Source: Bryocella elongata (GTDB taxonomy: Bacteria; Acidobacteriota; Terriglobia; Terriglobales; Acidobacteriaceae). Taken from it: a stretch of 64,000 bases of DNA. The stretch lies in the NCBI RefSeq assembly GCF_900108185.1, contig NZ_FNVA01000005.1, positions 186,001-250,000 of the forward strand, in the 5' to 3' direction. A program made the translations under genes and the position numbers. Shown here piece by piece: positions 1 through 64,000 of the stretch. Below the pieces are notes generated by a model. That model saw only the letters and a list, made by a program, of their open reading frames with translations. It ran no database searches and was not told the DNA's origin. Every line of letters starts with the position of its first letter. Within the stretch, counting starts at the first letter, position 1.

Positions 1-988
1 GCTGCCACTCTTCCGAGACGAAGAAGAATGTCTTGTCCTTGCCGTGGTACACCTTCGGAATCTCAACCGGGCCGCCGACCGAGAAGCCGTACACGTTGTA
101 GCGGTAGGCTCCAATGTGGGTTCCCAGGAAGTCGTTCGCGTAGCCATTCGCGTCAAGAGCGTCGTTACGGATGTAATCGTACGCGCTGCCGTGAAGTTTG
201 TTCGTTCCCGACTTGGTTACGACGTCGACCTGCCCGCTGGCATTGCGACCATATTCCGCGCTGTATTGCCCGCGCAGGGTCTTGAACTCAGAGATGGAAT
301 CGGGGCTGGGGTACACATAGAGCGTCAGGTTTGCGCCGCGGTCGAGGTTGTCCGCGCCATCAATCGTCCATCCGTTGGACGTCGTACGTCCGCCGTTGAC
401 CGAGAAAGCCACCGTGCTCGAAGCTCCGGAGAGGCCGGCAGGCCCGCGCGTCAGGTCGTCTGTCGCGCCACCGAAGGCTACGCCGGGCTGCAGGTTCAGC
501 AGCGTTTCGTAGTTACGCGTAACGAGAGGCATCTCGTTCATCTGCTCGGCGTTGATGAGGCCTGCCGAGGTTGCGTCCTGCAGGTTCACGAGCGCTTCGT
601 CTGCCGTCACCGTCACGGTCTCTGAGGCATCGCCCGCGGAAAGTGCCCGGTTGACCGTCAATGCGTCGCCCACGTGCAGGGCTAGCGTCGTCACCGTGTT
701 CGTCTTGAAGCCCTGATCGGAGATCTTTACGGAATAGGTGCCGAGGGGAAGTCCCGTCGCCGTGTAGAAGCCCGCCCCGTTCGTGGTCAGCGTGCGCTCC
801 ACGTGGTTGCGGTCGGTATTGATGAGCGTAATCGTCGCGCCCTTGATGATGGCGCCTGTCGAATCGGTGACCGTGCCGCTGATGCTGCCGGTGGTAGCGT
901 CCTGGGCGTATGCCCCGGGACTTGAGAGCGCCAGCGACGTCGCGAAGATACACGCGGCGATGCGGGTGCGGGAAAGGAACTGGCTCAT
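1..988 (-). CDS. Oar-like TonB-dependent receptor, N-terminal part
   Basis: Partial gene; the coding sequence runs off the left edge. The start ATG (complement of 986-988) has an AGGAGG site just upstream, followed by a signal peptide ending in AYAQ. Residues about 30-115 form a carboxypeptidase-regulatory-like beta-sandwich (GxVTDxxGAxIxGATITL pattern). A plug domain follows, with the typical INGGRTTSNGWTIDGADN and QYSAEYGRNASGQVDVVTKSG stretches. This is the architecture of Oar-type outer-membrane receptors that are greatly expanded in Acidobacteriota. By family they import large or unknown substrates through a 22-strand barrel energised by TonB; the substrate cannot be told here. The barrel is outside the window. 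Confidence 0.93.
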   Translation of the reverse strand, partial: MSQFLSRTRIAACIFATSLALSSPGAYAQDATTGSISGTVTDSTGAIIKGATITLINTDRNHVERTLTTNGAGFYTATGLPLGTYSVKISDQGFKTNTVTTLALHVGDALTVNRALSAGDASETVTVTADEALVNLQDATSAGLINAEQMNEMPLVTRNYETLLNLQPGVAFGGATDDLTRGPAGLSGASSTVAFSVNGGRTTSNGWTIDGADNLDRGANLTLYVYPSPDSISEFKTLRGQYSAEYGRNASGQVDVVTKSGTNKLHGSAYDYIRNDALDANGYANDFLGTHIGAYRYNVYGFSVGGPVEIPKVYHGKDKTFFFVSEEWQ

Positions 989-1255
989 CCTGCCTCCTCG
1001 AAATCGAACGAAACGTTCGGAGAATGGAAAATCGTTCCGGGCGGGGCGGGTCTTTTCTGCTCCCACGCGGTGACGAGCGGATTGGGCTAACGATTGCCCA
1101 TCAACATCAACGAACGGATTCCACCCATAAGGCGCCGCAATACAGAAAGGGCTGCCTCCAAGTGTTAAGAATCGTCGTATGTCCTGTTAATGAAGAATTA
1201 TGCACCCGGCACCCCGGGTTTCAAAAGAACTTTCGTCGCAGGGAGACCCCGGAAA

Positions 1256-1696
1256 CTACCGCGTCGGCCGCGAATCCACCGGGACGGTCGACAAGGGAGC
1301 ACCCAACCGCGGCCTGATCACGTACTTCCACGAAGCGTACCCCGCCCCGCCCAGGATCACGAGCAGCAGGGCCGCCACCAGCCATCGCCCACGCATATTC
1401 GGGGGCCCTGGCACGCGGCTGCGCTTCACATTCTCCGCAAACTCAGCCAGATCCGGCTCTGGAGCTGGCCGGTCCGTTCCGCTGAACCGCTCCAGCCACT
1501 CCTCTTCCGGAAGGTTCAGAAACCGGCAGTAGCTTCGCACCATACCCCGGTTGAACACGCCCCCGGGCATGTTCTCCGCGTCGTCGGCCTCCAGCGCGCG
1601 AAGGTGTCGCGAAGACACCTTCGTGCCCTCCGCCACGGCTTCCAGCGTGATTCCGCGCCTCTCGCGCTCCAGTTGCAGATCCCTGCCGAACGACAC
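1256..1696 (-). CDS. RodZ-like HTH protein with single membrane anchor
   Basis: About 146 residues. The N-terminal 70 residues are an HTH_25/cro-type fold of the RodZ kind (FGRDLQLERERRGITLEAVA, then VSSRHLRALE). A hydrophobic helix lies near residues 102-122, and only about 20 residues follow it, so the periplasmic beta domain of true RodZ is missing. I chose the GTG start at 1696 because a GGAG site sits six bases upstream and the family starts at the SFG motif; a TTG 16 codons earlier is open but lacks a ribosome site. RodZ proteins link MreB to the membrane, but this short form may instead be a general membrane-anchored HTH adaptor. No morphogene lies nearby. Confidence 0.75.
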   Translation of the reverse strand: MSFGRDLQLERERRGITLEAVAEGTKVSSRHLRALEADDAENMPGGVFNRGMVRSYCRFLNLPEEEWLERFSGTDRPAPEPDLAEFAENVKRSRVPGPPNMRGRWLVAALLLVILGGAGYASWKYVIRPRLGAPLSTVPVDSRPTR

Positions 1697-1904
1697 GCGC
1701 CTCTCCGGCGAGTCGGGGAAGTGCCGTCGCCCTGCGTGACCCAACGCAGGGAGCGATTGCCGACTCGCTATCGATCTTGAATGATACGGCTCCGCATCAT
1801 CTTAGCCCGTGTCTTCCACCTCTGCCCAGCGCACCCTCGCCCCGGGTGCCGGGGTGGGGTCCGCTGCCTCAAAGCCCCGGGGGGATATGTAAGGATGGAA
1901 GGGA

Positions 1905-3422
1905 ATGCGTCTGCAATTTCCCACACGGGTTTCGATCCCAATGACGGTGCTCTTCGCGGGCACCCTGGTGGTCGTGCAGCAGTTTCAGCACACGGGCTTC
2001 GCCTTCAGCCTTCTCTTCTTCGGCTTTACCGTGGTCAGCGCGATCACCTTCAATGTCGCCGGCGGGATGTCCCGTCCTTCCGGCGCGTACGTGCTCTTCT
2101 TCGCTCTCCTGACCGTCATCGCTGCCGTCACGCTGAAGGCGCTGGTGGGCGAACCTGCGGACTCCAATCTTGAGGATCCGATGCTCACCATGTCCGTCTA
2201 CACCGTCGGTTCGGTGTTGCTGCTGGGCACGGTGATCCTCGCGCGCCGCCTCACCGGCGAGGTCCACGGCCTTGGCAATCTCCTGGGCTGGCGGCAGGTC
2301 AACCTCACCTTCAGCGGATTGGGCTGCATTCTCGTAGGCCTCTTGATCTTTGTGCTGGACTTTGTCCCCCTCGGACTTCCAGCCTCGCTTCTCAGCGCCC
2401 TCAATCAGCTCAACGTCTTTCTTTCCCTGGGGCTCATCCTGGCCACGGTGGACGTGGTCTCCCGAAGCGGCGGACGCCGCAGCTTGAGCCCAATCTCCAT
2501 CTTCGGATTTCTCTCCGCCTTCCTGATCGGCCTGGGGACGTTTTCCAAACAGGGTATGTTCACCCCGTTCCTGGCCTGGGGCATCGGCGCCGTTTACGGT
2601 GGGCTCAGGGTTCGCACGATCCACGTCGTGTCGGTGATCGTTTCGCTGTTCCTCATGTCCAGCGTCCTCACACCCATCTCGCAGGTAGGACGGACCCTCG
2701 CCGAGGACACCAGCCTCGTCCACCGCCTGGAGATCGCGTTCTCCCTGGCTGCCACGTTGCAGCAGACCCGTGAAACCGAGGACGAGGCCTACGAGGTCAG
2801 CGTTTCCCTCGAGGGCCACCACGGCTACTTCAACCGCAATCTCGGACTTGGAGACCGGCTCGCCATGTTCCAGATCGATGACGACCTGATCTCCTGGACA
2901 GCCCGCAATGAGCCGGTTGGCTACGCTCCCGTTGGGTACTACATCGAGAATCTGATCCCCCGCGTCTTCCTCCCGGGCAAGGGCGAAAACGAGATCAACT
3001 ACAGCGGAAACTGGTACGCCCATCGCACCGGTGGCTTCCTCGGCTCAGAGGACGTGACCACGGGCATCTCGTTCGGGTTTCTCGGCGAGTGCTTCGCCAT
3101 CGCCGGTTGGCAAGGTGTCTTTCTGCTCGCGCCACCTTTCTGGCTGGCGCTCTTCATCATTACGGACATCGTCGCAGGTAGCCTTCGATCGGGGCCCTGG
3201 GCACTTCTACCCATGCTCTACTTTGCCCATCTCGCCCCGGAGAGCCTCGTCGGCGGCCTCATCTGGTACTCATGGTACGGAAACATCAGCCTTTGCCTGG
3301 CAATCACCTTCTGCGTCTACGTAGCGCCCCTGCTCGGTAGCCTTATCGGGGCTCCGCTCGCAGGAGGCCGCGAATCCGGCAAGTATCAAAGCGCAGCCAT
3401 CGGCAGCGCTGCAGCCAGCTGA
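1905..3422 (+). CDS. Multi-pass membrane protein, O-antigen polymerase-like
   Basis: 505 residues with roughly ten to twelve hydrophobic segments. A large polar loop near residues 290-390 contains an IPRVFLPGKGE element followed by a glycine-rich GFLGE stretch. That pattern (IPR..xPxK.. then GE..xxxG) is seen in oligosaccharide repeat-unit polymerases of the Wzy type. A GGAAGGGA site precedes the ATG. The gene opens a plus-strand run with a permease and three GT-C-like proteins, which supports a role in cell-surface polysaccharide assembly at the inner membrane. The assignment rests on topology and the loop motif only; Wzy proteins have little conserved sequence, so another polysaccharide membrane enzyme remains possible. 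Confidence 0.55.
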   Translation: MRLQFPTRVSIPMTVLFAGTLVVVQQFQHTGFAFSLLFFGFTVVSAITFNVAGGMSRPSGAYVLFFALLTVIAAVTLKALVGEPADSNLEDPMLTMSVYTVGSVLLLGTVILARRLTGEVHGLGNLLGWRQVNLTFSGLGCILVGLLIFVLDFVPLGLPASLLSALNQLNVFLSLGLILATVDVVSRSGGRRSLSPISIFGFLSAFLIGLGTFSKQGMFTPFLAWGIGAVYGGLRVRTIHVVSVIVSLFLMSSVLTPISQVGRTLAEDTSLVHRLEIAFSLAATLQQTRETEDEAYEVSVSLEGHHGYFNRNLGLGDRLAMFQIDDDLISWTARNEPVGYAPVGYYIENLIPRVFLPGKGENEINYSGNWYAHRTGGFLGSEDVTTGISFGFLGECFAIAGWQGVFLLAPPFWLALFIITDIVAGSLRSGPWALLPMLYFAHLAPESLVGGLIWYSWYGNISLCLAITFCVYVAPLLGSLIGAPLAGGRESGKYQSAAIGSAAAS

Positions 3423-3473
3423 GCTCGAGCTTTACCGCCGGCACCTCCGGCGCATGATGAAATTACGGAGACT

Positions 3474-4580
3474 ATGAACAAACTGATTGTGGGCAACCTC
3501 GTGCACCGGCCCCTGCGTTCGATGATCTCGGCCTTTGCGGTAGCGATCGAAGTCGTGATGATCCTTTCCATCGCGGGCGTCATGTTCGGCATCCTCAACG
3601 GCAGCCGCACCCAGACCACCGGTATCGGCATGGACATGATCGTCCGCCCCGGCGCAGGTGGAACGCTGGCCAACCTCTCTGCTGCCGCAGCCGACATCCG
3701 CGTGGCCGATGTTCTCCGCGGCCTTCCCCACGTCCAGGTCGTCGCGCCCTCCAACATCAAGCTCACCGTCAGCAGCAATGTGGAGAACATCGCAGGCATC
3801 GACTTCGCGACCTACAACGCGTTGCGCCCCTTTGTCTTTCTCGAGGGCGGTCCCTTTCAGCAGCCCCTCGATGTCATCATTGACGACCTGCAGGCACGTT
3901 CCGGCAAGGGCACCAGGGTCGGTGACAAGATCAAGATCCTCGGCAAGGACTTCACCGTCTGCGGCATCGTCGAGCATGGCAAGGGCAGCCGCAAGTTCAT
4001 CCCCCTCACCACCATGGATGACCTCGACGGCACTCCCAACAGGGCCGCCCTCTTTTACCTGAAGACGGAAGACTCGCCAAAGTTCCAGGAAGAGGTCCGC
4101 AAGGAGATCCTCGCCACGGACGGCCTCGGCGACTACCAGGTCCAGACCGCCGAAGAGTATCTCTCCATGCTCACCCCGGAGCACGTTCCGGCCTTCAACA
4201 TCGGTCTCCGCGTCGTGATCGGTATTGCCGTCGTGATTGGCTTCCTCGTAATCTTCCAGTCCATGTACACAGCTGTGATGGAGCGAACCCGCGAGATCGG
4301 CATCCTCAAGTCCATGGGAGCCGGAAAGATCGACATCGTCTCCGTCGTCCTCCGCGAGACCGGCATCCTGGCCTCCGTGGGAGTCATCCTCGGCGTAGGG
4401 GCGACCTACGTCCTGCGTTCGGTGCTGCACAATCGCTTCCCGACGTTGAGCTTCCAGGTCACTCCGGGCTGGGTTGCCGGAGCTGTTTGTATCGCCATGT
4501 GCGGCGCCTTGCTGGGCGCGTTGTATCCCGCGGCAAAGGCTGCCGCGAAGGACCCGATCGACGCCCTCTCGTATGAGTAG
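3474..4580 (+). CDS. ABC transporter permease, FtsX/MacB type
   Basis: 368 residues with the classic MacB/DevC layout: one membrane helix at residues 12-35, a periplasmic domain of about 200 residues (MacB core-like), then three C-terminal helices. The cytoplasmic FtsX signature TREIGILKSMGA lies between helices two and three. Such permeases work with a cytosolic ATPase to move lipids or drive mechanotransmission. No ATPase gene is adjacent; the next gene starts inside this stop codon (ATGAGTAG) and encodes a different membrane protein. The permease therefore either uses an ATPase encoded elsewhere or has a specialised role in the surrounding glycan block. Confidence 0.85.
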   Translation: MNKLIVGNLVHRPLRSMISAFAVAIEVVMILSIAGVMFGILNGSRTQTTGIGMDMIVRPGAGGTLANLSAAAADIRVADVLRGLPHVQVVAPSNIKLTVSSNVENIAGIDFATYNALRPFVFLEGGPFQQPLDVIIDDLQARSGKGTRVGDKIKILGKDFTVCGIVEHGKGSRKFIPLTTMDDLDGTPNRAALFYLKTEDSPKFQEEVRKEILATDGLGDYQVQTAEEYLSMLTPEHVPAFNIGLRVVIGIAVVIGFLVIFQSMYTAVMERTREIGILKSMGAGKIDIVSVVLRETGILASVGVILGVGATYVLRSVLHNRFPTLSFQVTPGWVAGAVCIAMCGALLGALYPAAKAAAKDPIDALSYE

Positions 4581-6204
4581 AGTTCCCCAGCGGCCGCCAT
4601 GGTCAACCCCGCGGCAGGCCTTGTCCTCGCAGCAGCTGGATCGCCTCTACACCGCCGTCATGGTGGCGCTGGGCCTCTGGCTCGCTGTGTGGCTTCTTCT
4701 TCCCTGGGACTCCCTGCATGACACCGCGCTTACCTACCTGCGCGTTGCCACGGATCTCGACGCCAATCGCAGCATCTGGGCTGGCGGGTCGGACTGGGGA
4801 ACAGGCCGCCTGAGTCTTCTTTACGTGCCCCTGCTCATGCTGGTGCACAGCCTCTTCAACTACGCCGTCGCCCTGCGGGTGGTCTCGACGATCGGCTACG
4901 TCGTTCTCATCGCACGGCTGGCGCTGGGTCTCTCCGAGAGAGTGCGGCGCGCCGGTCCGCTGACGCTGCTGCTTTCGGTCCTCGCCGTCGCAGTCCTCTG
5001 CACCCCGGCGGCGGTCTTCTGGCTCAACGACGGCACCGAGACCTCCTTCGGGCTTCTCATCGTGCTCATGATCGTGATGCGCACCCGCCGCGTGATGCGC
5101 CACGGCACCAGCAGCAGCTGGCCGCTCGCCTTCTGGTGCGTGGCCGCTGTCCTCCTTCGGGTCGAGATGTTCTACGGCGCCATGGCGGTCTGTATCATGC
5201 TTTCGCTGTGGGCTACGGATGAGGTCGGGGGCAAACCCGCTCGGTCTCGCCGCAGCGCCGTCGCCACCCCCTGGCAGACGCCTCTGATCGCCGGCGTCTG
5301 CGCTCTCGCCGCCTTGATCATCCTCAGGCTCGTCCTGCAGATCGGCCTCCCTCTGCACGCCACCCTGTGGCCCGTCTCCTGGGGCTGGGCTGCCGTCTCA
5401 GCATGGCTCTCGCTCCTCGAGGCTCGCAGCTTCGGCTGGGGCCTGCTCGCGCTCTGGATCGTCTCGGCGGCGCTTCTCTACCGCATCCCTCACCGCGTCA
5501 AGGTAGCGCGCGTGGCCAACCTGCTCCCCATCTTTGTTTTGCTGACGCTGATCCTCCGCGGAGAGCAGATCTCCTTCGCCGCAGAGCTCGCCTGGCCCAT
5601 CCTCTTCGCGATCCTCTGGAACATCCTCGAGATCTCCACCGCCGAGCGCGATCAGACCGTCGCGGCGCCTCTCGTGGTTCAAGGAGCCATCGCAGCGTTC
5701 TCCCTCGTCCTGCTGCTCGGCGTTTCGCTGCCCTGGGAAGGCCCCCTGGTCCTCCGCGCCATGCACTCTCGCCGCGACCAGCTCCGCCTCATGCAGGAGC
5801 ATCCGCTCGGCCTCCTCGTCGGCCTCCACGGTATCGCCGACGACCCCGGGGCTGTCGGTTACTTCACCCTCGCTCCCATCTGTAATCCAGGGCGTCCCAT
5901 GGGTGCCCGCATGGCGCCGGACGACTACCCGGAGCGCCTTCACGCCTGCGTCGCTGCCCGCCCCGACTTCGCCTTCCTCGACCAGCGCCAGGTCAACGAC
6001 CTCGCGCTCCAGATGGATCTCTCCGCCTGGTCCATCTGCCAGTCCTTCGATGTGCAGGGTCTCAGCACCCACGACCAGCACTTCCTCGTAGCATCCCCGA
6101 ACGCAACCGAGCGCGTCTGCCTGGCCTCCCATGGCCTCGCCGTGCCGCTGGCGTCGATGCTCCCGCCGCCTGAGCACGCCACCGACGTCGATTCCATCCA
6201 GTAG
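4573..6204 (+). CDS. Polytopic membrane protein, GT-C glycosyltransferase-like
   Basis: 543 residues if translation starts at the ATG that overlaps the stop of the permease gene (ATGAGTAG), implying translational coupling. An upstream in-frame ATG would lie deep inside the permease gene and is unlikely. There are about ten hydrophobic segments, an early periplasmic loop rich in acidic and polar residues (WDSLHDTALTYLRVATDLDAN), and a soluble C-terminal region of about 120 residues with PGRPMGARMAPDDYPERLHACV. Similar layouts occur in GT-C enzymes that transfer sugars from polyprenyl phosphate carriers on the periplasmic side. No catalytic residue can be assigned with certainty. Confidence 0.55.
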   Translation: MSRVPQRPPWSTPRQALSSQQLDRLYTAVMVALGLWLAVWLLLPWDSLHDTALTYLRVATDLDANRSIWAGGSDWGTGRLSLLYVPLLMLVHSLFNYAVALRVVSTIGYVVLIARLALGLSERVRRAGPLTLLLSVLAVAVLCTPAAVFWLNDGTETSFGLLIVLMIVMRTRRVMRHGTSSSWPLAFWCVAAVLLRVEMFYGAMAVCIMLSLWATDEVGGKPARSRRSAVATPWQTPLIAGVCALAALIILRLVLQIGLPLHATLWPVSWGWAAVSAWLSLLEARSFGWGLLALWIVSAALLYRIPHRVKVARVANLLPIFVLLTLILRGEQISFAAELAWPILFAILWNILEISTAERDQTVAAPLVVQGAIAAFSLVLLLGVSLPWEGPLVLRAMHSRRDQLRLMQEHPLGLLVGLHGIADDPGAVGYFTLAPICNPGRPMGARMAPDDYPERLHACVAARPDFAFLDQRQVNDLALQMDLSAWSICQSFDVQGLSTHDQHFLVASPNATERVCLASHGLAVPLASMLPPPEHATDVDSIQ

Positions 6205-6401
6205 CCCATAAGGTTCCCCCGTCGGTTTTCTTGGATCGGGCCGCCGAAGTTCCTATAATGACGCTTCATAAGGCCCTCTAAGACATCTCCCCGGGAGGCC
6301 ATCCATCGCCTGGCCGTCCGCTGGCGTCCAATCGTTTCAGTTTTGCCCTGACCTATCTGCATGGGGGTCGGGCGCATGCGGCAACACCCCCTGCGAGGAA
6401 G

Positions 6402-8066
6402 ATGGCGGACGAGCTCGGACAATCCACGGAGCATCGGCGTACCCAAAGCTCCGCTTTCCGGTGGCAGCTCTCCACGGTCCTGAGCGGCCTGATGCTCGTC
6501 GTCGCGGCCATCTTCTTTGCGCTGCACTTCGTCCATCTCGCGGCCGACTTCCCCAACCACTCGCCCTGGGTCGACTGGTCCAAGTACACCGATGAGGGCT
6601 GGTACGGCGACGCCGCCGCCCGCAAGATGCTCTTCGGCAACTGGTACTTCGCCGGAGACTTCAACCCCGCCGTCGCTCTCCCCGTCTGGCCCCTGCTGGA
6701 GTTCGCCCTCTTCAAGGCCACCGGCGTCAGCATCGTGGCCGCGCGCGCACTCACGCTCTGCGTCTTCGCGCTGGGCATCGCTGGCTTTTACGTCCTCATC
6801 TGCAAGTTCACCCGCCCGCGCAGTGAAGGCTCGGGTCGGCCCCTCGCCGCTGCCATTACGGTGTTGCTGCTCTGCGTCAGCCCGTACTTCTTCGTCTTCG
6901 AGCGGCTAGCAATCCTCGAGCCCCTGGTCGTCACGCTCACCGTCTGGGCGCTCATCGCCGCGGCGCACCTGCACCCGCCTCACCTCCGGCCCTGGAAGAA
7001 CTGGCTTCCGTCCATCGCTCTGGGGCTGCTGCTGGTCGGCATGATCCTCACCAAGACGACTGCGCTCTTCCTCGTGCCGGCGGTCGCCTACATGGTGTGG
7101 TCGCGCGCAGGGTATCGTCTCCGCCCCGCACTCAAGCTGGCCGCACTCCCGGGGGGCCTGGCACTCGGTCTCTGGCTCGCCTACTTTGTCCTGCTGGTGC
7201 GGCCGCACTACCTCGCCGACTTCCACTACCTCTTCTCGGCCAACGGCTACACCGGCATCATGCTCGATCCCCTGGAGAAGGTCGTCCTCAACACCCTGAC
7301 CGACGGCATGTGGATGGGCCCGGTGCTCTATCCCGCCTTCTTCGTCGTACTGGGGCTTTCGCTCTTCTGGCGGCCGAGGCTCTTTGCAAATCCCGCGTTC
7401 GTCGCTCTGCTGCTGTGGGCCGGCGGATACTTCGCGTTCCTCGGCTATCACAACAACCTGCAGCCCCGGTACTACACCGTCGTCGCCGCTCCGCTCACGG
7501 CTATCGTCGCCCTCGGTATCGACGCCTTCCGGCAGGCCTCGGCCCGTCGCGCCGATATCCTCGGAGGCATCCTTGCCGCCTGCGCGGTTCTCGCCATCGC
7601 AGTGCCCGACGCCATCCAGCAGATCGGCTACGTCCTGCACCCCGAGTACACCCTGCTTCACGCCGCTCAGGAGGTCAGGAGCGTCGTGCTGTCCGATCCC
7701 TCGCACCCGGAGCTCATCCTCTCCATCTCCGGGTCGGACATCACCATGATGACCGGCCTCAGGTCCATCGACGATGACTTCGGCACCATGGAACTCGTCG
7801 ATCGCGTCAAGGCCTACCGTCCCGGCTGGTACGTGGCCTGGAACGAGCTCGACGACGACAAGATGGACGCCCTCTCCACGATCTACCGCATCCAGCGCGT
7901 CGCTGCGTTCCCGGCCATGGACGATCCCGACCGCAACCTGCTCATCGTCTATCGCCTCGACCCGAAGGACGCCACGCCGCCCGTCAAGGGCCGCCGCCGG
8001 CCTCTGCCCAAAGCCCTCCGCACCAGGCTGGGACAGCAGCCCAGCGTCGACCAGCTGGAACACTAG
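6402..8066 (+). CDS. ArnT/PMT-like membrane glycosyltransferase (GT-C fold)
   Basis: 554 residues. After a first membrane helix (about residues 25-45) comes a periplasmic loop with WSKYTDEGWYGDAAARK. The acidic pair in DEGWY matches the first-loop Asp/Glu motif used as catalytic base in PMT/ArnT-family GT-C enzymes. About ten further helices follow, then a soluble C-terminal domain of 120 residues. These enzymes move a sugar from a lipid-linked donor to lipid A, protein or glycan at the outer face of the inner membrane. It is the second of three such proteins in the run from 4573 to 9595. Confidence 0.75.
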   Translation: MADELGQSTEHRRTQSSAFRWQLSTVLSGLMLVVAAIFFALHFVHLAADFPNHSPWVDWSKYTDEGWYGDAAARKMLFGNWYFAGDFNPAVALPVWPLLEFALFKATGVSIVAARALTLCVFALGIAGFYVLICKFTRPRSEGSGRPLAAAITVLLLCVSPYFFVFERLAILEPLVVTLTVWALIAAAHLHPPHLRPWKNWLPSIALGLLLVGMILTKTTALFLVPAVAYMVWSRAGYRLRPALKLAALPGGLALGLWLAYFVLLVRPHYLADFHYLFSANGYTGIMLDPLEKVVLNTLTDGMWMGPVLYPAFFVVLGLSLFWRPRLFANPAFVALLLWAGGYFAFLGYHNNLQPRYYTVVAAPLTAIVALGIDAFRQASARRADILGGILAACAVLAIAVPDAIQQIGYVLHPEYTLLHAAQEVRSVVLSDPSHPELILSISGSDITMMTGLRSIDDDFGTMELVDRVKAYRPGWYVAWNELDDDKMDALSTIYRIQRVAAFPAMDDPDRNLLIVYRLDPKDATPPVKGRRRPLPKALRTRLGQQPSVDQLEH

Positions 8067-8266
8067 GCCGTATCGACAGATAGAGCCCCGGAGTGTTTCA
8101 TTTCGACCGGAGCAGTACGGCTTGATCGGCCTGCGCAGTGGAGAAACCCGCAGCTCGCCATCGTTCGTGCACCGCAGGCATCCCGACGGGTGTGCAGTGA
8201 TCTTGCCGCGGATTCGCTCGCTTCAAGGTTAGAGTGTCTTGAGAGTCTCTAAGCCTGAGGGGGAGC

Positions 8267-9595
8267 ATGACCGGAACGCAGACATTGGCTGCGCGTGGAG
8301 CGTTGGGAGTCATCGGAGCCACCGCGACCGTCCTCGCTGGTCGCTACAGGCTGCTTCCCTCGGCGCAGAGAGTGAGCTGGAATCGCATCTTCCTGCTGCT
8401 CTTTGGCCTGTCCCGGCTCCTCGTCTTCGGCCTCCTGTTCGGTGTCCTCCACGTCGATCCGCGGGGTGATATCCCGGCCTACTACTTCCCGGAAGCAACC
8501 CGCATCCTCGCCGGCCAGCGCCCCTATCTCGACTTCGTAACCAGCTACGCCCCGCTGCATGCTTATCTTGACGCCGCGGCGCTGCGCCTGCACAACGCAC
8601 CGCACTCGATCATCCTGCTCGCCATCGCCTTTGAGCTCGCTCTGATGGCCGTGTGGAGCGCCATCCCCGAGCGCTATCTTGGCGAAGACCTCCGCCGGCA
8701 GGCGCTCACGTTGTATCTCGTCAATCCGCTCAGCGTCCTCTTCGTCACCGTGGACGGCCAGGACAACGTGCTGATCGCCCTCTTTTTTGCGCTCGCCGTC
8801 TACGTGCTGCTCAAGCAGAAGACCGCGCTCTCAGGCGTGGCCTTCGCGCTTTCCGTCTGCGCGGTAAAGTTTCTCGCGCTGCTCTATGTCCCGCTCTTCA
8901 TCGTTGTGGTGCGCCGCTGGTGGCTCTGGGCACTCACTTTCGTTGCGACGATGACCGCGGTCTACGGCGTCTTCATCGCCGTCGGAGCCAACGTGCTCAT
9001 CCCGCTTGGCGTCGAAGGTGACTATCGCGGCGCAGGTTGCATCCCGTTCGTCATCGAGACCTTCCTCGGCCGCCTGCTGCGCAGCGCCATTTGGGACGCC
9101 CTTACCGCTCTCGCCGTCATCGCCGTGGCTGGCGCACTCTTCGTCTTTGCCCAGCGTGCGTTGCGTGGCGTCGACGCCGAGCGGACTCGCAGCGCCCAGC
9201 TCTTCCTGCTCGTGCACGGAGCCACTGCCGTCACCATGGCCGTCCTTCTGCTCTCCAAGAAGTCCTGGTCCACCTACGTGCTGCTGGCGCTCTACCCCAT
9301 CTGCCTCACTGTGCTGCAGTCGAAGCGCATCTACACCTGGGGCTTCGCGGTCTTTCTCTTCGTCGCTGCAGTCGAGCACAGCTTCTGGTCCTCCATCCTC
9401 GGCCAGCCCACCGCGGTCGAGCTCCATGCGCTCCTGCTGAAGGGCAACCGCAACGCGCTCGAGCTGATGGTGCTGGAGATTCTTCTGCTCGCCGGCTATG
9501 CCATGCTGCTGGGACTCTCACTCCGCCGTCTTACAGAACTCGGCCAGCGTGTTGCACGACATACCGTCGGACAACCCATCGAGGTCCGAGGATAG
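8267..9595 (+). CDS. Polytopic mannosyltransferase-like GT-C protein
   Basis: 442 residues, about ten membrane helices. Early loop residues DIPAYYFPEATRILAGQRPYLDF and the later VDGQDN motif match the pattern of GT-C enzymes related to GT87 and GPI-type mannosyltransferases, where a DGQxN loop is characteristic. A GAGGGGGAG purine tract precedes the ATG. It closes the surface-glycan block. A polyprenyl-phosphate sugar donor is expected from the family; the acceptor is unknown. Confidence 0.65.
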   Translation: MTGTQTLAARGALGVIGATATVLAGRYRLLPSAQRVSWNRIFLLLFGLSRLLVFGLLFGVLHVDPRGDIPAYYFPEATRILAGQRPYLDFVTSYAPLHAYLDAAALRLHNAPHSIILLAIAFELALMAVWSAIPERYLGEDLRRQALTLYLVNPLSVLFVTVDGQDNVLIALFFALAVYVLLKQKTALSGVAFALSVCAVKFLALLYVPLFIVVVRRWWLWALTFVATMTAVYGVFIAVGANVLIPLGVEGDYRGAGCIPFVIETFLGRLLRSAIWDALTALAVIAVAGALFVFAQRALRGVDAERTRSAQLFLLVHGATAVTMAVLLLSKKSWSTYVLLALYPICLTVLQSKRIYTWGFAVFLFVAAVEHSFWSSILGQPTAVELHALLLKGNRNALELMVLEILLLAGYAMLLGLSLRRLTELGQRVARHTVGQPIEVRG

Positions 9596-9907
9596 CCCGT
9601 TTGGGCCATTCTGGTACCCAGCAGTACCGCCTTTGATATATGGAAGACCTGGGTAACTCAATCGCTGAATAGCGACTATCGTCACCAGCAATCAGCCAAC
9701 GGTGTCCGTGTTGGAGTCATGCACCCCTTGCGTGTACTCCATGCAAGCCCATTGGAACCTTAGGAGGCAATAATCATGCGCCTTCTGTACCGTGCGAATT
9801 GTTTGTCAAATGTTTGCCCAAAGGTAACAATGGACCCAACCCTCCCCGCGCTCTAAGTTCTCGGGCCTCGTCGTATCGATTTGGGGGCATCTCCAGTGAT
9901 TGGGTTC
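9596..9907. other. 312-bp spacer upstream of the second Oar receptor
   Basis: No long gene. It contains a 26-codon ORF with a strong ribosome site (separate entry). Nothing else was recognised. Confidence 0.5.
9776..9856 (+). CDS. Candidate 26-residue leader peptide
   Basis: A short ORF starting ATG CGC CTT CTG and ending TAA, giving 26 residues with two cysteines. It is preceded by AGGAGG at 9762-9767 with eight bases of spacing, the best ribosome site in this neighbourhood. The large TonB receptor starts 40-52 bases after its stop and has only a weak site. It could be a regulatory leader, a translational coupler, or the remains of an older start of the receptor. No similarity is recognised. 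Confidence 0.4.
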   Translation: MRLLYRANCLSNVCPKVTMDPTLPAL

Positions 9908-12643
9908 ATGTTGAGCTTTCCCCGGGTCACGGCTGGTCATCTTGCATTGAGCTTCGCCGCCCTCTTCATGGGTGCAGCGGATGGACAGCAAACCCGCGCG
10001 GAACTTTCACTCAACGGCCAGGTGGTGGACCCGAGCGGTGCGCGGGTGCCGCATGCCGCCATCTCCATTCTCGGCGCCTCCGTTCACATCGATACCGAGA
10101 CGAACGATCTCGGTGAGTTCAGCGTCAGGCTCCAGGATGGCGACTACGACGTCATCGTCGAAGCGACGGGCTTCCGGCGGGTCAAGACCGAAGTGGGCCA
10201 CGTTCAGCTTGAGGCCGGGCACAACCTCGGCATCCGTCTCGCCATCGCGACCAAGGACGAGCACATCGAGGTTGACCGCGACGGCAGCAGCACATCCTCC
10301 GGCGACAACCTGTCTGCCACGGTCATCGGGGAGCGCGAGCTGATGTCGCTCTCCGACGACGAGAACACGTTTCAGAAGCAGCTCCTCGCCATGGCTGGAT
10401 CGCTCGGCAACTCTCCCAGCGTGTACGTCGATGGCTTTACGGGCGGAAAGATTCCGCCCAAGAGCTCCATCCTCAGCGTACGGATCAACCACGATCCCTA
10501 CTCAGCGCAATACGACGCCCTGGGCTTCGGGCGCATCGAGATCGAATCCAAGGCCGGCGGCCCCAGACTGCACGGTTCTGTCGGCGTCGGCGGAACCCAG
10601 CAGGCACTCAACGCGCAGGATCCCTTCTCCCCATCGCCGCAGCCCGCGTACTACGTGCTCAACACCGATGCGAGCCTCAGCGGCCCCGTTGACCACAAGA
10701 GCACCTTCTTCGCGAGCGGCGTCTACAACGATCAGCAGAACAACGCCGCGGTGAACGCCCTCATCCCCACGCTCTTCTCGACGGCGGTGCCCAACCCGCA
10801 GAAGACCTCCTCGGCAACGGTGCGCGGCGATCGCCAGTTCAGCCAGCGCAGCATGCTCACGATGCGTTATCAGCTGGACCGCGTCACGCTCACCAATGGA
10901 GGCGTCGGCCAGCTCGTGCTTCCGTCCGAAGGTCACGCCAGCACGTCCACCAACCAGACCCTGCAGTTCACCCACGAGAGCATTGCGAACGCCCGCATCG
11001 TCAACCAGGCCCGCTTTGAATACATCCGCACCCGGCTCGATCAACGCCCCGAGCAGACGGCCAGCGGTCCCTGCACCACGGCGCAGATCGCCTCCTGTAC
11101 CGTCATCGTGCAGGGCTCCTTCGCCGGCGGTGGCGATCCGGCTGGCGTTCTGAACGACCATCGCGACCATCTCGAAGGCGAGGACTTTCTCTCGATCGAA
11201 CTGAGCTCGCACTTTCTGCGCACCGGCGTCCGCTATCGCTGGACCCGCGAATCCAACACCTCGACCGCCGCCTTCAACGGTCAGTTCGTCTTCACCTCGC
11301 TGGCGAACTACGCCGCCGCGCTGCCTGCACAGTTCAACCTGACGACAGGCGATCCCGCTGCCTCGGCTGCCACAGGAGACCTCGGCATCTACGCCGAGGA
11401 CGAATGGAAGGCCCGGAAGGACCTCACCATCAACTACGGCGTCCGTATCGAATCCCAGACCGGCATCCCGGATCACTTCAACGTCGCACCGCGCGCGGGC
11501 CTCGCCTGGGCTCCGAAGCACGGACTGTCCAAGACCCCGGTCCTCACCCTGCGCGGGGGAGCCGGCGTCTTCTTCAATCGCTTCGAGGTCGAAAACCTTC
11601 TCACTGCGGAACACCAGAATGGCGTCCGCGAGCAGAGCGGCTACGTCACTGACCCGGCCACGCTGAACAAGCTCTACGAGTACGGCTTTACCTCGGCCTC
11701 TCTCGGCGCCGCCCAGCCCATGGTCTATCGCGTCGACCCGAACCTCAAGGTCTCCCATGAGCTCATCGCTACGGTCTCGGCTGAGCGCCGCTTCAGCCAC
11801 TACGCCTCCGTGACCGCAACGTACCTCTGGGCTCGCGGCATCCATGAATACCTGTCCATCAATGCCAACGCTCCTGAGCCCGGCACCGGGGTCCGCCCGT
11901 ACGGCGGAACGACAGACATCTACGAGTTCACAGGGCGGGGCATCGAGAAGGATCAGGCCGGCATGGTCAACTGGCGAATCACACCTACGCCGAAGGTGAT
12001 GATCTACGGCCTCTACGTTAACCAGAGCAAGCAGGGCAGCGCCCAGCATGCCACGGACTTCGCCTCCAACTCCTACAACGTCAGCCAGGACTTTGGCCGC
12101 GAAGCCGTCCGCCGCCACCAACTCTTCAGCGGCGCGATGGTCACCCTGCCATGGGGTTTCTCGCTGAACGGCTACCTCTCGTGGCAGTCCGGCATGCCCT
12201 TCAACATCACCACTGGGACCGACCTCAACGGCGACACCATCTACAACGACCGCCCAACATTCGCCACCAGCGCGAGCCCCGCCGCCTCCGTCGTCGCCAC
12301 CCGCTGGGGCACCTTCAACACCAGCCCCGTCGCCGGCGAAAGCGTCATCCCCGTGAACTACGGAACCGGTCCCGGCCTGCTCTACCTCTCCACCTCGATC
12401 ACGCGCGCCTTCACCCTCGGCGGGCGCGTGGAAGGCAGCGGCAAGACCGCACACCGGCAGGGCGGAACGCAGCTCAGCTTTACCGCGGAAGCCGACAACC
12501 TCACCAACAACGTGAATGCGCTCCCCCCGGTCGGAGTGCTCAGTTCGTCGCTCTTCGGTCGCTCCCTGGCCCAGGACACGAGCTTTTCGTCGACCAGCGC
12601 CGCCAACCGTATCCTCTTCCTTCGCGCCAACTTCAGCTTCTAG
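9908..12643 (+). CDS. Oar-like TonB-dependent outer-membrane receptor
   Basis: About 911 residues: signal peptide (hydrophobic core LALSFAALFMGAADG), carboxypeptidase-regulatory-like domain (LSLNGQVVDPSGARVPHAAI) at about 30-115, plug region around 125-230, then a beta barrel of about 680 residues ending in the outer-membrane signature FLRANFSF with terminal Phe. The start is uncertain: ATG 9908 is the first ATG, while GTG 9896 follows a GGGGG tract and TTG 9881 is also in frame. The protein is slightly shorter than the roughly 1100-residue norm of acidobacterial Oar proteins. The transported substrate cannot be inferred; it stands alone between the glycan block and ribosomal genes. Confidence 0.88.
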   Translation: MLSFPRVTAGHLALSFAALFMGAADGQQTRAELSLNGQVVDPSGARVPHAAISILGASVHIDTETNDLGEFSVRLQDGDYDVIVEATGFRRVKTEVGHVQLEAGHNLGIRLAIATKDEHIEVDRDGSSTSSGDNLSATVIGERELMSLSDDENTFQKQLLAMAGSLGNSPSVYVDGFTGGKIPPKSSILSVRINHDPYSAQYDALGFGRIEIESKAGGPRLHGSVGVGGTQQALNAQDPFSPSPQPAYYVLNTDASLSGPVDHKSTFFASGVYNDQQNNAAVNALIPTLFSTAVPNPQKTSSATVRGDRQFSQRSMLTMRYQLDRVTLTNGGVGQLVLPSEGHASTSTNQTLQFTHESIANARIVNQARFEYIRTRLDQRPEQTASGPCTTAQIASCTVIVQGSFAGGGDPAGVLNDHRDHLEGEDFLSIELSSHFLRTGVRYRWTRESNTSTAAFNGQFVFTSLANYAAALPAQFNLTTGDPAASAATGDLGIYAEDEWKARKDLTINYGVRIESQTGIPDHFNVAPRAGLAWAPKHGLSKTPVLTLRGGAGVFFNRFEVENLLTAEHQNGVREQSGYVTDPATLNKLYEYGFTSASLGAAQPMVYRVDPNLKVSHELIATVSAERRFSHYASVTATYLWARGIHEYLSINANAPEPGTGVRPYGGTTDIYEFTGRGIEKDQAGMVNWRITPTPKVMIYGLYVNQSKQGSAQHATDFASNSYNVSQDFGREAVRRHQLFSGAMVTLPWGFSLNGYLSWQSGMPFNITTGTDLNGDTIYNDRPTFATSASPAASVVATRWGTFNTSPVAGESVIPVNYGTGPGLLYLSTSITRAFTLGGRVEGSGKTAHRQGGTQLSFTAEADNLTNNVNALPPVGVLSSSLFGRSLAQDTSFSSTSAANRILFLRANFSF

Positions 12644-13120
12644 CCTCGCGACATCCCACGCTGCGCTGGAATGGCCGTGGCTACAATTGGCTTAGGCCGT
12701 GCCGGCTTGCGTGAGACTCCCGCCCTCCGGTTGACGCCAACTCACATTTGGTCTACTCTGAAAGCTCGCGCAGTCCTGCGCATTCGTCTCCGTGCGTCCG
12801 CAGCTTAGGCGTCGAGGAGGCGAAAGCCGTCGGGACACCGTGGTGAGTCACCGGGGCAGACGCCGTTCTCTCCTCAGCCAGATGCAGCCGGGAAACTGGC
12901 GCAGGGCAGGGAAATAACTGCAGGGCAACCGAATCCTCACTCCCCAGCACCCAGCTTCATGGGTCTCTGTGCGCAATTTGCTGTGAACGACGGCTTTCGG
13001 GTCGCGGGCATCGTGCTCGCCGCCTGGCAGCCGCATAACGGTTGTTTAGAGCCCAGATAGTCTTCGCGCTTCAAGCCGGGCTCGGCGAGACGAAGACGGC
13101 AGAACGAAGGAGTATCAACA
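12644..13120. other. 477-bp gap ahead of rplM
   Basis: No credible protein gene on either strand. There are several small GC-rich inverted repeats (for example GCGCA-GTCC-TGCGC near 12770 and GGTGA-G-TCACC near 12842), but none matches a riboswitch or known RNA that I can recognise. It must hold the promoter and leader of rplM. A GAAGGAG ribosome site for rplM lies near 13104. Confidence 0.5.
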
Positions 13121-13564
13121 GTGAACCTGAACGAGACCACCACGATTCCCAGCGTGCAGAACGTTGAGCGGAAGTGGTTTGTGCTGGATGCCTCGGGTAA
13201 GACCCTCGGCCGCCTGGCTTCGGTCGCCGCAAGCGTCCTCGCCGGCAAGCGCAACCCCCTCTACACGCCCTACATGGACATGGGAGATCACATCATTGTG
13301 ATCAACGCCGAGAAGATCCACCTCACCGGCATGAAGGCCGGCCAGAAGATGTACCGCCGCTACACGGGCTTCCCCGGTGGCCTGCGTGAAGAGAGCTTCG
13401 TCAAGCTCCTCGCCCGCCGCCCCGAGAAGATCCTCGAAGAGGCCATCAAGGGCATGCTCCCCAAGACCAAGCTCGGCCGCCAGATGGCCACCAAGCTCAA
13501 GGTCTACAAGGGTGCGGATCACCCCCACCACGCTCAGCAGCCCAAGGCGCTCGAGCTGGCGTAG
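13121..13564 (+). CDS. rplM: 50S ribosomal protein L13
   Basis: 147 residues, normal length for L13. Conserved blocks are visible: [16 protein letters not shown] near the N terminus, the [16 protein letters not shown] strand, RRYTGFPGG, and [15 protein letters not shown] (here [12 protein letters not shown]). The start is GTG with GAAGGAG upstream. It forms the usual rplM-rpsI pair with S9 125 bases downstream. L13 binds 23S rRNA early in 50S assembly. Confidence 0.98.
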
Positions 13565-13689
13565 AGGCCAGGGTTTAGGTTTCAGGGTCCAGACCACGGG
13601 ATCCGGCAGGTAGGCAACATCTCGCCGATTCAGGCGACCAACAGATTTCTGAGCCCTGGGCCCTGAGCCCTCGGCCCTGAGGGATTCAA
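13565..13689 (+). other. rplM-rpsI spacer with GCCCTG repeats
   Basis: Unusually long for this gene pair. The second half repeats GAGCCCTGGGCCCTGAG-type units (13651-13682) that can pair with themselves just before the rpsI ribosome site GAGGGATTCAA. It may modulate S9 translation; this is inference. Confidence 0.35.
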
Positions 13690-14085
13690 ATGGCGGAATT
13701 CGTACAGTATTACGGAACGGGCCGACGCAAGAGCGCGATCGCGCGCGTCTTCCTTCGCCCGGGTTCGGGCAAGTTCACAGTCAACGGCAAGCAGTTCGAA
13801 GAGTACTTCGTGACCCCGGCGCAGCGCGTCGCGGCCAAGACCCCCTTCGGCATCCCCGAGATCAACGAGACCTTTGACGTCTTCACCACCGTCAAGGGCG
13901 GCGGCGTCAACGGCCAGGCCGATGCCGTCAAGCTCGGTATCGCCCGCGCGCTCATGGAGTTCAACATCGAGCTCCGCAAGGCCCTCAAGGCCGGCGGCAT
14001 GGTTACCCGTGACGCTCGCGGCAAGGAACGCAAGAAGTACGGCCAGAAGGGCGCTCGCGCTCGGTTCCAGTTCTCGAAGCGCTAA
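13690..14085 (+). CDS. rpsI: 30S ribosomal protein S9
   Basis: 131 residues, typical for S9. The N-terminal YYGTGRRKSAIARVFLRPG motif and the C-terminal basic tail KKYGQKGARARFQFSKR, which reaches the P-site tRNA, are both intact. It follows rplM in the standard order. A strong hairpin follows at 14104-14164. Confidence 0.98.
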   Translation: MAEFVQYYGTGRRKSAIARVFLRPGSGKFTVNGKQFEEYFVTPAQRVAAKTPFGIPEINETFDVFTTVKGGGVNGQADAVKLGIARALMEFNIELRKALKAGGMVTRDARGKERKKYGQKGARARFQFSKR

Positions 14086-14103
14086 TCCGCTTCGCGGTTG
14101 TTG

Positions 14104-14164
14104 GGTTTTGGATGTTGGGTGTTGGGTCTACTGACCTGACACCCAACACCGAAAAACCAAAACC
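14104..14164. terminator. Long hairpin after rpsI
   Basis: Two 24-base arms (14104-14127 and 14141-14164) pair as an 8-bp outer stem (GGTTTTGG/CCAAAACC), a 6x6 internal loop and a 10-bp inner stem (GGTGTTGGGT/ACCCAACACC) around a 13-base loop. There is no clean U tract, so it could be a terminator or a processing/stability element for the rplM-rpsI transcript. Confidence 0.55.
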
Positions 14165-14330
14165 GCTTCACCTCCGCATCACCCGCCGGCACCTCGCCGT
14201 CGGCCCGTAGTAAATCTCCCAACCCCGCGCCCCAAAGGGCGCAACCGGGATCAATCGTCTGTCGCCGAGGCCGTCATCCTTTCTGACGCCGGCCGGGAAC
14301 ACAGACAGCGATGCCCAGACAGGAGCCATC

Positions 14331-15272
<942 letters not shown>

Positions 15273-15295
15273 GCCACACCGTTTGATCTACTTCG

Positions 15296-15341
15296 GGGGC
15301 GCGGCGCCAGAGCTCTTCTGCTCCAGCTCCGCGCCCCTTTT
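15296..15341 (+). terminator. Attenuator-type hairpin between rpsB and tsf
   Basis: A 9-bp GC stem (GGGGCGCGG at 15296-15304 with CCGCGCCCC at 15329-15337) is followed by TTTT, 36 bases ahead of the tsf start. Such intergenic attenuators allow rpsB to be made in excess of tsf from one promoter. Confidence 0.65.
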
Positions 15342-15377
15342 CACGCGCCTCACACACAGGCGAGAAAGAATGGAACT

Positions 15378-16043
<666 letters not shown>

Positions 16044-16063
16044 CAACCTCCATCATCAGCAGA

Positions 16064-16102
16064 AACACGAAGCCCGGGCCATTGGCCGGGCTTTTCGTGT
16101 TT
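16064..16102 (+). terminator. Rho-independent terminator of tsf
   Basis: AACACGAAGCCCGG pairs with CCGGGCTTTTCGTGTT across a short loop, with T residues in and after the 3' arm. Confidence 0.9.
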
Positions 16103-16127
16103 GCCTCCTCCGAATAGTCGAAGTCTC

Positions 16128-16382
16128 CTAAAGGAGCTTGGGCACGATATAGACACCACTCGTGACGAGGAGCGCAATGTTCACGCCTACCGCGATACTG
16201 ATCAAGCAGTGGTAAGCGGTGAAGCTCTTCAGGCGATGGCGCATTGTGAAATAGCTGATCATGCTGGCTGTCGCATAGCTCGTAAGGAACCAAGCGGCAG
16301 GTCCGGTGAAGCGGCCCGCGACCGCAAATTCTACCGTTGCAAGGATCGGCATGAGTGAGTCGGCAAGCCTCGGATTCTTCAT
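16128..16382 (-). CDS. Small membrane protein of unknown function
   Basis: 84 residues starting MKNPRLADSLM. The start at 16382 is fixed by an AGGAGG site seven bases upstream. Two to three hydrophobic stretches (about residues 10-28, 29-46 and 57-80) suggest an integral membrane protein. No family is recognised. It lies between the tsf terminator and an unrelated low-GC gene, transcribed away from it. Confidence 0.6.
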   Translation of the reverse strand: MKNPRLADSLMPILATVEFAVAGRFTGPAAWFLTSYATASMISYFTMRHRLKSFTAYHCLISIAVGVNIALLVTSGVYIVPKLL

Positions 16383-16610
16383 GATGACGCCTCCTGTGAT
16401 CTTCAGTTGATTCTGCTCGACCACGATTCCGAGGCTCGCATCTGGGAGCAAAGATGCATAGTTTCTTCCTCATCTCCCGAAAAGATTCGACACACCGACC
16501 ATCGACGGAGCCTTTTCCGAGGCTGTGAACTGAGAAGAGCCGGCCTCGATTCGTTTGGGAGCGTTCCTTTCTCTATTGAGGAAAAGAAATAGATGTGAGA
16601 GATTCTCAAG

Positions 16611-18005
16611 ATGCTTCGGAGAGTTCGAAAGAGTGACATCCAAGAGCTTCGCGCTCAAATAGTTGAATGGGAATTCACTAAAGAAGTGCGCGCCGCCCTC
16701 AAGTGCGATGTAGAGGCTGGCAAGCTCCGAATTCCGAGAGACGCACGCGGAAACACAAGCGCGGCTCAAAAGGAAACAACTGAGAACACGAGGAGCATCT
16801 CTAAGGCCGTTCCGGATGATTTCCCTCAGCGGCAGAGACAGATATTGGGAATCCTCTTCGATAACTACATTGAGAACCCTTCCCTTCCAAAGGTGTATGG
16901 AATTAGGGACTTCAAACTGGTCGATGAGGTCAAGCGTGGTGAGGGGAGCGGGAAGGATCGCGACAATCGGAAGCCGTTCCAGCAGATGGCCTCGAATCTG
17001 AGGGCGGTGCTGTGTTGCTACGGCCACCTCAACTTTGGCGACATTTACGCTCTGCGCCTTGAGGAGCCGACAAGCGACCATTTGCGACTGATAATCGCTA
17101 CGTCATCGTTTGCTCCGGAAGCAGACGACGTCGAACTGTTCTGGCCGCTTAGCAAAGAGCGACAGTATCTAGAAGTAGTTTGTTCATCTCCCATATTTGT
17201 CCGGCACAAGCAAACTGGAGCGCTGATACGCGATACGAAGACCGACCTTGGAGCCGACCAGATTGAAAGAATCGTAGAACTGTCGGCTGGAGTAGATGAA
17301 AGTGCACGGCGGAAGATAGGAAAGCCTCAGATACTTAAGAAGGATCTAGCGGAAGGACCCTCGTTCGTCGCCGCGCCTCTATTTGAGGCTTACGTCAGGA
17401 TTGCGGAGTATCTCTCAAGTGTGGGCTACGGCTCAAGAGCGTCGCGAGTCCATGACAAGGCCACATACCATAGCTTGCCTGAGGTTACGAACTACCATCG
17501 GCTCTTTTTGTTGAGCCCCGCAGTGAATACCACACTCCTCCAGCAGCTCCTGCAAGATCGCCCAATCAGGACCTCACAAGATGGAGACTATAGGCCGTGC
17601 AGCTTCGTCTACCGGCGAATGCCTTCGACGTGGTCGCTAATCTATGGAGACGTGCCGTCTGCCCCATTTGAAGACGACACTGATGCCAAGATGCTTTTCC
17701 CCGAGCACCACCTGCCACTCCGAACGCAATCGGAGCATCTTGTGAAGTATGTAGTCGTCTCAAGAAGCTCAACCAAAGACTGTACGGTGGTCGCCGGAAA
17801 TGGAGTGGCGGTAGACCACGTGATGAAGTGCTTGCTAGACGGAAGCGAACTCGACCGGCTACTGCCGGTCGAAATTCGAACTAAATCGGACTTCCAGACC
17901 CTGATTCGCGTTTTGGCTGACCAAGACCTAACCGAAAAGGGGGCCGCCCCAAGAAAGATGACTGTGATGAATTCCGAGTCGATCCTTCACGTCGTTCGGA
18001 AATGA
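16611..18005 (+). CDS. Unrecognised 464-residue protein in a low-GC patch
   Basis: A clean ORF of 464 codons with no signal peptide or membrane helix. Base composition and codon use are clearly less GC-rich than flanking genes, which suggests recent acquisition. The N-terminal 70 residues are charged and helical. The middle (about 120-190) has an LRAVLCCYGHLNFGDIYALRLE stretch, and residues 270-370 contain several aromatic and basic patches. I recognise no catalytic motif. It has no obvious partner: upstream is a divergently oriented small membrane protein, downstream a PEP-CTERM gene. A stand-alone accessory or defence function is possible but not shown. Confidence 0.7.
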   Translation: MLRRVRKSDIQELRAQIVEWEFTKEVRAALKCDVEAGKLRIPRDARGNTSAAQKETTENTRSISKAVPDDFPQRQRQILGILFDNYIENPSLPKVYGIRDFKLVDEVKRGEGSGKDRDNRKPFQQMASNLRAVLCCYGHLNFGDIYALRLEEPTSDHLRLIIATSSFAPEADDVELFWPLSKERQYLEVVCSSPIFVRHKQTGALIRDTKTDLGADQIERIVELSAGVDESARRKIGKPQILKKDLAEGPSFVAAPLFEAYVRIAEYLSSVGYGSRASRVHDKATYHSLPEVTNYHRLFLLSPAVNTTLLQQLLQDRPIRTSQDGDYRPCSFVYRRMPSTWSLIYGDVPSAPFEDDTDAKMLFPEHHLPLRTQSEHLVKYVVVSRSSTKDCTVVAGNGVAVDHVMKCLLDGSELDRLLPVEIRTKSDFQTLIRVLADQDLTEKGAAPRKMTVMNSESILHVVRK

Positions 18006-18190
18006 GACCGTAGGGAGGGGCGTACACCGGGTGGCCCATGCCCAGTTGTTCCATTACCTCCTCTCACAAATCTCACCTTCCCATGAGTCATTCTCCCCGC
18101 GTTTCACGCGATCTAAGCAGCCACCCTTGCGCGCCAATCTGCAAGAGCACGCCGCCGCGAAGGTTTTGGAAGCATTCCCAGGAGAAACTC

Positions 18191-18916
18191 ATGAGAAACC
18201 CCATCGGACGTCTATTGCTTCTCTCTGCCGTGGCCCTCTCGCCCGGCCTCGCGTCCACCTCCGCGCACGCCGACACCATCGGCGGAGCCAACGGGACCTA
18301 CACCTACGTCTTCGGCCTGCCCAACGGTGCGAGCTTCACGCTGGTCCACACCCCCGACCTCGGCAACCCCAACGGCACGACCCTCTCCGCAACGCCCAGC
18401 GGCAACCCCACCGGCGACGTGACCTACTCCTTCGACAACTACAGCGGCGTCGGCGACAACGCCACCTGGACCGAGATTGAGGTGCAGTGGACAGCGCAGG
18501 ACGTTGTAACCCCGAACCAGACCGACTACTACGCCTACACCTTCACCGAGCTCGATTCCTTCTGGGCGCAGACCTCCTTCGGAGGCGCGCTGCCCACCGA
18601 TGGCCCCGTCTATAACGGGATGCAGTTCTACGACGACATCAACGGCCCGCAGTTCGGCCCCGTCGCGACCGGAGCCTACTACGGCACCTATAGCGGCGCC
18701 ACGCAGCTCGATCCCGTCTGCAGCGGCTGCACGCTAGAAACTACCTTCGTCGCCGCGACCCCGGAACCCTCATCGCTAGCGCTCCTAGCCACCGGCGGAG
18801 CCGCAATCCTCGGTTTCTTCGGCGTCTCGCGCCGCCGCCGCATTCCGCAGGATGCTTCGGGAAAACTCTTGATCGATGTGCAAGGGCGGAAGGGCACGAC
18901 TTCCGTCGTGCCGTAA
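18191..18916 (+). CDS. PEP-CTERM sorting-domain protein
   Basis: 241 residues. The ATG at 18191 has AGGAGA seven bases upstream and begins a signal peptide ending in SAHADT. The mature region is rich in Gly, Asn, Thr and Tyr, typical of secreted beta-rich PEP-CTERM proteins. Near the C terminus is TPEPSSLALLATGGAAILG followed by the basic cluster SRRRR, the sorting signal cut by exosortase. A tail of about 24 residues extends past the basic cluster, longer than usual. Exported and probably linked to surface polysaccharide; no exosortase gene is in the window. Confidence 0.85.
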   Translation: MRNPIGRLLLLSAVALSPGLASTSAHADTIGGANGTYTYVFGLPNGASFTLVHTPDLGNPNGTTLSATPSGNPTGDVTYSFDNYSGVGDNATWTEIEVQWTAQDVVTPNQTDYYAYTFTELDSFWAQTSFGGALPTDGPVYNGMQFYDDINGPQFGPVATGAYYGTYSGATQLDPVCSGCTLETTFVAATPEPSSLALLATGGAAILGFFGVSRRRRIPQDASGKLLIDVQGRKGTTSVVP

Positions 18917-18924
18917 GGCCTGCA

Positions 18925-18962
18925 CCCATCAGGCAGCCGGCTCTTCCTCCATCCCTGATGGG
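18925..18962 (+). terminator. Hairpin after the PEP-CTERM gene
   Basis: CCCATCAGG (18925-18933) pairs with CCTGATGGG (18954-18962) around a 20-base loop, nine bases after the stop codon. Confidence 0.6.
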
Positions 18963-19031
18963 AAGCGCCGCAGACTTTCTCGCGGGAACCTGGCGTATCT
19001 TCCCTCCCCACTAACTACAATGGAAATAGGA

Positions 19032-19078
19032 GGTATCTCGCCCTGCCTACGGTGCGCACAAAGCGGCGGGGAGATACC
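19032..19078. terminator. Second hairpin in the convergent gap
   Basis: GGTATCTC (19032-19039) pairs with GAGATACC (19071-19078), in the short space between the convergent PEP-CTERM and MFS genes. It could serve the MFS transcript from the other strand. No U tract is evident. Confidence 0.45.
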
Positions 19079-19098
19079 ACTCACGAACCCCTATCGGA

Positions 19099-20265
19099 TC
19101 AATATTTTGGCGATACCCGGGGGGAGGGGAGCACCCCGTCCAGCCGCCGCGCCGCCAGCGCCAGCACGATCACCACGCACGCCAGCCCCGCGCTGAGCCA
19201 CGGCAGCTGCGCATAGCCCAGCCCCCTGGTCAGCGCCAGCCCGCCGAGGCTTGCGCCCAGCGCGTTGCCAAAGTTGAACGCGCTCTGGTTCAGCGTGCTG
19301 GCCAGGTTCGCGCTGTGGGCCTTCTCCACGATGCGTGGCTGGAACGGGCCCGCCGCAGCGAAGTGCACCAGCCCCCACACGAACACCGCGATCACCGCCG
19401 GAATCGCCCTGCCCATCGCGAACGGCATCGCCGCGAAGCACACCGCCAGCATCGCGAACCCGCCCAGCACCGACGGCAGCTGCTTCCAGTCCGAGAGCCA
19501 GCCGCCGAGCGTGTTGCCGATCGTGATGCCAAGCCCGAACAGGACCAAGACCCACGTCACGGTATGCGGAGACAGGTGCGTCACCTCCTCCAGCATCGGA
19601 GCAATGTAAGTCAGCACGCAAAACATCGAGACCGAGCTGACCGTGCTCATCGCCAGCACCAGCTGCACGGGAGCTGTAAGGACACTGCGAAGCTCGGTCA
19701 TCAGGTGCAGCGGCTCCGGCTTCTGATGCGGCACCCACTTCACCAGCAGCACCGCCGCAATCAGCCCAATCGGCGCCAGCGCAAAGAAGCTCGCGCGCCA
19801 ACCAAACGCCAGCCCCAGCGCGGTACCCGCAGGAACGCCAAGAATATTCGCCACCGTAAGTCCTGTAAACATCAGCGCGATCGCCTGCGCGCGCTCGTTC
19901 TTCGGAACAAGTTGCGTCGCCAGCACCGAGCCAATGCCGAAGAACGATCCATGCGCCAGCGCCGTAAGGATGCGAGCCGCGAGCAGCAAGCCAAAGCTCG
20001 GCGCGAGCCCGCACAACGTGTTGCCCACGATGAACAGCCCCAGCAGGATCAGCAACGCACGCTTGCGATCCATGTGGCTCAGCGCCAGCGCGACCACAGG
20101 CGATCCCATCGTGACGCTCAGCGCATACCCCGACACCAGCAGCCCCGCCCGCGGTATGCTCACGTGGAAGTCCGAGGCCAGCTGCGGCAGCAGCCCCATG
20201 ATGATGAACTCGGTGGTGCCAATGCCAAAGGCCGCAGCCGTCAGCGCCAGGATCGGTTTGCGCAT
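19099..20265 (-). CDS. MFS transporter, DHA1/AraJ-type
   Basis: About 388 residues with twelve predicted helices. The N terminus MRKPILALTAAAFGIGTTEFIIMGLLPQLA matches the AraJ/YdhP branch of the drug:H+ antiporter-1 family, and the loop 2-3 signature region (SHMDRKRALLILLGLFIVGN) and the motif C-like GxxxGxxxG stretch in helix 5 (LGVPAGTALGLAFGW) are present. The ATG at 20265 is preferred over a GTG 12 codons earlier because family members start with this motif. Probable inner-membrane exporter of a small molecule or sugar; substrate unknown. Confidence 0.88.
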   Translation of the reverse strand: MRKPILALTAAAFGIGTTEFIIMGLLPQLASDFHVSIPRAGLLVSGYALSVTMGSPVVALALSHMDRKRALLILLGLFIVGNTLCGLAPSFGLLLAARILTALAHGSFFGIGSVLATQLVPKNERAQAIALMFTGLTVANILGVPAGTALGLAFGWRASFFALAPIGLIAAVLLVKWVPHQKPEPLHLMTELRSVLTAPVQLVLAMSTVSSVSMFCVLTYIAPMLEEVTHLSPHTVTWVLVLFGLGITIGNTLGGWLSDWKQLPSVLGGFAMLAVCFAAMPFAMGRAIPAVIAVFVWGLVHFAAAGPFQPRIVEKAHSANLASTLNQSAFNFGNALGASLGGLALTRGLGYAQLPWLSAGLACVVIVLALAARRLDGVLPSPRVSPKY

Positions 20266-20326
20266 ACTCTCCAGTATCGCGGAGATGGTGGACGCCTGCA
20301 CGATCTTTGGGAGGCGATGGCGCCGA

Positions 20327-21724
20327 TCACGAGTCCAGCTTCGATGCTCCTGGCCGGCTGTGGAGGTACAGCACTCCCATCATGACGATCGCAAGGATCC
20401 AGCAATAGAACTGTGTCCGCACAATACGCGGCGTGAAGCCGCCGATATGGAAGGGGTGCGGTCCCAGGGCCGCCCAGACGCGCACGTTGAGCACCTCGAC
20501 GACAACGATCACCGCAGCCAGCCACAGTCGCAGTCGAGTGGAGATCTTCGGCGAGAAGGCGGAATCGGCCATGATCAAACACGGGATCACGAGCAGCGCG
20601 CCATAGTGTGACCAGGAGAGTGGAGCAAAGACCGTGGAGGCTGCAATGGCTAACGCTGCTCCGTAAGAGGTTGGATTGCAGGAGGGCTTCGACCGGAAGT
20701 CCATGAACCCGCCGATCAGGCAGGCTGCAGCCATCAGGCCAGTGGAGAGTTGCTTCAGCCACACAGGCAAAGGCAACATCCGCCACCGCAGCAGTTCCTC
20801 CTGGGGATAGTGAGGTCCCATCCACCACGCTGCGAGTGACTGGTTGTTGTAAGAGACAAAGACGGTGTTCGATATCGTGCGCACTGTCTGGACGAACTCT
20901 CGTGTTACGGGATGCCCGACGAGCAGCAGGGTCGCGCCCCACAGCATCAGCAAGCACGCGACAAAGCAAGAGGCAGCACGCCATTGTCTCCTCGCAAGCC
21001 AATAGAGGAGGAGAAATCCCGGGGTGATCTTGATAACCGTCGCGATGGAGAGTAAAAGCCCTGCAGGTAGGGCATTCCTCCAGGCGGGCCGGATCGGCGC
21101 GTAGTTTGCATCCACGAGCAGTAGTGCGGCCAGGGCCATGCAGGCGACCACAATGTGCGTCTGGCCAAGCTTCAGAGAATAGCGAAACGGATCCCAACTG
21201 GCGAGGAGGATGCAGGCCAGCAGCATTGGGCCGGGAGCCAGGAATCGTGGCGCCCACCGGGAGGCAATCATCCAAAGAATGGCCGCGGAGGCCACCAGCG
21301 AGAGTACCGTAACCACATGAGCTAACCAGAGATAACTGTGCCGCGTGCAGACTGGCTCCAGGGCCCACGCGAGCAGCGGTGTCTGAACGAATGGCGCCGG
21401 CGAATACGCGTAGCCTAACCGATGCCACTCCGAGAGCCACACAGGATCGGTGACGTTGAACTGGCCCGGGTCGAGTACGTACAAGTGGTCCGCTCGGCCA
21501 GTGGCGAGGAATCGAGCCGCAAGGTACTCCGGCGCAAGATCGGAGAACCCACTATTCCAGGAGAGATAGCTGCAGATACAGATGAAGCCCAGCAGGAGCA
21601 GTACTGTCAGGAAGAGATTCCTGCCGCGTGTCTGCCCGCGAGGTCCCTCGCCGGACGTGATGGAAGTTCCGGCCGGCGGTGAGTTTTCTGCGGTCCCGGG
21701 GGCATTCAAAGCCTCTGGATTCAT
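20327..21724 (-). CDS. GT87 family (DUF2029) membrane glycosyltransferase
   Basis: 465 residues: a polar N-terminal tail of about 35 residues, then about ten to twelve membrane helices. Diagnostic features of the GT87/DUF2029 family are visible: an early periplasmic DLAPEYLAARFLATG acidic loop, LKLGQTH, a VIKITPGFLLLYWLARRQWRA segment, SYNNQSL, and PLSWSHY. Family members transfer mannose or arabinose from polyprenyl-phosphate donors in the periplasm. It stands alone, 60 bases from the MFS gene and in the same direction. Confidence 0.82.
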   Translation of the reverse strand: MNPEALNAPGTAENSPPAGTSITSGEGPRGQTRGRNLFLTVLLLLGFICICSYLSWNSGFSDLAPEYLAARFLATGRADHLYVLDPGQFNVTDPVWLSEWHRLGYAYSPAPFVQTPLLAWALEPVCTRHSYLWLAHVVTVLSLVASAAILWMIASRWAPRFLAPGPMLLACILLASWDPFRYSLKLGQTHIVVACMALAALLLVDANYAPIRPAWRNALPAGLLLSIATVIKITPGFLLLYWLARRQWRAASCFVACLLMLWGATLLLVGHPVTREFVQTVRTISNTVFVSYNNQSLAAWWMGPHYPQEELLRWRMLPLPVWLKQLSTGLMAAACLIGGFMDFRSKPSCNPTSYGAALAIAASTVFAPLSWSHYGALLVIPCLIMADSAFSPKISTRLRLWLAAVIVVVEVLNVRVWAALGPHPFHIGGFTPRIVRTQFYCWILAIVMMGVLYLHSRPGASKLDS

Positions 21725-22145
21725 GCGAAATATTATGCCTCATGGCGCGGGAGCTGGACAGTACGGTGCGTCGCCGCTATTCCTCCGAGGCCAGAATCTT
21801 CTTGGAACTTTGTATCTCCCTGGGTTATGCTCGTGGAGCTGAACGCGAGGCTTTGAGCCCTGCGACGGCATGAGGAAGCGATGCGCCTAGATACATTCCA
21901 AATCGCGAAATTGTTTGTGCCGCGGTATCCGCGCGCGCTGCATACCTCTTCCCGATCGTGGGATTCGGCAACGCGGGAGGCGTCCTAAGTAACGACTTAG
22001 CACGATTCCGAGTGATACCTCACGAGCCTGGGCGACAGCCTGGGCTTTTCTATTTGCCTGCAACGCGATTTGCGCGAAGCTTGCAACCCAACCCGGCCGG
22101 ATACGGTTTCAACCAACCGTCCAGCCAGAAAGGAATTACATAGCA
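21725..22145. other. 421-bp gap between the GT87 gene and rtcB
   Basis: It holds the divergent start of the GT87 gene, a doubtful 43-codon ORF, and a structured region (21955-22049) described separately. No other gene is supported. Confidence 0.5.
21955..22049 (+). promoter_or_regulatory. Structured leader or small RNA upstream of rtcB
   Basis: Outer stem ATCGTG (21955-21960) with CACGAT (22001-22006) encloses a GC-rich loop and a coaxial 6-bp hairpin CTAAGT-AACG-ACTTAG (21985-22000). It is followed by a terminator-like hairpin (22025-22032 with 22039-22046) ending in CTTTTC. rtcB starts 97 bases later. It could be an attenuated leader or an independent small RNA. Confidence 0.45.
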
Positions 22146-23375
22146 ATGAAGATGATTGACGAAATACCTGTATTCGGAGAACACGAGGCCAACACGCTGG
22201 AGCAGGCGCGTATGTGTGCGCGTCATGCGGACCGCTTCGCCCTGATGGCCGACGGCCACCTTGGTTACGGCGTGCCCATCGGCGGCGTGATCGCGAGCGA
22301 GTCGCGCATCTCGCCCACCGCAGTAGGCTTCGATATCGCGTGCGGTAACAAGGCGGTGCGTCTCGATATGCCGGGCGGCGAGCTGCGCGCGAATATCCAT
22401 CGCCTGATGGAAGAGATCTTCCGTACGCTAAGCTTCGGTGTCGGCCGGAAGAACGCGGAGCGCGTCGAGCACAAGCTCTTCGCATATGACGAGAGCATGG
22501 GTAACGCGCATGATGGCTGGAACACGGAAGCTGCGAAGCCGCTGAAGCGCAAGGCGGAAGCGCAGCTTGGCACCATCGGTTCTGGCAACCACTATGTCGA
22601 TCTCTTCACCGATGAACAGGATCGCGTGTGGGTCGGTGTGCACTTCGGTTCGCGTGGTCTCGGCCATGGCATTGCGACGTGGTTCCTCAAGGCTGCGGGA
22701 GCGAAGGATGGGATGATGGTCGATCCTGTCTTCCTCGATGTCGAGAGCGATCTCGGCGCGCAGTACATCGCTGCGATGCAGCTGGGCGGAGCGTACGCGT
22801 ATGCGGGCCGCGACTGGGTGTGCGAGCGCGTAGCTCGCTTGCTCGGTGCGCCGGTGATGGAGGAGGTGCATAACCACCACAACTTCGCGTGGCTCGAAGA
22901 GCACGAGGGTCGCAAGCTGTGGGTGTGCCGCAAGGGGGCGACGCCTGCATTTCCGGGGCAGCGTGGCTTCGTCGGCGGAACGATGGGCGAGCAGTCGGTG
23001 ATTCTCGAAGGCGTAGCGCCGGATGAGAGCACTGAGGAGGGCCGCATCGTGGCTGCGTCGCAGCGTGCTTCGTTGTACTCGACCGTGCACGGTGCTGGCC
23101 GAGTCATGGGCCGCAAGCAGGCTGCGGGCGTCTACGATCGCAAGACCGGAGCTTGCAAGCGCGAGGGCCTCGTAAAGCCGGAGATGATGCACGAGTGGAT
23201 GACCCGCTCGAACGTGGTGCTGAAGGGTGGCGGGCTGGATGAGTCGCCGCACTGCTACAAGCGCCTGAACGAGGTACTGGCGTCACATGCGGGAACCATC
23301 CGCGTGCTGCACACGCTCACCCCGGTGGGCGTGGCGATGGCCGGAGCGAACGAGTTCGATCCCTACAAGGATTGA
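22146..23375 (+). CDS. rtcB: RNA-splicing ligase RtcB
   Basis: 409 residues, the shorter RtcB class (E. coli RtcB is 408). Key motifs are present: ADGHLGYGVPIGGVIAS, GFDIACGN with the metal-binding Cys at residue 67, GTIGSGNHY, VHFGSRGLGH, HNHHNFAW, the AFPGQRGFVGGTMG loop, and STVHGAGRVMGR with the guanylated His at residue 315. It joins RNA 2',3'-cyclic phosphate (or 3'-phosphate) ends to 5'-OH ends using GTP and Mn. No archease or rtcA gene is adjacent. Expression may be set by the structured leader upstream. Confidence 0.95.
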   Translation: MKMIDEIPVFGEHEANTLEQARMCARHADRFALMADGHLGYGVPIGGVIASESRISPTAVGFDIACGNKAVRLDMPGGELRANIHRLMEEIFRTLSFGVGRKNAERVEHKLFAYDESMGNAHDGWNTEAAKPLKRKAEAQLGTIGSGNHYVDLFTDEQDRVWVGVHFGSRGLGHGIATWFLKAAGAKDGMMVDPVFLDVESDLGAQYIAAMQLGGAYAYAGRDWVCERVARLLGAPVMEEVHNHHNFAWLEEHEGRKLWVCRKGATPAFPGQRGFVGGTMGEQSVILEGVAPDESTEEGRIVAASQRASLYSTVHGAGRVMGRKQAAGVYDRKTGACKREGLVKPEMMHEWMTRSNVVLKGGGLDESPHCYKRLNEVLASHAGTIRVLHTLTPVGVAMAGANEFDPYKD

Positions 23376-23397
23376 TCTTGTGCGCTTCCTCAACAAT

Positions 23398-23438
23398 GCG
23401 ACATGGCCGTCCGGAAGTCCTCCGGACGGCCATGTCGC
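23398..23438 (+). terminator. 18-bp perfect hairpin after rtcB
   Basis: Arms 23398-23415 and 23421-23438 are perfect reverse complements around a 5-base loop (AGTCC), about 20 bases after the rtcB stop. There is only a weak T run afterwards. Confidence 0.75.
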
Positions 23439-23465
23439 TGTCTTGAACCAATGAAAAATGTGATC

Positions 23466-23493
23466 GAGTTTCGGGCTTCGAGTTTCGGGCTTC
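23466..23493. repeat. Two tandem 14-base units
   Basis: GAGTTTCGGGCTTC occurs twice head to tail and a third partial unit (GAGT) follows. It lies in the convergent space between rtcB and the YHYH gene; probably slippage-derived. Confidence 0.8.
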
Positions 23494-23531
23494 GAGTACT
23501 CATAGCTTCAGTAACTCGTACATAACAGGAA

Positions 23532-24641
23532 TCACTCGCTCGAATGGTGCATCGCATTGTGGTGCGGCATATCGTCCGGCATCATCTTATCGGTGGCCAT
23601 CTGCATACCGGCCATCTGCTTCTTCATGTCGGTTAGCCATGCGGCGGCTTCGGCCCGAGTTACTTCGCGCCCATCGGGCAGGCGGGCGTTACCGTCGGCC
23701 AGGAGAAAGGGCATGTTACAGCCGAACTTCTTCATTGTCGCAACCACAGTGGAGTTCACGGTGCCTGCGTAGCAGGTCAGCGACGACTGCTTTGTGGTGA
23801 TCGCGGCCCCGCTTGAGGTGATGGGCAGAACGTAGTGGTACGCGCCTGAAGGGAACTCGGGCGTCGCGCTGGTGATGCCATTGCAGGCATCGAGCGTGGT
23901 GGGATCGACGATGCTGCCGTTCACGTCGCGGCCGCCATAGATGGGGAAGCCATCGAGCGCGATGCCGATGATGTGCGACGGGCCGGTCGCTCCGTCCACG
24001 GTGGTCGTCCAGCAGGTGGGGACGGCGTGATAGTGCCAGGTCGAACCGGAGTTAGCGCCCATGCCTCCGGCAGCGTGCGAGTTGCACTGGTCGATGAAGG
24101 ACGCTGTGTAACTCACACCACCGGAGGTGAAGGTGTAAGACGCGTTGTCTGCCATCGCGACCACTCCTGTGGCCTCGTAAGGATCGAAGATGGCTTCGCC
24201 CGAGGTCATGATCCCGATGGGGCCGTTACTCGTGGCCGTGGTGGATGTGGCCTTCGTTGGGCAGATATTGAAGGTCGCGGAGACCTTGTTCACCGTGGAG
24301 ATACCTGAGGTCGCGTAGGCTGCAACGGCGAGCTGAATCCCAGAGGCAGTGGTCGCGACGACGGTCTGGCTGCCCGTGGCGGGCGTGAGATAGTACGTGT
24401 TGTGGAACGGCGGAATGCCGCTGCTGGTGACGGTCATGCTGCAGTTCGAGGTGAAGGCGACGGTCACTCCCGAGGCCCACGTCACAGCCTGATAGGCGGC
24501 CGCGTAGGTGTTGGTGGTCGATGTGGTGGAATTGCCGGTGGAGGTTGTGCTGCTGGCGGCAGTGACGGCCGAGCTACAGCTTCCCAGGGGGAGAAGCGAC
24601 AGCGGGAGAACGAGGCAAGCGGCGAGACGAGGAGTGTTCAT
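23532..24641 (-). CDS. YHYH-domain lipoprotein with His/Met-rich tail
   Basis: 369 residues from ATG 24641, which begins a signal peptide with a lipobox (LPLGSC) around Cys 22, so it is probably lipid-anchored. A Ser/Thr linker of about 25 residues follows. The YHYH domain is recognised by WHYHAVPTCW, DGFPIYGGRDVNG and GAYHYV. The last 40 residues are rich in Met and His (MAGMQM, MMPDDMPHHNAMHH), resembling metal-binding tails of periplasmic copper proteins. YHYH proteins have no established activity; I infer an exported, possibly metal-binding protein. Upstream in-frame ATGs exist but would bury the signal peptide. Confidence 0.8.
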   Translation of the reverse strand: MNTPRLAACLVLPLSLLPLGSCSSAVTAASSTTSTGNSTTSTTNTYAAAYQAVTWASGVTVAFTSNCSMTVTSSGIPPFHNTYYLTPATGSQTVVATTASGIQLAVAAYATSGISTVNKVSATFNICPTKATSTTATSNGPIGIMTSGEAIFDPYEATGVVAMADNASYTFTSGGVSYTASFIDQCNSHAAGGMGANSGSTWHYHAVPTCWTTTVDGATGPSHIIGIALDGFPIYGGRDVNGSIVDPTTLDACNGITSATPEFPSGAYHYVLPITSSGAAITTKQSSLTCYAGTVNSTVVATMKKFGCNMPFLLADGNARLPDGREVTRAEAAAWLTDMKKQMAGMQMATDKMMPDDMPHHNAMHHSSE

Positions 24642-24853
24642 GGGACCGACCTGGAGGAGCTGAGTGAGCATCTGGGCCCGACCATGACGGCCTGCGTTGC
24701 GCGACGTCGACCGATGCAATGGACGCCGCTCATGACAAAACGGTTTACATGCGTCTGAAGATTTGCGGGATTCTCTCTGAAAAGCTGAAACACTTATGCA
24801 TCGTGGCAAGTCATTTCCTTAGATTCCGGGTTAGGACGGGAAAAGAGTCTTCT

Positions 24854-26608
24854 ATGCAGAATCTCCTGTGGTCGTCCTTGGTGTGTCTTTCGGTGATGGG
24901 TGTGAGCCCGGCGTGGGCGCAGAGCCAGTCTGCGCCCATGAGCGGAGCTCCCAGTGGGTCTCCGGCATCGCCGGTTCCTCCTCAGCAAGGTGGAGGCATG
25001 ACGCCTTCGCAGCCGGGGCAGGTGACGCCGCAGAGCGCGGCGAACACGATTCGTACGTACTCGACGGTGGTCGTGCTCGATGGCGTGGCGCTCGATGCGA
25101 AGGGGAATCCGGTTCTCGACCTGAAGGCGGACGATTTCAAGATCACGGAGGACGACGCCCCCCAGACGATCCGAAGGTTCGAGGTTCCGGGCCGCACGAT
25201 GCCGCCCGCCAATGTGGACATTGAGTCCACGGCGGATCTGGATCGCCTGGCTCCGGAAGCTCCGGTGAACATCGTTCTGCTGGACGAGTTCAACACGCAC
25301 TTCGAGGACATGGCCTTCGCGCGCTACAGCCTGAAGAAGTGGCTCGAGAAGCAGCCGGGCAAGCTTGACGAGCCGACGATGCTGATCGCGGTGAGCATCG
25401 ACAAGTTCCAGGTGCTGCGCGACTACACGCAGGACAAGCAACAGATCATCTCCGCGCTCGACCACCACTTTGCGGCGAACCCGTGGCAGTCGCACAGTTT
25501 CAGCTGGGTGCCGGAACGCTTCTCGACCGCGTTCATCACGCTGATGCGTGTTGCCGAAGCCAGCTCCGGGCATCCGGGCCATAAGGACATGATCTGGCTG
25601 GGGCGTGGCTTTCCGAACATCAACCTGCAGAACGCGGGTGTGGATGGCGAACGCCAGGTGCACAACGCGGTGCAGCGCACGGTGAATCAGCTGCGCGATG
25701 CCCGCGTGACGCTGTACACCATCGATCCGGCCGGGTTGCAGATCGATCCCGGGAGTTACGGAAACTTCGCGGGAACCTTCTCGCCGTTTGGGGGCGAACC
25801 TAACTTCGAAGCGCTGTCGGTGGCGACGGGTGGCCGCCCGATTCACGGCCGCAACGATGTGGACGCCATGATTGGAACCGCCATCCGCGATGGTGCGAGC
25901 TTGTACTCGATGAGTTACAGGCCGACGAACAATACCTACGACCCGCAGAAGTTCCGCCGGATCAAGGTGGTCGTTGACAGGCCGGGAGTCACCTTTGTGA
26001 CGCGGCAGGGATACTATCCGCAGGGTGGCCCGGCGCGGCCGACCCAGGATGGCCGCGTCGGCCGCCAACTGGCGACGGAGCTGGTCAGCGCGAGCGCGAG
26101 CAACATGGTCTACGACGCTGTACCGTTCGTCCTGGCGATCGCTCCCGAAGATGTGCACCAGTGGATGGTGACGGTGATGCCCAAGGGCCTCGCCTGGTAC
26201 TTCGGTACGGCAGACCAGCCGCGGTCGACACGGCTGCTGGTTACGGTGACGACCTTCGATAAGAAGAACAAGCTGCTGAAGACCGAAGGCAAGCGGATGG
26301 AGTTCAAGGCCCCGATGACTGCTCCAGCGCGGGGCCGCTATGAGTCGGGGGTGCGCTTTCCGTACAAGCTCGAGCCTGATCCCAAGGCCGTTCGGGCCCG
26401 GATGGTGGTGCGTGTGGAGGCTACCGGGCACATGGGTTCGGCAGATTTCCCGCTTACTGTCGGAACGACTGTCAGCTCGGATGGACAGAATCCCACAGTC
26501 AACGCGACGCCTGCGAACACTCCACCACAGACGACGGCGCCACCGGCGGCTCAGCCGGGTGATCCTGCTCCGGCGGCCTCGCCGACCCCACCGCCACCGG
26601 CCCAGTGA
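24854..26608 (+). CDS. VWFA-related acidobacterial domain protein
   Basis: 584 residues: signal peptide ending WAQS, a Pro/Ser/Gln-rich linker, then the VWFA-related acidobacterial module (VVLDGVALDAKGNPVLDLKADDFKITEDD, VNIVLLDEFNT). The latter looks like a degenerate MIDAS first loop in which the usual DxSxS is replaced by LLDEFNT. Later the fold continues with MIWLGRGFPN and a domain containing MVVRVEATG. A Pro/Ala-rich C-terminal tail of about 50 residues ends the protein. Exported; family members are very numerous in this phylum but lack a defined role. Confidence 0.88.
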   Translation: MQNLLWSSLVCLSVMGVSPAWAQSQSAPMSGAPSGSPASPVPPQQGGGMTPSQPGQVTPQSAANTIRTYSTVVVLDGVALDAKGNPVLDLKADDFKITEDDAPQTIRRFEVPGRTMPPANVDIESTADLDRLAPEAPVNIVLLDEFNTHFEDMAFARYSLKKWLEKQPGKLDEPTMLIAVSIDKFQVLRDYTQDKQQIISALDHHFAANPWQSHSFSWVPERFSTAFITLMRVAEASSGHPGHKDMIWLGRGFPNINLQNAGVDGERQVHNAVQRTVNQLRDARVTLYTIDPAGLQIDPGSYGNFAGTFSPFGGEPNFEALSVATGGRPIHGRNDVDAMIGTAIRDGASLYSMSYRPTNNTYDPQKFRRIKVVVDRPGVTFVTRQGYYPQGGPARPTQDGRVGRQLATELVSASASNMVYDAVPFVLAIAPEDVHQWMVTVMPKGLAWYFGTADQPRSTRLLVTVTTFDKKNKLLKTEGKRMEFKAPMTAPARGRYESGVRFPYKLEPDPKAVRARMVVRVEATGHMGSADFPLTVGTTVSSDGQNPTVNATPANTPPQTTAPPAAQPGDPAPAASPTPPPPAQ

Positions 26609-26623
26609 TTCGCGCTGAACTTG

Positions 26624-26652
26624 CTGCACCTCCCCGAGCCGGGGAGGTGCAG
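26624..26652. terminator. Bidirectional terminator hairpin
   Basis: CTGCACCTCCCCG (26624-26636) and its perfect complement (26640-26652) flank a 3-base loop, exactly between the convergent VWFA and GlsB-like genes. Confidence 0.8.
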
Positions 26653-26685
26653 AGTTTGCCGCTGGGCTTCTGTCGGACGAATGGG

Positions 26686-26937
26686 CTAGCGGCGGACGAA
26701 GATGAGGCGGAAGAGGAAGACGAGGACGATCGCACCCAGCGTGGCGATGAGGATCGTGTAGATGAGTCCGCCGGAGTTATTGAAGCCGAGGTGCTCCATG
26801 ATGCTGCCGCCAGCGATGGCGCCAAGGATGCCGATTGCGAGGTCGCCAAGGAATCCGTAGCCGGATCCTTTCATGATCTTGCCAGTCAGCCAGCCGGCGA
26901 TGATGCCGACGAGAATCCACCAGATGAGGCCGTGCAT
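26686..26937 (-). CDS. GlsB/YeaQ/YmgE-family stress membrane protein
   Basis: 83 residues with three hydrophobic segments. MHGLIWWILVGIIAGWLTGKIMKG, GFLGDLAIGILGAIAGG and a C-terminal helix ending in RLIFVRR match the transglycosylase-associated (GlsB/YeaQ) family of small inner-membrane stress proteins. An AGAGGA site lies upstream of the ATG. Function is unknown beyond association with general stress responses. Confidence 0.92.
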   Translation of the reverse strand: MHGLIWWILVGIIAGWLTGKIMKGSGYGFLGDLAIGILGAIAGGSIMEHLGFNNSGGLIYTILIATLGAIVLVFLFRLIFVRR

Positions 26938-27191
26938 GTTGTCCTCTTTCGTGTTCGCAGGGAAATGGGATGCAGAAAAGCGTGAAGCAGGTATTGGCGT
27001 TGCCGGGAATTGCTGAAGGTTACCGTGATGCAGGGACGATCCAAGGTGCGGCTGATTTCGAGTGGCCGCAGCGATTCATCATCTCCCGAAGCTTCCAGAA
27101 GACCCATGCTTTGTGCCGATAGTTTCCAGTGCGGCTTGCGATGGCGACGATTCGTTGCAGCGATGCTACCTCAGAACGGGTCCGGGTAACA

Positions 27192-28517
27192 TCATCCGTT
27201 GGTGTGGGAATTGAGCTGCCGGACGAAGTCGAGATATACCAGCGCGGCGGGTGAGTAGCCGCTGGGATCGATCATGGTGAAGTCGCCCGTGAGCGGGTCC
27301 ATCTGCTGGCGGAATCCTCCGGAGCGCTCGATGGCCTCGACCCAGGCGCGCATGAGCGTGACGTGCTCCTTCTGCTTGCCGTAGTGGGCCATCCAGCGCG
27401 AGGTGCGCAGCGCAGTGAGCGCCTGCGAAGCTCCGCCCCAGCTATTGCGCGGAATTGGCCGGACGAAGGTTGGCTCATTGAGCGCGGAGGACGGGAAGGG
27501 AAACTTCGTCCAGAACGCTTCGGGGTTGCCGAGCTGGCGGGTCCAGAGGGCTTGAAAGATAGAACGGTCCCGCGGGTGCTCCAGCTTGAGGACGTGCTCA
27601 CTCAGTACGCGGGCGTTCACGATGGAACGCACCTTGACGAACTTGCCCTGCGCATCGAGATCGAAGAAGCAAGCGTCTTCCTCGCTCCATAGCTTGTCGA
27701 GGATCAGCGTGCGGATGTGCTCGGCGGACTCCTCCCAGCGGGCAGCATCGTCCATTTTGCCGAGTTCGCGCGCCATGGCCGCGAGAGCGATGCGAGCCCC
27801 GTAGGTCGTCGCGGAGAGGTCCGGGCAGAGGCGTGGCATCGATGCGATGGGTGGCGATTTACGCGCGTCGTTGTCGGGGCAGCGGTTGGGAATGCCAGCC
27901 CAGCGCGGGCTGTTGTCCATGCCGCTGTCGTAGGTGCAGAAGCCTTCGGTGAGGCCGGTGCCGCGGGTGTTGCGATAGCGCAGCAGGAAGGCATCCCACC
28001 TGGCGCAGGCGGCGTAGGCCGTGGTCAGGAGCTCCTCGTCCTTGCTCATCTTTGCGAGCTCCCAGGCGGTTGCCGCAATGGGGACGACCATCTGGATCTG
28101 GCCGAAGCCGACCTCACCGGAGAGCTTGATGCTGGAGGGAATCTGTCCGTCCTCATGCTGCACCTTGAAGAACGCCATGTGATTGGCGCGTGCGACCTGG
28201 AGAGGCGTCGGACCGGCCGTTGACGGGATGATCCTGCCGAGCTTTGCGTAGACGAGGGCTTCGAGCGGGCCGCACTCCATCCAGACGCCGGGGTAGACCG
28301 CTCCTTCCACGAGCATGGGCACGTCATACTGGGGCAGTTTGCGCACGTTGCCGAGGAGTACGGCGATCGCGGAGGCACGCGTGGTGTCGGCCCTGTCTCC
28401 CGCGATGGCATACGCTGCCGGGGGCAGCGTTGCGGCTGCACCGGTCAGGGCGCTGAGCTGCAGCATGCGACGGCGCGTAAGCCGCGTCGCGGGGATGGAA
28501 GAGGCTGAAGGCTTCAC
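27192..28517 (-). CDS. Tat-exported six-hairpin glycoside hydrolase (GH63/MGH1-like)
   Basis: About 441 residues from the GTG at 28517 (a TTG at 28577 would overlap the upstream gene). The N terminus has a twin-arginine type signal (RLTRRRMLQLSALTGAAATLPPAAYA). The rest fits an (alpha/alpha)6 barrel of the GH37/GH63/MGH1-like group, with the diagnostic FCTYDSGMDNSPRW motif bearing the probable catalytic Asp, and PRNSWGGASQALTA near the end. It is the last gene of a minus-strand operon with an epimerase and a Gfo/Idh oxidoreductase, so it probably processes a glucose- or mannose-containing glycan in the periplasm. Confidence 0.75.
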   Translation of the reverse strand: MKPSASSIPATRLTRRRMLQLSALTGAAATLPPAAYAIAGDRADTTRASAIAVLLGNVRKLPQYDVPMLVEGAVYPGVWMECGPLEALVYAKLGRIIPSTAGPTPLQVARANHMAFFKVQHEDGQIPSSIKLSGEVGFGQIQMVVPIAATAWELAKMSKDEELLTTAYAACARWDAFLLRYRNTRGTGLTEGFCTYDSGMDNSPRWAGIPNRCPDNDARKSPPIASMPRLCPDLSATTYGARIALAAMARELGKMDDAARWEESAEHIRTLILDKLWSEEDACFFDLDAQGKFVKVRSIVNARVLSEHVLKLEHPRDRSIFQALWTRQLGNPEAFWTKFPFPSSALNEPTFVRPIPRNSWGGASQALTALRTSRWMAHYGKQKEHVTLMRAWVEAIERSGGFRQQMDPLTGDFTMIDPSGYSPAALVYLDFVRQLNSHTNG

Positions 28518-28539
28518 GCCACCGATGATACCGAGAGGG

Positions 28540-29565
28540 CTACTTCTTCGCGACCGGGTTCTCGCGGAACCACGCAAAGCTGCGGGCGATGCCTTCGTTC
28601 GTCGGGATCAGCTGCTTCCAGCCGATCGCCTTGAGTTTGGCATTGGTGAAGCGGTTGCCGCCCCACATGGCCATCGTCTTGTACGGCGTAAAGATAGCCG
28701 GGAGCTGCCCCTTGCTGCGCTGGTAGTACCGTTCCACAGCGCGGGACACGGCCATGAGCACGAAGAAGGGTACAGGGACCGCGCGCATGGGCTGGACCTG
28801 CTGCGAGAAGCGCTGGAGGTACTCGCGCGAGGTGGGCAGGTCGTCGTCGACCACGTTGTAGATCTGACCTGCTGCCTGTGGAGACAGGGCAGCGACGACG
28901 ATGGCCTCCGCGCAGTTGTCGACGAAGGTGAGCGGCAGCAGGTTGCTTCCACCCAGGTGCATGAAGCGGCCGAAGAGCTCGAGGCCGACGCGGTTGGAGA
29001 AGCGTCCGCCGCCGGGGCCATAGATGACGCCGGGCCGCAGCACCACGAGCTCGAAGCGGAAGCGCTGCTGGTACTCCCAGAAGATCTGCTCCTGGCGCAG
29101 CTTGGTGTAGCTATAGAGGTCGCGCTTCTCGGGATGTGGCTCCATGGGGACACGCTCGTCGAGGAGTGCGCCGCGCGGCTGCGAGTTGACGTCAATGGCG
29201 CCAAACGAGCTGATCTGCACGACCCGCACGGGGCTCGTCGCCTGCATGGCCGCGACGGCATCCAGCAGGTTGCGGCTGGCCACGCAGGAGTCCATGAACA
29301 TCTCTGCCGGGCTGCCCTTGAGGGCGGCGGCTGCGTGAATGATGAGCCCGCAGCCTGAGATTGCGGCTGGAATCTCTGCCGCATTCCGCATGTTGACGGA
29401 GACGATCTCGAACTCAACGTTGTGCCGCGCGGCGAGGTCGCGCAGGCCCTGAGCTTTGGCAACGTCGCGGACCATGCAGCGGAGGTCAGTCTGGCCGTGG
29501 GCGAGCAGGCGCTCCACGATGCGCTTGCCGAGGAAGCCACCGGCGCCGGTGATGAGGATCTTCAC
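28540..29565 (-). CDS. NAD-dependent sugar epimerase/dehydratase family protein
   Basis: 341 residues, extended SDR family. The Rossmann motif TGAGGFLG is at residues 6-13; the catalytic YSYTK (Tyr-x-x-x-Lys) lies near residue 150, following a Ser-containing QISSFGA strand. The GTG start overlaps the stop of the preceding gene (GTGA) and has GGAGG upstream, so it is translationally coupled. The substrate is likely a nucleotide sugar or a sterol-like compound; the operon partners favour a sugar. Confidence 0.85.
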   Translation of the reverse strand: MKILITGAGGFLGKRIVERLLAHGQTDLRCMVRDVAKAQGLRDLAARHNVEFEIVSVNMRNAAEIPAAISGCGLIIHAAAALKGSPAEMFMDSCVASRNLLDAVAAMQATSPVRVVQISSFGAIDVNSQPRGALLDERVPMEPHPEKRDLYSYTKLRQEQIFWEYQQRFRFELVVLRPGVIYGPGGGRFSNRVGLELFGRFMHLGGSNLLPLTFVDNCAEAIVVAALSPQAAGQIYNVVDDDLPTSREYLQRFSQQVQPMRAVPVPFFVLMAVSRAVERYYQRSKGQLPAIFTPYKTMAMWGGNRFTNAKLKAIGWKQLIPTNEGIARSFAWFRENPVAKK

Positions 29566-30764
29566 GCGGCACCTCCGTCGGTCGCATTCGGGGTGTTGTT
29601 CTGCGGGTAGACCTGCGCGTTGACCTCGTCCATGATGCGGGCGGTGGAGAGCATCTCGGCGTAGGAGATGGGCAGCGGCCCGCCGGAGCGGATCGCCGCG
29701 TAGTACTGGGTCAGCAGCTCGGTCATGCCGGCGAAGAAGTGGAAGCGGTGCTGGCGGAAGGCGCGAACGTTCTTACGGCCCTGGCGGAGGTACTGCATCG
29801 CTTGCTGGAAGGGTGGAAACAACCGGCCCAGCGAGCTGGGGTAGCGCTGCGAGCCTGTGGTGACGACCGTCCGCAGGTTGAAGTCGACCTCAACCGTGGC
29901 CCTGGTGCCATAAAGTTTGAGCGTGTTGCCGACGGGCTGGGCCTGGCTGGCGAGGGTCGCGTAAGCCGACAGGCGGCCGGAGCGCAGGACGACGCGCAGC
30001 TGGTCGAGCAGGGCGTCCGTGGAGTCGTTACGGATCTCGGTGCGGTACTTGAAGCCAAAGGCCTGGACTTCGGGATCGCCGTCAGGAAAGAAGGGGACGA
30101 TCCGGTTGAACATGTGGTCCATGATGTTCTGGAAGAGCTTGCCCGGCATGCGATGGACCCAGTGGTTGGGGTCGGACATGAGGGCCTGGCCATACGCTCC
30201 ACCCAGGTCGTAGCCGATGGAGGCCTCGATGTGGACGGGCTCCCCGAACTCGCCGGCTGCGAGACGCTGCTTGAACTCCATCATCTGGGGCTCGAAGTTT
30301 GGCCAGTAGTTCATCGCGAGGCGTTTGCCTGCGGCTTCCACGGCGCGGATGAGCTCGACGGACTCGGGCGCGGTGAGCGTCAGCGGCTTTTCGAGGAAGA
30401 CGTTCGCTCCGGCCTCGACGCATTGTTTCGTGAGTGGGAGGTGGGCCGCGGGCGGCGTAGTGATGTGCACCACGTCGAGCTTCTCGGCGGCTAGCATCTC
30501 CGCGGCGTCCGTATAGTAGCGTGGCACCGCGAAACGCTTTGCCAACTGCTCGGCGAGCAGCACTTCACGGTCGCAGACGGCTACGAGGGTGGCCCCGGGA
30601 AGAAAGGTGAGCACCTCAGCATGGGCGTCGGCAATCTTGCCGCAACCAACGATGCCAACGCGCAGCGCAGGGCCAAAATCGGCCGCAGCCGGACGGAGGG
30701 AAGGCGAAATACTCACGGGACAGGCCCAGTTATAGCACATTGCGCAGGCTACTACCTGTCGCAT
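29562..30764 (-). CDS. Gfo/Idh/MocA-family oxidoreductase
   Basis: About 400 residues; the true start may lie up to 24 codons further in, since residues 1-34 precede the Rossmann strand VGIVGCGKIADAHAEV. EKPLTLTAPES carries the conserved Lys-Pro, and the NYWPNFEPQM region begins the C-terminal alpha/beta domain. These enzymes oxidise or reduce sugars and nucleotide sugars with NAD(P). First gene of a three-gene operon (oxidoreductase, epimerase, Tat-exported glycosidase). Confidence 0.9.
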   Translation of the reverse strand: MRQVVACAMCYNWACPVSISPSLRPAAADFGPALRVGIVGCGKIADAHAEVLTFLPGATLVAVCDREVLLAEQLAKRFAVPRYYTDAAEMLAAEKLDVVHITTPPAAHLPLTKQCVEAGANVFLEKPLTLTAPESVELIRAVEAAGKRLAMNYWPNFEPQMMEFKQRLAAGEFGEPVHIEASIGYDLGGAYGQALMSDPNHWVHRMPGKLFQNIMDHMFNRIVPFFPDGDPEVQAFGFKYRTEIRNDSTDALLDQLRVVLRSGRLSAYATLASQAQPVGNTLKLYGTRATVEVDFNLRTVVTTGSQRYPSSLGRLFPPFQQAMQYLRQGRKNVRAFRQHRFHFFAGMTELLTQYYAAIRSGGPLPISYAEMLSTARIMDEVNAQVYPQNNTPNATDGGAA

Positions 30765-30899
30765 AACGGGTATGATCGGGGGGATCGAGGGTGGTCCGGC
30801 TGGACGATGGAACAGCTTTCAGTTAAGTTATGTTCTCCAAATGGGCGGTCAACCCGAACGCGCCATTCTGCTTCTTAGTCTGTGAGGGATTCTCCCAGC

Positions 30900-32036
30900 A
30901 TGGCTCCGTCTTCACTGATGCCGCACGCGGTCTGCTGGAGAGCTGATCCTCAGCTGATCTGGACGATGGTCGTGACCAACGCGATCACGTTCCTGAGCTA
31001 CTCCGGCATCTGCCTGACGCTGCTGCACATGGTGCGGCGCACCAAGCGTGTGATCGCGCGGGACTGGGCATGGTTTGTCGTCGGCTTTGCGCTGTTTATC
31101 GTGGCCTGCGGCTCCACGCACCTGATGGAGGTCGTCACCACCTGGGTGCCGTGGTTCTGGCTGGACGCCACCGCCAATATCGTTACGGCCGCGCTTTCTG
31201 CGTATGTGGCCGTGATGCTGGTGCGCCGGCGGGGCGAGATCACCTTCAGCATCAATGACTATGCCGCCCGGCTGGTCTCGAGTGAGAGTGAGCGGGTGCG
31301 GCTTGAGCAGAGCCTGCTGACCGCCCGCAAGCTCGACGACTGGAGCCGGATGTCCGCGGTGCTGGCGCACGAGATCTCCAACCCTCTCGAGGCGATCCAG
31401 AACCTGGTGTACCTCATCAGCCACAGCGAGGACGCGACGCCGGAGATCGCGGAACTGGCCCGCACTGCCGGAGCAGAGGTTGAGCGCGTCGTGAAGATCA
31501 GTCGCTCCTCGCTGGCTTTCTTCCGCCATTCGAATACGCCGGAGGCGACCGATCTGATGGCGGCTGCGGAGAGCGTACGTGCGCTGCTGATCGTCGTCTT
31601 TGCTGGCCGGAATCTGCGACTCGAGGTCGAAGGCCACGGAGACCTCACCGTGGAAGCGCTTCCCGGCGAGCTGCGCCAGGTGCTCCTGAACCTCATCCGC
31701 AATGCCTGCGAGGCGACGCCCAAGGACGGCAGCGCCGTGACTGTGACGCTGACCGGGGAGCGTGATGGCGTGGAGATCGTGGTCGCCGACGAGGGCTCGG
31801 GGATTGAGCCGGGCATTCTGCCGAATCTCTTCACCTTTGGCATTACGACCAAGGGCGAAAAGGGCAACGGCATGGGCCTCTGGACGGTAAAACACATCGT
31901 CACACGGCACGGTGGAACGATCCGCGTGGAGTCCACGCTGGGCAAGGGCACCCGCTTCATCCTCTGGTGGCCGCGTGTCTTTCCGCAGCAGGCATCCGAA
32001 GCCGGGATGCCCGGGCTGGCGGCCGCGGCGAAGTAG
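30900..32036 (+). CDS. Histidine kinase with ethylene-receptor-like membrane sensor
   Basis: About 378 residues from ATG 30900 (GAGGGA ten bases upstream; a GTG six codons earlier is possible). Three N-terminal helices resemble the ethylene-binding domain of ETR1. Helix 2 carries CGSTHLMEVVTTW, equivalent to the copper-binding CGATH motif, but the helix-1 Asp and Pro positions appear as Asn and Cys. After a coiled coil come the HisKA box (MSAVLAHEISNPLEAI, His about residue 157), the N box LLNLIRNACEAT, G1 box VADEGSGI and G2 box GMGLWTVKHI. No receiver domain and no regulator gene adjacent. Probably senses a small hydrophobic ligand or a metal. Confidence 0.88.
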   Translation: MAPSSLMPHAVCWRADPQLIWTMVVTNAITFLSYSGICLTLLHMVRRTKRVIARDWAWFVVGFALFIVACGSTHLMEVVTTWVPWFWLDATANIVTAALSAYVAVMLVRRRGEITFSINDYAARLVSSESERVRLEQSLLTARKLDDWSRMSAVLAHEISNPLEAIQNLVYLISHSEDATPEIAELARTAGAEVERVVKISRSSLAFFRHSNTPEATDLMAAAESVRALLIVVFAGRNLRLEVEGHGDLTVEALPGELRQVLLNLIRNACEATPKDGSAVTVTLTGERDGVEIVVADEGSGIEPGILPNLFTFGITTKGEKGNGMGLWTVKHIVTRHGGTIRVESTLGKGTRFILWWPRVFPQQASEAGMPGLAAAAK

Positions 32037-32145
32037 GTTCCCCAAGGGATGCATTCCCCAAACGAGAAACGACCGCCCGATTTGCAGAGGAACGCTGCGA
32101 GATGCGAACGGCCACTCAAGTCCAGAGGATTCCGATGTTGATGTC

Positions 32146-33060
32146 TTAGTGCACGCCGCCGAGCAGATCCACGAGGCGGCGGAAGGACTCCTGCCGGGCC
32201 GCCGTGTTGGCGGCGGAGGCATCGGGAGCTTCTCCAGCGCGCATGAAACCGTGGCCGGCGCCATCGTAGATCTTCGGCTCGTACTTCTTGCCGTCGGCCT
32301 TCATCGCTTCTTCGGTCGCGGGTACAGTCGCGCTGATGCGGGCGTCGTTGCCGGCGTAGAAGCCGTAGACGGGGGCCGCGATGTTCTTCATCAGCTCCGT
32401 CGCGGGCGGCGGGCCATAGAAGACAAATGCACCGCTCAAATCCTTGCGATGCGTGGCGAAGAGGAAGCTCTTGCCGCCGCCCCAGCAAAAGCCGGCGACG
32501 TAGGTCTTGCCGTTGGATGCGGCGATCTTCTTGCCATAGTCGGCTGCGGCGTCGAGGTCGGCGAGCACCTGGGGATCAGGCAGCGACGAGACCGCGCGTG
32601 TGGTCGATCCCTGGTCCGGGAAGGCGCTGGTGCCTCCGGGCGAGGCGGGTGCGTAGGCCGCGCCGCCACTCGCCGGAGCCATGTGCGAATGGTCGTCAGC
32701 GGACATGCCAGGCATGCTGGCCATGGGAGCCGCGACGGCCATCGGCCCGAAGCCGCTGAGCAGATCGGGTTCGACGACGATGTAGCCCGCACCGGCGAGC
32801 TCATCGGCCATATCGCGCGCCCAGTCTGACATGCCGAAGATCTCGTGGATCATGACGACGACGGGAGCTTTGTCCTTGATCTCGGGATAGACGACCCAGG
32901 CCTCGAGCGCACGTCCGCCGGGCTCTTTGATGGTGACGAACTCGCCATGGCGCGGGCTCTTGGCCAGAGCGGCTTTCGCCCAGTCCTGCGCGTGGCACAG
33001 GGGCGCGGCGGTGGCAAGCAGGAGTGCGGTCAGCGGCAGAATACGGGGACGGAATGTCAT
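32146..33060 (-). CDS. Exported dienelactone hydrolase family protein
   Basis: 304 residues: signal peptide ending CHAQ, then the DLH-type alpha/beta hydrolase. The nucleophile elbow is GFCWGG (Cys), the acid is in YAGNDARI and the His in GAGHGF, the classic Cys-Asp-His triad. An insertion of about 55 residues after the DLLSGFGP strand is rich in Met, His, Ser and Pro. Periplasmic esterase or lactonase; natural substrate unknown. Confidence 0.9.
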   Translation of the reverse strand: MTFRPRILPLTALLLATAAPLCHAQDWAKAALAKSPRHGEFVTIKEPGGRALEAWVVYPEIKDKAPVVVMIHEIFGMSDWARDMADELAGAGYIVVEPDLLSGFGPMAVAAPMASMPGMSADDHSHMAPASGGAAYAPASPGGTSAFPDQGSTTRAVSSLPDPQVLADLDAAADYGKKIAASNGKTYVAGFCWGGGKSFLFATHRKDLSGAFVFYGPPPATELMKNIAAPVYGFYAGNDARISATVPATEEAMKADGKKYEPKIYDGAGHGFMRAGEAPDASAANTAARQESFRRLVDLLGGVH

Positions 33061-33116
33061 GGCGCAGAGTGTATGTCACGCAGGGTAAAGAGCGGAAGAC
33101 GCGACGGGATGGCGCC

Positions 33117-33148
33117 GCGACGACCGGCCGCTTACCGGCCGGCGTCGC
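33117..33148 (-). terminator. Terminator of the DUF4870 gene
   Basis: GCGACG...CGGCCG pairs with CGGCCGG...CGTCGC with a small bulge and a TTA-containing loop, directly after the stop at 33152. Confidence 0.6.
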
Positions 33149-33151
33149 AAG

Positions 33152-33493
33152 CTAAGAGTGCTGGGCCAGCTGGGCTGCGAAGTCGCCGATCACAGGGATC
33201 TTGAACGTCGTCCCCTTGGAGGCGTTGACGATGCAGAGAATCCAGAAGACAAATGCCACGATATAGCCGATGCCGCTGACGATCCAGCCAAGAAATGGGA
33301 TCACAAGGACGATCGAAAGCGCGATCCAGCAAACGGCCAGGCCAAGGCACTGAAACGCATTGAAGCGGATGAAGCTCTTGGTGTTGTAGGGGGCTACGAG
33401 CAGGAAGACGATCGCAGGAATGATCGTAATGTAGGCGAGTGCAGCTGCAGCGTTGTCGCTGAGGCCGGTGGCCTGAACGGTCTCGTTCTCCAT
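33152..33493 (-). CDS. DUF4870/Tic20-like small membrane protein
   Basis: 113 residues starting MENETVQATGLSDNAAAALAY; a GGAG site seven bases upstream fixes the start. Four hydrophobic segments include FIRFNAFQCLGLAV and GWIVSGIGYIVAFVFWI. The NAFQ motif after a polar loop is typical of the DUF4870 family. Inner-membrane protein of unknown role. Confidence 0.85.
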   Translation of the reverse strand: MENETVQATGLSDNAAAALAYITIIPAIVFLLVAPYNTKSFIRFNAFQCLGLAVCWIALSIVLVIPFLGWIVSGIGYIVAFVFWILCIVNASKGTTFKIPVIGDFAAQLAQHS

Positions 33494-33676
33494 GGCATTG
33501 CTCCGTCGATACAAATTTTGACTGCTGGGCCGAGGGTGGTTTTGAGACAGAGTGGTGATACCACGGACCGAAGGGCGGCGGTAGCGAAAAGTGAGCGGAC
33601 AGGCATGTCGGAAGACAGGAGCCGCGAGCAAACACTCCGGGCGAGCGAATTGGGAGTTTCAGGCATGCCACGACGC

Positions 33677-33706
33677 AAAAAGGCGCCTGGTATGTAGACC
33701 AGACGC
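33677..33706 (-). terminator. Rho-independent terminator of the AIM24 gene
   Basis: On the minus strand GGCGTCTGGT-CTACAT-ACCAGGCGCC (one mismatch) is followed by TTTTT. It lies 35 bases after the AIM24-family stop codon. Confidence 0.88.
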
Positions 33707-33741
33707 CCTCGAGATGCAGATGACTCCAACCGTAGCTGCCG

Positions 33742-34509
33742 TTAGCTGTTGCGATCCAGCAGAGATCCGACGATGCCGCCGACCACCGCGGCGGTGCCGA
33801 CGTTGCGTGTGCCCTCTCCGCTGGAGTGCGGAAGGTAAGGCTCCAGCGCATGCGCGAGGTTCGCAAGCGGAAGAGTCTGAAGCCACACGCGGCCCGGGCC
33901 GGTGAGCGCAGCGAGGAAGATTCCGTCGCCACCGAAGAACATGTTGCGGATGCCCTGGATGCGGGTGATCTGGAAGTTCACGCTGGACTGGAATGCCCCC
34001 ACGTGGCCGGGATGTACGCGCAGCGTCTCGCCGGGCTGCAGGTCGCGGACGACGATCTCGCCGCCAAGCTCGAGCCAGGCTGTGCCGTATCCGGTGACCT
34101 TCTGCAGCAGGAAGCCGTCGCCGCCGAAGATGCCCGCGCCGAGCGACTGCTGGAAGCCGACGCCCAGCTGGATCTGCGGCGTGCCGCACAGAAAACCATG
34201 GCGGTGAATCATGAACTCGTGGCCGGGGGAAACTTCGATGGGAAGGATGTGGCCGGGGATCTTGGCCGCAAAGGCGACCTCGCCGGGATAGCCCTGCGCG
34301 GTGTACTCGGTCATGAAGAGGGTGCCGCCGCCAGCCATGCGCTTGATCGCGCCGAAGAAGCCTCCGCCACCGCCGAGCTGGGTGTGGGTGTTCATTGCGA
34401 TGGTCTGGGTCATCCAGCTCAACTCACCAGCCTCGGAGATGACGCTCTCGCCGGGCTGCAGCAGAAGCTCGAGCACGGGCATGGTGGTTCCAACGATGCG
34501 GCTTTGCAT
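33742..34509 (-). CDS. AIM24 / TIGR00266 family protein
   Basis: 255 residues from ATG 34509 with GGGAG upstream. The protein is a repeated beta-strand fold: SEAGELSWMTQTI, GGGGGFFGAIKRMAGGGTLFMTEYTA, FLCGTPQIQLGVGFQQSLGAGIFGGDGF and FQITRIQGIRNMFFGGDGIFLAALTGPGRVWLQTLP are the standard AIM24 signatures. The last part becomes Gly-rich (VVGGIVGS). Cytosolic or membrane-associated; no biochemical role is established for bacterial members. Confidence 0.92.
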   Translation of the reverse strand: MQSRIVGTTMPVLELLLQPGESVISEAGELSWMTQTIAMNTHTQLGGGGGFFGAIKRMAGGGTLFMTEYTAQGYPGEVAFAAKIPGHILPIEVSPGHEFMIHRHGFLCGTPQIQLGVGFQQSLGAGIFGGDGFLLQKVTGYGTAWLELGGEIVVRDLQPGETLRVHPGHVGAFQSSVNFQITRIQGIRNMFFGGDGIFLAALTGPGRVWLQTLPLANLAHALEPYLPHSSGEGTRNVGTAAVVGGIVGSLLDRNS

Positions 34510-34725
34510 GGGTTCAGCTCCCTGACGCGCAGGTCTTCCGCGACCGCGCGCCGTCAGGAACATGCTACGTCAGGTCTGCGGTGGGAGTTCCATCGCGAGC
34601 TTCAAGAAGAGGGCGGTCGGCCAGCTGCGCCGCTTTGACAAAAAATGAAAAGGGGACTTGCATGGGTCGTGGGTCCCTACCGCTTTCTACAGAGACGTCC
34701 TTGGCGTTTCGGGAGTTCAATCACA

Positions 34726-35700
34726 GTGACAGTATGCATCGCATCGTTTGCCAATCATGAAGAACAAATCTGCGTTGTATCGGACTCTAAGGCTGCATTC
34801 GGAGACTTTTCTACCGATAAAGGGGCAATCAAGCATGAGCACTTGGGAAATGGACACATCGTTTTAATAGCCGGTAACGATGTCGTCTTCGCTTCTCCGA
34901 CTATCCAGCGAGCTAGAAAGCGGATAGCCAAAGACTCGATTAAAGATTCAGATGAGACAGCAGAAATTCTCTACGAAGAACTCTGTAAGACCCAGAACCG
35001 TGTGATCGAAGCGAAGGTTCTCAGCAAATACGGTCTCACTGTTGAACAGTTTGTAAATAAAGGAAGGAAGAGCTTTACCGATCAGGTTTTCTACGAAATT
35101 TGTAGCCGCATTGATCGAGAGAATCTAAGTCTTCAATTTTTAGTGGCCGGGTTCGATACTAAGAATAAGCCGCATATTCGGATCGTATCTGCTGGCGAAC
35201 CTCCCCATGATTTCGATTCGATGGGATTCGCTGCGATCGGGAGTGGTGCGCCGGCAGCACTCGCGTCGCTGAGCTTTGCGGCAGACCACCACGGCTTTTG
35301 CCGGTATTCCGATATGGATGCTTGCGCCTATCACCTTTATGCCGCCAAATTTATGTCGGAATCGGCAACGGATGTTGGCCGCGATACGTTCTTTCTTTCC
35401 GTGGGGAAGCAGGGAACCTATTCGGTACACCTTCTGGCCGAGGAAGCAATCAGAAAAGCTTGGCTAAAGGATGGAGCGCCACGGCACTCGCAAAGAACGA
35501 TCAAGATACTTCATGACGCGCTTTACCCCACTGAGAAGTTTCTCGACGCGGCGGTGCTCGCAAGATGCCTCAAATACGGCGATAGGACCCTGAAGAAGCT
35601 TTATGGGCTCATCCTGACGGCATCAAGGCGAAAGGCGTCTCAGACGACCGTCCCAACGACTTCGTCGTCTTTGCCTAGAACTCTAGAAGGTCAGAAGTAG
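34726..35700 (+). CDS. Ntn-hydrolase (proteasome beta-like) candidate
   Basis: 324 residues if translated from the GTG at 34726 (GGAG ten bases upstream), giving Met-Thr-Val-Cys-Ile-Ala. Removal of Met would expose Thr1, as in proteasome-type N-terminal nucleophile hydrolases. Asp 19 (VVSD) and Lys 31 (TDKG) sit where the proteasomal Asp17 and Lys33 lie, followed by an HLGNGHIVLIAGNDVVFA strand pair like the KLFQI...GLVGDAQ region. An in-frame ATG at 34645 would add 27 unrelated residues and hide Thr1. The gene is less GC-rich than its neighbours and stands alone. Function unknown. Confidence 0.65.
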   Translation: MTVCIASFANHEEQICVVSDSKAAFGDFSTDKGAIKHEHLGNGHIVLIAGNDVVFASPTIQRARKRIAKDSIKDSDETAEILYEELCKTQNRVIEAKVLSKYGLTVEQFVNKGRKSFTDQVFYEICSRIDRENLSLQFLVAGFDTKNKPHIRIVSAGEPPHDFDSMGFAAIGSGAPAALASLSFAADHHGFCRYSDMDACAYHLYAAKFMSESATDVGRDTFFLSVGKQGTYSVHLLAEEAIRKAWLKDGAPRHSQRTIKILHDALYPTEKFLDAAVLARCLKYGDRTLKKLYGLILTASRRKASQTTVPTTSSSLPRTLEGQK

Positions 35701-35744
35701 TCAGCCACTAATGAATTTGACGGTTCCAGGTGCTCGTTCGGCGC

Positions 35745-38249
35745 TTAGATCTTCTGCACGCGCTGCACTTCGCGCACGCCGGGAACCTTGCGGAGGTTCT
35801 GGATGAGGCGGTCGAGGTGGCGCATGTCCGTGGTCTCGATGACGAAGTCCACGTAGACGAGGCCGTCCGATGCCGGGCGGGTGAGCACGCTGCGGATGTT
35901 GGTGCCGTCCTCGGAGATGATGGCGGCGAACTCCTTGAGCAGGCCGCTCCTGTCGTCGACGGTCACGATGAGCTTGACCGGGTAGGTGGTGGCCTTGGGA
36001 GCGCCGGGCTGGCCAGCCGCTGGTGGCTCAGACCACTCCACATCGATGCGGCGGTCGGCTTCGTAGAGCAGGTTCTGCACGTTGGGACAGCTGCGCGCGT
36101 GCACGGCGACGCCCTTGCCGCGGGTCACATAGCCGATGATGGTCTCGCCCTTGATGGGATTGCAACATCGCGCGCGGTAGACGAGCAGATCGTCCTGGCC
36201 CTCCACCGTGAGCGACTCGGAGCCTTTGCCGAAGTAGACACGCTTGGCGGACGGCGAGAGGTGCGAGAGCGGATCGGTGGCCGGGGTGGCTTCGCCCGGG
36301 GTCTCCTCGACCGGCATGGTGCTGCCGGGCTCCAGCTTGTTGAGCACCTGCCGCGGGGAGATCTTGCCAAAGCCGATGCCCGAGAGCAGGTCCGCTTCGC
36401 CGCCGAGGCCGTATTCGTTGGCGACGCGTTCGAAGTCGGCTTCCTTGAAGCGGTCGAGCGAGATCTTGAACTTGCGGCCTTCGCGTTCGAGCAGCTTGCG
36501 GCCGAGCTCGGTGGCGCGTTCGCGCTCGTGCTCGTTGAGCCAGTGCTTGATCTTGTTGCGCGCGCGAGAGCTCTTGGCGATGCTCAGCCAGTCGCGCGAA
36601 GGGGAATGACCGGTCTGCGTGGTGATGCTGACGATGTCGCCGTTGCGCAGCTTGGAGCGCAGCGGCACGATGCGACCGTTGACGGTGGCGCCGGTCGTCG
36701 CGTGACCTACGTCAGTGTGGATGGCGTAGGCGAAGTCGATGGGGCTTGCGTCCTTGGGAAGGACGATGACCTTGCCCTTGGGCGTGAAGGTGTAGACCTC
36801 CTCGGGGTACATGTCCATCTTGAGCGTGGACATGAACTCGTTGGGGTCGGTCATCTCGCGCTGCCACTCCATGATCTGGCGGACCCAGGCGAGACGGGCC
36901 TCATCCTTGGCGCTGACGACGTCGGAGGCCTTGTACTTCCAGTGCGCGGCGATGCCTTCCTCGGCGACGCGGTGCATGTCCTCGGTGCGGATCTGGACCT
37001 CGAACTGATGGCCGCCCTCGGCGATGAGCGTGGTGTGCAGCGACTGGTAGAGGTTGGGCCGCGGCATCGCGATGAAGTCTTTGAAGCGGCCGGGGACCGG
37101 CCGCCAGGTGGCATGCAGCAGGCCGAGGACGGCGTAGCAGTCCTGCTCGGACTGCGTGATCACGCGGATAGCGAAAAGGTCGAAGACCTGCCCCACGGGA
37201 ACGTGATGCGCGTTGAGCTTCTGCTGGATGGAGTAGAGGCGCTTGATGCGCGACTGCACGCGGCTCTGCACGTTGGCCTCGCGCAGCTTCTCTTCGAGCC
37301 TGGCGACGGTGCGGTCGAGGAAGGCTTCGCCTTCGCCGCGGATCGCGTTGACCTCGTCGCTGAGCTGGCTGTAGGTGATCGGATCGACGTAGCGGAAGGC
37401 GAGGTCTTCGAGCTCGCCGCGCAGCTTACCCATGCCGAGCCGATGCGCGAGCGGAGCGTAGATCTCCAGCGTCTCGCGGGCGATGCGGGCCTGCTTCTCA
37501 GGCTTGAGGAAGCTGAGCGTCCGCATGTTGTGCAGGCGGTCGGCCAGCTTGATGAGCACCACGCGGACGTCGGTAACCATGGCGAGCAGCATCTTGCGGA
37601 TGTTCTCGGCCTGGTGGTCTTCGCGATTGGCGAACTTGATCTTGTCGAGCTTGGTGACGCCATCGACGATGAGCGCGACCTGCTTGCCGAACTTCTTCGC
37701 GATGTCAGCCTCGGTGACGTCGGTGTCTTCGACGGCATCGTGCAGCAGACCTGCGGCGATGGCGGTGGCGTCCATCTTCCACTCTGCGAGGACATGCGCG
37801 ACTTCGAGCGGATGGATGATGTAGGGCTCGCCGGAGGCACGCTTCTGGGTGGCGTGCTTCTCGATGCAGAAGGCCCAGGCGCTGCGGATCAGGTCGAGAT
37901 CGTCGTTCGGTCGATTGGTGCGGACGACGGTGAGCAGCTCCGCGAAGTTGCGGTCGATGACGGGGTCGTTTGCGGTGGGATTCGGCGTGGAGGTCGCATC
38001 TGGAGCAGCCGCAGTGCCGGCCGAGGGAGCGAATTCGCCCGAAGGGCCATCGAGCGGGGGCGCGGGATGGGCTGCCAGGGGCGCAGCTCCATTTACGGAT
38101 TTCGCAGGCTTTTGGCCGGAAGATTTCGGCGCAGCAGGGTGCGGCGGGTCCGGGAGTGCAGCTTCGAGCTCCATGCCGGTCTCGCTGAGGGTGGGCTCGA
38201 GAGATAGGTCAGCGCCAGAGGAAGTCACCTCGGGCCGAGCGAGAGCCAT
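35745..38249 (-). CDS. relA: Bifunctional (p)ppGpp synthetase/hydrolase RelA/SpoT
   Basis: 834 residues. Domains in order: a disordered Ala/Pro-rich N-terminal extension (1-105), the HD hydrolase domain (IIHPLEVAHVLAEW, GLLHDAVEDT), the synthetase domain (RFKDFIAMPRPNLYQSLHTTLI; the RxKD form goes with bifunctional enzymes), TGS (VYTFTPKGKVIVLPKDASPIDFAYAIH), zinc-finger/helical region (YRARCCNPIKGETIIGYVTRGKGVAVH), and a C-terminal ACT domain. The extension makes it about 100 residues longer than the usual 700-740. It makes and degrades the stringent-response alarmone. Confidence 0.96.
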   Translation of the reverse strand: MALARPEVTSSGADLSLEPTLSETGMELEAALPDPPHPAAPKSSGQKPAKSVNGAAPLAAHPAPPLDGPSGEFAPSAGTAAAPDATSTPNPTANDPVIDRNFAELLTVVRTNRPNDDLDLIRSAWAFCIEKHATQKRASGEPYIIHPLEVAHVLAEWKMDATAIAAGLLHDAVEDTDVTEADIAKKFGKQVALIVDGVTKLDKIKFANREDHQAENIRKMLLAMVTDVRVVLIKLADRLHNMRTLSFLKPEKQARIARETLEIYAPLAHRLGMGKLRGELEDLAFRYVDPITYSQLSDEVNAIRGEGEAFLDRTVARLEEKLREANVQSRVQSRIKRLYSIQQKLNAHHVPVGQVFDLFAIRVITQSEQDCYAVLGLLHATWRPVPGRFKDFIAMPRPNLYQSLHTTLIAEGGHQFEVQIRTEDMHRVAEEGIAAHWKYKASDVVSAKDEARLAWVRQIMEWQREMTDPNEFMSTLKMDMYPEEVYTFTPKGKVIVLPKDASPIDFAYAIHTDVGHATTGATVNGRIVPLRSKLRNGDIVSITTQTGHSPSRDWLSIAKSSRARNKIKHWLNEHERERATELGRKLLEREGRKFKISLDRFKEADFERVANEYGLGGEADLLSGIGFGKISPRQVLNKLEPGSTMPVEETPGEATPATDPLSHLSPSAKRVYFGKGSESLTVEGQDDLLVYRARCCNPIKGETIIGYVTRGKGVAVHARSCPNVQNLLYEADRRIDVEWSEPPAAGQPGAPKATTYPVKLIVTVDDRSGLLKEFAAIISEDGTNIRSVLTRPASDGLVYVDFVIETTDMRHLDRLIQNLRKVPGVREVQRVQKI

Positions 38250-38401
38250 AGTTCATTATACGAGGGCTTTGAAGATGAGAGCGGTTAGATACGAGATGCG
38301 AGATGCTAGATTCGAGACCCGCCGCTGTTTCCCTGGAGATTCTGGCAGGGAGTTGACTCTTGGTCCCGGGCCGCCTCTCGAATCCCGCCTCCCGGTATCT
38401 C

Positions 38402-39583
38402 CTAACGCAGCTGCGGTTCGGGAAGCAGCCCTGCCGTCGGCTGTGGCCCATTGTGGGTCCAGGCGACAAGCTCGTCGAAGGCCCGGCCGACCTCTTCGTC
38501 CGTGATGTTGCAGTGGCCTTCGCGGTGGACGTACTGCTGCACGAAGTGGCGGCTCTCGCCCGCGGCCAGGATCATGTTCGTGTAAAGCGTCAGCGTGTTC
38601 GGCGGAACGATGGGGTCGTACAGCGTGTGCAGCGCCAGCATGGGCTTGCCGAGGTGGCCATTCGGCGTGTAATGCGCGATCAGGTAGGCGCGAGCGAGGG
38701 GATTGGAGGCGTAGCGCCGGACCTTGTCGTTAAGGTCGTAGTCGGAGGCGCTGCCGCCCGTACCCGTGTAGAGCGTGTTGCGGTTGTCGAAGGGATTGCC
38801 TCTGGCGCGCTTTTGCAGATCCGCGATGTTGAAGGTGAAGTAGTCCATGTCCCACGCGAGGTCTGGATCGTTGTGCAGCCCGGTGAGCGCGCGCATCGAC
38901 GTGGCCGCGATGGGATTGGCCTTCAACGCGGCCAGGACTTTGTCGCGCATCGCAGAGCTCTGCTCATAGTCGGGAGGGGTCATGACGAGGGGCGGAAAGA
39001 TGCCGGGGAAGTAGCGGTCGAAGGCGGCCCGCTGGGCGAAGCGGCGATCCATCGAGACGTAGCTCGGACCGACGGAGCCGCAGAGGTCGAGGCCACCCAT
39101 GTAGCCCTGCGCGTCGATCTCGAGCGAGATCGCGACCAGCATGCCACCCATCGACGTGCCGACGAGATAGGTCTCCTTGGGTTGGCCAAACTTCTTCACG
39201 AAGTAGCGGCGCAGCGCTTCGGTCTCGGGATAGGCCTGCTGCAGCGCCCAGCCACCCTCGGAGTAGCCACTCTCGACGATGGCGTAGTGGCGGTCGAGCA
39301 TGGGCTGCGGCCGCCCGGTGAGCTTTTCCGCGATGTGGTAGCTGACGCTGTTCTCCGCGTAGCCGTGGTAGTAGACGATGAGGTTGTGGTTCCAGTCCGG
39401 AGGGATGTCGATACGATAAGCCGCCCCGTCGATGAGGCCTACCTCGGTGGTGCCCTGCGGGCCCTTCAGCGTCTCCGGGGCGACTGGCTTCTGCGCGATC
39501 CCAACCGCGGCCGAGGCGCAGCAGAGCGCTGCGGCCAGCAGTCGGCAGCAGGAGCCGGGAAGTCGCTTCGGAAGACTGGGCAT
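38402..39583 (-). CDS. Exported alpha/beta hydrolase
   Basis: 393 residues with a signal peptide ending VGIAQ. The nucleophile elbow GTSMGGML is near residue 144, the acid is likely in TLYDPIVP, and the His in REGHCNI. A long helical lid lies between. It sits 65 bases downstream of the GH42 gene in the same direction, suggesting co-transcription. An esterase acting on plant or microbial polysaccharide side groups would fit the context; this is inference. Confidence 0.75.
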   Translation of the reverse strand: MPSLPKRLPGSCCRLLAAALCCASAAVGIAQKPVAPETLKGPQGTTEVGLIDGAAYRIDIPPDWNHNLIVYYHGYAENSVSYHIAEKLTGRPQPMLDRHYAIVESGYSEGGWALQQAYPETEALRRYFVKKFGQPKETYLVGTSMGGMLVAISLEIDAQGYMGGLDLCGSVGPSYVSMDRRFAQRAAFDRYFPGIFPPLVMTPPDYEQSSAMRDKVLAALKANPIAATSMRALTGLHNDPDLAWDMDYFTFNIADLQKRARGNPFDNRNTLYTGTGGSASDYDLNDKVRRYASNPLARAYLIAHYTPNGHLGKPMLALHTLYDPIVPPNTLTLYTNMILAAGESRHFVQQYVHREGHCNITDEEVGRAFDELVAWTHNGPQPTAGLLPEPQLR

Positions 39584-39648
39584 CGTGGAGTGAGACCGAT
39601 TTTACCGTGTGGATCGTTGCCCGTCATGTATTGCGAGTGCGGTGCGCG

Positions 39649-41769
39649 CTACTTCACCTCTGAAAGTACAGCGACGCCGCTGATCGGTAGGGAGACGGAC
39701 TGCGCCTGACCGCCATTCAGCTCGTCCTTCATCGCACGTGGCAGGGCGACGGTCTGCGGCTTGTCGCTCAGGTTGATGAGGATGTGCACGGATGTGTGGT
39801 CACTGTAGCGGGTGGAGGCCTCGACGCCTTCGGGCACTGCGATCTCTGCAGGTGTAGCGTGCGCCTGGGCAAGCAGGGCATCGACCAGCGACGCCGTGGT
39901 CTTTGCATCGAGCACCGCGCCGATGTAGGTGATGCTGCCTGCGCCGACCTTGTTCTGAATCACCGCAGGATGCCCCGTGAGCCAGCCGTTGCCTTCGCCG
40001 TAATGAAGGAGAACCTCCGCCTTCGGCGAAGAGGTCGAGAGTTGCTCGGCCCAGATCGTGGCCTCGGCTCCCGGTGCAGCGGTCGCGCCCTCGATCGCCA
40101 CCGGCTTATCCAGCGCGTAGAACTGCTCCACGCGGCCGCCGAGCATGGAGACGAACGGTCCCGGCTGACGCGCGGGCCACAGCGAGTTGTCCTCATCCTT
40201 CATCGCCGAGCGGGCCGTGAGCACGAGATTGCCACCGGCCTTGACGTACGCCATCAGGTGATCGGCCTGCTTCTGCGTCACGAGGTTGAAGGCCGGCGCA
40301 ATGACCAGCTTGTACTGCGAGAGATCAGCATCGGGCGAAAGCACGTCGACCGACTGCGTGGCTCGGCGCAGCGGAGCGTAGTAGCGGGCGATCTCTTCGA
40401 CGGAGTCGAACTTGTTGGTGTGCTTCTGCCACTCGATGGCCCAGCGGCTCTCGTAGCTGTAGAGCATGGCCACGTCGGCGTGCGGCGTGGTGCCTGCGAG
40501 GACAGGTGCGAGGCGATCCAGCTCCTCGCCGGTGCGCTTGATCTCGTCGTAGACAGGGACGGGCGTGCCGTCTGCGCCGACCAGCACGCCGTGGTACTGC
40601 TCCTGCCCGTTGAGGGCCGAGCGCCACTGCCAGAAGCTCACCGCGTCTGCGCCGTGGGCGATGTCGTGCCAGATCAGCGCACGCTCGTCGCCGGGCTTCA
40701 GCGCGATGTTGACCGGGTACCAGTTCACGAAGCCCGGCTGTGTCTCCATCACCCAGAAGTTCTTGCGCTTGAAGCCGCGCGCCATGTCGTGCGCGAAGCC
40801 ATTCCTTACCTGGTCGATCTTCCCATCGCCCATGTAGTCATCCCATGCCGCGATGTCGAGGATGTCCTCGGTCACGTAGTGGTCGTACTGATCGAAGTAA
40901 CCCATGGTGTTGGTGGTGATCCACTGGCGCTTGTCGGCCAGCGGGCGGATGGCGTCGATCTGGTTCTTCAGGTAGCTGCGCCAGGTGTCGGAGACGAAGA
41001 GCCGCCAGTTGAGCATCAGGCCGGGGTTTCCGGCGTCCACGCCGTTGTGCTTCGGCAGCGGAATCTGCGACCAGTCCTGGAAGGTCTCCGACCAGTAGGA
41101 GGTCGTCCAGCGCGTGTTGAGGTTGTCGAGCGTGCCGTACTTCTTCTTCAGCCATTGCTGGAACTGCTTCTGCGTGCCTTCATCGAAGCTGTCCGCTGCA
41201 AGCTCGTTATCGATCTGCCAGCCGATGACGTAGGGATTGTGGCCGAGCTTCTCGGCCATCTTCTGCGCGATCTCATGCGCGAAGACGCGATACTTCGGGT
41301 CGTCGAAGCTGAACTGCTGGCGTCCACCGTGCTCGTCACGCTTGCCATTGGCGTCCACGCGCAGGGTCTGGGGATACTTCTGCGTGAGCCATGCGGGCGG
41401 CGCCGCGGTGGGTGTGCCGAGGACTGTGTAGATGCCGTGCTTGCCGGCCATATTCACGGCGCGCTCCAGCCAGTCGAGCTTGTAGACGCCCTCGCTGGGC
41501 TCCATGCTGCTCCAGGCAAACTCCGCAATGCGGACCACCTGGATGTGGGCCTGCTGCATGAGGGTGAGGTCGGCCTCCCAGCGCGACTCGGGCCACTGTT
41601 CGGGGTACCAGGCATCGCCCAGCATCAGCGGCGGCGGAGGTGGTGCGGCGGCAGTGCGCTGGGCGCGGGAGATTGGCGTCACGCCGCCGGCGAGCGCGGC
41701 TGACGTGGCTAGCAGGATGCCGGTGCGGAGACTGGCGCGCAGAAGGAGGGCAGGCTTGGTTGGACGCAT
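39649..41769 (-). CDS. Exported GH42 beta-galactosidase
   Basis: About 706 residues: signal peptide, then GH42 TIM barrel beginning GDAWYPEQWPESRWEADLTLMQQAHIQVVRIAEFAWS. The acid/base Glu is in GWQIDNE (about residue 189) and the nucleophile Glu in WVMETQPG (about residue 342). The trimerisation/Rossmann-like domain and the C-terminal beta domain follow. The ATG at 41769 is used; a GTG two codons earlier is equally open. Hydrolyses beta-galactosides in the periplasm or outside; a diguanylate cyclase gene lies 41 bases upstream. Confidence 0.95.
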   Translation of the reverse strand: MRPTKPALLLRASLRTGILLATSAALAGGVTPISRAQRTAAAPPPPPLMLGDAWYPEQWPESRWEADLTLMQQAHIQVVRIAEFAWSSMEPSEGVYKLDWLERAVNMAGKHGIYTVLGTPTAAPPAWLTQKYPQTLRVDANGKRDEHGGRQQFSFDDPKYRVFAHEIAQKMAEKLGHNPYVIGWQIDNELAADSFDEGTQKQFQQWLKKKYGTLDNLNTRWTTSYWSETFQDWSQIPLPKHNGVDAGNPGLMLNWRLFVSDTWRSYLKNQIDAIRPLADKRQWITTNTMGYFDQYDHYVTEDILDIAAWDDYMGDGKIDQVRNGFAHDMARGFKRKNFWVMETQPGFVNWYPVNIALKPGDERALIWHDIAHGADAVSFWQWRSALNGQEQYHGVLVGADGTPVPVYDEIKRTGEELDRLAPVLAGTTPHADVAMLYSYESRWAIEWQKHTNKFDSVEEIARYYAPLRRATQSVDVLSPDADLSQYKLVIAPAFNLVTQKQADHLMAYVKAGGNLVLTARSAMKDEDNSLWPARQPGPFVSMLGGRVEQFYALDKPVAIEGATAAPGAEATIWAEQLSTSSPKAEVLLHYGEGNGWLTGHPAVIQNKVGAGSITYIGAVLDAKTTASLVDALLAQAHATPAEIAVPEGVEASTRYSDHTSVHILINLSDKPQTVALPRAMKDELNGGQAQSVSLPISGVAVLSEVK

Positions 41770-41810
41770 GGCCACTTCAGTAGATGGTGCGGGAACGTAG
41801 CTGTCAACGC

Positions 41811-44804
41811 TTACTGCAGCGAAGGAGAATCCTGTGGGGCCGGCGTTTCATACGAACCCAGCTGTGCAGGGACGGCTTCGGGAAGAGAACCTGTGAGGGC
41901 CGCAAATGCCATCCGGTTCCGGCCCTCGTTCTTGGCGCGATAGAGGGCTTTGTCGGCTCGTTCGAGCAGGCTGTGCGCTGAGTCAGAGGCTCCATTCCGC
42001 CAGGTCACGCCGATGGAACAGGTCACGGTCAGCGTGAGGATGCCGACCTCGATCGGCTGGCAGAGAGCGGTATGGAGCTCTCTGAGGCGCTCGTTGGAGT
42101 CGGTCTCTCGGAGTCCAGGCAGCAGCACCAGCATCTCTTCTCCGCCGTAGCGACCCGCCGCGTCATAGGAACGCGCGAGTTCCCGCATGCGACGAGCGTA
42201 TTCCTTCAGGACTGCGTCGCCCGTTGTGTGGCCCCACGTGTCGTTGATGCGCTTGAAGTGATCGATGTCCAGCAGCACGAGAGCGAGCGGAGACTCGTCA
42301 CGAGTGCTGCGCTGGAGCTCCTCCTCGAGCTTCGCGATGATGGCTCCGCGATTGAGCAGGCCGGTCAGGGAGTCGTGCATCGCCAGCACCTGCAACTCGT
42401 TGCGCGCTTTCACCAGTTCCTGGGTCTCGCGCTGGAGCTCGGCTGTGCGTTTGGCAACCAGGTCTTCGAGCAGGCGCTGCCGCCGGACCAGCATGCGCAC
42501 GCTCCATCGCCAGACACTGAGTCCGAGAAGGAGTGCAGAGAGCAGTTCCAGCAGATAGACGCTCCGGGTCTGCCACCAGGGCGGAAGCACATGGAACCGC
42601 AGCACAACGGGCTGGGAGGTGCGTCCATCGCCTTCATCCATCGCCTTGATCTCCAGGAGATACGATCCCGGTGGCATCGGAGGATAGCGGATGTCGGGCT
42701 CCGTGGAATCCTGCCAGTCCTCCTCCAGTCCCACCATGCGATAACGGAAGTGGATGGTGGCTTCGCGGCGAAAATCGAAGTGCATCATATGTGCGGTCAG
42801 GGCCTGATGCCGAAAGGGGATCTCATTGTCAATCCTGAGGTCCAGGACATGGTCACCCCATCTCGCCGTGTCGATGGCTGCCGTGAGGGGAGGAGCGCTG
42901 AAGAGCGTCTCCGGGTTCGGCAGTCGCGCCGCGCCTCCGCTGGTGCCGATCCACACGGAGCCGTCGTGGTCGTCATAGAAGCCACTGCTGTTGATGTCGT
43001 TCCAGACCAGACCGTCGTCCACGGTGACATGGATCCAGCGTTTGCCGTCTGACACCCATATGCCCTGGCCTGTCCCCACCCATATCCAGCCGCGATGGTC
43101 GGAGGCGATCAGGTAGACCGAGAGGTCCTCGGAGGTGGCCCACGGCGCAGACTCGATGAGCTCCGCGTGATCGCCCACGACCCGCAGGTGAGCGAGCGAA
43201 GGCTTCGCACCCGAGAGCCAGAGGCTCCCGTCCTTTCCCAGCGTGATCTGGGAGGAGAGCACCGGCTGAAAACCGGCGGGGAGACGGATCTGGCTCCAGT
43301 GGCCGTCAACGAAGTGCGAGAGTCCCTTCTCACCAATGAACCAGAGGCCGCCGTGGGCATCTTCGACGCCTTCGTAAAGATGCCCTTGAAGTGACGGCAC
43401 GGCCGCGACCCGTTGCGGCTTGCGTTGGGGGGAGTTCCAGTCGACTACGTACAGTCCCGGTATGGAGCAGATCCACATGCGGCCCGAGTGGCTGAAGAGG
43501 AGCTGAAAGATTCCGCTGAGTTGTGCCACGGGTCGCGTCCGATGCGTGTCCGGGTCGAAGTCAACCACGCTGCCGTCATCGCTGCCCGCCCAAATGTGGC
43601 CGTCGGGCGTCTCCGCCAGCGTCTGAACGCGGCGCATTGCCCGCCCCGTTGTGCTGGTGGCGGGCGAAGGCGCATGGGCGCCGGGGCGGAACTCGTCGAG
43701 GCCCCCTTCGGTGGCTACCCACATCCTTTCCCGTCGGTCCCGAAGGAAGTTCCACACCACGTCTGAACTGAGTCCCGTGGCGGAGGTCCAATTCTCGAAG
43801 CTGTCGTATCCGCGCCACCGCGCCAGGCCGTGACCGCTGAGTCCCAACCAGAGCGATCCCTGATGGTCGAACGAAAGAGCGTCGATCTCATTGGGGGGAA
43901 TTCCGGAGGACCGGTCGAAGACGCGCCATCTGTCCTGCTCGAACCGCGCGAGCCCTTTGGATAAGTTGATCAGGACGCGTCCCTGGGGATCCTCCGCGAC
44001 GTCCATCCCTCGCACGGTGAGTGACTCGCCGGTGAGAGCGCCGCTTAGCGAGTGAAAGCGTTCCGCGTCGCGATCGAGCCTGTAGATGGAATGCTCGCTG
44101 CGCACCCAGAGCCTGCCGCGGCTATCGAGTAAGGCAGATCTCCACGACTCAGCAGGAAGGCCCTGTGGCGTGCCGTAAAGCTTCAGGGAGCGTCCGTCAT
44201 AGCGGCAGACCTGGCTGTCACAGCCGAGCCACAGGGTGTCATCCGGGGCCGCGTAGACAAAGGAGACGTTGTTGAGTCCGGGGTGCTGGGCCCGAAGCGT
44301 GTCCCCAAAGAGTTCTTGCACCGTCCACTGTCCGGTCGATGCGCGCTCGGCGAGATAGAGCTGATGACGGCTTACGAAGTAGATTCGCCCATCCCTCGTA
44401 CGGCTGGCTGCGAGAGAAGCGAAGAGGTCGAACTCGAATCCTTCCGGTGGCGAGGTCACCGCGTGCATCCCGCCAGCATCCAGAAGATAGAGCGAGTGGA
44501 TCGTGGCGAACCAGGCTTCGCCACTCCGGCCCTCGGTGCCTCCCGCTACGTAGGAGTCTCCCGGAACGGTCAGCGGAACGCGATGGACGCGTGATCCGGC
44601 GTAACGGTACAGACCGCCATCCGTGCACGTGTAGAGCGGCCCCGCGGTGACCTGCACGATGCAGTGAACGCCCAGGTCATTGAGCCCGTCCGACGCGTCG
44701 TAGTGGCGGAAGGAGTATTCCTGTCCCTCCAGGACCACGAGCGGACGAGCCAGCAGAACCAAACAGAAGATTCTTAGGAGCGCTCTGGTGGCTGGGCGGA
44801 GCAT
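41811..44804 (-). CDS. Periplasmic-propeller diguanylate cyclase
   Basis: 997 residues. Signal peptide, then about 700 residues of beta-propeller repeats of the two-component-regulator type (Reg_prop; repeated LWLG and WIGT strands), a Y_Y_Y domain (residues about 640-735), a membrane helix (SVYLLELLSALLLGLSVW), a short coiled coil, and a C-terminal GGDEF domain. The active site is GGEEM near residue 887 and a complete RxxD inhibition site (RSYD) sits just upstream. It makes c-di-GMP in response to a periplasmic ligand, probably a sugar given the neighbouring GH42. Confidence 0.93.
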   Translation of the reverse strand: MLRPATRALLRIFCLVLLARPLVVLEGQEYSFRHYDASDGLNDLGVHCIVQVTAGPLYTCTDGGLYRYAGSRVHRVPLTVPGDSYVAGGTEGRSGEAWFATIHSLYLLDAGGMHAVTSPPEGFEFDLFASLAASRTRDGRIYFVSRHQLYLAERASTGQWTVQELFGDTLRAQHPGLNNVSFVYAAPDDTLWLGCDSQVCRYDGRSLKLYGTPQGLPAESWRSALLDSRGRLWVRSEHSIYRLDRDAERFHSLSGALTGESLTVRGMDVAEDPQGRVLINLSKGLARFEQDRWRVFDRSSGIPPNEIDALSFDHQGSLWLGLSGHGLARWRGYDSFENWTSATGLSSDVVWNFLRDRRERMWVATEGGLDEFRPGAHAPSPATSTTGRAMRRVQTLAETPDGHIWAGSDDGSVVDFDPDTHRTRPVAQLSGIFQLLFSHSGRMWICSIPGLYVVDWNSPQRKPQRVAAVPSLQGHLYEGVEDAHGGLWFIGEKGLSHFVDGHWSQIRLPAGFQPVLSSQITLGKDGSLWLSGAKPSLAHLRVVGDHAELIESAPWATSEDLSVYLIASDHRGWIWVGTGQGIWVSDGKRWIHVTVDDGLVWNDINSSGFYDDHDGSVWIGTSGGAARLPNPETLFSAPPLTAAIDTARWGDHVLDLRIDNEIPFRHQALTAHMMHFDFRREATIHFRYRMVGLEEDWQDSTEPDIRYPPMPPGSYLLEIKAMDEGDGRTSQPVVLRFHVLPPWWQTRSVYLLELLSALLLGLSVWRWSVRMLVRRQRLLEDLVAKRTAELQRETQELVKARNELQVLAMHDSLTGLLNRGAIIAKLEEELQRSTRDESPLALVLLDIDHFKRINDTWGHTTGDAVLKEYARRMRELARSYDAAGRYGGEEMLVLLPGLRETDSNERLRELHTALCQPIEVGILTLTVTCSIGVTWRNGASDSAHSLLERADKALYRAKNEGRNRMAFAALTGSLPEAVPAQLGSYETPAPQDSPSLQ

Positions 44805-45014
44805 AGCAACTCTTAATCGGCATCTCAGACGGAGTTTTCGGGGATATGCGGCCTATTCCCGGGGGATTGGCAGCCGTGTGTCCCGGTTCGGGACTTGCCG
44901 CCAACGCCACCGCTGCTGTTGCGAGCCGTCGCTCGGTGTCTGCCATCACAGCTTCCTGCGGCCTCGCCAATGACACTGACCTCGCGGCGCAATCTGCCGT
45001 TTGGAGGAAACCCC

Positions 45015-48000
45015 GTGGGCGCTGAATCACCCCAGGTCATGGATGGAAATGACGCCGCAGCGTCGGTCGCGTACCGGCTGTCTGAGGTCATCGCGATCTA
45101 TCCAATCACACCGTCGTCCTCGATGGCGGAGGCTGCCGATCAGTGGCACACGGATGGCCGCAGGAACATCTGGGGTGGTCTACCCATCGTGGAAGAGATG
45201 CAGAGCGAAGGTGGAGCTGCGGGCGCGCTGCATGGAGCGTTGCAGGCAGGGGCCTTTGGCACCACGTTCACGGCTTCGCAGGGCCTGCTGCTGATGATCC
45301 CGAACATGTTCAAGATCGCCGGCGAGCTGACGCCGACGACGATGCATGTGACTGCCCGCACGCTCGCCACGCATGCGCTGTCCATCTTCGGCGATCACTC
45401 CGACGTGATGGCCTGCCGCTCGACCGGCTGGGCGATGCTGTGCTCGAACTCCGTGCAGGAGGCGGGCGACATGGCGCTGATTGCGCAGATCGCCACGCTG
45501 GAGTCGCGCGTACCGTTCATGCACTTCTTCGATGGCTTCCGCACCTCGCATGAGATCAACAAGGCGTATCCCATCTCCGATGAGACGATCCGCGCGCTGC
45601 TGGACGACAAGTACATCATCGAGTACCGCAAGCAGGCGCTGAGCCCGGACCGTCCGCGCATTCGCGGCACGGCGCAGAACCCGGATGTCTTCTTCCAGGC
45701 GCGTGAGGCGGCGAATCCGTATTACAAGGCGGCGCCGGGAATCGTGCAGTCGGTGATGGATCGCTTCGCTGCGTTGACCGGGCGCGCGTATCACCTGTTC
45801 GACTACTACGGTGCGCCGGACGCCGAGCGCGTGATCATCGTGATGGGTTCTGCGGCAGAGGCCGTGGAAGAGGCCGTCGACGCCCTGCGGCGAAATGGCG
45901 AGCGAGTCGGCGTGTTGAAGGTGCGGTTGTATCGGCCCTTCGATGCCAGCGCCTTCCTCAAGGCGTTGCCGGAGACGGTGCGCTCGATTGCCGTGCTTGA
46001 CCGAACAAAGGAGCCCGGCGGCGCGGGCGAGCCGCTGTATCAGGACATCGTCACGGTGCTCGCCGAGCATCACGACAAGCTTTCGTTCGTGGTCAAGCCC
46101 CAGGTCATCGGTGGACGCTACGGCCTCTCCTCCAAGGAGTTCACGCCCGCGATGGTGAAGGGTATCTACGACGAACTCACGAAGGCCGATCCGAAGAACC
46201 ACTTCACCATCGGCATTGACGACGACGTCACGAACCTGAGCCTCGACTACGACCCCAGCTTCTCGACTGAAGATCCGGAGACGGTGCGCGCTCTCTTCTT
46301 CGGCCTCGGTTCGGATGGCACCGTCGGCGCGAACAAGAACTCCATCAAGATCATCGGCAACGAGACCGACCACTACGCGCAGGGCTACTTTGTGTACGAC
46401 TCGAAGAAGTCCGGCTCGATGACGACCTCGCATCTCCGCTTCGGCCCGAACCCCATCCGCTCGACGTACCTGATCTCGCAGGCGAACTTCCTTGCGTGCC
46501 ACGAGTTCACCTTCCTGGAGCGGCTGAACGTGCTGGAAGCAGCGATGCCCGGAGCGGTCTTCCTGCTGAACTCGCCGTACTCCGCGGAAGAGGTGTGGGA
46601 CAAGCTGCCGCGCACCTTGCAGCAGGAGATCGTGCGCAAGCAGATCGAGTTCTACGTCATCGATGGTTCGAAGGTCGCGCGCGATGCGGGCATGGGCTCG
46701 CGCATCAACACCATCATGCAGACATGCTTCTTCGCTATCAGCGGCGTGCTGCCGCGTGAGGAGGCGATCGCGCAGATCAAGAAGTCCATCCGCAAGACCT
46801 ACGGCAAGCGCGGCGAGGCTGTGGTCGAGAAGAACTTCGCTGCCGTTGATGCAGCGCTGGCCCATCTCGAAAAGGTGAAGATTCCTTCAGCGGCAAGTTC
46901 CGAGCTGGAGCTTGCGGCGTCGCTCTCGGGCAATCCGCCGGAGTTCGTCGGCCATGTGCTCGGCGAGATCGCCGCAGGTCGCGGCGATGCGTTGCCGGTG
47001 AGCGCGTTCCCGGCAGGTGGAGCGTTCCCTACGGGGACCTCGCAGTATGAGAAGCGCAACATCGCGCAGTTCATCCCCGTGTGGGATGAGGAGCTTTGCA
47101 TCCAGTGCGGCAAGTGCGTGCTGGTGTGCCCGCACGCGGTAATCCGGTCGAAGGTCTACAGCGCGGACCTCGCGGCTGCGGCGCCGGAGACCTTCAAGTC
47201 CGCGACGCCGAAGTGGAAGGGCCGCGAGCAGGAGCGGTACACGCTGCAGGTTGCGCCGGAAGATTGCACGGGTTGCAGTGTGTGCGTGGAGATCTGCCCG
47301 GTGAAGAGCAAGACCAATCCCGAGCACAAGGCGATCAACATGCAGCCGCAGGCGCCGCTGCGTGTGCCGGAGCGCGAGAACTGGAACTACTTCCTGTCGA
47401 TTCAGGAGAGCGATCGGAGCAAGCTTTCACATGGTCAGGTAAAGGACCTGCAGCTGCTGCAGCCGTTGTTTGAGTTCTCAGGTGCGTGCCCGGGCTGCGG
47501 CGAGACGGCGTACATCAAGATGCTGACGCAGATGTTTGGCGACCGGCTGTATATTGCGAACGCGACGGGGTGCTCGTCGATCTATGGCGGCAGTCTTCCG
47601 GCGACGCCTTATAGCCAGAACGCTGCAGGCCGTGGGCCGACGTGGGCGAACTCACTGTTCGAGGACAATGCGGAGTTCGGCTTTGGCATGAGGACCGCGC
47701 TCGACCAGCAGAAGGACTTTGCCGGTATGCTGCTGAAGCGGCTGGAAGAGCCCGTGGGCACGGTGCTGGTGAACGAGATCCTGAACGCGCCGGAGGGCAC
47801 GGAAGAGGAGATCAACGCACAGCGCAAGCGCGTGGAGCTGCTGCGCGACCGCATCGCTGCTGTTGATTCCAGCGACGCGCGCAACCTGCTCGCGGTGGTG
47901 GACTCACTGGTGCGCAAGAGTGTGTGGATCCTGGGCGGCGATGGCTGGGCGTATGACATCGGCTTCGGCGGCCTCGACCATGTGCTGGGATCGGGCAAGA

Positions 48001-48626
48001 ACGTGAACGTGCTGGTGATGGATACCGAGGTCTACTCGAACACGGGCGGGCAGGCTTCGAAGTCGACCCCGCGCGGCGCGGTGGCGAAGTTTGCCACGGC
48101 GGGCAAGACGATGAACAAGAAGGACCTCGCAATGGAGTCCGTGAGCTACGGCTATGTGTACGTGGCGCGCGTCGCGCTGGGTGGCAATGACAGTCACGTG
48201 GCGAAGGCCTTCCAGGAGGCCGAGGCCCACGACGGGCCGTCGCTGATCATCGCGTATGCAAGCTGCATCGCGCATGGCTATGACCTGGTGCATTCGCTCG
48301 ACCAGCAGAAGCTGGCGGTGCAGTCTGGATACTGGCCGCTGATGCGCTACAACCCGAAGCTGCGCGAGGAAGGGAAGAACCCGTTCCAGCTGGATTCGCG
48401 GGCGCCGACGATCCGGCTGAAGGACTATGCCTATCGCGAGGCGCGGTACTCCATGCTGGCGCGGAGCAATCCGGAGATGGCTGCGAAGCTTCTGGAGGAG
48501 GCGCAGGACGACGTCGAGCGCCAGTGGCGCGTATATTCAGCGCGTGCTGGCATGCCGGGCCGTTCGGAGTCACCGCATATTGCGCCTGAAGAAGCGCCTG
48601 CGGAGCCTGTCAAGGCAAAGGTGTAG
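45015..48626 (+). CDS. nifJ: Pyruvate:ferredoxin (flavodoxin) oxidoreductase
   Basis: 1203 residues from the GTG at 45015, which has GGAGG seven bases upstream; an upstream in-frame ATG would add a tail without conservation. The fused order is PFOR domain I (YPITPSSSMAEAADQWH), transketolase C-terminal-like domain, gamma domain (FFGLGSDGTVGANKNSIKII), a two-[4Fe-4S] ferredoxin domain (C-IQC-GKC-VLVCP from residue 695, C-TGC-SVC-VEICP from 751), then the TPP-binding beta domain (CPGCGETAY near 825 and GDGWAYDIGFGGLDHV). Oxidises pyruvate to acetyl-CoA and CO2 with ferredoxin or flavodoxin. Typical full length. Confidence 0.97.
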   Translation: MGAESPQVMDGNDAAASVAYRLSEVIAIYPITPSSSMAEAADQWHTDGRRNIWGGLPIVEEMQSEGGAAGALHGALQAGAFGTTFTASQGLLLMIPNMFKIAGELTPTTMHVTARTLATHALSIFGDHSDVMACRSTGWAMLCSNSVQEAGDMALIAQIATLESRVPFMHFFDGFRTSHEINKAYPISDETIRALLDDKYIIEYRKQALSPDRPRIRGTAQNPDVFFQAREAANPYYKAAPGIVQSVMDRFAALTGRAYHLFDYYGAPDAERVIIVMGSAAEAVEEAVDALRRNGERVGVLKVRLYRPFDASAFLKALPETVRSIAVLDRTKEPGGAGEPLYQDIVTVLAEHHDKLSFVVKPQVIGGRYGLSSKEFTPAMVKGIYDELTKADPKNHFTIGIDDDVTNLSLDYDPSFSTEDPETVRALFFGLGSDGTVGANKNSIKIIGNETDHYAQGYFVYDSKKSGSMTTSHLRFGPNPIRSTYLISQANFLACHEFTFLERLNVLEAAMPGAVFLLNSPYSAEEVWDKLPRTLQQEIVRKQIEFYVIDGSKVARDAGMGSRINTIMQTCFFAISGVLPREEAIAQIKKSIRKTYGKRGEAVVEKNFAAVDAALAHLEKVKIPSAASSELELAASLSGNPPEFVGHVLGEIAAGRGDALPVSAFPAGGAFPTGTSQYEKRNIAQFIPVWDEELCIQCGKCVLVCPHAVIRSKVYSADLAAAAPETFKSATPKWKGREQERYTLQVAPEDCTGCSVCVEICPVKSKTNPEHKAINMQPQAPLRVPERENWNYFLSIQESDRSKLSHGQVKDLQLLQPLFEFSGACPGCGETAYIKMLTQMFGDRLYIANATGCSSIYGGSLPATPYSQNAAGRGPTWANSLFEDNAEFGFGMRTALDQQKDFAGMLLKRLEEPVGTVLVNEILNAPEGTEEEINAQRKRVELLRDRIAAVDSSDARNLLAVVDSLVRKSVWILGGDGWAYDIGFGGLDHVLGSGKNVNVLVMDTEVYSNTGGQASKSTPRGAVAKFATAGKTMNKKDLAMESVSYGYVYVARVALGGNDSHVAKAFQEAEAHDGPSLIIAYASCIAHGYDLVHSLDQQKLAVQSGYWPLMRYNPKLREEGKNPFQLDSRAPTIRLKDYAYREARYSMLARSNPEMAAKLLEEAQDDVERQWRVYSARAGMPGRSESPHIAPEEAPAEPVKAKV

Positions 48627-48664
48627 GTCGCAGCCGAATGGAAGTGCTGCCTGAAGCAATGAAA

Positions 48665-48706
48665 TGGCGCGGGGACATGCGAGCTGATTCGCATGTCCCC
48701 GCGCCA
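48665..48706. terminator. Bidirectional 18-bp terminator hairpin
   Basis: An 18-base arm (48665-48682) is perfectly complementary to 48689-48706 across a 6-base loop, between convergent nifJ and the PP2C gene. Confidence 0.85.
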
Positions 48707-48719
48707 CGTCTGTGATGGG

Positions 48720-49871
48720 TTATAGCGGCTCTCCGTTCACGGGCTTGGGCGTAATGGCCTCGTGCTCGTCTTCCGATTCGGTGCTGCCCTGCTTCAACGA
48801 CGGATCAGTCGGCTCAGTAGGCGCTGCGCTCTCCGGTTCGAAGACGAGGGAGAACGCTGGCATATCGAGTGATGTTTCAGCAACTGCAGCAGCAGACTCA
48901 AGAGCGGGCCCTGGGGCTGGTTCGTCCATGCCTGTGTGGAGGACAGGTTCGTAACCTGGCTCTTCTACGTAGGGTTCCGCGACGGCCGGCTCCGCGACGT
49001 CAGGCTCCGGCACAAAAGCCGGCACCGGTGGAGCGGGTTCGGGAGCCAACTCGAGGGCGTGTTCGATGGCCGGCTCGAAGTCATGGGTGACCGTCGGCTC
49101 AACCACGTTACCCTGCGGCGCAAACGCCGGCTCCTCTTCGAGGCCAAGGTATCGCACCAGGATGCAGGTGATGTTGTCGGCTCCGCCCATGGAGCGAGCC
49201 GTATCGATCAGGCGCTGGCAGGAAGCCTCGAGGCTGTCATTGCCGATGAGTTCGGTGAGGTGCTCCTTGTCGACGTAGCGGGTGAGGCCGTCGCTGGCGA
49301 GCAGGATCATGTCCCCGGGCGTCAGGTCACCGCCGAAGAAGTCCGGCTCAACGGTCGCAGCGGCGCCGATGGCCCGGGTGATGACCGTCTCCATCCCTTT
49401 GAGGTCGACGGTGTGGCGGTCGGCTTCGGAGACGGTGCCCATGCGGATCAGCTCATTGATGTAGGAGTGGTCCTGGGTGATCTGCAGGATCTTCCCGGCC
49501 TTGATGCGATAGGCGCGGCTGTCACCCACGTTGCCGACGAGCAGTCGGTTGTCGCGAACCACCAGGACGACCGTGGTGGTCCCCATGCCCTTGTGCTCGG
49601 GGAGCTGTCCGGCGGCCCATACGGCGTCGTTCGCGGCCCGAATCGCAGTGAACAGCCTGACGTCGACCGCCGTCGGCTCCGGCTGCGCGGCGAAGACCTC
49701 AATGAGGGTGCGGCATGCGATCGCGCTCGCGACTTCGCCCGCTGCCATGCCGCCCATACCGTCGCAGACGACATAGAGCTGGTTGGCGGGATCGTAGCCA
49801 AAATTATCTTCGTTGTTGGTGCGGACGCAGCCCATGTCACTAAGCGCCGCCACCTCAATCTTCGCTGGCAA
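48720..49871 (-). CDS. PP2C-type Ser/Thr phosphatase of the T6SS locus
   Basis: About 383 residues if started at TTG 49871, where GGAGG lies nine bases upstream; another TTG 13 codons earlier has no ribosome site. The PP2C metal and catalytic motifs are intact: SDMGCVRTNNEDNFGYD, VCDGMGGMAAGEVAS, LASDGLTRYVD and GGADNITCILVRY. The last 140 residues are Pro/Glu/Ala-rich and probably disordered. It is last in a tssK-tssL-tssM-phosphatase operon, as in systems where PppA counters a PpkA-like kinase in post-translational control; no kinase gene is in view. Confidence 0.9.
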   Translation of the reverse strand: MPAKIEVAALSDMGCVRTNNEDNFGYDPANQLYVVCDGMGGMAAGEVASAIACRTLIEVFAAQPEPTAVDVRLFTAIRAANDAVWAAGQLPEHKGMGTTTVVLVVRDNRLLVGNVGDSRAYRIKAGKILQITQDHSYINELIRMGTVSEADRHTVDLKGMETVITRAIGAAATVEPDFFGGDLTPGDMILLASDGLTRYVDKEHLTELIGNDSLEASCQRLIDTARSMGGADNITCILVRYLGLEEEPAFAPQGNVVEPTVTHDFEPAIEHALELAPEPAPPVPAFVPEPDVAEPAVAEPYVEEPGYEPVLHTGMDEPAPGPALESAAAVAETSLDMPAFSLVFEPESAAPTEPTDPSLKQGSTESEDEHEAITPKPVNGEPL

Positions 49872-49959
49872 TGTCAGACGCCTCCAAAATCCTGAGCTTG
49901 AGTCCTGCAAAAGGGATGTTCCAGAAGCCTCTGCGGTTGTTTCACCTTTGGCAATGGCA

Positions 49960-52900
49960 TTACTGGTTCACCTTGGTCGTGCAATGCATCTGCCGCATAA
50001 ACGCAGGGTTGAGCAACGGAGCGCCGGGGCCCGAAGCGTCAAGCTTATAGTCATACGGCGTTCCGGTTGAGTGACCGTTGATGGATTCCTGGAAGATGAG
50101 TTCCAACTGGGACTGCGTCGGATGCTTCGCCTCATACGCGAAGTGGAAGACCGACCAATTTCCCGGGTAGGTATGGGACTGGCCCTGTGGCCCGCTGATC
50201 TTCGTCGTCGAACCGGCTGACGAGACCCACGTGAAGGATTTCTGCCCCGGACCACTCAGGGCCGTGCCGTTGATCTCGATGACAGCGGGCGGTTGACCTG
50301 CGGCTGGCGGCTCCTCGGTGAGGCTGAAGACCAGCTGCGGCGTCGCCCCCGTGGCGAAGAGAGCGGTCGAAAGCTGCTGCGCGTGGTTCATGAAGGTGAC
50401 GAAGGCGGGGTTTAGGTTAGCGGTCGGATTCGCCGTGAACTGGCTGCCGATCAGGGTCAGGTTCGCGCTTTGGGTCTGGGCGTACTGTGCGAAGGCGCCG
50501 GAGCCGGGCTGGAAGATCCTGGCCACCTCGGACGGGTCCGCGTCGTCGTGCGCGTCGGGGTTGAAGGGGAACTTGTTGAGCAGCGGCGCCATCTGAGCGC
50601 AGAGCACCTTCGCTCCGCCGCCAGCAGCTGCGTCCTTCAACCCCTTTGCCGCTGCCAGGGCGGACTTGATGGGCGCCTGGAGCAGGGCTTCGGAGGTTGA
50701 GTCCATCGCTCCGGTCGGGTCGGGCGGGAAGGCGCTGCGGATGGTGTTCACCGCGGCTGAGGCGGCATTTGCAGCCTGGATCACCGGATCGGCCACCGCG
50801 GGTGTGATGGGCGTTCCAGCCTCCGGAATCGCGTTGTCGAGCGCTTCGAGCCCACCGGTGTAGGACGGCGGAAGGGCCAGGCTGTTGGGCGCAACGACCA
50901 TCTGCGGCGCCTGGAAGGGCTTGGAGAAGTCGTCGATGTTGACGGCCGTGTTGTCGGAGATGAGCTTGAAGACCTGCATCATCGGGGAGCCGGAGCCCGC
51001 GAGCACGTGCAGCTTCTTCTTGGCCTCGGGCAGGTCTCCGCCGGTGAGCACGTGGGCTGCCTTGAGGTAGCTTCGCCAGGCATTGAGGAAGTCATTGAGG
51101 TACTTTGGCGCCAGCTGCGCGCGCAGCGATGGGATATCGACTGTATTGGCTGCGCGGAAGCCGAGCACCCACTCCTCGCCGCTGGCGTAGGGTTCGGGGT
51201 GCTGGATGGCGTCCTGCATGAAGGTAAAGCCGCCCTTGGTGAAGGCGCCTTCCACGTCATAGCTGTCGCTCACGTACGCGACGTAGGCAGGGAACTGGCG
51301 GTTGAAGTTGACGCCCGGGAACTTGCGATCCGCAGCGGCCTTCATGCTCTGGTAGACCTGATCGCTGCCATCGGCGCCGCGCAGGAAGTTGCGGGCCTGG
51401 GTGACGGCGGACATGTGTGGTTCACCACCGAGGGTGGCCATGCAGGATTTGGGCTGCGGAAGAAGCGCAGCGTAGGTCTGGAACTGCGTGCGGGCGAGGT
51501 CGGTCTGCTCCTGCGAGACGCTGCGCGCGCCCACCCAGGCATGGACGAAGTCGTCGGCGACGTCGGGCGTTGCCTTCTCGGGATTCGACGTCGAGATGAG
51601 ATAGGCCCGCAGTGGACGGTAGGTGTCCGAGTAGGCACTGTTCTTGTCCCAGGCCGCAGGCAGCGCGCTCATCTGCGCGAGGATATTGGCCTGGGCCGGT
51701 TCCAGCAGCATGGCGCGGAGGCGCGCACCGTAAAGCGTGCATGCCTTCTCATAGAGCGGCTCGCTGCCGTAGAGACCGAAGCGATAGGCCAGCGGAGCTC
51801 CGTGGGAGTGGTAGTCGTCGATCTGCATGAAGACCTTGCGCAGCGCTTCGAGATGCTGCAGGTCGGCCACCGACGCGCCCTCGTGCTGGCCTGTCGGAGC
51901 AACCGCTGCGGCGGAGGCCTCCTTGAGTTTGTCATCCAGGCCCGAGTTATTGAGCCAGGACAAAGTCAGGGCAACGAAATAGAGGAAGAAGAATGCCGCG
52001 ACGGTCCCGATGAGAACCCGCTTGACGACGTTGACCTTGGTGCTGGCGCGGCTCGTGTCGAGCGCAGTGCGATCGCTGAGGATGACACGCGGCAGCAGGT
52101 GCGGCAGGAAGACCCACTGCGGCACGCGGCGGGTGACTCGCTGCACGGGTGTGGGGATTGCGGGGATCTGTGCTGCGTTGAAGCTGAAGACCCGCGTCGC
52201 GCCGGGATCGACCGCGGCAGCGGGCGCAGCGGCCTGGCTGACGGGACCCGAGTCTTCGATGACGCGGGGACGCACGCCGGAGAAGTAAAAGCCACGGAGG
52301 AACGGGTTTACGCCAAGCTGGCTGGGACGGCCCACCTCGACCAGGAAGTCGACGATGGGGCCGCGCAGCTTGCGCAGCTCGCGGGGGAACTCGTAGGCCT
52401 TGGCGGTTTGCTCGGGTGCACTGCCGCGGCCGAGAACCTCGAGGCGGAACTCGCCGAGGGAGTAGACGAGCTCATCGAAGCGAGAGGTGGTCTGCGCTGC
52501 CGCGCGCTCGCCGTAGAGGCCCGCATCGGCATCCACACGCGCGAGCATTGCGCCAAGCGGCTGGCGAACCTCTTCTTCGGTCAGGTTGGTCGCGTAGTCG
52601 GCGAACGAACCTACGGTATCGAGCTTGGTGAAGAGAACGTAGACGGGCAGCGAGATGCCGAGCGTCTGTGAGACCTTGCGAAGGCTCTCGCGGAGCTTCT
52701 GTCCCAGCACGCGGGCGGCATCCGGCGATTGTCCCGGTGCAAGATGCTCGAGGCTTACGCAGAGCAGCACGGCACGTGTGGGCTGCAGGCCACCCTTCGC
52801 GAGGGCGGCGCCGTACTTGTTGGGCTGCGTCAGGCGGACGAGCCTTGCCCAGAGGCTGGGCTGGTCCAGCAGTGCGCCGCCGGCATCGACGATGATGCCA

Positions 52901-53343
52901 TGGCCGGTGTACCAGATGTTCGCCAGCGGTGTGGGCGCGATCTGGCCATCGCGATACACCTCGCCCGCGAGCAGTTCGGGGTCGAGGCCGGACTGCACGA
53001 GCGTGTGCGTCTTGGCAGAGTTGGAGTCGCCGACAAGGTAGACGAGGGGAAGGCCGCTGAGCGACTTTCCGGTCGACGAGCCCTTGAGCTTATGCTCTGC
53101 AGCCTTGACCAGCGAATCGAGGCTGGAGGATTCGGCTGCGGTCAGATCGGAGGGAAGAGCGTCGCCTTCCATCTTCTTCTGGTAGATCACAATCGCCACC
53201 AGCGCAGCGATGCCGACGACGGACATCACCCCGACGAAGATGCCGAAGCGCATGCCTTCCAGGTGGGCAGCGAACGCAAACAGGACGATCAGCACCAGAT
53301 AAACGAGGAGGCAGGGAATTCCGATCAGCAGGGCCTTCTTCAT
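49960..53343 (-). CDS. tssM: Type VI secretion protein TssM (IcmF/VasK)
   Basis: 1127 residues, normal length. Two N-terminal membrane helices (residues 4-26 and 31-53), a cytoplasmic NTPase-like domain with Walker A GDSNSAKT at 105-112, a third helix near residue 440, then a long periplasmic helical domain and a C-terminal beta domain. The start overlaps the tssL stop by one base (TAATG). Forms the envelope-spanning ring with TssL; the outer-membrane lipoprotein TssJ was not found here. Confidence 0.95.
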   Translation of the reverse strand: MKKALLIGIPCLLVYLVLIVLFAFAAHLEGMRFGIFVGVMSVVGIAALVAIVIYQKKMEGDALPSDLTAAESSSLDSLVKAAEHKLKGSSTGKSLSGLPLVYLVGDSNSAKTHTLVQSGLDPELLAGEVYRDGQIAPTPLANIWYTGHGIIVDAGGALLDQPSLWARLVRLTQPNKYGAALAKGGLQPTRAVLLCVSLEHLAPGQSPDAARVLGQKLRESLRKVSQTLGISLPVYVLFTKLDTVGSFADYATNLTEEEVRQPLGAMLARVDADAGLYGERAAAQTTSRFDELVYSLGEFRLEVLGRGSAPEQTAKAYEFPRELRKLRGPIVDFLVEVGRPSQLGVNPFLRGFYFSGVRPRVIEDSGPVSQAAAPAAAVDPGATRVFSFNAAQIPAIPTPVQRVTRRVPQWVFLPHLLPRVILSDRTALDTSRASTKVNVVKRVLIGTVAAFFFLYFVALTLSWLNNSGLDDKLKEASAAAVAPTGQHEGASVADLQHLEALRKVFMQIDDYHSHGAPLAYRFGLYGSEPLYEKACTLYGARLRAMLLEPAQANILAQMSALPAAWDKNSAYSDTYRPLRAYLISTSNPEKATPDVADDFVHAWVGARSVSQEQTDLARTQFQTYAALLPQPKSCMATLGGEPHMSAVTQARNFLRGADGSDQVYQSMKAAADRKFPGVNFNRQFPAYVAYVSDSYDVEGAFTKGGFTFMQDAIQHPEPYASGEEWVLGFRAANTVDIPSLRAQLAPKYLNDFLNAWRSYLKAAHVLTGGDLPEAKKKLHVLAGSGSPMMQVFKLISDNTAVNIDDFSKPFQAPQMVVAPNSLALPPSYTGGLEALDNAIPEAGTPITPAVADPVIQAANAASAAVNTIRSAFPPDPTGAMDSTSEALLQAPIKSALAAAKGLKDAAAGGGAKVLCAQMAPLLNKFPFNPDAHDDADPSEVARIFQPGSGAFAQYAQTQSANLTLIGSQFTANPTANLNPAFVTFMNHAQQLSTALFATGATPQLVFSLTEEPPAAGQPPAVIEINGTALSGPGQKSFTWVSSAGSTTKISGPQGQSHTYPGNWSVFHFAYEAKHPTQSQLELIFQESINGHSTGTPYDYKLDASGPGAPLLNPAFMRQMHCTTKVNQ

Positions 53344-54098
53344 TACGCCCGTCCCTTCAGGCCGGAAGCCAGTGCTGCAACGGTGCGTTGCTGAAACGGC
53401 AGTGTGATGTGAAGCATCGTCACGTGAGCCAGGGTTGTATCGAGGATGAGTTTGTAACAGGCCAGGGCTACAAGTGCCAACACCGCAGTTGCGGCAGTGA
53501 TCACGAACAGCCTCCGGATCCAGGGATCCTTCTGCGAGACGGTGGGGACCTCAGGTGCTGGCGGAACGCGGCACAGGACCTCCGGCCCACGAATGCGCGC
53601 GATCTTCTCGCGGATCGCCCGCAGGATGTTCTGGATCTCGCCGCGGTCGTTGAAGGCGTAGCGACCGCGATAGCCGAGGAGGATGCAGATGGCGTGCAGC
53701 TCGAGCACGTCCGCGGTCTCGTTCGAGTCAGGGCCGTGCAGCAGCTCTTCGATGTGGCGGAAGAAGTACTCGCCGGCGAACTGGCTGCCGAACATCTCCT
53801 CCTGCACGGTGCGTTGCGACCAGGTGCTGAAGGTGGGGTCACCGGAGTTGAGGACGCTTTCATCCAGGAAGCCGACGATGGCGTAGAGCGCCATCTTGGA
53901 GGCCGGGTCGGAGTAGCCCTGGGCCCGCGCGTTGGTCGTTGCGGTGGAGATCATCTGCCGCACGTTGTTGCGGAAGGCAGCGACGTCGGCCACTCGTTGC
54001 GTGCGGAAGCGCACGCGCAGAATCACGGTGATGACATCCTGAAATTCGAAGGCAAGGCTGTTGGTCGGGAACTTCCGCGGTGATTCGGTAGCACTCAT
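53343..54098 (-). CDS. tssL: Type VI secretion protein TssL (IcmH/DotU)
   Basis: 251 residues from ATG 54098, one base after the tssK1 stop; the longer frame upstream lies inside tssK1. The DotU cytoplasmic helical domain shows ALYAIVGFLDESVLN, EMFGSQFAGEYFFRHIEELL and ELHAICILLGYRGRY. A single C-terminal membrane helix (about 212-234) anchors it. No peptidoglycan-binding extension. Partner of TssM in the inner membrane. Confidence 0.94.
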   Translation of the reverse strand: MSATESPRKFPTNSLAFEFQDVITVILRVRFRTQRVADVAAFRNNVRQMISTATTNARAQGYSDPASKMALYAIVGFLDESVLNSGDPTFSTWSQRTVQEEMFGSQFAGEYFFRHIEELLHGPDSNETADVLELHAICILLGYRGRYAFNDRGEIQNILRAIREKIARIRGPEVLCRVPPAPEVPTVSQKDPWIRRLFVITAATAVLALVALACYKLILDTTLAHVTMLHITLPFQQRTVAALASGLKGRA

Positions 54099-54099
54099 G

Positions 54100-55446
54100 C
54101 TATGCCTCGGTGATGATGGTGACCTCAAATACAGCTGCGCCAAGCTCGTTCGGCAGATAGACGCCGACCTGCCTGGTTGCGAGGATGTGCTGCCAGCATG
54201 GCCCGGCGCTGGCAATGCTGAAGTAATGCATGTCCGCCTGCGCGCTGATGGCCGAGGGCGGAACAGGAACATGACTCAATTCAAGGCCCGGCAATGCGCG
54301 TTGCACCAGCTTCACCACGCCCTCCGCCGAGCAGATCTTGAGCGAGGACGGAACCTGCCGGATCAACGTTGATTCGGAGAGATTGGAGCGAATCCCGAGG
54401 ATCCAGCGCGATCGGCGGAAGCTTCGCTCGTCAAGTACCGGCGCGGTAAAGATAGCAGGCTCGGTCTGCGTGAAGTTCAACGTGACCGTATTCGACGGTA
54501 CGACGACCTCAAGATTGCGGTAGATCAGCCTCTCCAGCCGCGAAAAGACCGCGTTGAGTTGCAGATGGTCGTATGCAGGAATTTCCGAGGGATCTGCGTC
54601 GAGTGCAAACGTGCACAGCGAACCGGCGAGGCTCGATAGAGCCAGATAGAGCTCTTCGGGATGCCCGTCCCGCGCACTTAGCTGGTTCCGCAAAGGCGGA
54701 ATCGCGGTGCACAGAGAGTGCAGAAACCAGTAACTCGCCACGTCGAGCGCTGACGAGCCTATCTCGAAGCTGCCGGTGCGCTTCTGTCCGGAGCGCGTGA
54801 TCAGGATTTTGGCTTCGATCGCCTCGATCATGTGCTGCACGCGAACCAGCAGATCTTCTACCGCACCGATACGGAGCAGCGGAGGGTAGAAGGTGGGATC
54901 GATCGCAAATCCGCCCTTGCCATCGCGGACCACACGCGCGATGGGAATCGAGATCAGGCTCTTGTCGATCTGGGAGGCTCCCAGCAGCAGCAGATTCTTG
55001 CGCGACAGCGTGATCCGATACTCTTCGGTGCTGATCGTCTCATCGCGAACTACCTTCTCCACCACCCCGAAGCGAGTGCGCTTGGTGTCAGACAGATCCG
55101 TCGTCATCTGCTGGTCGACACGCTGCGGTACAGCGATATGAAGGATCATGTCGCTGTCGATGGGAGTAAAGATCTCGTGAAGATTCAGCGGCTGCGGACG
55201 AAGGTCGCTATCTGGAATATCGAAGATAAGGCCATCGGGAAAGATGCCCGAACCGAAGCTCAGGACCGCGCTGCCATTGCGGATCAGATCCGTATCCAGG
55301 CCAAAACTCAACAGGCCCCACGGATGATTGTGGAGCTGTCCGTTGAGAAACCAGAGCAGGTCTTCGAAGTAGCGGCTTTGAAGTTGGAAGTGCTGCGGCG
55401 TGAGGTGCATGCCTTCCGACCACACGACGCGAGACAAGCATTTCAT
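54100..55446 (-). CDS. tssK: Type VI secretion baseplate protein TssK, copy 1
   Basis: 448 residues, standard TssK size. N-terminal VVWSEGMHLTPQHFQLQSRYFEDLL and C-terminal LKICSAEGVVKLVQRALPGLELSHVPVPPSAI blocks are typical. TssK trimers link the baseplate to TssL/TssM. First gene of the operon tssK-tssL-tssM-phosphatase. A second, divergent TssK lies at 57928-59289. Confidence 0.94.
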   Translation of the reverse strand: MKCLSRVVWSEGMHLTPQHFQLQSRYFEDLLWFLNGQLHNHPWGLLSFGLDTDLIRNGSAVLSFGSGIFPDGLIFDIPDSDLRPQPLNLHEIFTPIDSDMILHIAVPQRVDQQMTTDLSDTKRTRFGVVEKVVRDETISTEEYRITLSRKNLLLLGASQIDKSLISIPIARVVRDGKGGFAIDPTFYPPLLRIGAVEDLLVRVQHMIEAIEAKILITRSGQKRTGSFEIGSSALDVASYWFLHSLCTAIPPLRNQLSARDGHPEELYLALSSLAGSLCTFALDADPSEIPAYDHLQLNAVFSRLERLIYRNLEVVVPSNTVTLNFTQTEPAIFTAPVLDERSFRRSRWILGIRSNLSESTLIRQVPSSLKICSAEGVVKLVQRALPGLELSHVPVPPSAISAQADMHYFSIASAGPCWQHILATRQVGVYLPNELGAAVFEVTIITEA

Positions 55447-55686
55447 GAATGCAACCTATCCGTGGAATGCCAAAGCCGTGCTCGTGGATGAAGTCGGATC
55501 GAAAACATTCCGCGGTTGCAGGGCGCAGTGTTGATGCACAGCGATATTATGCTGTAACGGTGCGACGCCCCAAGCAGATTCGTCGAGGAAGTTAGGGCTA
55601 TGCTAGGAACTACTCTCCTGAGTGTCAATTCATTTCCCCGATACAGGAGCGATCCTGCAGAAGTCCACCGCGCGAGGTAGCTGGAG

Positions 55687-57861
55687 ATGAAGGACAGCAG
55701 CATGGAGGAACGGCCAGATCAGCATGGAGCGGGCTCTCCGTCCTCGGGCGTGACGGACCTGTTCCGCGTCATGAGCGAAGAGAAGCCGCCCGCAGATCCA
55801 TTTGCCGCGGAAGCCTTCAGTCCTGGAGCAGGTTCAGCCCCCGCTCCGGCGCCAACGCCCGACCCGAACCAGTTCCAGAACTTCACGCAACTGTTAAGGA
55901 CCATCGAGAGCAAGAGTCCATCGACTCCGCCAGCGCCTGTCTTCGCGCAGCCTTCCGCTGCAACTCCTGTACCTCCGCCGCCTATGGCTTCAGCTGCTCC
56001 GGTCGCCTCATCCACACCGGCAGCCGATTCCTTCACGCAGCTGCTCCGCACGATCAATACGCCGGCGGCTCCTGCCGCTCCGCCCATCGCTATAGAGCCC
56101 GCGATCGCGCCGCCCGTGGCACAGAGCCAGCCTGCTACGGCGTATCCTCCGGCTCCGCCTGCAGCTCCGGCTCCCGCAGCTCCATCGCCCGGTGGGTACC
56201 AGGGATTCACGCAGTTACTCCGCACCCTGGATAGCCCGGCGCCCGCAGCCGCTACACCGGCAGCGCCTGTACCGGTAGTCCCTGCGGCTCCAGCCTTCGT
56301 GCCCGCGCCTCCTCCTTACAGCGGTGCACCGGTGGTGCCGGCGGTTCCATTTGCTACCGAACCGCCTCCTCCGGCTGCTAAGGCCGAAGCCCTGGGCTTT
56401 ACGCAATTGCTGCGGACCCTCGATTCTGCGCCGAAGTCGTCTACCGGCGCGTTCAAGGCGACCGCCCCGATCGAACCTTCGCAATCAAGCAGCGTCAATG
56501 CGAGCAGCATGACGCAGCTGCTGGGAGCGCTCGACAAGGCTGTCGCCCCTCCAGCCGTGCGTCCGCTCCCGGTCACGGGTTCGCATCCTCTGGTCGCGCA
56601 GGAGCCAGTTGCGGCTGCGCCAGTCCCTCCACCAGCGCCTATGCCTGCGCCGCCAGCATTCACCCCGGCAGCTTCCATTCCAGCCGCACCGTTGGCATCA
56701 CCACCTCCAGCTGCCGCACCTCCGAGTACGCCTGCCAGCTCCAGCTTTACGCAGCTCTTCAATGCAGGGGATTTTGCCGCACCCTCGGCCCGCGCCAGTA
56801 GTCAGGCCGACGCGTTTCCTCCCATTGCTCCAGCAGCGCCGTCAGGGGCAGCGTTTCCGGCGCCGGTGCAGCGCGCTGCGCCTGCCGACGATCCGTTCGC
56901 ATCCAGGCCCGCGTCTTCGCCTGCCGCTGGAAGTCTCACGCAGCTTCTGAACGTGATGGGGCAGCCGGGAAGTGCGCCGTCGCAAGGCTTTCCCGCGCCG
57001 GTTTCGAACCCCGCACCTCCGCCCCCGGCATCCACTGGCGGGTCGGGGCTGACGCAGTTGCTCAGCACTCTGGGCTCGCAATCAGCGCCGTCGCAGCCGT
57101 CGTACCCGCCGCAGCAGTCATACACGCCAGCTCCAACGCCGTATACGCCGCCTGTCGCATCCTCGAGTGCCTCGCCAACGGGATCGGGAGGCCTGACTCA
57201 GATCCTGCGCACGCTTGAGTCAAAGCAGCCGAGTTCTGCGCCTCCTCCTGCACCGGCCGCTCCGGCATACTCCGCACCTCCGGCTCCTATGCCGTCTGCC
57301 GCAGCGCCCTCCTGGCCAGGGCCAACTGCGCCGCAATCGCCCGCTGCGCCGACTTCCTCGTCTTTCGCTGCGGATTCGACGTCGGTCTTCCGCGCACCGG
57401 CCGGTGGTCCGTCTATGCCTCCTCCTTCCGCACCTCCAGCAGCGGCTGGTCCGAGTGAGTTCACCCAGATCATCAACATGTCGGCCTTGCGTGAGAGCCA
57501 GCGCACGGGCAACACGGGACAGACGCCGAGGCCCCCGGCGGCGAGTGCGGCCGGAGGTGCGTCGCCCGTCATGCCTGCGATGCCGACGATGCCCTCCATG
57601 CCAACGATGCCTGCTATGCCCACGATGCCTTCGGGCGGTGGTGGTGGCATGCAGATGCCGCAGGCGCCACAGATGCCTCAAGCCCCGCAGATGCCGATGT
57701 ACCAGATGCCGCAGATGCAGATGCCACAACCACCGGCGCCGCCAACCCCGGCCGCAGCCCCTCCTTCGGCGATGCAGAAGATGCTGCCGATCCTGCTCAT
57801 CATCGTGATTGTGCTGCTGGTTGCGATCCTGCTCGCGGTGGTTCTGATGGTGAAGAAGTAA
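55687..57861 (+). CDS. Tail-anchored Pro/Ala-rich protein with repeated FTQLL motifs
   Basis: 724 residues, no recognised family. Almost all is low-complexity Pro/Ala/Ser. Embedded are about ten copies of [GSNE]-[FLM]-T-Q-[LI]-[LFI]-x-x (NFTQLLRT, SFTQLLRT, GFTQLLRT twice, SMTQLLGA, SFTQLFNA, SLTQLLNV, GLTQLLST, GLTQILRT, EFTQIINM) spaced about 40-100 residues, plus two degenerate copies (GVTDLFRV near 21, STSVFRA). Then a Met/Pro/Gln-rich stretch (MPTMPSM, QMPQAPQMP) and a single C-terminal membrane helix with MVKK tail. Divergent from tssK1, convergent with tssK2. I infer a cytoplasmic multivalent scaffold anchored to the inner membrane. ATG 55702 is an alternative start. Confidence 0.8.
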   Translation: MKDSSMEERPDQHGAGSPSSGVTDLFRVMSEEKPPADPFAAEAFSPGAGSAPAPAPTPDPNQFQNFTQLLRTIESKSPSTPPAPVFAQPSAATPVPPPPMASAAPVASSTPAADSFTQLLRTINTPAAPAAPPIAIEPAIAPPVAQSQPATAYPPAPPAAPAPAAPSPGGYQGFTQLLRTLDSPAPAAATPAAPVPVVPAAPAFVPAPPPYSGAPVVPAVPFATEPPPPAAKAEALGFTQLLRTLDSAPKSSTGAFKATAPIEPSQSSSVNASSMTQLLGALDKAVAPPAVRPLPVTGSHPLVAQEPVAAAPVPPPAPMPAPPAFTPAASIPAAPLASPPPAAAPPSTPASSSFTQLFNAGDFAAPSARASSQADAFPPIAPAAPSGAAFPAPVQRAAPADDPFASRPASSPAAGSLTQLLNVMGQPGSAPSQGFPAPVSNPAPPPPASTGGSGLTQLLSTLGSQSAPSQPSYPPQQSYTPAPTPYTPPVASSSASPTGSGGLTQILRTLESKQPSSAPPPAPAAPAYSAPPAPMPSAAAPSWPGPTAPQSPAAPTSSSFAADSTSVFRAPAGGPSMPPPSAPPAAAGPSEFTQIINMSALRESQRTGNTGQTPRPPAASAAGGASPVMPAMPTMPSMPTMPAMPTMPSGGGGGMQMPQAPQMPQAPQMPMYQMPQMQMPQPPAPPTPAAAPPSAMQKMLPILLIIVIVLLVAILLAVVLMVKK

Positions 57862-57877
57862 GCTCGATTGAGGCTAA

Positions 57878-57917
57878 GAAACGGAGAAGGCGCGCCACGG
57901 CGCGCCTTCTCCGTTTC
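57878..57917. terminator. Bidirectional 17-bp terminator hairpin
   Basis: Arms 57878-57894 and 57901-57917 are perfect complements (GAAACGGAGAAGGCGCG), between the convergent repeat-protein and tssK2 genes; TTTC follows on the plus strand. Confidence 0.88.
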
Positions 57918-57927
57918 TGGTGGCAGA

Positions 57928-59289
57928 CTAGTTCGCGCCGGCGCTGGGAAGCAGCACGATCAGCTCCATCTCCGGCCGGAGGAAGTCCTGCGGCGCGTAG
58001 ACCGCGAAGTTTCTGGCGCGCTGGATCGACTCCCACACAGGACCGCTCTGCTCCATTGCAAAGTATTGATGGCCGACCTTCAGCGCGATTCCGCGCGGAG
58101 GGCGTTGCACATGCGAGAGCTTGAGGCCTGGAAGCGCCTGCCGTACGAGGTGCTCGACGTGCGTCGCGGAGCACACCTTCATCAGCTTCGGTACGCGATC
58201 GATGATGTCGGGCTCACGCATGTCCGCTGAGACCGCAAGATACAACCGCGTGTTGTGCAGGTACTCATCTTTGTCGATAGAGGTCGCGTAGATGGAGTCG
58301 CGCAGAAACTTGAGCTGCAGTGCAACGAAGTTGGTCGGCACCACAGTGTCGAGCAGGCTGCGGATGATCTCGTCGAGCCGTATGAAACCTGGACCAGGTT
58401 CCTCGTGCACGTAGACCGGGAAGTCGCGCGGCACGAGCGTGTTCGAGAACGTCGCCAGGGAGCCAGCCAGGTCTGCCATCTGGGTAAACAGCTGCGCCGG
58501 CGAAATACGTTCCGACTCCTGCAGGTGCCGGAAGCCGGGGAGATGCGTGTTCACGGTATAGAGCAGCCAGAACTCCGCAATATCGGAGCTGGAGAAGTCA
58601 GCCAGCCTCTGATTTTTCTGCCGGCGATTGCCCGACAATCTTGTGCTGCGTGCCACTAGAATCTCGACGAGTCCGCGGAGTATATTCTCCAGCAGATTAC
58701 TGGCGCGCACATTGATGAGCGTCGGAACGAAGCTGGGATCAAGAGCAAAGCTCCCCGTGTCCGAGCGGAGCACGCGCGCGCAGGGCATGACGACGAATCC
58801 GTCCTGCGGCTGACCCTCAGCGATGAGCTTTAGATTTTTCTGCGCGACCCGCACCGGCTTTTCGCGCATATCTCCGCTGTTCTCGTCTCGAAGCATCTGC
58901 TGCTGCGCGGAGAAGCGGGTACTGGGCCCAGGAGCCATCGCCACATTAACACCGCCCGGACGATACTCCGGTATCGCGAGATAGAACGTGCAGGACTTCT
59001 GGCCGGGCTCAAAGCATTTTGCCAAAGCACGACCGTCGGGAATAGGATCAGCGCCGGGAAATTCAAAGGGAAGCGAATCGCCAAATACACCGCTTGCTTC
59101 GGAGAGTGCGAGATTACCTTCGGAGAGCGCCTTGGCATCGACACGCAGCTGGGAGAAACCCCACGCATTTTCAATCAGAGAGTCGAGATAGAAACGCACC
59201 GATTCTTCAACAAATCGCTCCTGGGCCTGCAGGTGCTGCGGCGAGAGAAACGTTCCTTTTGACCAGACGACGGGCTGTAACTGTCGCAT
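57928..59289 (-). CDS. TssK paralogue, copy 2
   Basis: 453 residues. The TssK signature is clear at both ends (VVWSKGTFLSPQHLQAQERF; LMKVCSATHVEHLVRQALPGLKLSHVQRPPRGI), but the sequence is well diverged from copy 1, for example in the shell domain around residues 60-130. It is a single-gene transcript converging on the repeat protein and divergent from tssB. It could form mixed or alternative baseplates, or bind a different membrane partner. Confidence 0.9.
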   Translation of the reverse strand: MRQLQPVVWSKGTFLSPQHLQAQERFVEESVRFYLDSLIENAWGFSQLRVDAKALSEGNLALSEASGVFGDSLPFEFPGADPIPDGRALAKCFEPGQKSCTFYLAIPEYRPGGVNVAMAPGPSTRFSAQQQMLRDENSGDMREKPVRVAQKNLKLIAEGQPQDGFVVMPCARVLRSDTGSFALDPSFVPTLINVRASNLLENILRGLVEILVARSTRLSGNRRQKNQRLADFSSSDIAEFWLLYTVNTHLPGFRHLQESERISPAQLFTQMADLAGSLATFSNTLVPRDFPVYVHEEPGPGFIRLDEIIRSLLDTVVPTNFVALQLKFLRDSIYATSIDKDEYLHNTRLYLAVSADMREPDIIDRVPKLMKVCSATHVEHLVRQALPGLKLSHVQRPPRGIALKVGHQYFAMEQSGPVWESIQRARNFAVYAPQDFLRPEMELIVLLPSAGAN

Positions 59290-59624
59290 TAAGCTTCGGC
59301 TCCGTGAAGGCAGGACTGGCGGATGCCAGGGAATTCAGCAGGTGGGCCCAATGTACAACACTGCGCGCACCGGGAGGGAGAAGTTCAGTGCGGAAAGACT
59401 TGACGCCATCTCTATTTTGCAGCGAGGATCTCTCCGCGGGTATTTCGCAGGACGCGATGGTCGGGCTACGTCAGTGAAGCTGAACTGTGCCACCAGCAAT
59501 TGCTACATTTATTTCTCTTTACATGTACGAAATCCTGTGTTTCCTTGAGTAAGTATTTTTCCCGCACGTCTATGGCGCGAAGACTTTTGTCTCGTGCTGC
59601 CTCTCAACTCCTCCAGGGGGAAGT
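59290..59624. other. 335-bp divergent promoter region tssK2/tssB
   Basis: No gene is supported. The 59500-59570 part is AT-rich compared with the rest of the window and probably carries the tssB promoter. A GGGGGAAG ribosome site precedes tssB. Confidence 0.5.
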
Positions 59625-60143
59625 ATGGCCAACACGCAGCATAAGCTGGACCGGGTGCGTTCACCTCGCGTTCAAATTACCTACGACGTAGAAGTGGGCT
59701 CCGCCATCGAGATGAAGGAATTGCCCTTCGTGATGGGAGTTCTCGGTGATCTGACAGGACAGCCGGAGAAGCCTCTGGCTGCATTGAAGGATCGTAAGTT
59801 CGTCGAGATCAATCCCGACAACTTTGACCAGGTGTTGAAGGGCATGCAGCCTCATCTGGCGTACTCGGTGGCGAACAAACTCAGCGATGATCCGAACGCT
59901 GGCCAGGTTAAGGTCGATCTGCGTTTCGAGAGCATGGAAGACTTCTCTCCGGAGAACGTGGCGAAGCAGGTGAAGCCGCTGAAGGATCTTCTGGATCTCC
60001 GCACGCGCCTCTCGGATCTGCGCGGTTCGCTGCAGGGCAACGACAAGCTCGACGAGATGTTGTTCGACGCCGTCTCCAACACGGAGTCCCGCAACAAGCT
60101 GCGGTCTGAACTTGGAACCACAGGGGAGGATGGCAATGAGTAA
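59625..60143 (+). CDS. tssB: Type VI secretion sheath small subunit TssB (VipA)
   Basis: 172 residues, standard length. VQITYDVEVGSAIEMKELPFVMGVLGDLTG, FVEINPDNFDQVLKGMQP and MEDFSPENVAKQVKPLKDLLDLR are the TssB hallmarks. Its end overlaps the tssC start (ATGAGTAA). Forms the contractile sheath with TssC. Confidence 0.97.
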   Translation: MANTQHKLDRVRSPRVQITYDVEVGSAIEMKELPFVMGVLGDLTGQPEKPLAALKDRKFVEINPDNFDQVLKGMQPHLAYSVANKLSDDPNAGQVKVDLRFESMEDFSPENVAKQVKPLKDLLDLRTRLSDLRGSLQGNDKLDEMLFDAVSNTESRNKLRSELGTTGEDGNE

Positions 60144-61632
60144 TACAGCCAGCCCGGCAGCTGCCGCCGCAGTAGCCGCCGAACAGACACAAGAGTCGTC
60201 GACCTCGCTGCTTGATTCGATCGTCGCGACGGGCCGCTTTGATCGCGACACTGCATCGCTGGAGCGTGGCAAGAATCTGGTCAAGGAGTTCGTGGCCCAG
60301 GTTCTCGATGGCCACATGTCCCTGTCCAAGGATGCCGAAGTCTCCATCACGGCGCGCATTGCTCAGATCGATCGGCTGATTTCCCTGCAGCTGAACGAGG
60401 TCATTCATCACCCTGCCTTCCAGAAGCTGGAAGGAACGTGGCGTGGCATCAAGTACCTGATGGACCAGAGCGAAACCAGCGACATGTTGAAGATCAAGGT
60501 CCTCAACGTTTCGAAGAAGGAGCTTCTGCGCGACCTGCAGAAGGCGTCGGAGTTCGACCAGAGCGCTCTGTTCAAAAAGGCTTACGAGGAAGAGTTCGGC
60601 GTGTTCGGTGGAGCTCCGTTCGCGGCGCTGGTCGGAGACTACGAGTTTGGACGCGGCCCGGAAGATATCGAGCTGCTGGAGAAGGTTGCCCAGGTTGCCT
60701 CTGCGGCGCATGCGCCATTCCTCTCGGCTGCTTCGGCGGAGATGATGAACCTGGCGGACTACACCCAGCTGGGTGCGCCTCGCGATATGAGCAAGGTCTT
60801 CGACAGCACAGAGTATGCGAAGTGGAAGAGCTTCCGGAATTCGGATGACTCGCGTTACGTGGCTCTTACTCTCCCTCACGTGCTCATGCGTGATCCGTAC
60901 GGCAAGGCGACGCGTCCCGTGGAAGCTTTCGACTTCGAAGAAGACGTCGACGGCCGCGATCACTCCAAGTACCTGTGGGGAAATGCTGCCTATGCTCTCG
61001 GCGCGAAGTTGACCACCTCCTTCGCCAAGTCCGGATGGTGCTCTTCCATTCGTGGCGTGGAAGGTGGCGGTCTGGTTGAGGGTCTTACGGCCCACAACTT
61101 CAAGACCGATGACGGTGACATTGCCCTCAAATGCCCGACGGAGGTTTCGATCACCGACCGGCGCGAGAAGGAACTTGCCGACCAGGGCTTTGTTCCTCTG
61201 GTGCATTGCAAGGGCACGGACTACGCTGCATTCTTCAGCGTGCAGACCGTGAACCGGCCCAAGGTCTACGACGACGACAAGGCCAATGCCAATGCAAAGC
61301 TGTCGGCGCAGTTGCCCTACATCCTGGCGATGAGCCGGTTTGCGCACTATCTCAAGGCGATGATGCGTGACAAGCTTGGCAGCGCGATGAGCCGCAGCCA
61401 GGCTGAGGATTACCTGAACACCTGGGTCCGGCAGTATGTGCTGGCCGACGACAATGCGTCGCAGTCCGCGAAGGCGGAGCGTCCGTTGCGCGAGGCTCGC
61501 ATCGAGGTCATGGAGGTGCCCGGCAACGCCGGTGCCCTGCGTGCTGTGGCCTTCATGCGTCCGCACTTCCAGCTGGATGAACTCACCGTTTCTCTCCGCC
61601 TGGTTGCGGAGCTTCCGGCCCCGGCGAAGTAA
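60136..61632 (+). CDS. tssC: Type VI secretion sheath large subunit TssC (VipB)
   Basis: 498 residues from ATG 60136 (GGAGG upstream, overlapping tssB). Conserved blocks: DRLISLQLNEVIHHPAFQKLEGTWRGIKYLM, FGAPFAALVGDYEFG-like (VFGGAPFAALVGDYEFG), FRNSDDSRYVALTLPHVLMRDPYG, FAHYLKAMMRDKLGSAMSR, and the C-terminal FQLDELTVSLRLVAELP. Complete. Confidence 0.97.
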   Translation: MSNTASPAAAAAVAAEQTQESSTSLLDSIVATGRFDRDTASLERGKNLVKEFVAQVLDGHMSLSKDAEVSITARIAQIDRLISLQLNEVIHHPAFQKLEGTWRGIKYLMDQSETSDMLKIKVLNVSKKELLRDLQKASEFDQSALFKKAYEEEFGVFGGAPFAALVGDYEFGRGPEDIELLEKVAQVASAAHAPFLSAASAEMMNLADYTQLGAPRDMSKVFDSTEYAKWKSFRNSDDSRYVALTLPHVLMRDPYGKATRPVEAFDFEEDVDGRDHSKYLWGNAAYALGAKLTTSFAKSGWCSSIRGVEGGGLVEGLTAHNFKTDDGDIALKCPTEVSITDRREKELADQGFVPLVHCKGTDYAAFFSVQTVNRPKVYDDDKANANAKLSAQLPYILAMSRFAHYLKAMMRDKLGSAMSRSQAEDYLNTWVRQYVLADDNASQSAKAERPLREARIEVMEVPGNAGALRAVAFMRPHFQLDELTVSLRLVAELPAPAK

Positions 61633-61708
61633 GTCACGGGTCGGGCCAAGGGAAGCGAAACTCATAACGTGAACCCTGCCCATGCGCAGGCGAAAAAGGA
61701 GATGCATC

Positions 61709-62185
61709 ATGGCGGTAGATTTCTTCCTCAAACTGGATGGAATTGATGGCGAGTCGGCGGACGATAAGCACCCGAAAGAGATCACGGTCATGTCCTTTAG
61801 CTGGGGCGGATCGCAGGTGACTTCCGTTTCCGGCTCGGGCGGTTCGGGTGCGGGTAAAGTGAGCCTGGCTGACCTCAGCATCATGAAGAACTATGACGCG
61901 GCGAGCACCCCGCTGTTCAAGGCGATGTGTCTGGGCACGCATATCAAGACTGGCGTGTTGACCGCGGTCAAGTCCGGCGCCAACGGAGCTCCCTTCCTCC
62001 AGGTAAATCTGGGCGAGTTGTTTGTCACCAGCATTCAGATCAGCGGCTCCAGCGAAATCCCGATGGAATCGGTCTCCTTCAGCTACAACACGATCAAGAT
62101 GCAGTACTGGCAGCAGGACGAGACGGGCAAGCTCGCGGCTAAGTCGCCGGTGACTTACGATCTGAAGGCGAACAAGGTCAGCTAA
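61709..62185 (+). CDS. hcp: Hcp family T6SS tube protein
   Basis: 158 residues from ATG 61709 with GGAG eight bases upstream. VDFFLKLDGIDGESADDKHPKEITVMSFSWG, the HIKTGVLT-type strand and VTSIQISGSSEIPMESVSFSYNTIKMQY are typical Hcp1-type signatures. Forms hexameric rings of the inner tube and is secreted. It sits in the sheath operon, so it is the structural Hcp. Confidence 0.96.
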   Translation: MAVDFFLKLDGIDGESADDKHPKEITVMSFSWGGSQVTSVSGSGGSGAGKVSLADLSIMKNYDAASTPLFKAMCLGTHIKTGVLTAVKSGANGAPFLQVNLGELFVTSIQISGSSEIPMESVSFSYNTIKMQYWQQDETGKLAAKSPVTYDLKANKVS

Positions 62186-62192
62186 GAGGTTC

Positions 62193-62957
62193 ATGACTCC
62201 ACAGGACCTTTACCGTGCTGGGGAGTTAGACCAGGCAATCAAGGCGCTTGGCGAAGAGCTGCGGTCCGCGCCGCTCGACGCCAAGCGCCGTACTTTCCTG
62301 TTCGAACTTCTGTGCTTTGCTGGCGAGTACGACCGCGCTGAGAAGCAACTGGCCGTGCTCGAAAGTCAAAACCCCAAGACGCAGATGGCTTACCTGGTGT
62401 ATCGGAGTGCGCTGCATGCGGAGCGCACGCGCCAGGAGATGTTCCAGACCGGTGTCCTGCCGGCGTCGGTCGCCAAGATCGCCGCCCAGGGTGGAACCTG
62501 GAACGATGAGCCATTTGAATCCTTGCAGGACGCCGATGCCCGTATTGGCGACCATCTGGAGGTGTTTATTGCGGGAAGCTACACCTGGATCCCGACGAGT
62601 TATGTGCGTCGACTCGAAATCGAGGCTCCCGTAGCGTTGCGCGACCTGATGTGGGCCCGTGCGCGCATCGAAGCAAGCCCTGAGTTTCGGCTTCAGGATC
62701 TTGGTGAAATTCTGCTGCCTGTGCTCGCTCCGCTGAGCTGGACCTCAAGTGATAACTCGGTACGCCTGGGACGGACGAGTGTATGGGAAGACCAGCCGGA
62801 TGGCAGTGAACGCCTCTTTGGGCAGAAGATGCTGCTGGTGGATGGAGAAGAGATTCCGATACTCGAGTTCCGCAGCCTGGTGTGGAATTCGCCCAAGGGG
62901 TCCGAGGACGAGTCGGAAGCAAATCCTGTAGGAGAGCCTGAAGATGCCGCTTCGTGA
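62193..62957 (+). CDS. tagJ: T6SS accessory protein TagJ (ImpE)
   Basis: 254 residues. The N-terminal LYRAGELDQAIKALGEELRSAPLDAKRRTFLFELLCFAGEYDRAEKQL is a TPR-like ImpE motif; ARIGDHLEVFIAGSYTWIPTSYVRRLEIEAP and LVDGEEIPILEFRSL follow. TagJ binds the N-terminal helix of some TssB proteins and affects sheath recycling by ClpV. It overlaps tssA by 14 bases. Confidence 0.9.
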   Translation: MTPQDLYRAGELDQAIKALGEELRSAPLDAKRRTFLFELLCFAGEYDRAEKQLAVLESQNPKTQMAYLVYRSALHAERTRQEMFQTGVLPASVAKIAAQGGTWNDEPFESLQDADARIGDHLEVFIAGSYTWIPTSYVRRLEIEAPVALRDLMWARARIEASPEFRLQDLGEILLPVLAPLSWTSSDNSVRLGRTSVWEDQPDGSERLFGQKMLLVDGEEIPILEFRSLVWNSPKGSEDESEANPVGEPEDAAS

Positions 62958-64000
62958 TGATCTGCTGACACCGATCTCAGCCGAGGCGCCATCGGGACCG
63001 AATCTCCAGTACGACAAGCTCTTCGACCAGATCAAGGAAGCCCGGCAGGAGGATGATGAGTCCCTTGCTGCCGGCGTCTGGGGCAGAGCGCCGAAGAAGG
63101 CAGACCGCAACCTTGTCATCAAGCTTGCGGGCGAAGCGCTTGCGACCAAGACGAAGGATATCCGTCTCGCGGGCTGGTACCTGGAATCTCTCCTGCGGAA
63201 GGAGGGCTTCCCTATCCTTCAGCCCGGCCTTACGCTCCTGCGCGAACTCCAGCAGACGTTCTGGGACACAGTCCATCCGCAGCTGGATGAAGACGATCAG
63301 AGCCCCGATCTTCGTGTCGGCGCGCTGGAGAGTTCAGCGAACCTGATCGCGTTGTCGATGCGCCAGATCCCGGTGGCACGGGGATTCAACTGGCTTCAGT
63401 ACCAGGATGCGCGCACCATCGGTACGGAGGAGTCCGCGACTTCCGACGAGCGGCGGGAGATGCGCGAAGACGCTATCGCGCGTGGCCGTCCCACCGAAGA
63501 AGATCTGATCAAAGCCATCGAGCTGACCCCGAAGGCGTTCTATAAGGACACGGAGGCTTTGCTGGCCACGGCTCTGGAGGAGCTCGACCAGCTGGATATC
63601 TTCCACGAAGAGAAGTATCCCGTGGAGCAGCCTTCGTTTGGAAAGCTGAAGGCGGCGATTGAAGATGTGAAGCGCGTGATCGGGTCGTCGCTGGCTGAAA
63701 AGCGCAAGACCGATCCCGATCCGACGGACGCTCCAGTGGTGGAAGAGGAGGTTCTCGAGGACGTCGATCCCTGGGCGAACTTCGATTCGACCTCGTCCGG
63801 TGCGGCTGGCGGGGAGGAAACCGCACAGGTCGCGCAGGGAGCGCCTGCTGCAAGAGGGCCACGAGGTGGCGGAATCTCCGTCACGGACCAGCAGAGCGCC
63901 TATGCGGCGGTACTGGCGGCTGCAGAGTTCCTGCGCAACGAAGATAACTATTCGCCCATCCCCTACCTGCTCTGTTCTTCGCTTCGCCTGGGCGAGACGC
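62944..64000 (+). CDS. tssA: Type VI secretion protein TssA (ImpA), partial
   Basis: At least 352 residues; the gene runs off the right edge. The N-terminal ImpA_N domain is clear: PISAEAPSGPNLQYDKLFDQIKEARQEDD, AGWYLESLLRKEGFPILQPGLTLLRELQQTFWDTVHPQLDEDD. An acidic linker (VVEEEVLEDVDPWANFD) leads into the C-terminal domain. Caps the growing tail tube and sheath. Confidence 0.94.
   Translation, partial: MPLRDDLLTPISAEAPSGPNLQYDKLFDQIKEARQEDDESLAAGVWGRAPKKADRNLVIKLAGEALATKTKDIRLAGWYLESLLRKEGFPILQPGLTLLRELQQTFWDTVHPQLDEDDQSPDLRVGALESSANLIALSMRQIPVARGFNWLQYQDARTIGTEESATSDERREMREDAIARGRPTEEDLIKAIELTPKAFYKDTEALLATALEELDQLDIFHEEKYPVEQPSFGKLKAAIEDVKRVIGSSLAEKRKTDPDPTDAPVVEEEVLEDVDPWANFDSTSSGAAGGEETAQVAQGAPAARGPRGGGISVTDQQSAYAAVLAAAEFLRNEDNYSPIPYLLCSSLRLGET

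Follow-up and report, generated by a model that had tools for sequence, protein, structure and literature searches.

The array gene and its T6SS locus

In the window analysed here, a stretch of 64,000 nucleotides from Bryocella elongata, a gene encoding an array of short motifs sits between the two tssK paralogues of a complete T6SS locus (Table 1). The operon divergent from this array gene has the order tssK1-tssL-tssM-PP2C, of which PP2C would be the last gene, with a gap of 49 bp between the tssM and PP2C ORFs. The original prediction had placed a PP2C phosphatase in the adjacent operon, and this is borne out by the ORF directly after tssM. Beyond tssK2, the genes tssB, tssC, hcp and tagJ are followed by tssA, E, F, G, H, VgrG and PAAR, mostly outside the window, and further along by an FHA-DUF4123 protein (C14:261145) and, encoded in the reverse direction, a large Ser/Thr kinase (C14:262266). 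PP2C, Ser/Thr kinase and FHA protein, the parts of an FHA/phospho-Thr pathway, are all present in or near this one locus. A 658-aa ORF antisense to tssB and tssC (59908-61884, minus strand) has no Pfam match. The N-terminal extension of TssL was considered as a phosphorylation site and rejected, the extension being most likely a start-site artefact.

Table 1. Genes and protein features around the array gene, in window coordinates
Feature	Position	Strand	Remarks
PP2C Ser/Thr phosphatase	48720..49910	-	would be the final gene of the tssK1 operon
tssM	49960..53343	-	
tssL ORF	53343..54272	-	start codon probably lies further in; length 227-250 aa in many relatives
tssK1	54100..55446	-	divergent neighbour of array gene
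Array gene	55687..57861	+	ATG at 55687, stop at 57861; product of 724 aa, rich in Pro and Ala, with ten FTQLL motifs and a hydrophobic helix at the C-end
Degenerate motif VTDLF, N-terminal	55750..55764	+	occupies the G-A-T-x-[IA]-F position of relatives
Motif 1, FTQLL	55882..55896	+	residues 66-70
Motif 2, FTQLL	56032..56046	+	
Motif 3, FTQLL	56206..56220	+	
Motif 4, FTQLL	56398..56412	+	
Motif 5, MTQLL	56509..56523	+	
Motif 6, FTQLF	56746..56760	+	
Motif 7, LTQLL	56935..56949	+	
Motif 8, LTQLL	57049..57063	+	
Motif 9, LTQIL	57193..57207	+	
STSVF	57376..57390	+	extra T-x-V-F site
Motif 10, FTQII	57460..57474	+	within the most conserved block, GPSEFTxI..S..R
Met/Gln/Pro-rich stalk	57571..57756	+	limits approximate; read from translation
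C-terminal hydrophobic helix	57790..57846	+	residues 702-720; from hydropathy
tssK2	57928..59289	-	convergent neighbour of array gene
tssB	59625..60143	+	
tssC ORF	60112..61632	+	true start probably slightly downstream
hcp	61682..62185	+	
tagJ/impE	62193..62957	+	

The array protein is rich in Pro (22.5%), Ala (19.8%) and Ser (11.3%), and contains ten copies of the motif [FLM]TQ[LI][LIF], starting at residues 66, 116, 174, 238, 275, 354, 417, 455, 503 and 592 and irregularly spaced at 37-89 aa. The ten T-Q motifs noticed at the outset are confirmed by 20,000 shuffles of the protein, which yielded a mean of 0.002 motifs and a maximum of 1. Synonymous codons vary among the copies, indicating that they are not fresh DNA duplications. 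The C-terminal membrane-type helix that had been predicted is likewise supported, with a maximum 19-residue hydropathy of 3.88 at residues 702-720, four residues before the C-end, as compared to a maximum of 1.33 for segments beginning before residue 640. Two extra T-x-[ILV]-F sites are present, VTDLF (residues 22-26) and STSVF (564-568), the latter presumably resembling the phospho-acceptor segment of OdhI-type proteins in the manner of a GarA/OdhI-like site; a literature search for a longer string found nothing. In the B. elongata genome, a loose F-T-[QRH] DNA pattern has 80 matches, as compared to 45 for the reversed control, with six matches inside the array gene and no second cluster elsewhere.

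An undescribed family linked to acidobacterial T6SS

The original prediction named no described family with this layout, and the window protein indeed has no match in Pfam (E<=0.1), NCBIfam (E<=0.1) or PHROGs (E<=0.01). In a whole-protein search of 61 genomes, the protein found only itself and two same-genus relatives, both inside T6SS loci. An alignment of these three proteins retrieved 37 database proteins among the 7995 scored candidates, these being the candidates with the most shared words; two of the 37 are labelled by organism, one as Terracidiphilus and one as an Acidobacteriota bacterium, and no function is assigned to any of them. In the openly accessible journal literature, no paper containing the strings GEFTRMF, EFTRMFQ, GEFTQMF, SFTQMFQ or GFTQLLRTL was found, nor, judging by titles and the opening of abstracts in the same literature, one describing the array family.

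The position of the array gene was compared across 60 stretches from relatives in the class, each centred on a TssK gene. A K1-type tssK is present in 39 of them, and 30 of these 39 have a divergent array gene, 24 by a strict rule and six by a relaxed one (L045, L065, L072, L077, L079 and L092, the motifs of L079 being degenerate). For seven of the remaining nine, the array gene is found in another stretch of the same genome, by tssK2 in five (G127, G155, G218, G268 and G291) and away from both tssK genes in two (G184 and G211), while no array was found for the last two (G100 and G236); G236 yielded two weak profile matches (E 0.002 and 0.003), both inside kinase-like ORFs. In G070, too, the array gene lies away from the tssK genes, and in G184 and G211 its neighbours read as glycosyltransferase genes. 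These three placements count against the T6SS scaffold proposed below. A separate scan of named genomes with the pattern GP[SG]EFTR[IV][LI] recovered 10 loci, in all of which the array gene and tssK1 are divergent; one of the 10, from Granulicella paludicola DSM 22464, is the G016 locus again.

On a broader scale, TssK family matches are found in 75 of 250 sampled class genomes, 63 of which were taken as T6SS genomes (TssK E below 1e-20) and 12, with E above 1e-20, excluded as too weak. A DNA pattern encoding G-E-F-T-[RQH]-[LIM]-F, which does not fit the FTQLL form and gives no hit in the window gene, occurs in 41 of the 250 genomes, and its reversed form in none. Strong TssK matches accompany it in 38 of the 41, the other three having one hit each, and in all 30 genomes with at least two hits (Fisher p 1.4e-24 for pattern against strong TssK, with related genomes counted as independent). 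In total, an array is present in 52 of the 63 genomes with strong TssK: 49 by pattern or ORF, in addition to G164, G187 and a C-terminal fragment in G172, with degenerate arrays in G180 and G187. The pattern and two profiles found no array in the other 11, of which eight are at least 90% complete and several very fragmented, and the array protein is thus not universal for T6SS. Among 396 phylum genomes, some of them class members, 11 have one hit to the pattern and none has two; judged by this sequence pattern and the present sampling, arrays of the GEFT form seem to be confined to the class. The proposed link to T6SS is upheld by these counts, and the distribution is the opposite of that of a protein absent from T6SS loci and common where T6SS is lacking. 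Most likely, the array proteins represent a family of accessory proteins, undescribed so far, that is dedicated to the T6SS of Acidobacteria.

Conservation of the motif and of its Thr

The members collected from the loci were tallied by regular expressions; related genomes are not independent, and the 46 members include near relatives (for instance, from genus g80). Among 40 members, the number of motif copies ranges from 1 to 15 with a median of 8 and the spacing is irregular, as would be expected if valency is what matters. A hydrophobic stretch is found within the last 45 aa of 43 of 46 members; a contig end cuts the protein in L049, L061, L084 and L085, and the C-ends of L054 and L135 have no helix. 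The comparison agrees with the earlier observation that the motifs are conserved and the linkers are not. The consensus of 313 Thr sites in 40 members is P-G-E-F-T-[RQ]-[ML]-F-Q. In a scan of other locus proteins for [GPS][ESGD]FT[RQKEM][LMI][FL], covering ORFs of less than 10% Pro with fewer than three matches (L004-L009, L040-L099 and L130-L149), only two rows were returned, both of them the G261 array protein.

Thr is near-invariant within the motif. At F-x-polar-[LIMVF]-[FL] sites in 40 members there are 220 Thr, 3 Ser and 17 other residues, whereas outside the motifs Ser exceeds Thr (2163 versus 1270). At F-x-x-[LIM]-F sites, tallied in 46 members upstream of the final 45 residues and, in locus proteins, beyond residue 105, Thr is found at 199 of 221, the remainder being Glu 5, Asn 5, Asp 4, Ser 3, Met 2, Ala 2 and Leu 1, where all five Asn sites come from one protein (L132) and about five chance matches are expected in the set. 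A broader form of the motif gives T 308, E 6, S 5, D 5, M 4 and A 1 in the 46 members, and T 384, P 1 and N 1 in the 37 database proteins.

The commonest replacement of Thr is an acidic residue, found at 9 of the 22 non-Thr sites in eight proteins (p 2e-5 against composition). No single base change converts a Thr codon to one for Asp or Glu, and the frequency of these residues at the site is suggestive of a negative charge being able to replace the motif Thr. Such an acidic stand-in is what would be expected if the Thr were phosphorylated, as it probably is, judging from the pattern of replacement. Against the charge reading, none of the 37 database proteins has an acidic replacement, all 112 of their F-x-x-[LIM]-F sites being Thr. 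In addition, the hydrophobic frame survives in some copies where Asn, Met or Ala takes the place of Thr, indicating that not every copy needs a Thr.

An N-lobe-like domain, and kinase or phosphatase neighbours

In 33 of the 46 members, including most of those outside the window's own family (f1), the array is preceded by an N-terminal domain resembling the N-lobe of a kinase. The window protein lacks it, as assessed with a profile built from 23 of the 33 domains. A model of the L054 domain (pLDDT 87.9) has a beta1-5/alphaC arrangement, and all 50 structural matches listed, from 1000 chains preselected by Foldseek, are kinase folds. Protein kinases also make up 48 of 54 rows in a PDB profile search with the domain alignment, with a best E of only 0.0028. 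The model thus has a Hanks-type kinase N-lobe fold, sharing the beta1-5/alphaC arrangement of CASK, CHK1 and MARK2. However, the domain has no C-lobe, and all 23 aligned rows carry His in the column taken to correspond to the VAIK Lys.

Genes for enzymes that could act on Thr are also found near many arrays. Directly 3' of tssM, a PP2C or STK gene is present in 21 of 43 other loci as well as in the window: PP2C in 9, all within f1 like the window, and STK in 12, all outside f1. By BLAST, neither kinase nor phosphatase was found directly after tssM in the other 22 loci, in some of which the stretch ends there.

Possible readings of the array

The original prediction pointed to FHA domains as readers of the motif. 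In such an arrangement an FHA domain would bind each phosphorylated Thr motif, and in B. elongata the FHA-DUF4123 protein would bring an effector chaperone to the T6SS. The strong preference for Thr over Ser, the hydrophobic residue at +3 and the PP2C next door all fit, and an FHA domain is known to bind a phospho-Thr on a membrane protein of the T6SS (PMC3953482). B. elongata encodes a single FHA domain, that of the FHA-DUF4123 protein of the T6SS locus, whose gene adjoins one for a Ser/Thr kinase; this leaves room for FHA reading in this organism. As a general rule, the idea fares poorly. An FHA domain is found somewhere in 41 of 44 examined genomes, but G016 and G261, 100% and 99% complete and both with an array, yield nothing for PF00498 even at E <= 10 and nothing significant for PF16697, and G233 has no PF00498 match and a single PF16697 match below the cut-off. 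Unless a very divergent FHA domain escaped both profiles, an FHA reader is thus hardly general. The FHA-DUF4123 protein is moreover unmatched at E<=1 in G010 and G016, and Asp or Glu replaces Thr in nine motifs, whereas neither residue would be expected to substitute for phospho-Thr in binding by an FHA domain. Taken together, FHA reading of the array appears improbable.

Less improbable, though still unlikely, is docking that is independent of phosphorylation, whereby F-x-x-[LM]-F would be a plain hydrophobic short linear motif, the Thr is structural, for instance as a helix cap, and the kinase and phosphatase act elsewhere. The survival of the hydrophobic frame when Thr is exchanged for Asn, Met or Ala is in keeping with this, as are the 22 of 43 loci where no kinase or phosphatase was found directly after tssM. 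Thr, Ser, Asp and Asn are all good helix-cap residues, which also fits the capping role. However, a Thr to Ser ratio of 220:3 is more selective than expected of helix capping, and Glu, a poor cap, is as common as Asn at the site. The N-lobe-like domain, with its model and kinase-fold matches, and the STK genes in 12 loci could also indicate that the array is mainly a multivalent substrate or pseudosubstrate recruiting and tuning the T6SS Ser/Thr kinase, with the domain docking on the N-lobe of that kinase. Yet arrays of the window type do without the domain, Pfam finds no kinase in any of the 23 domains, and both the neighbour type (STK outside f1, PP2C within it) and the presence of the domain follow phylogeny, such that the kinase link may reflect ancestry only. 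Control of the kinase by the array is accordingly the reading to which we give the least credence, and we consider it very unlikely.

A proposed multivalent scaffold at the membrane

The reading that we prefer, with roughly even prospects of being correct, is that the array protein is a T6SS-dedicated, tail-anchored, multivalent scaffold carrying docking motifs, perhaps tuned by phosphorylation of Thr. Sequence alone favours neither of the two roles raised in the original prediction, clustering of baseplates and a phospho-switch. The array protein would be a single-pass inner-membrane protein with a predicted long disordered cytosolic tail, in which a hydrophobic docking motif, (E/S/G)-F-T-(Q/R)-(L/M)-(F/L), is repeated. 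The anatomy, the conservation, the T6SS linkage and the kinase or phosphatase neighbours are observed; the disorder is inferred from composition, and the cytosolic side, the binding, the scaffolding, the phosphorylation and the partner are inferences too. All copies of the motif would dock into one and the same pocket on a T6SS protein, such that one string could hold many partners near the membrane complex and raise their local concentration for assembly. Candidate partners are encoded in the divergent operon (TssK1, TssL and TssM), and the locus kinase is a further one. The near-invariant Thr is probably a target of a Ser/Thr kinase and a PP2C associated with the T6SS, which would phosphorylate and dephosphorylate it and so set the number of active sites. 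A more elaborate version of the scaffold, which we regard as unlikely in its entirety, is a valency switch, where kinase and PP2C would set the charged share of up to about 15 sites, a pocket other than that of an FHA domain would accept either phospho-Thr or Asp/Glu, and the N-lobe lacking a C-lobe would recruit the kinase in most lineages.

Such a scaffold matters for how cells choose the place and time of T6SS building, for which the related work found concerns Proteobacteria. In Acidobacteria, a conserved and separable multivalent tether would offer a motif that can be used as a synthetic peptide to fish for the partner, and the natural series of 1-15 copies suits tests of dose dependence. 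The pattern of exchange between Thr, Asp and Glu makes the question of phosphorylation directly testable.

Comparison with known systems

The foot loops of TssG that seat TssK follow an LG-repeat pattern (PMC8406304, PMC6300606), and mimicry of TssG by a TssK-binding array was considered. It was rejected on a comparison of sequences: the array motif is unlike the LG-repeat, and by eye no FTQLL-like loop is present in seven acidobacterial TssG proteins.

In C-tail anchored TssL of enteroaggregative E. coli (PMC3426401), a T6SS protein is reported to have a C-terminal membrane anchor, as is predicted for the array protein. The E. coli protein belongs to the DotU family, whereas the window locus has a separate TssL of its own. 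In Agrobacterium tumefaciens, Fha reads TssL phosphorylated at Thr14 in a system with both a kinase and a phosphatase (PMC3953482). Common to the two cases would be a phosphorylated Thr of a T6SS membrane protein serving as a docking site, the phosphorylation being putative for the array. However, in A. tumefaciens there is one site, on the core protein TssL, and an FHA reader is needed, whereas here many sites are present on a separate protein and an FHA reader is not general.

The T6SS of Acidovorax citrulli has a PpkA/Fha condensate scaffold, the scaffolds being a kinase and an FHA protein (PMC12607579). PpkA/Fha and the array would be alike as membrane-linked T6SS accessory proteins that are coupled to Thr phosphorylation, presumed for the array, and that gather T6SS parts. 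The window protein is not a PpkA or Fha protein, being a string of motifs with neither a kinase nor an FHA domain matched in Pfam. In described layout, the array protein also resembles CisA of Streptomyces, in which a largely unstructured N-terminal region and one membrane span are linked to a contractile system, but CisA has a conserved C-terminal domain beyond the span, whereas the window protein ends with the helix (PMC12237407). By analogy with PpkA/Fha (PMC12607579) or CisA (PMC12237407), the array would gather a contractile system at the membrane.

Variation in the array proteins and their placement

The motif arrays of the family are not uniform in length or sequence. In the array member of L132, the motif Thr is replaced by Asn in five motif copies, most of which have the regular form [SE][ML]T-x-[EQ]-F-N-x-[LM]-F. 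The short second copy in G292 consists of an N-lobe-like start, three motifs and the C-terminal helix, and may represent a minimal form for experiments. The kinase N-lobe-like domain of most relatives (alignment A2; L054 domain) lacks a C-lobe, and in the alignment a His is invariant (23 of 23 rows) in the column read as the VAIK Lys position.

The array genes of L130 and L131 adjoin genes reading as glycosyltransferases, and their genomes have the T6SS at another place. For the T6SS loci of genus g63 (L080 and L083), tssK2 and tssK1 are adjacent without an array gene, and in L080 a small ORF reading as STAS-like lies between them. No tssK was found in L163, the short G187 locus with the degenerate array gene.

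Features of the window and of fetched genome stretches
Feature	Position	Genome	Remark
Inverted repeat	57879-57916 (window)	B. elongata	18 bp, perfect, 2-base loop
FHA-DUF4123 fusion protein	L004:12145-13110 (C14:261145-262110)	B. elongata	directly after VgrG/PAAR
PAAR protein	L004:10761-11615	B. elongata	C-terminus matches Bacterial toxin 46 at E 1e-6
Asn-containing array member	L132 8687-11314
Second array copy, 206 aa	L168 1255-1872	G292
Array gene apart from tssK	L130 4874-7141
Array gene apart from tssK	L131 8767-10056
Degenerate array gene	L163 520-2145	G187	divergent from tssL-tssM
N-lobe-like domain	L054:5875-6192

A probable terminator and putative effector-side genes

The inverted repeat, read from the sequence, sits between the stop codons of the convergent array gene and tssK2, and is probably a two-way terminator; it was not listed by the terminator scan because the scan requires a loop of 3-8.

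The small ORF after the PAAR/toxin 46 gene could, as a guess from position, be the immunity gene of that PAAR protein. The FHA-DUF4123 fusion, which carries the sole FHA domain in the window's genome, resembles an effector chaperone that also bears a module for reading phospho-Thr, and a similar fusion is found in G294 (L142).
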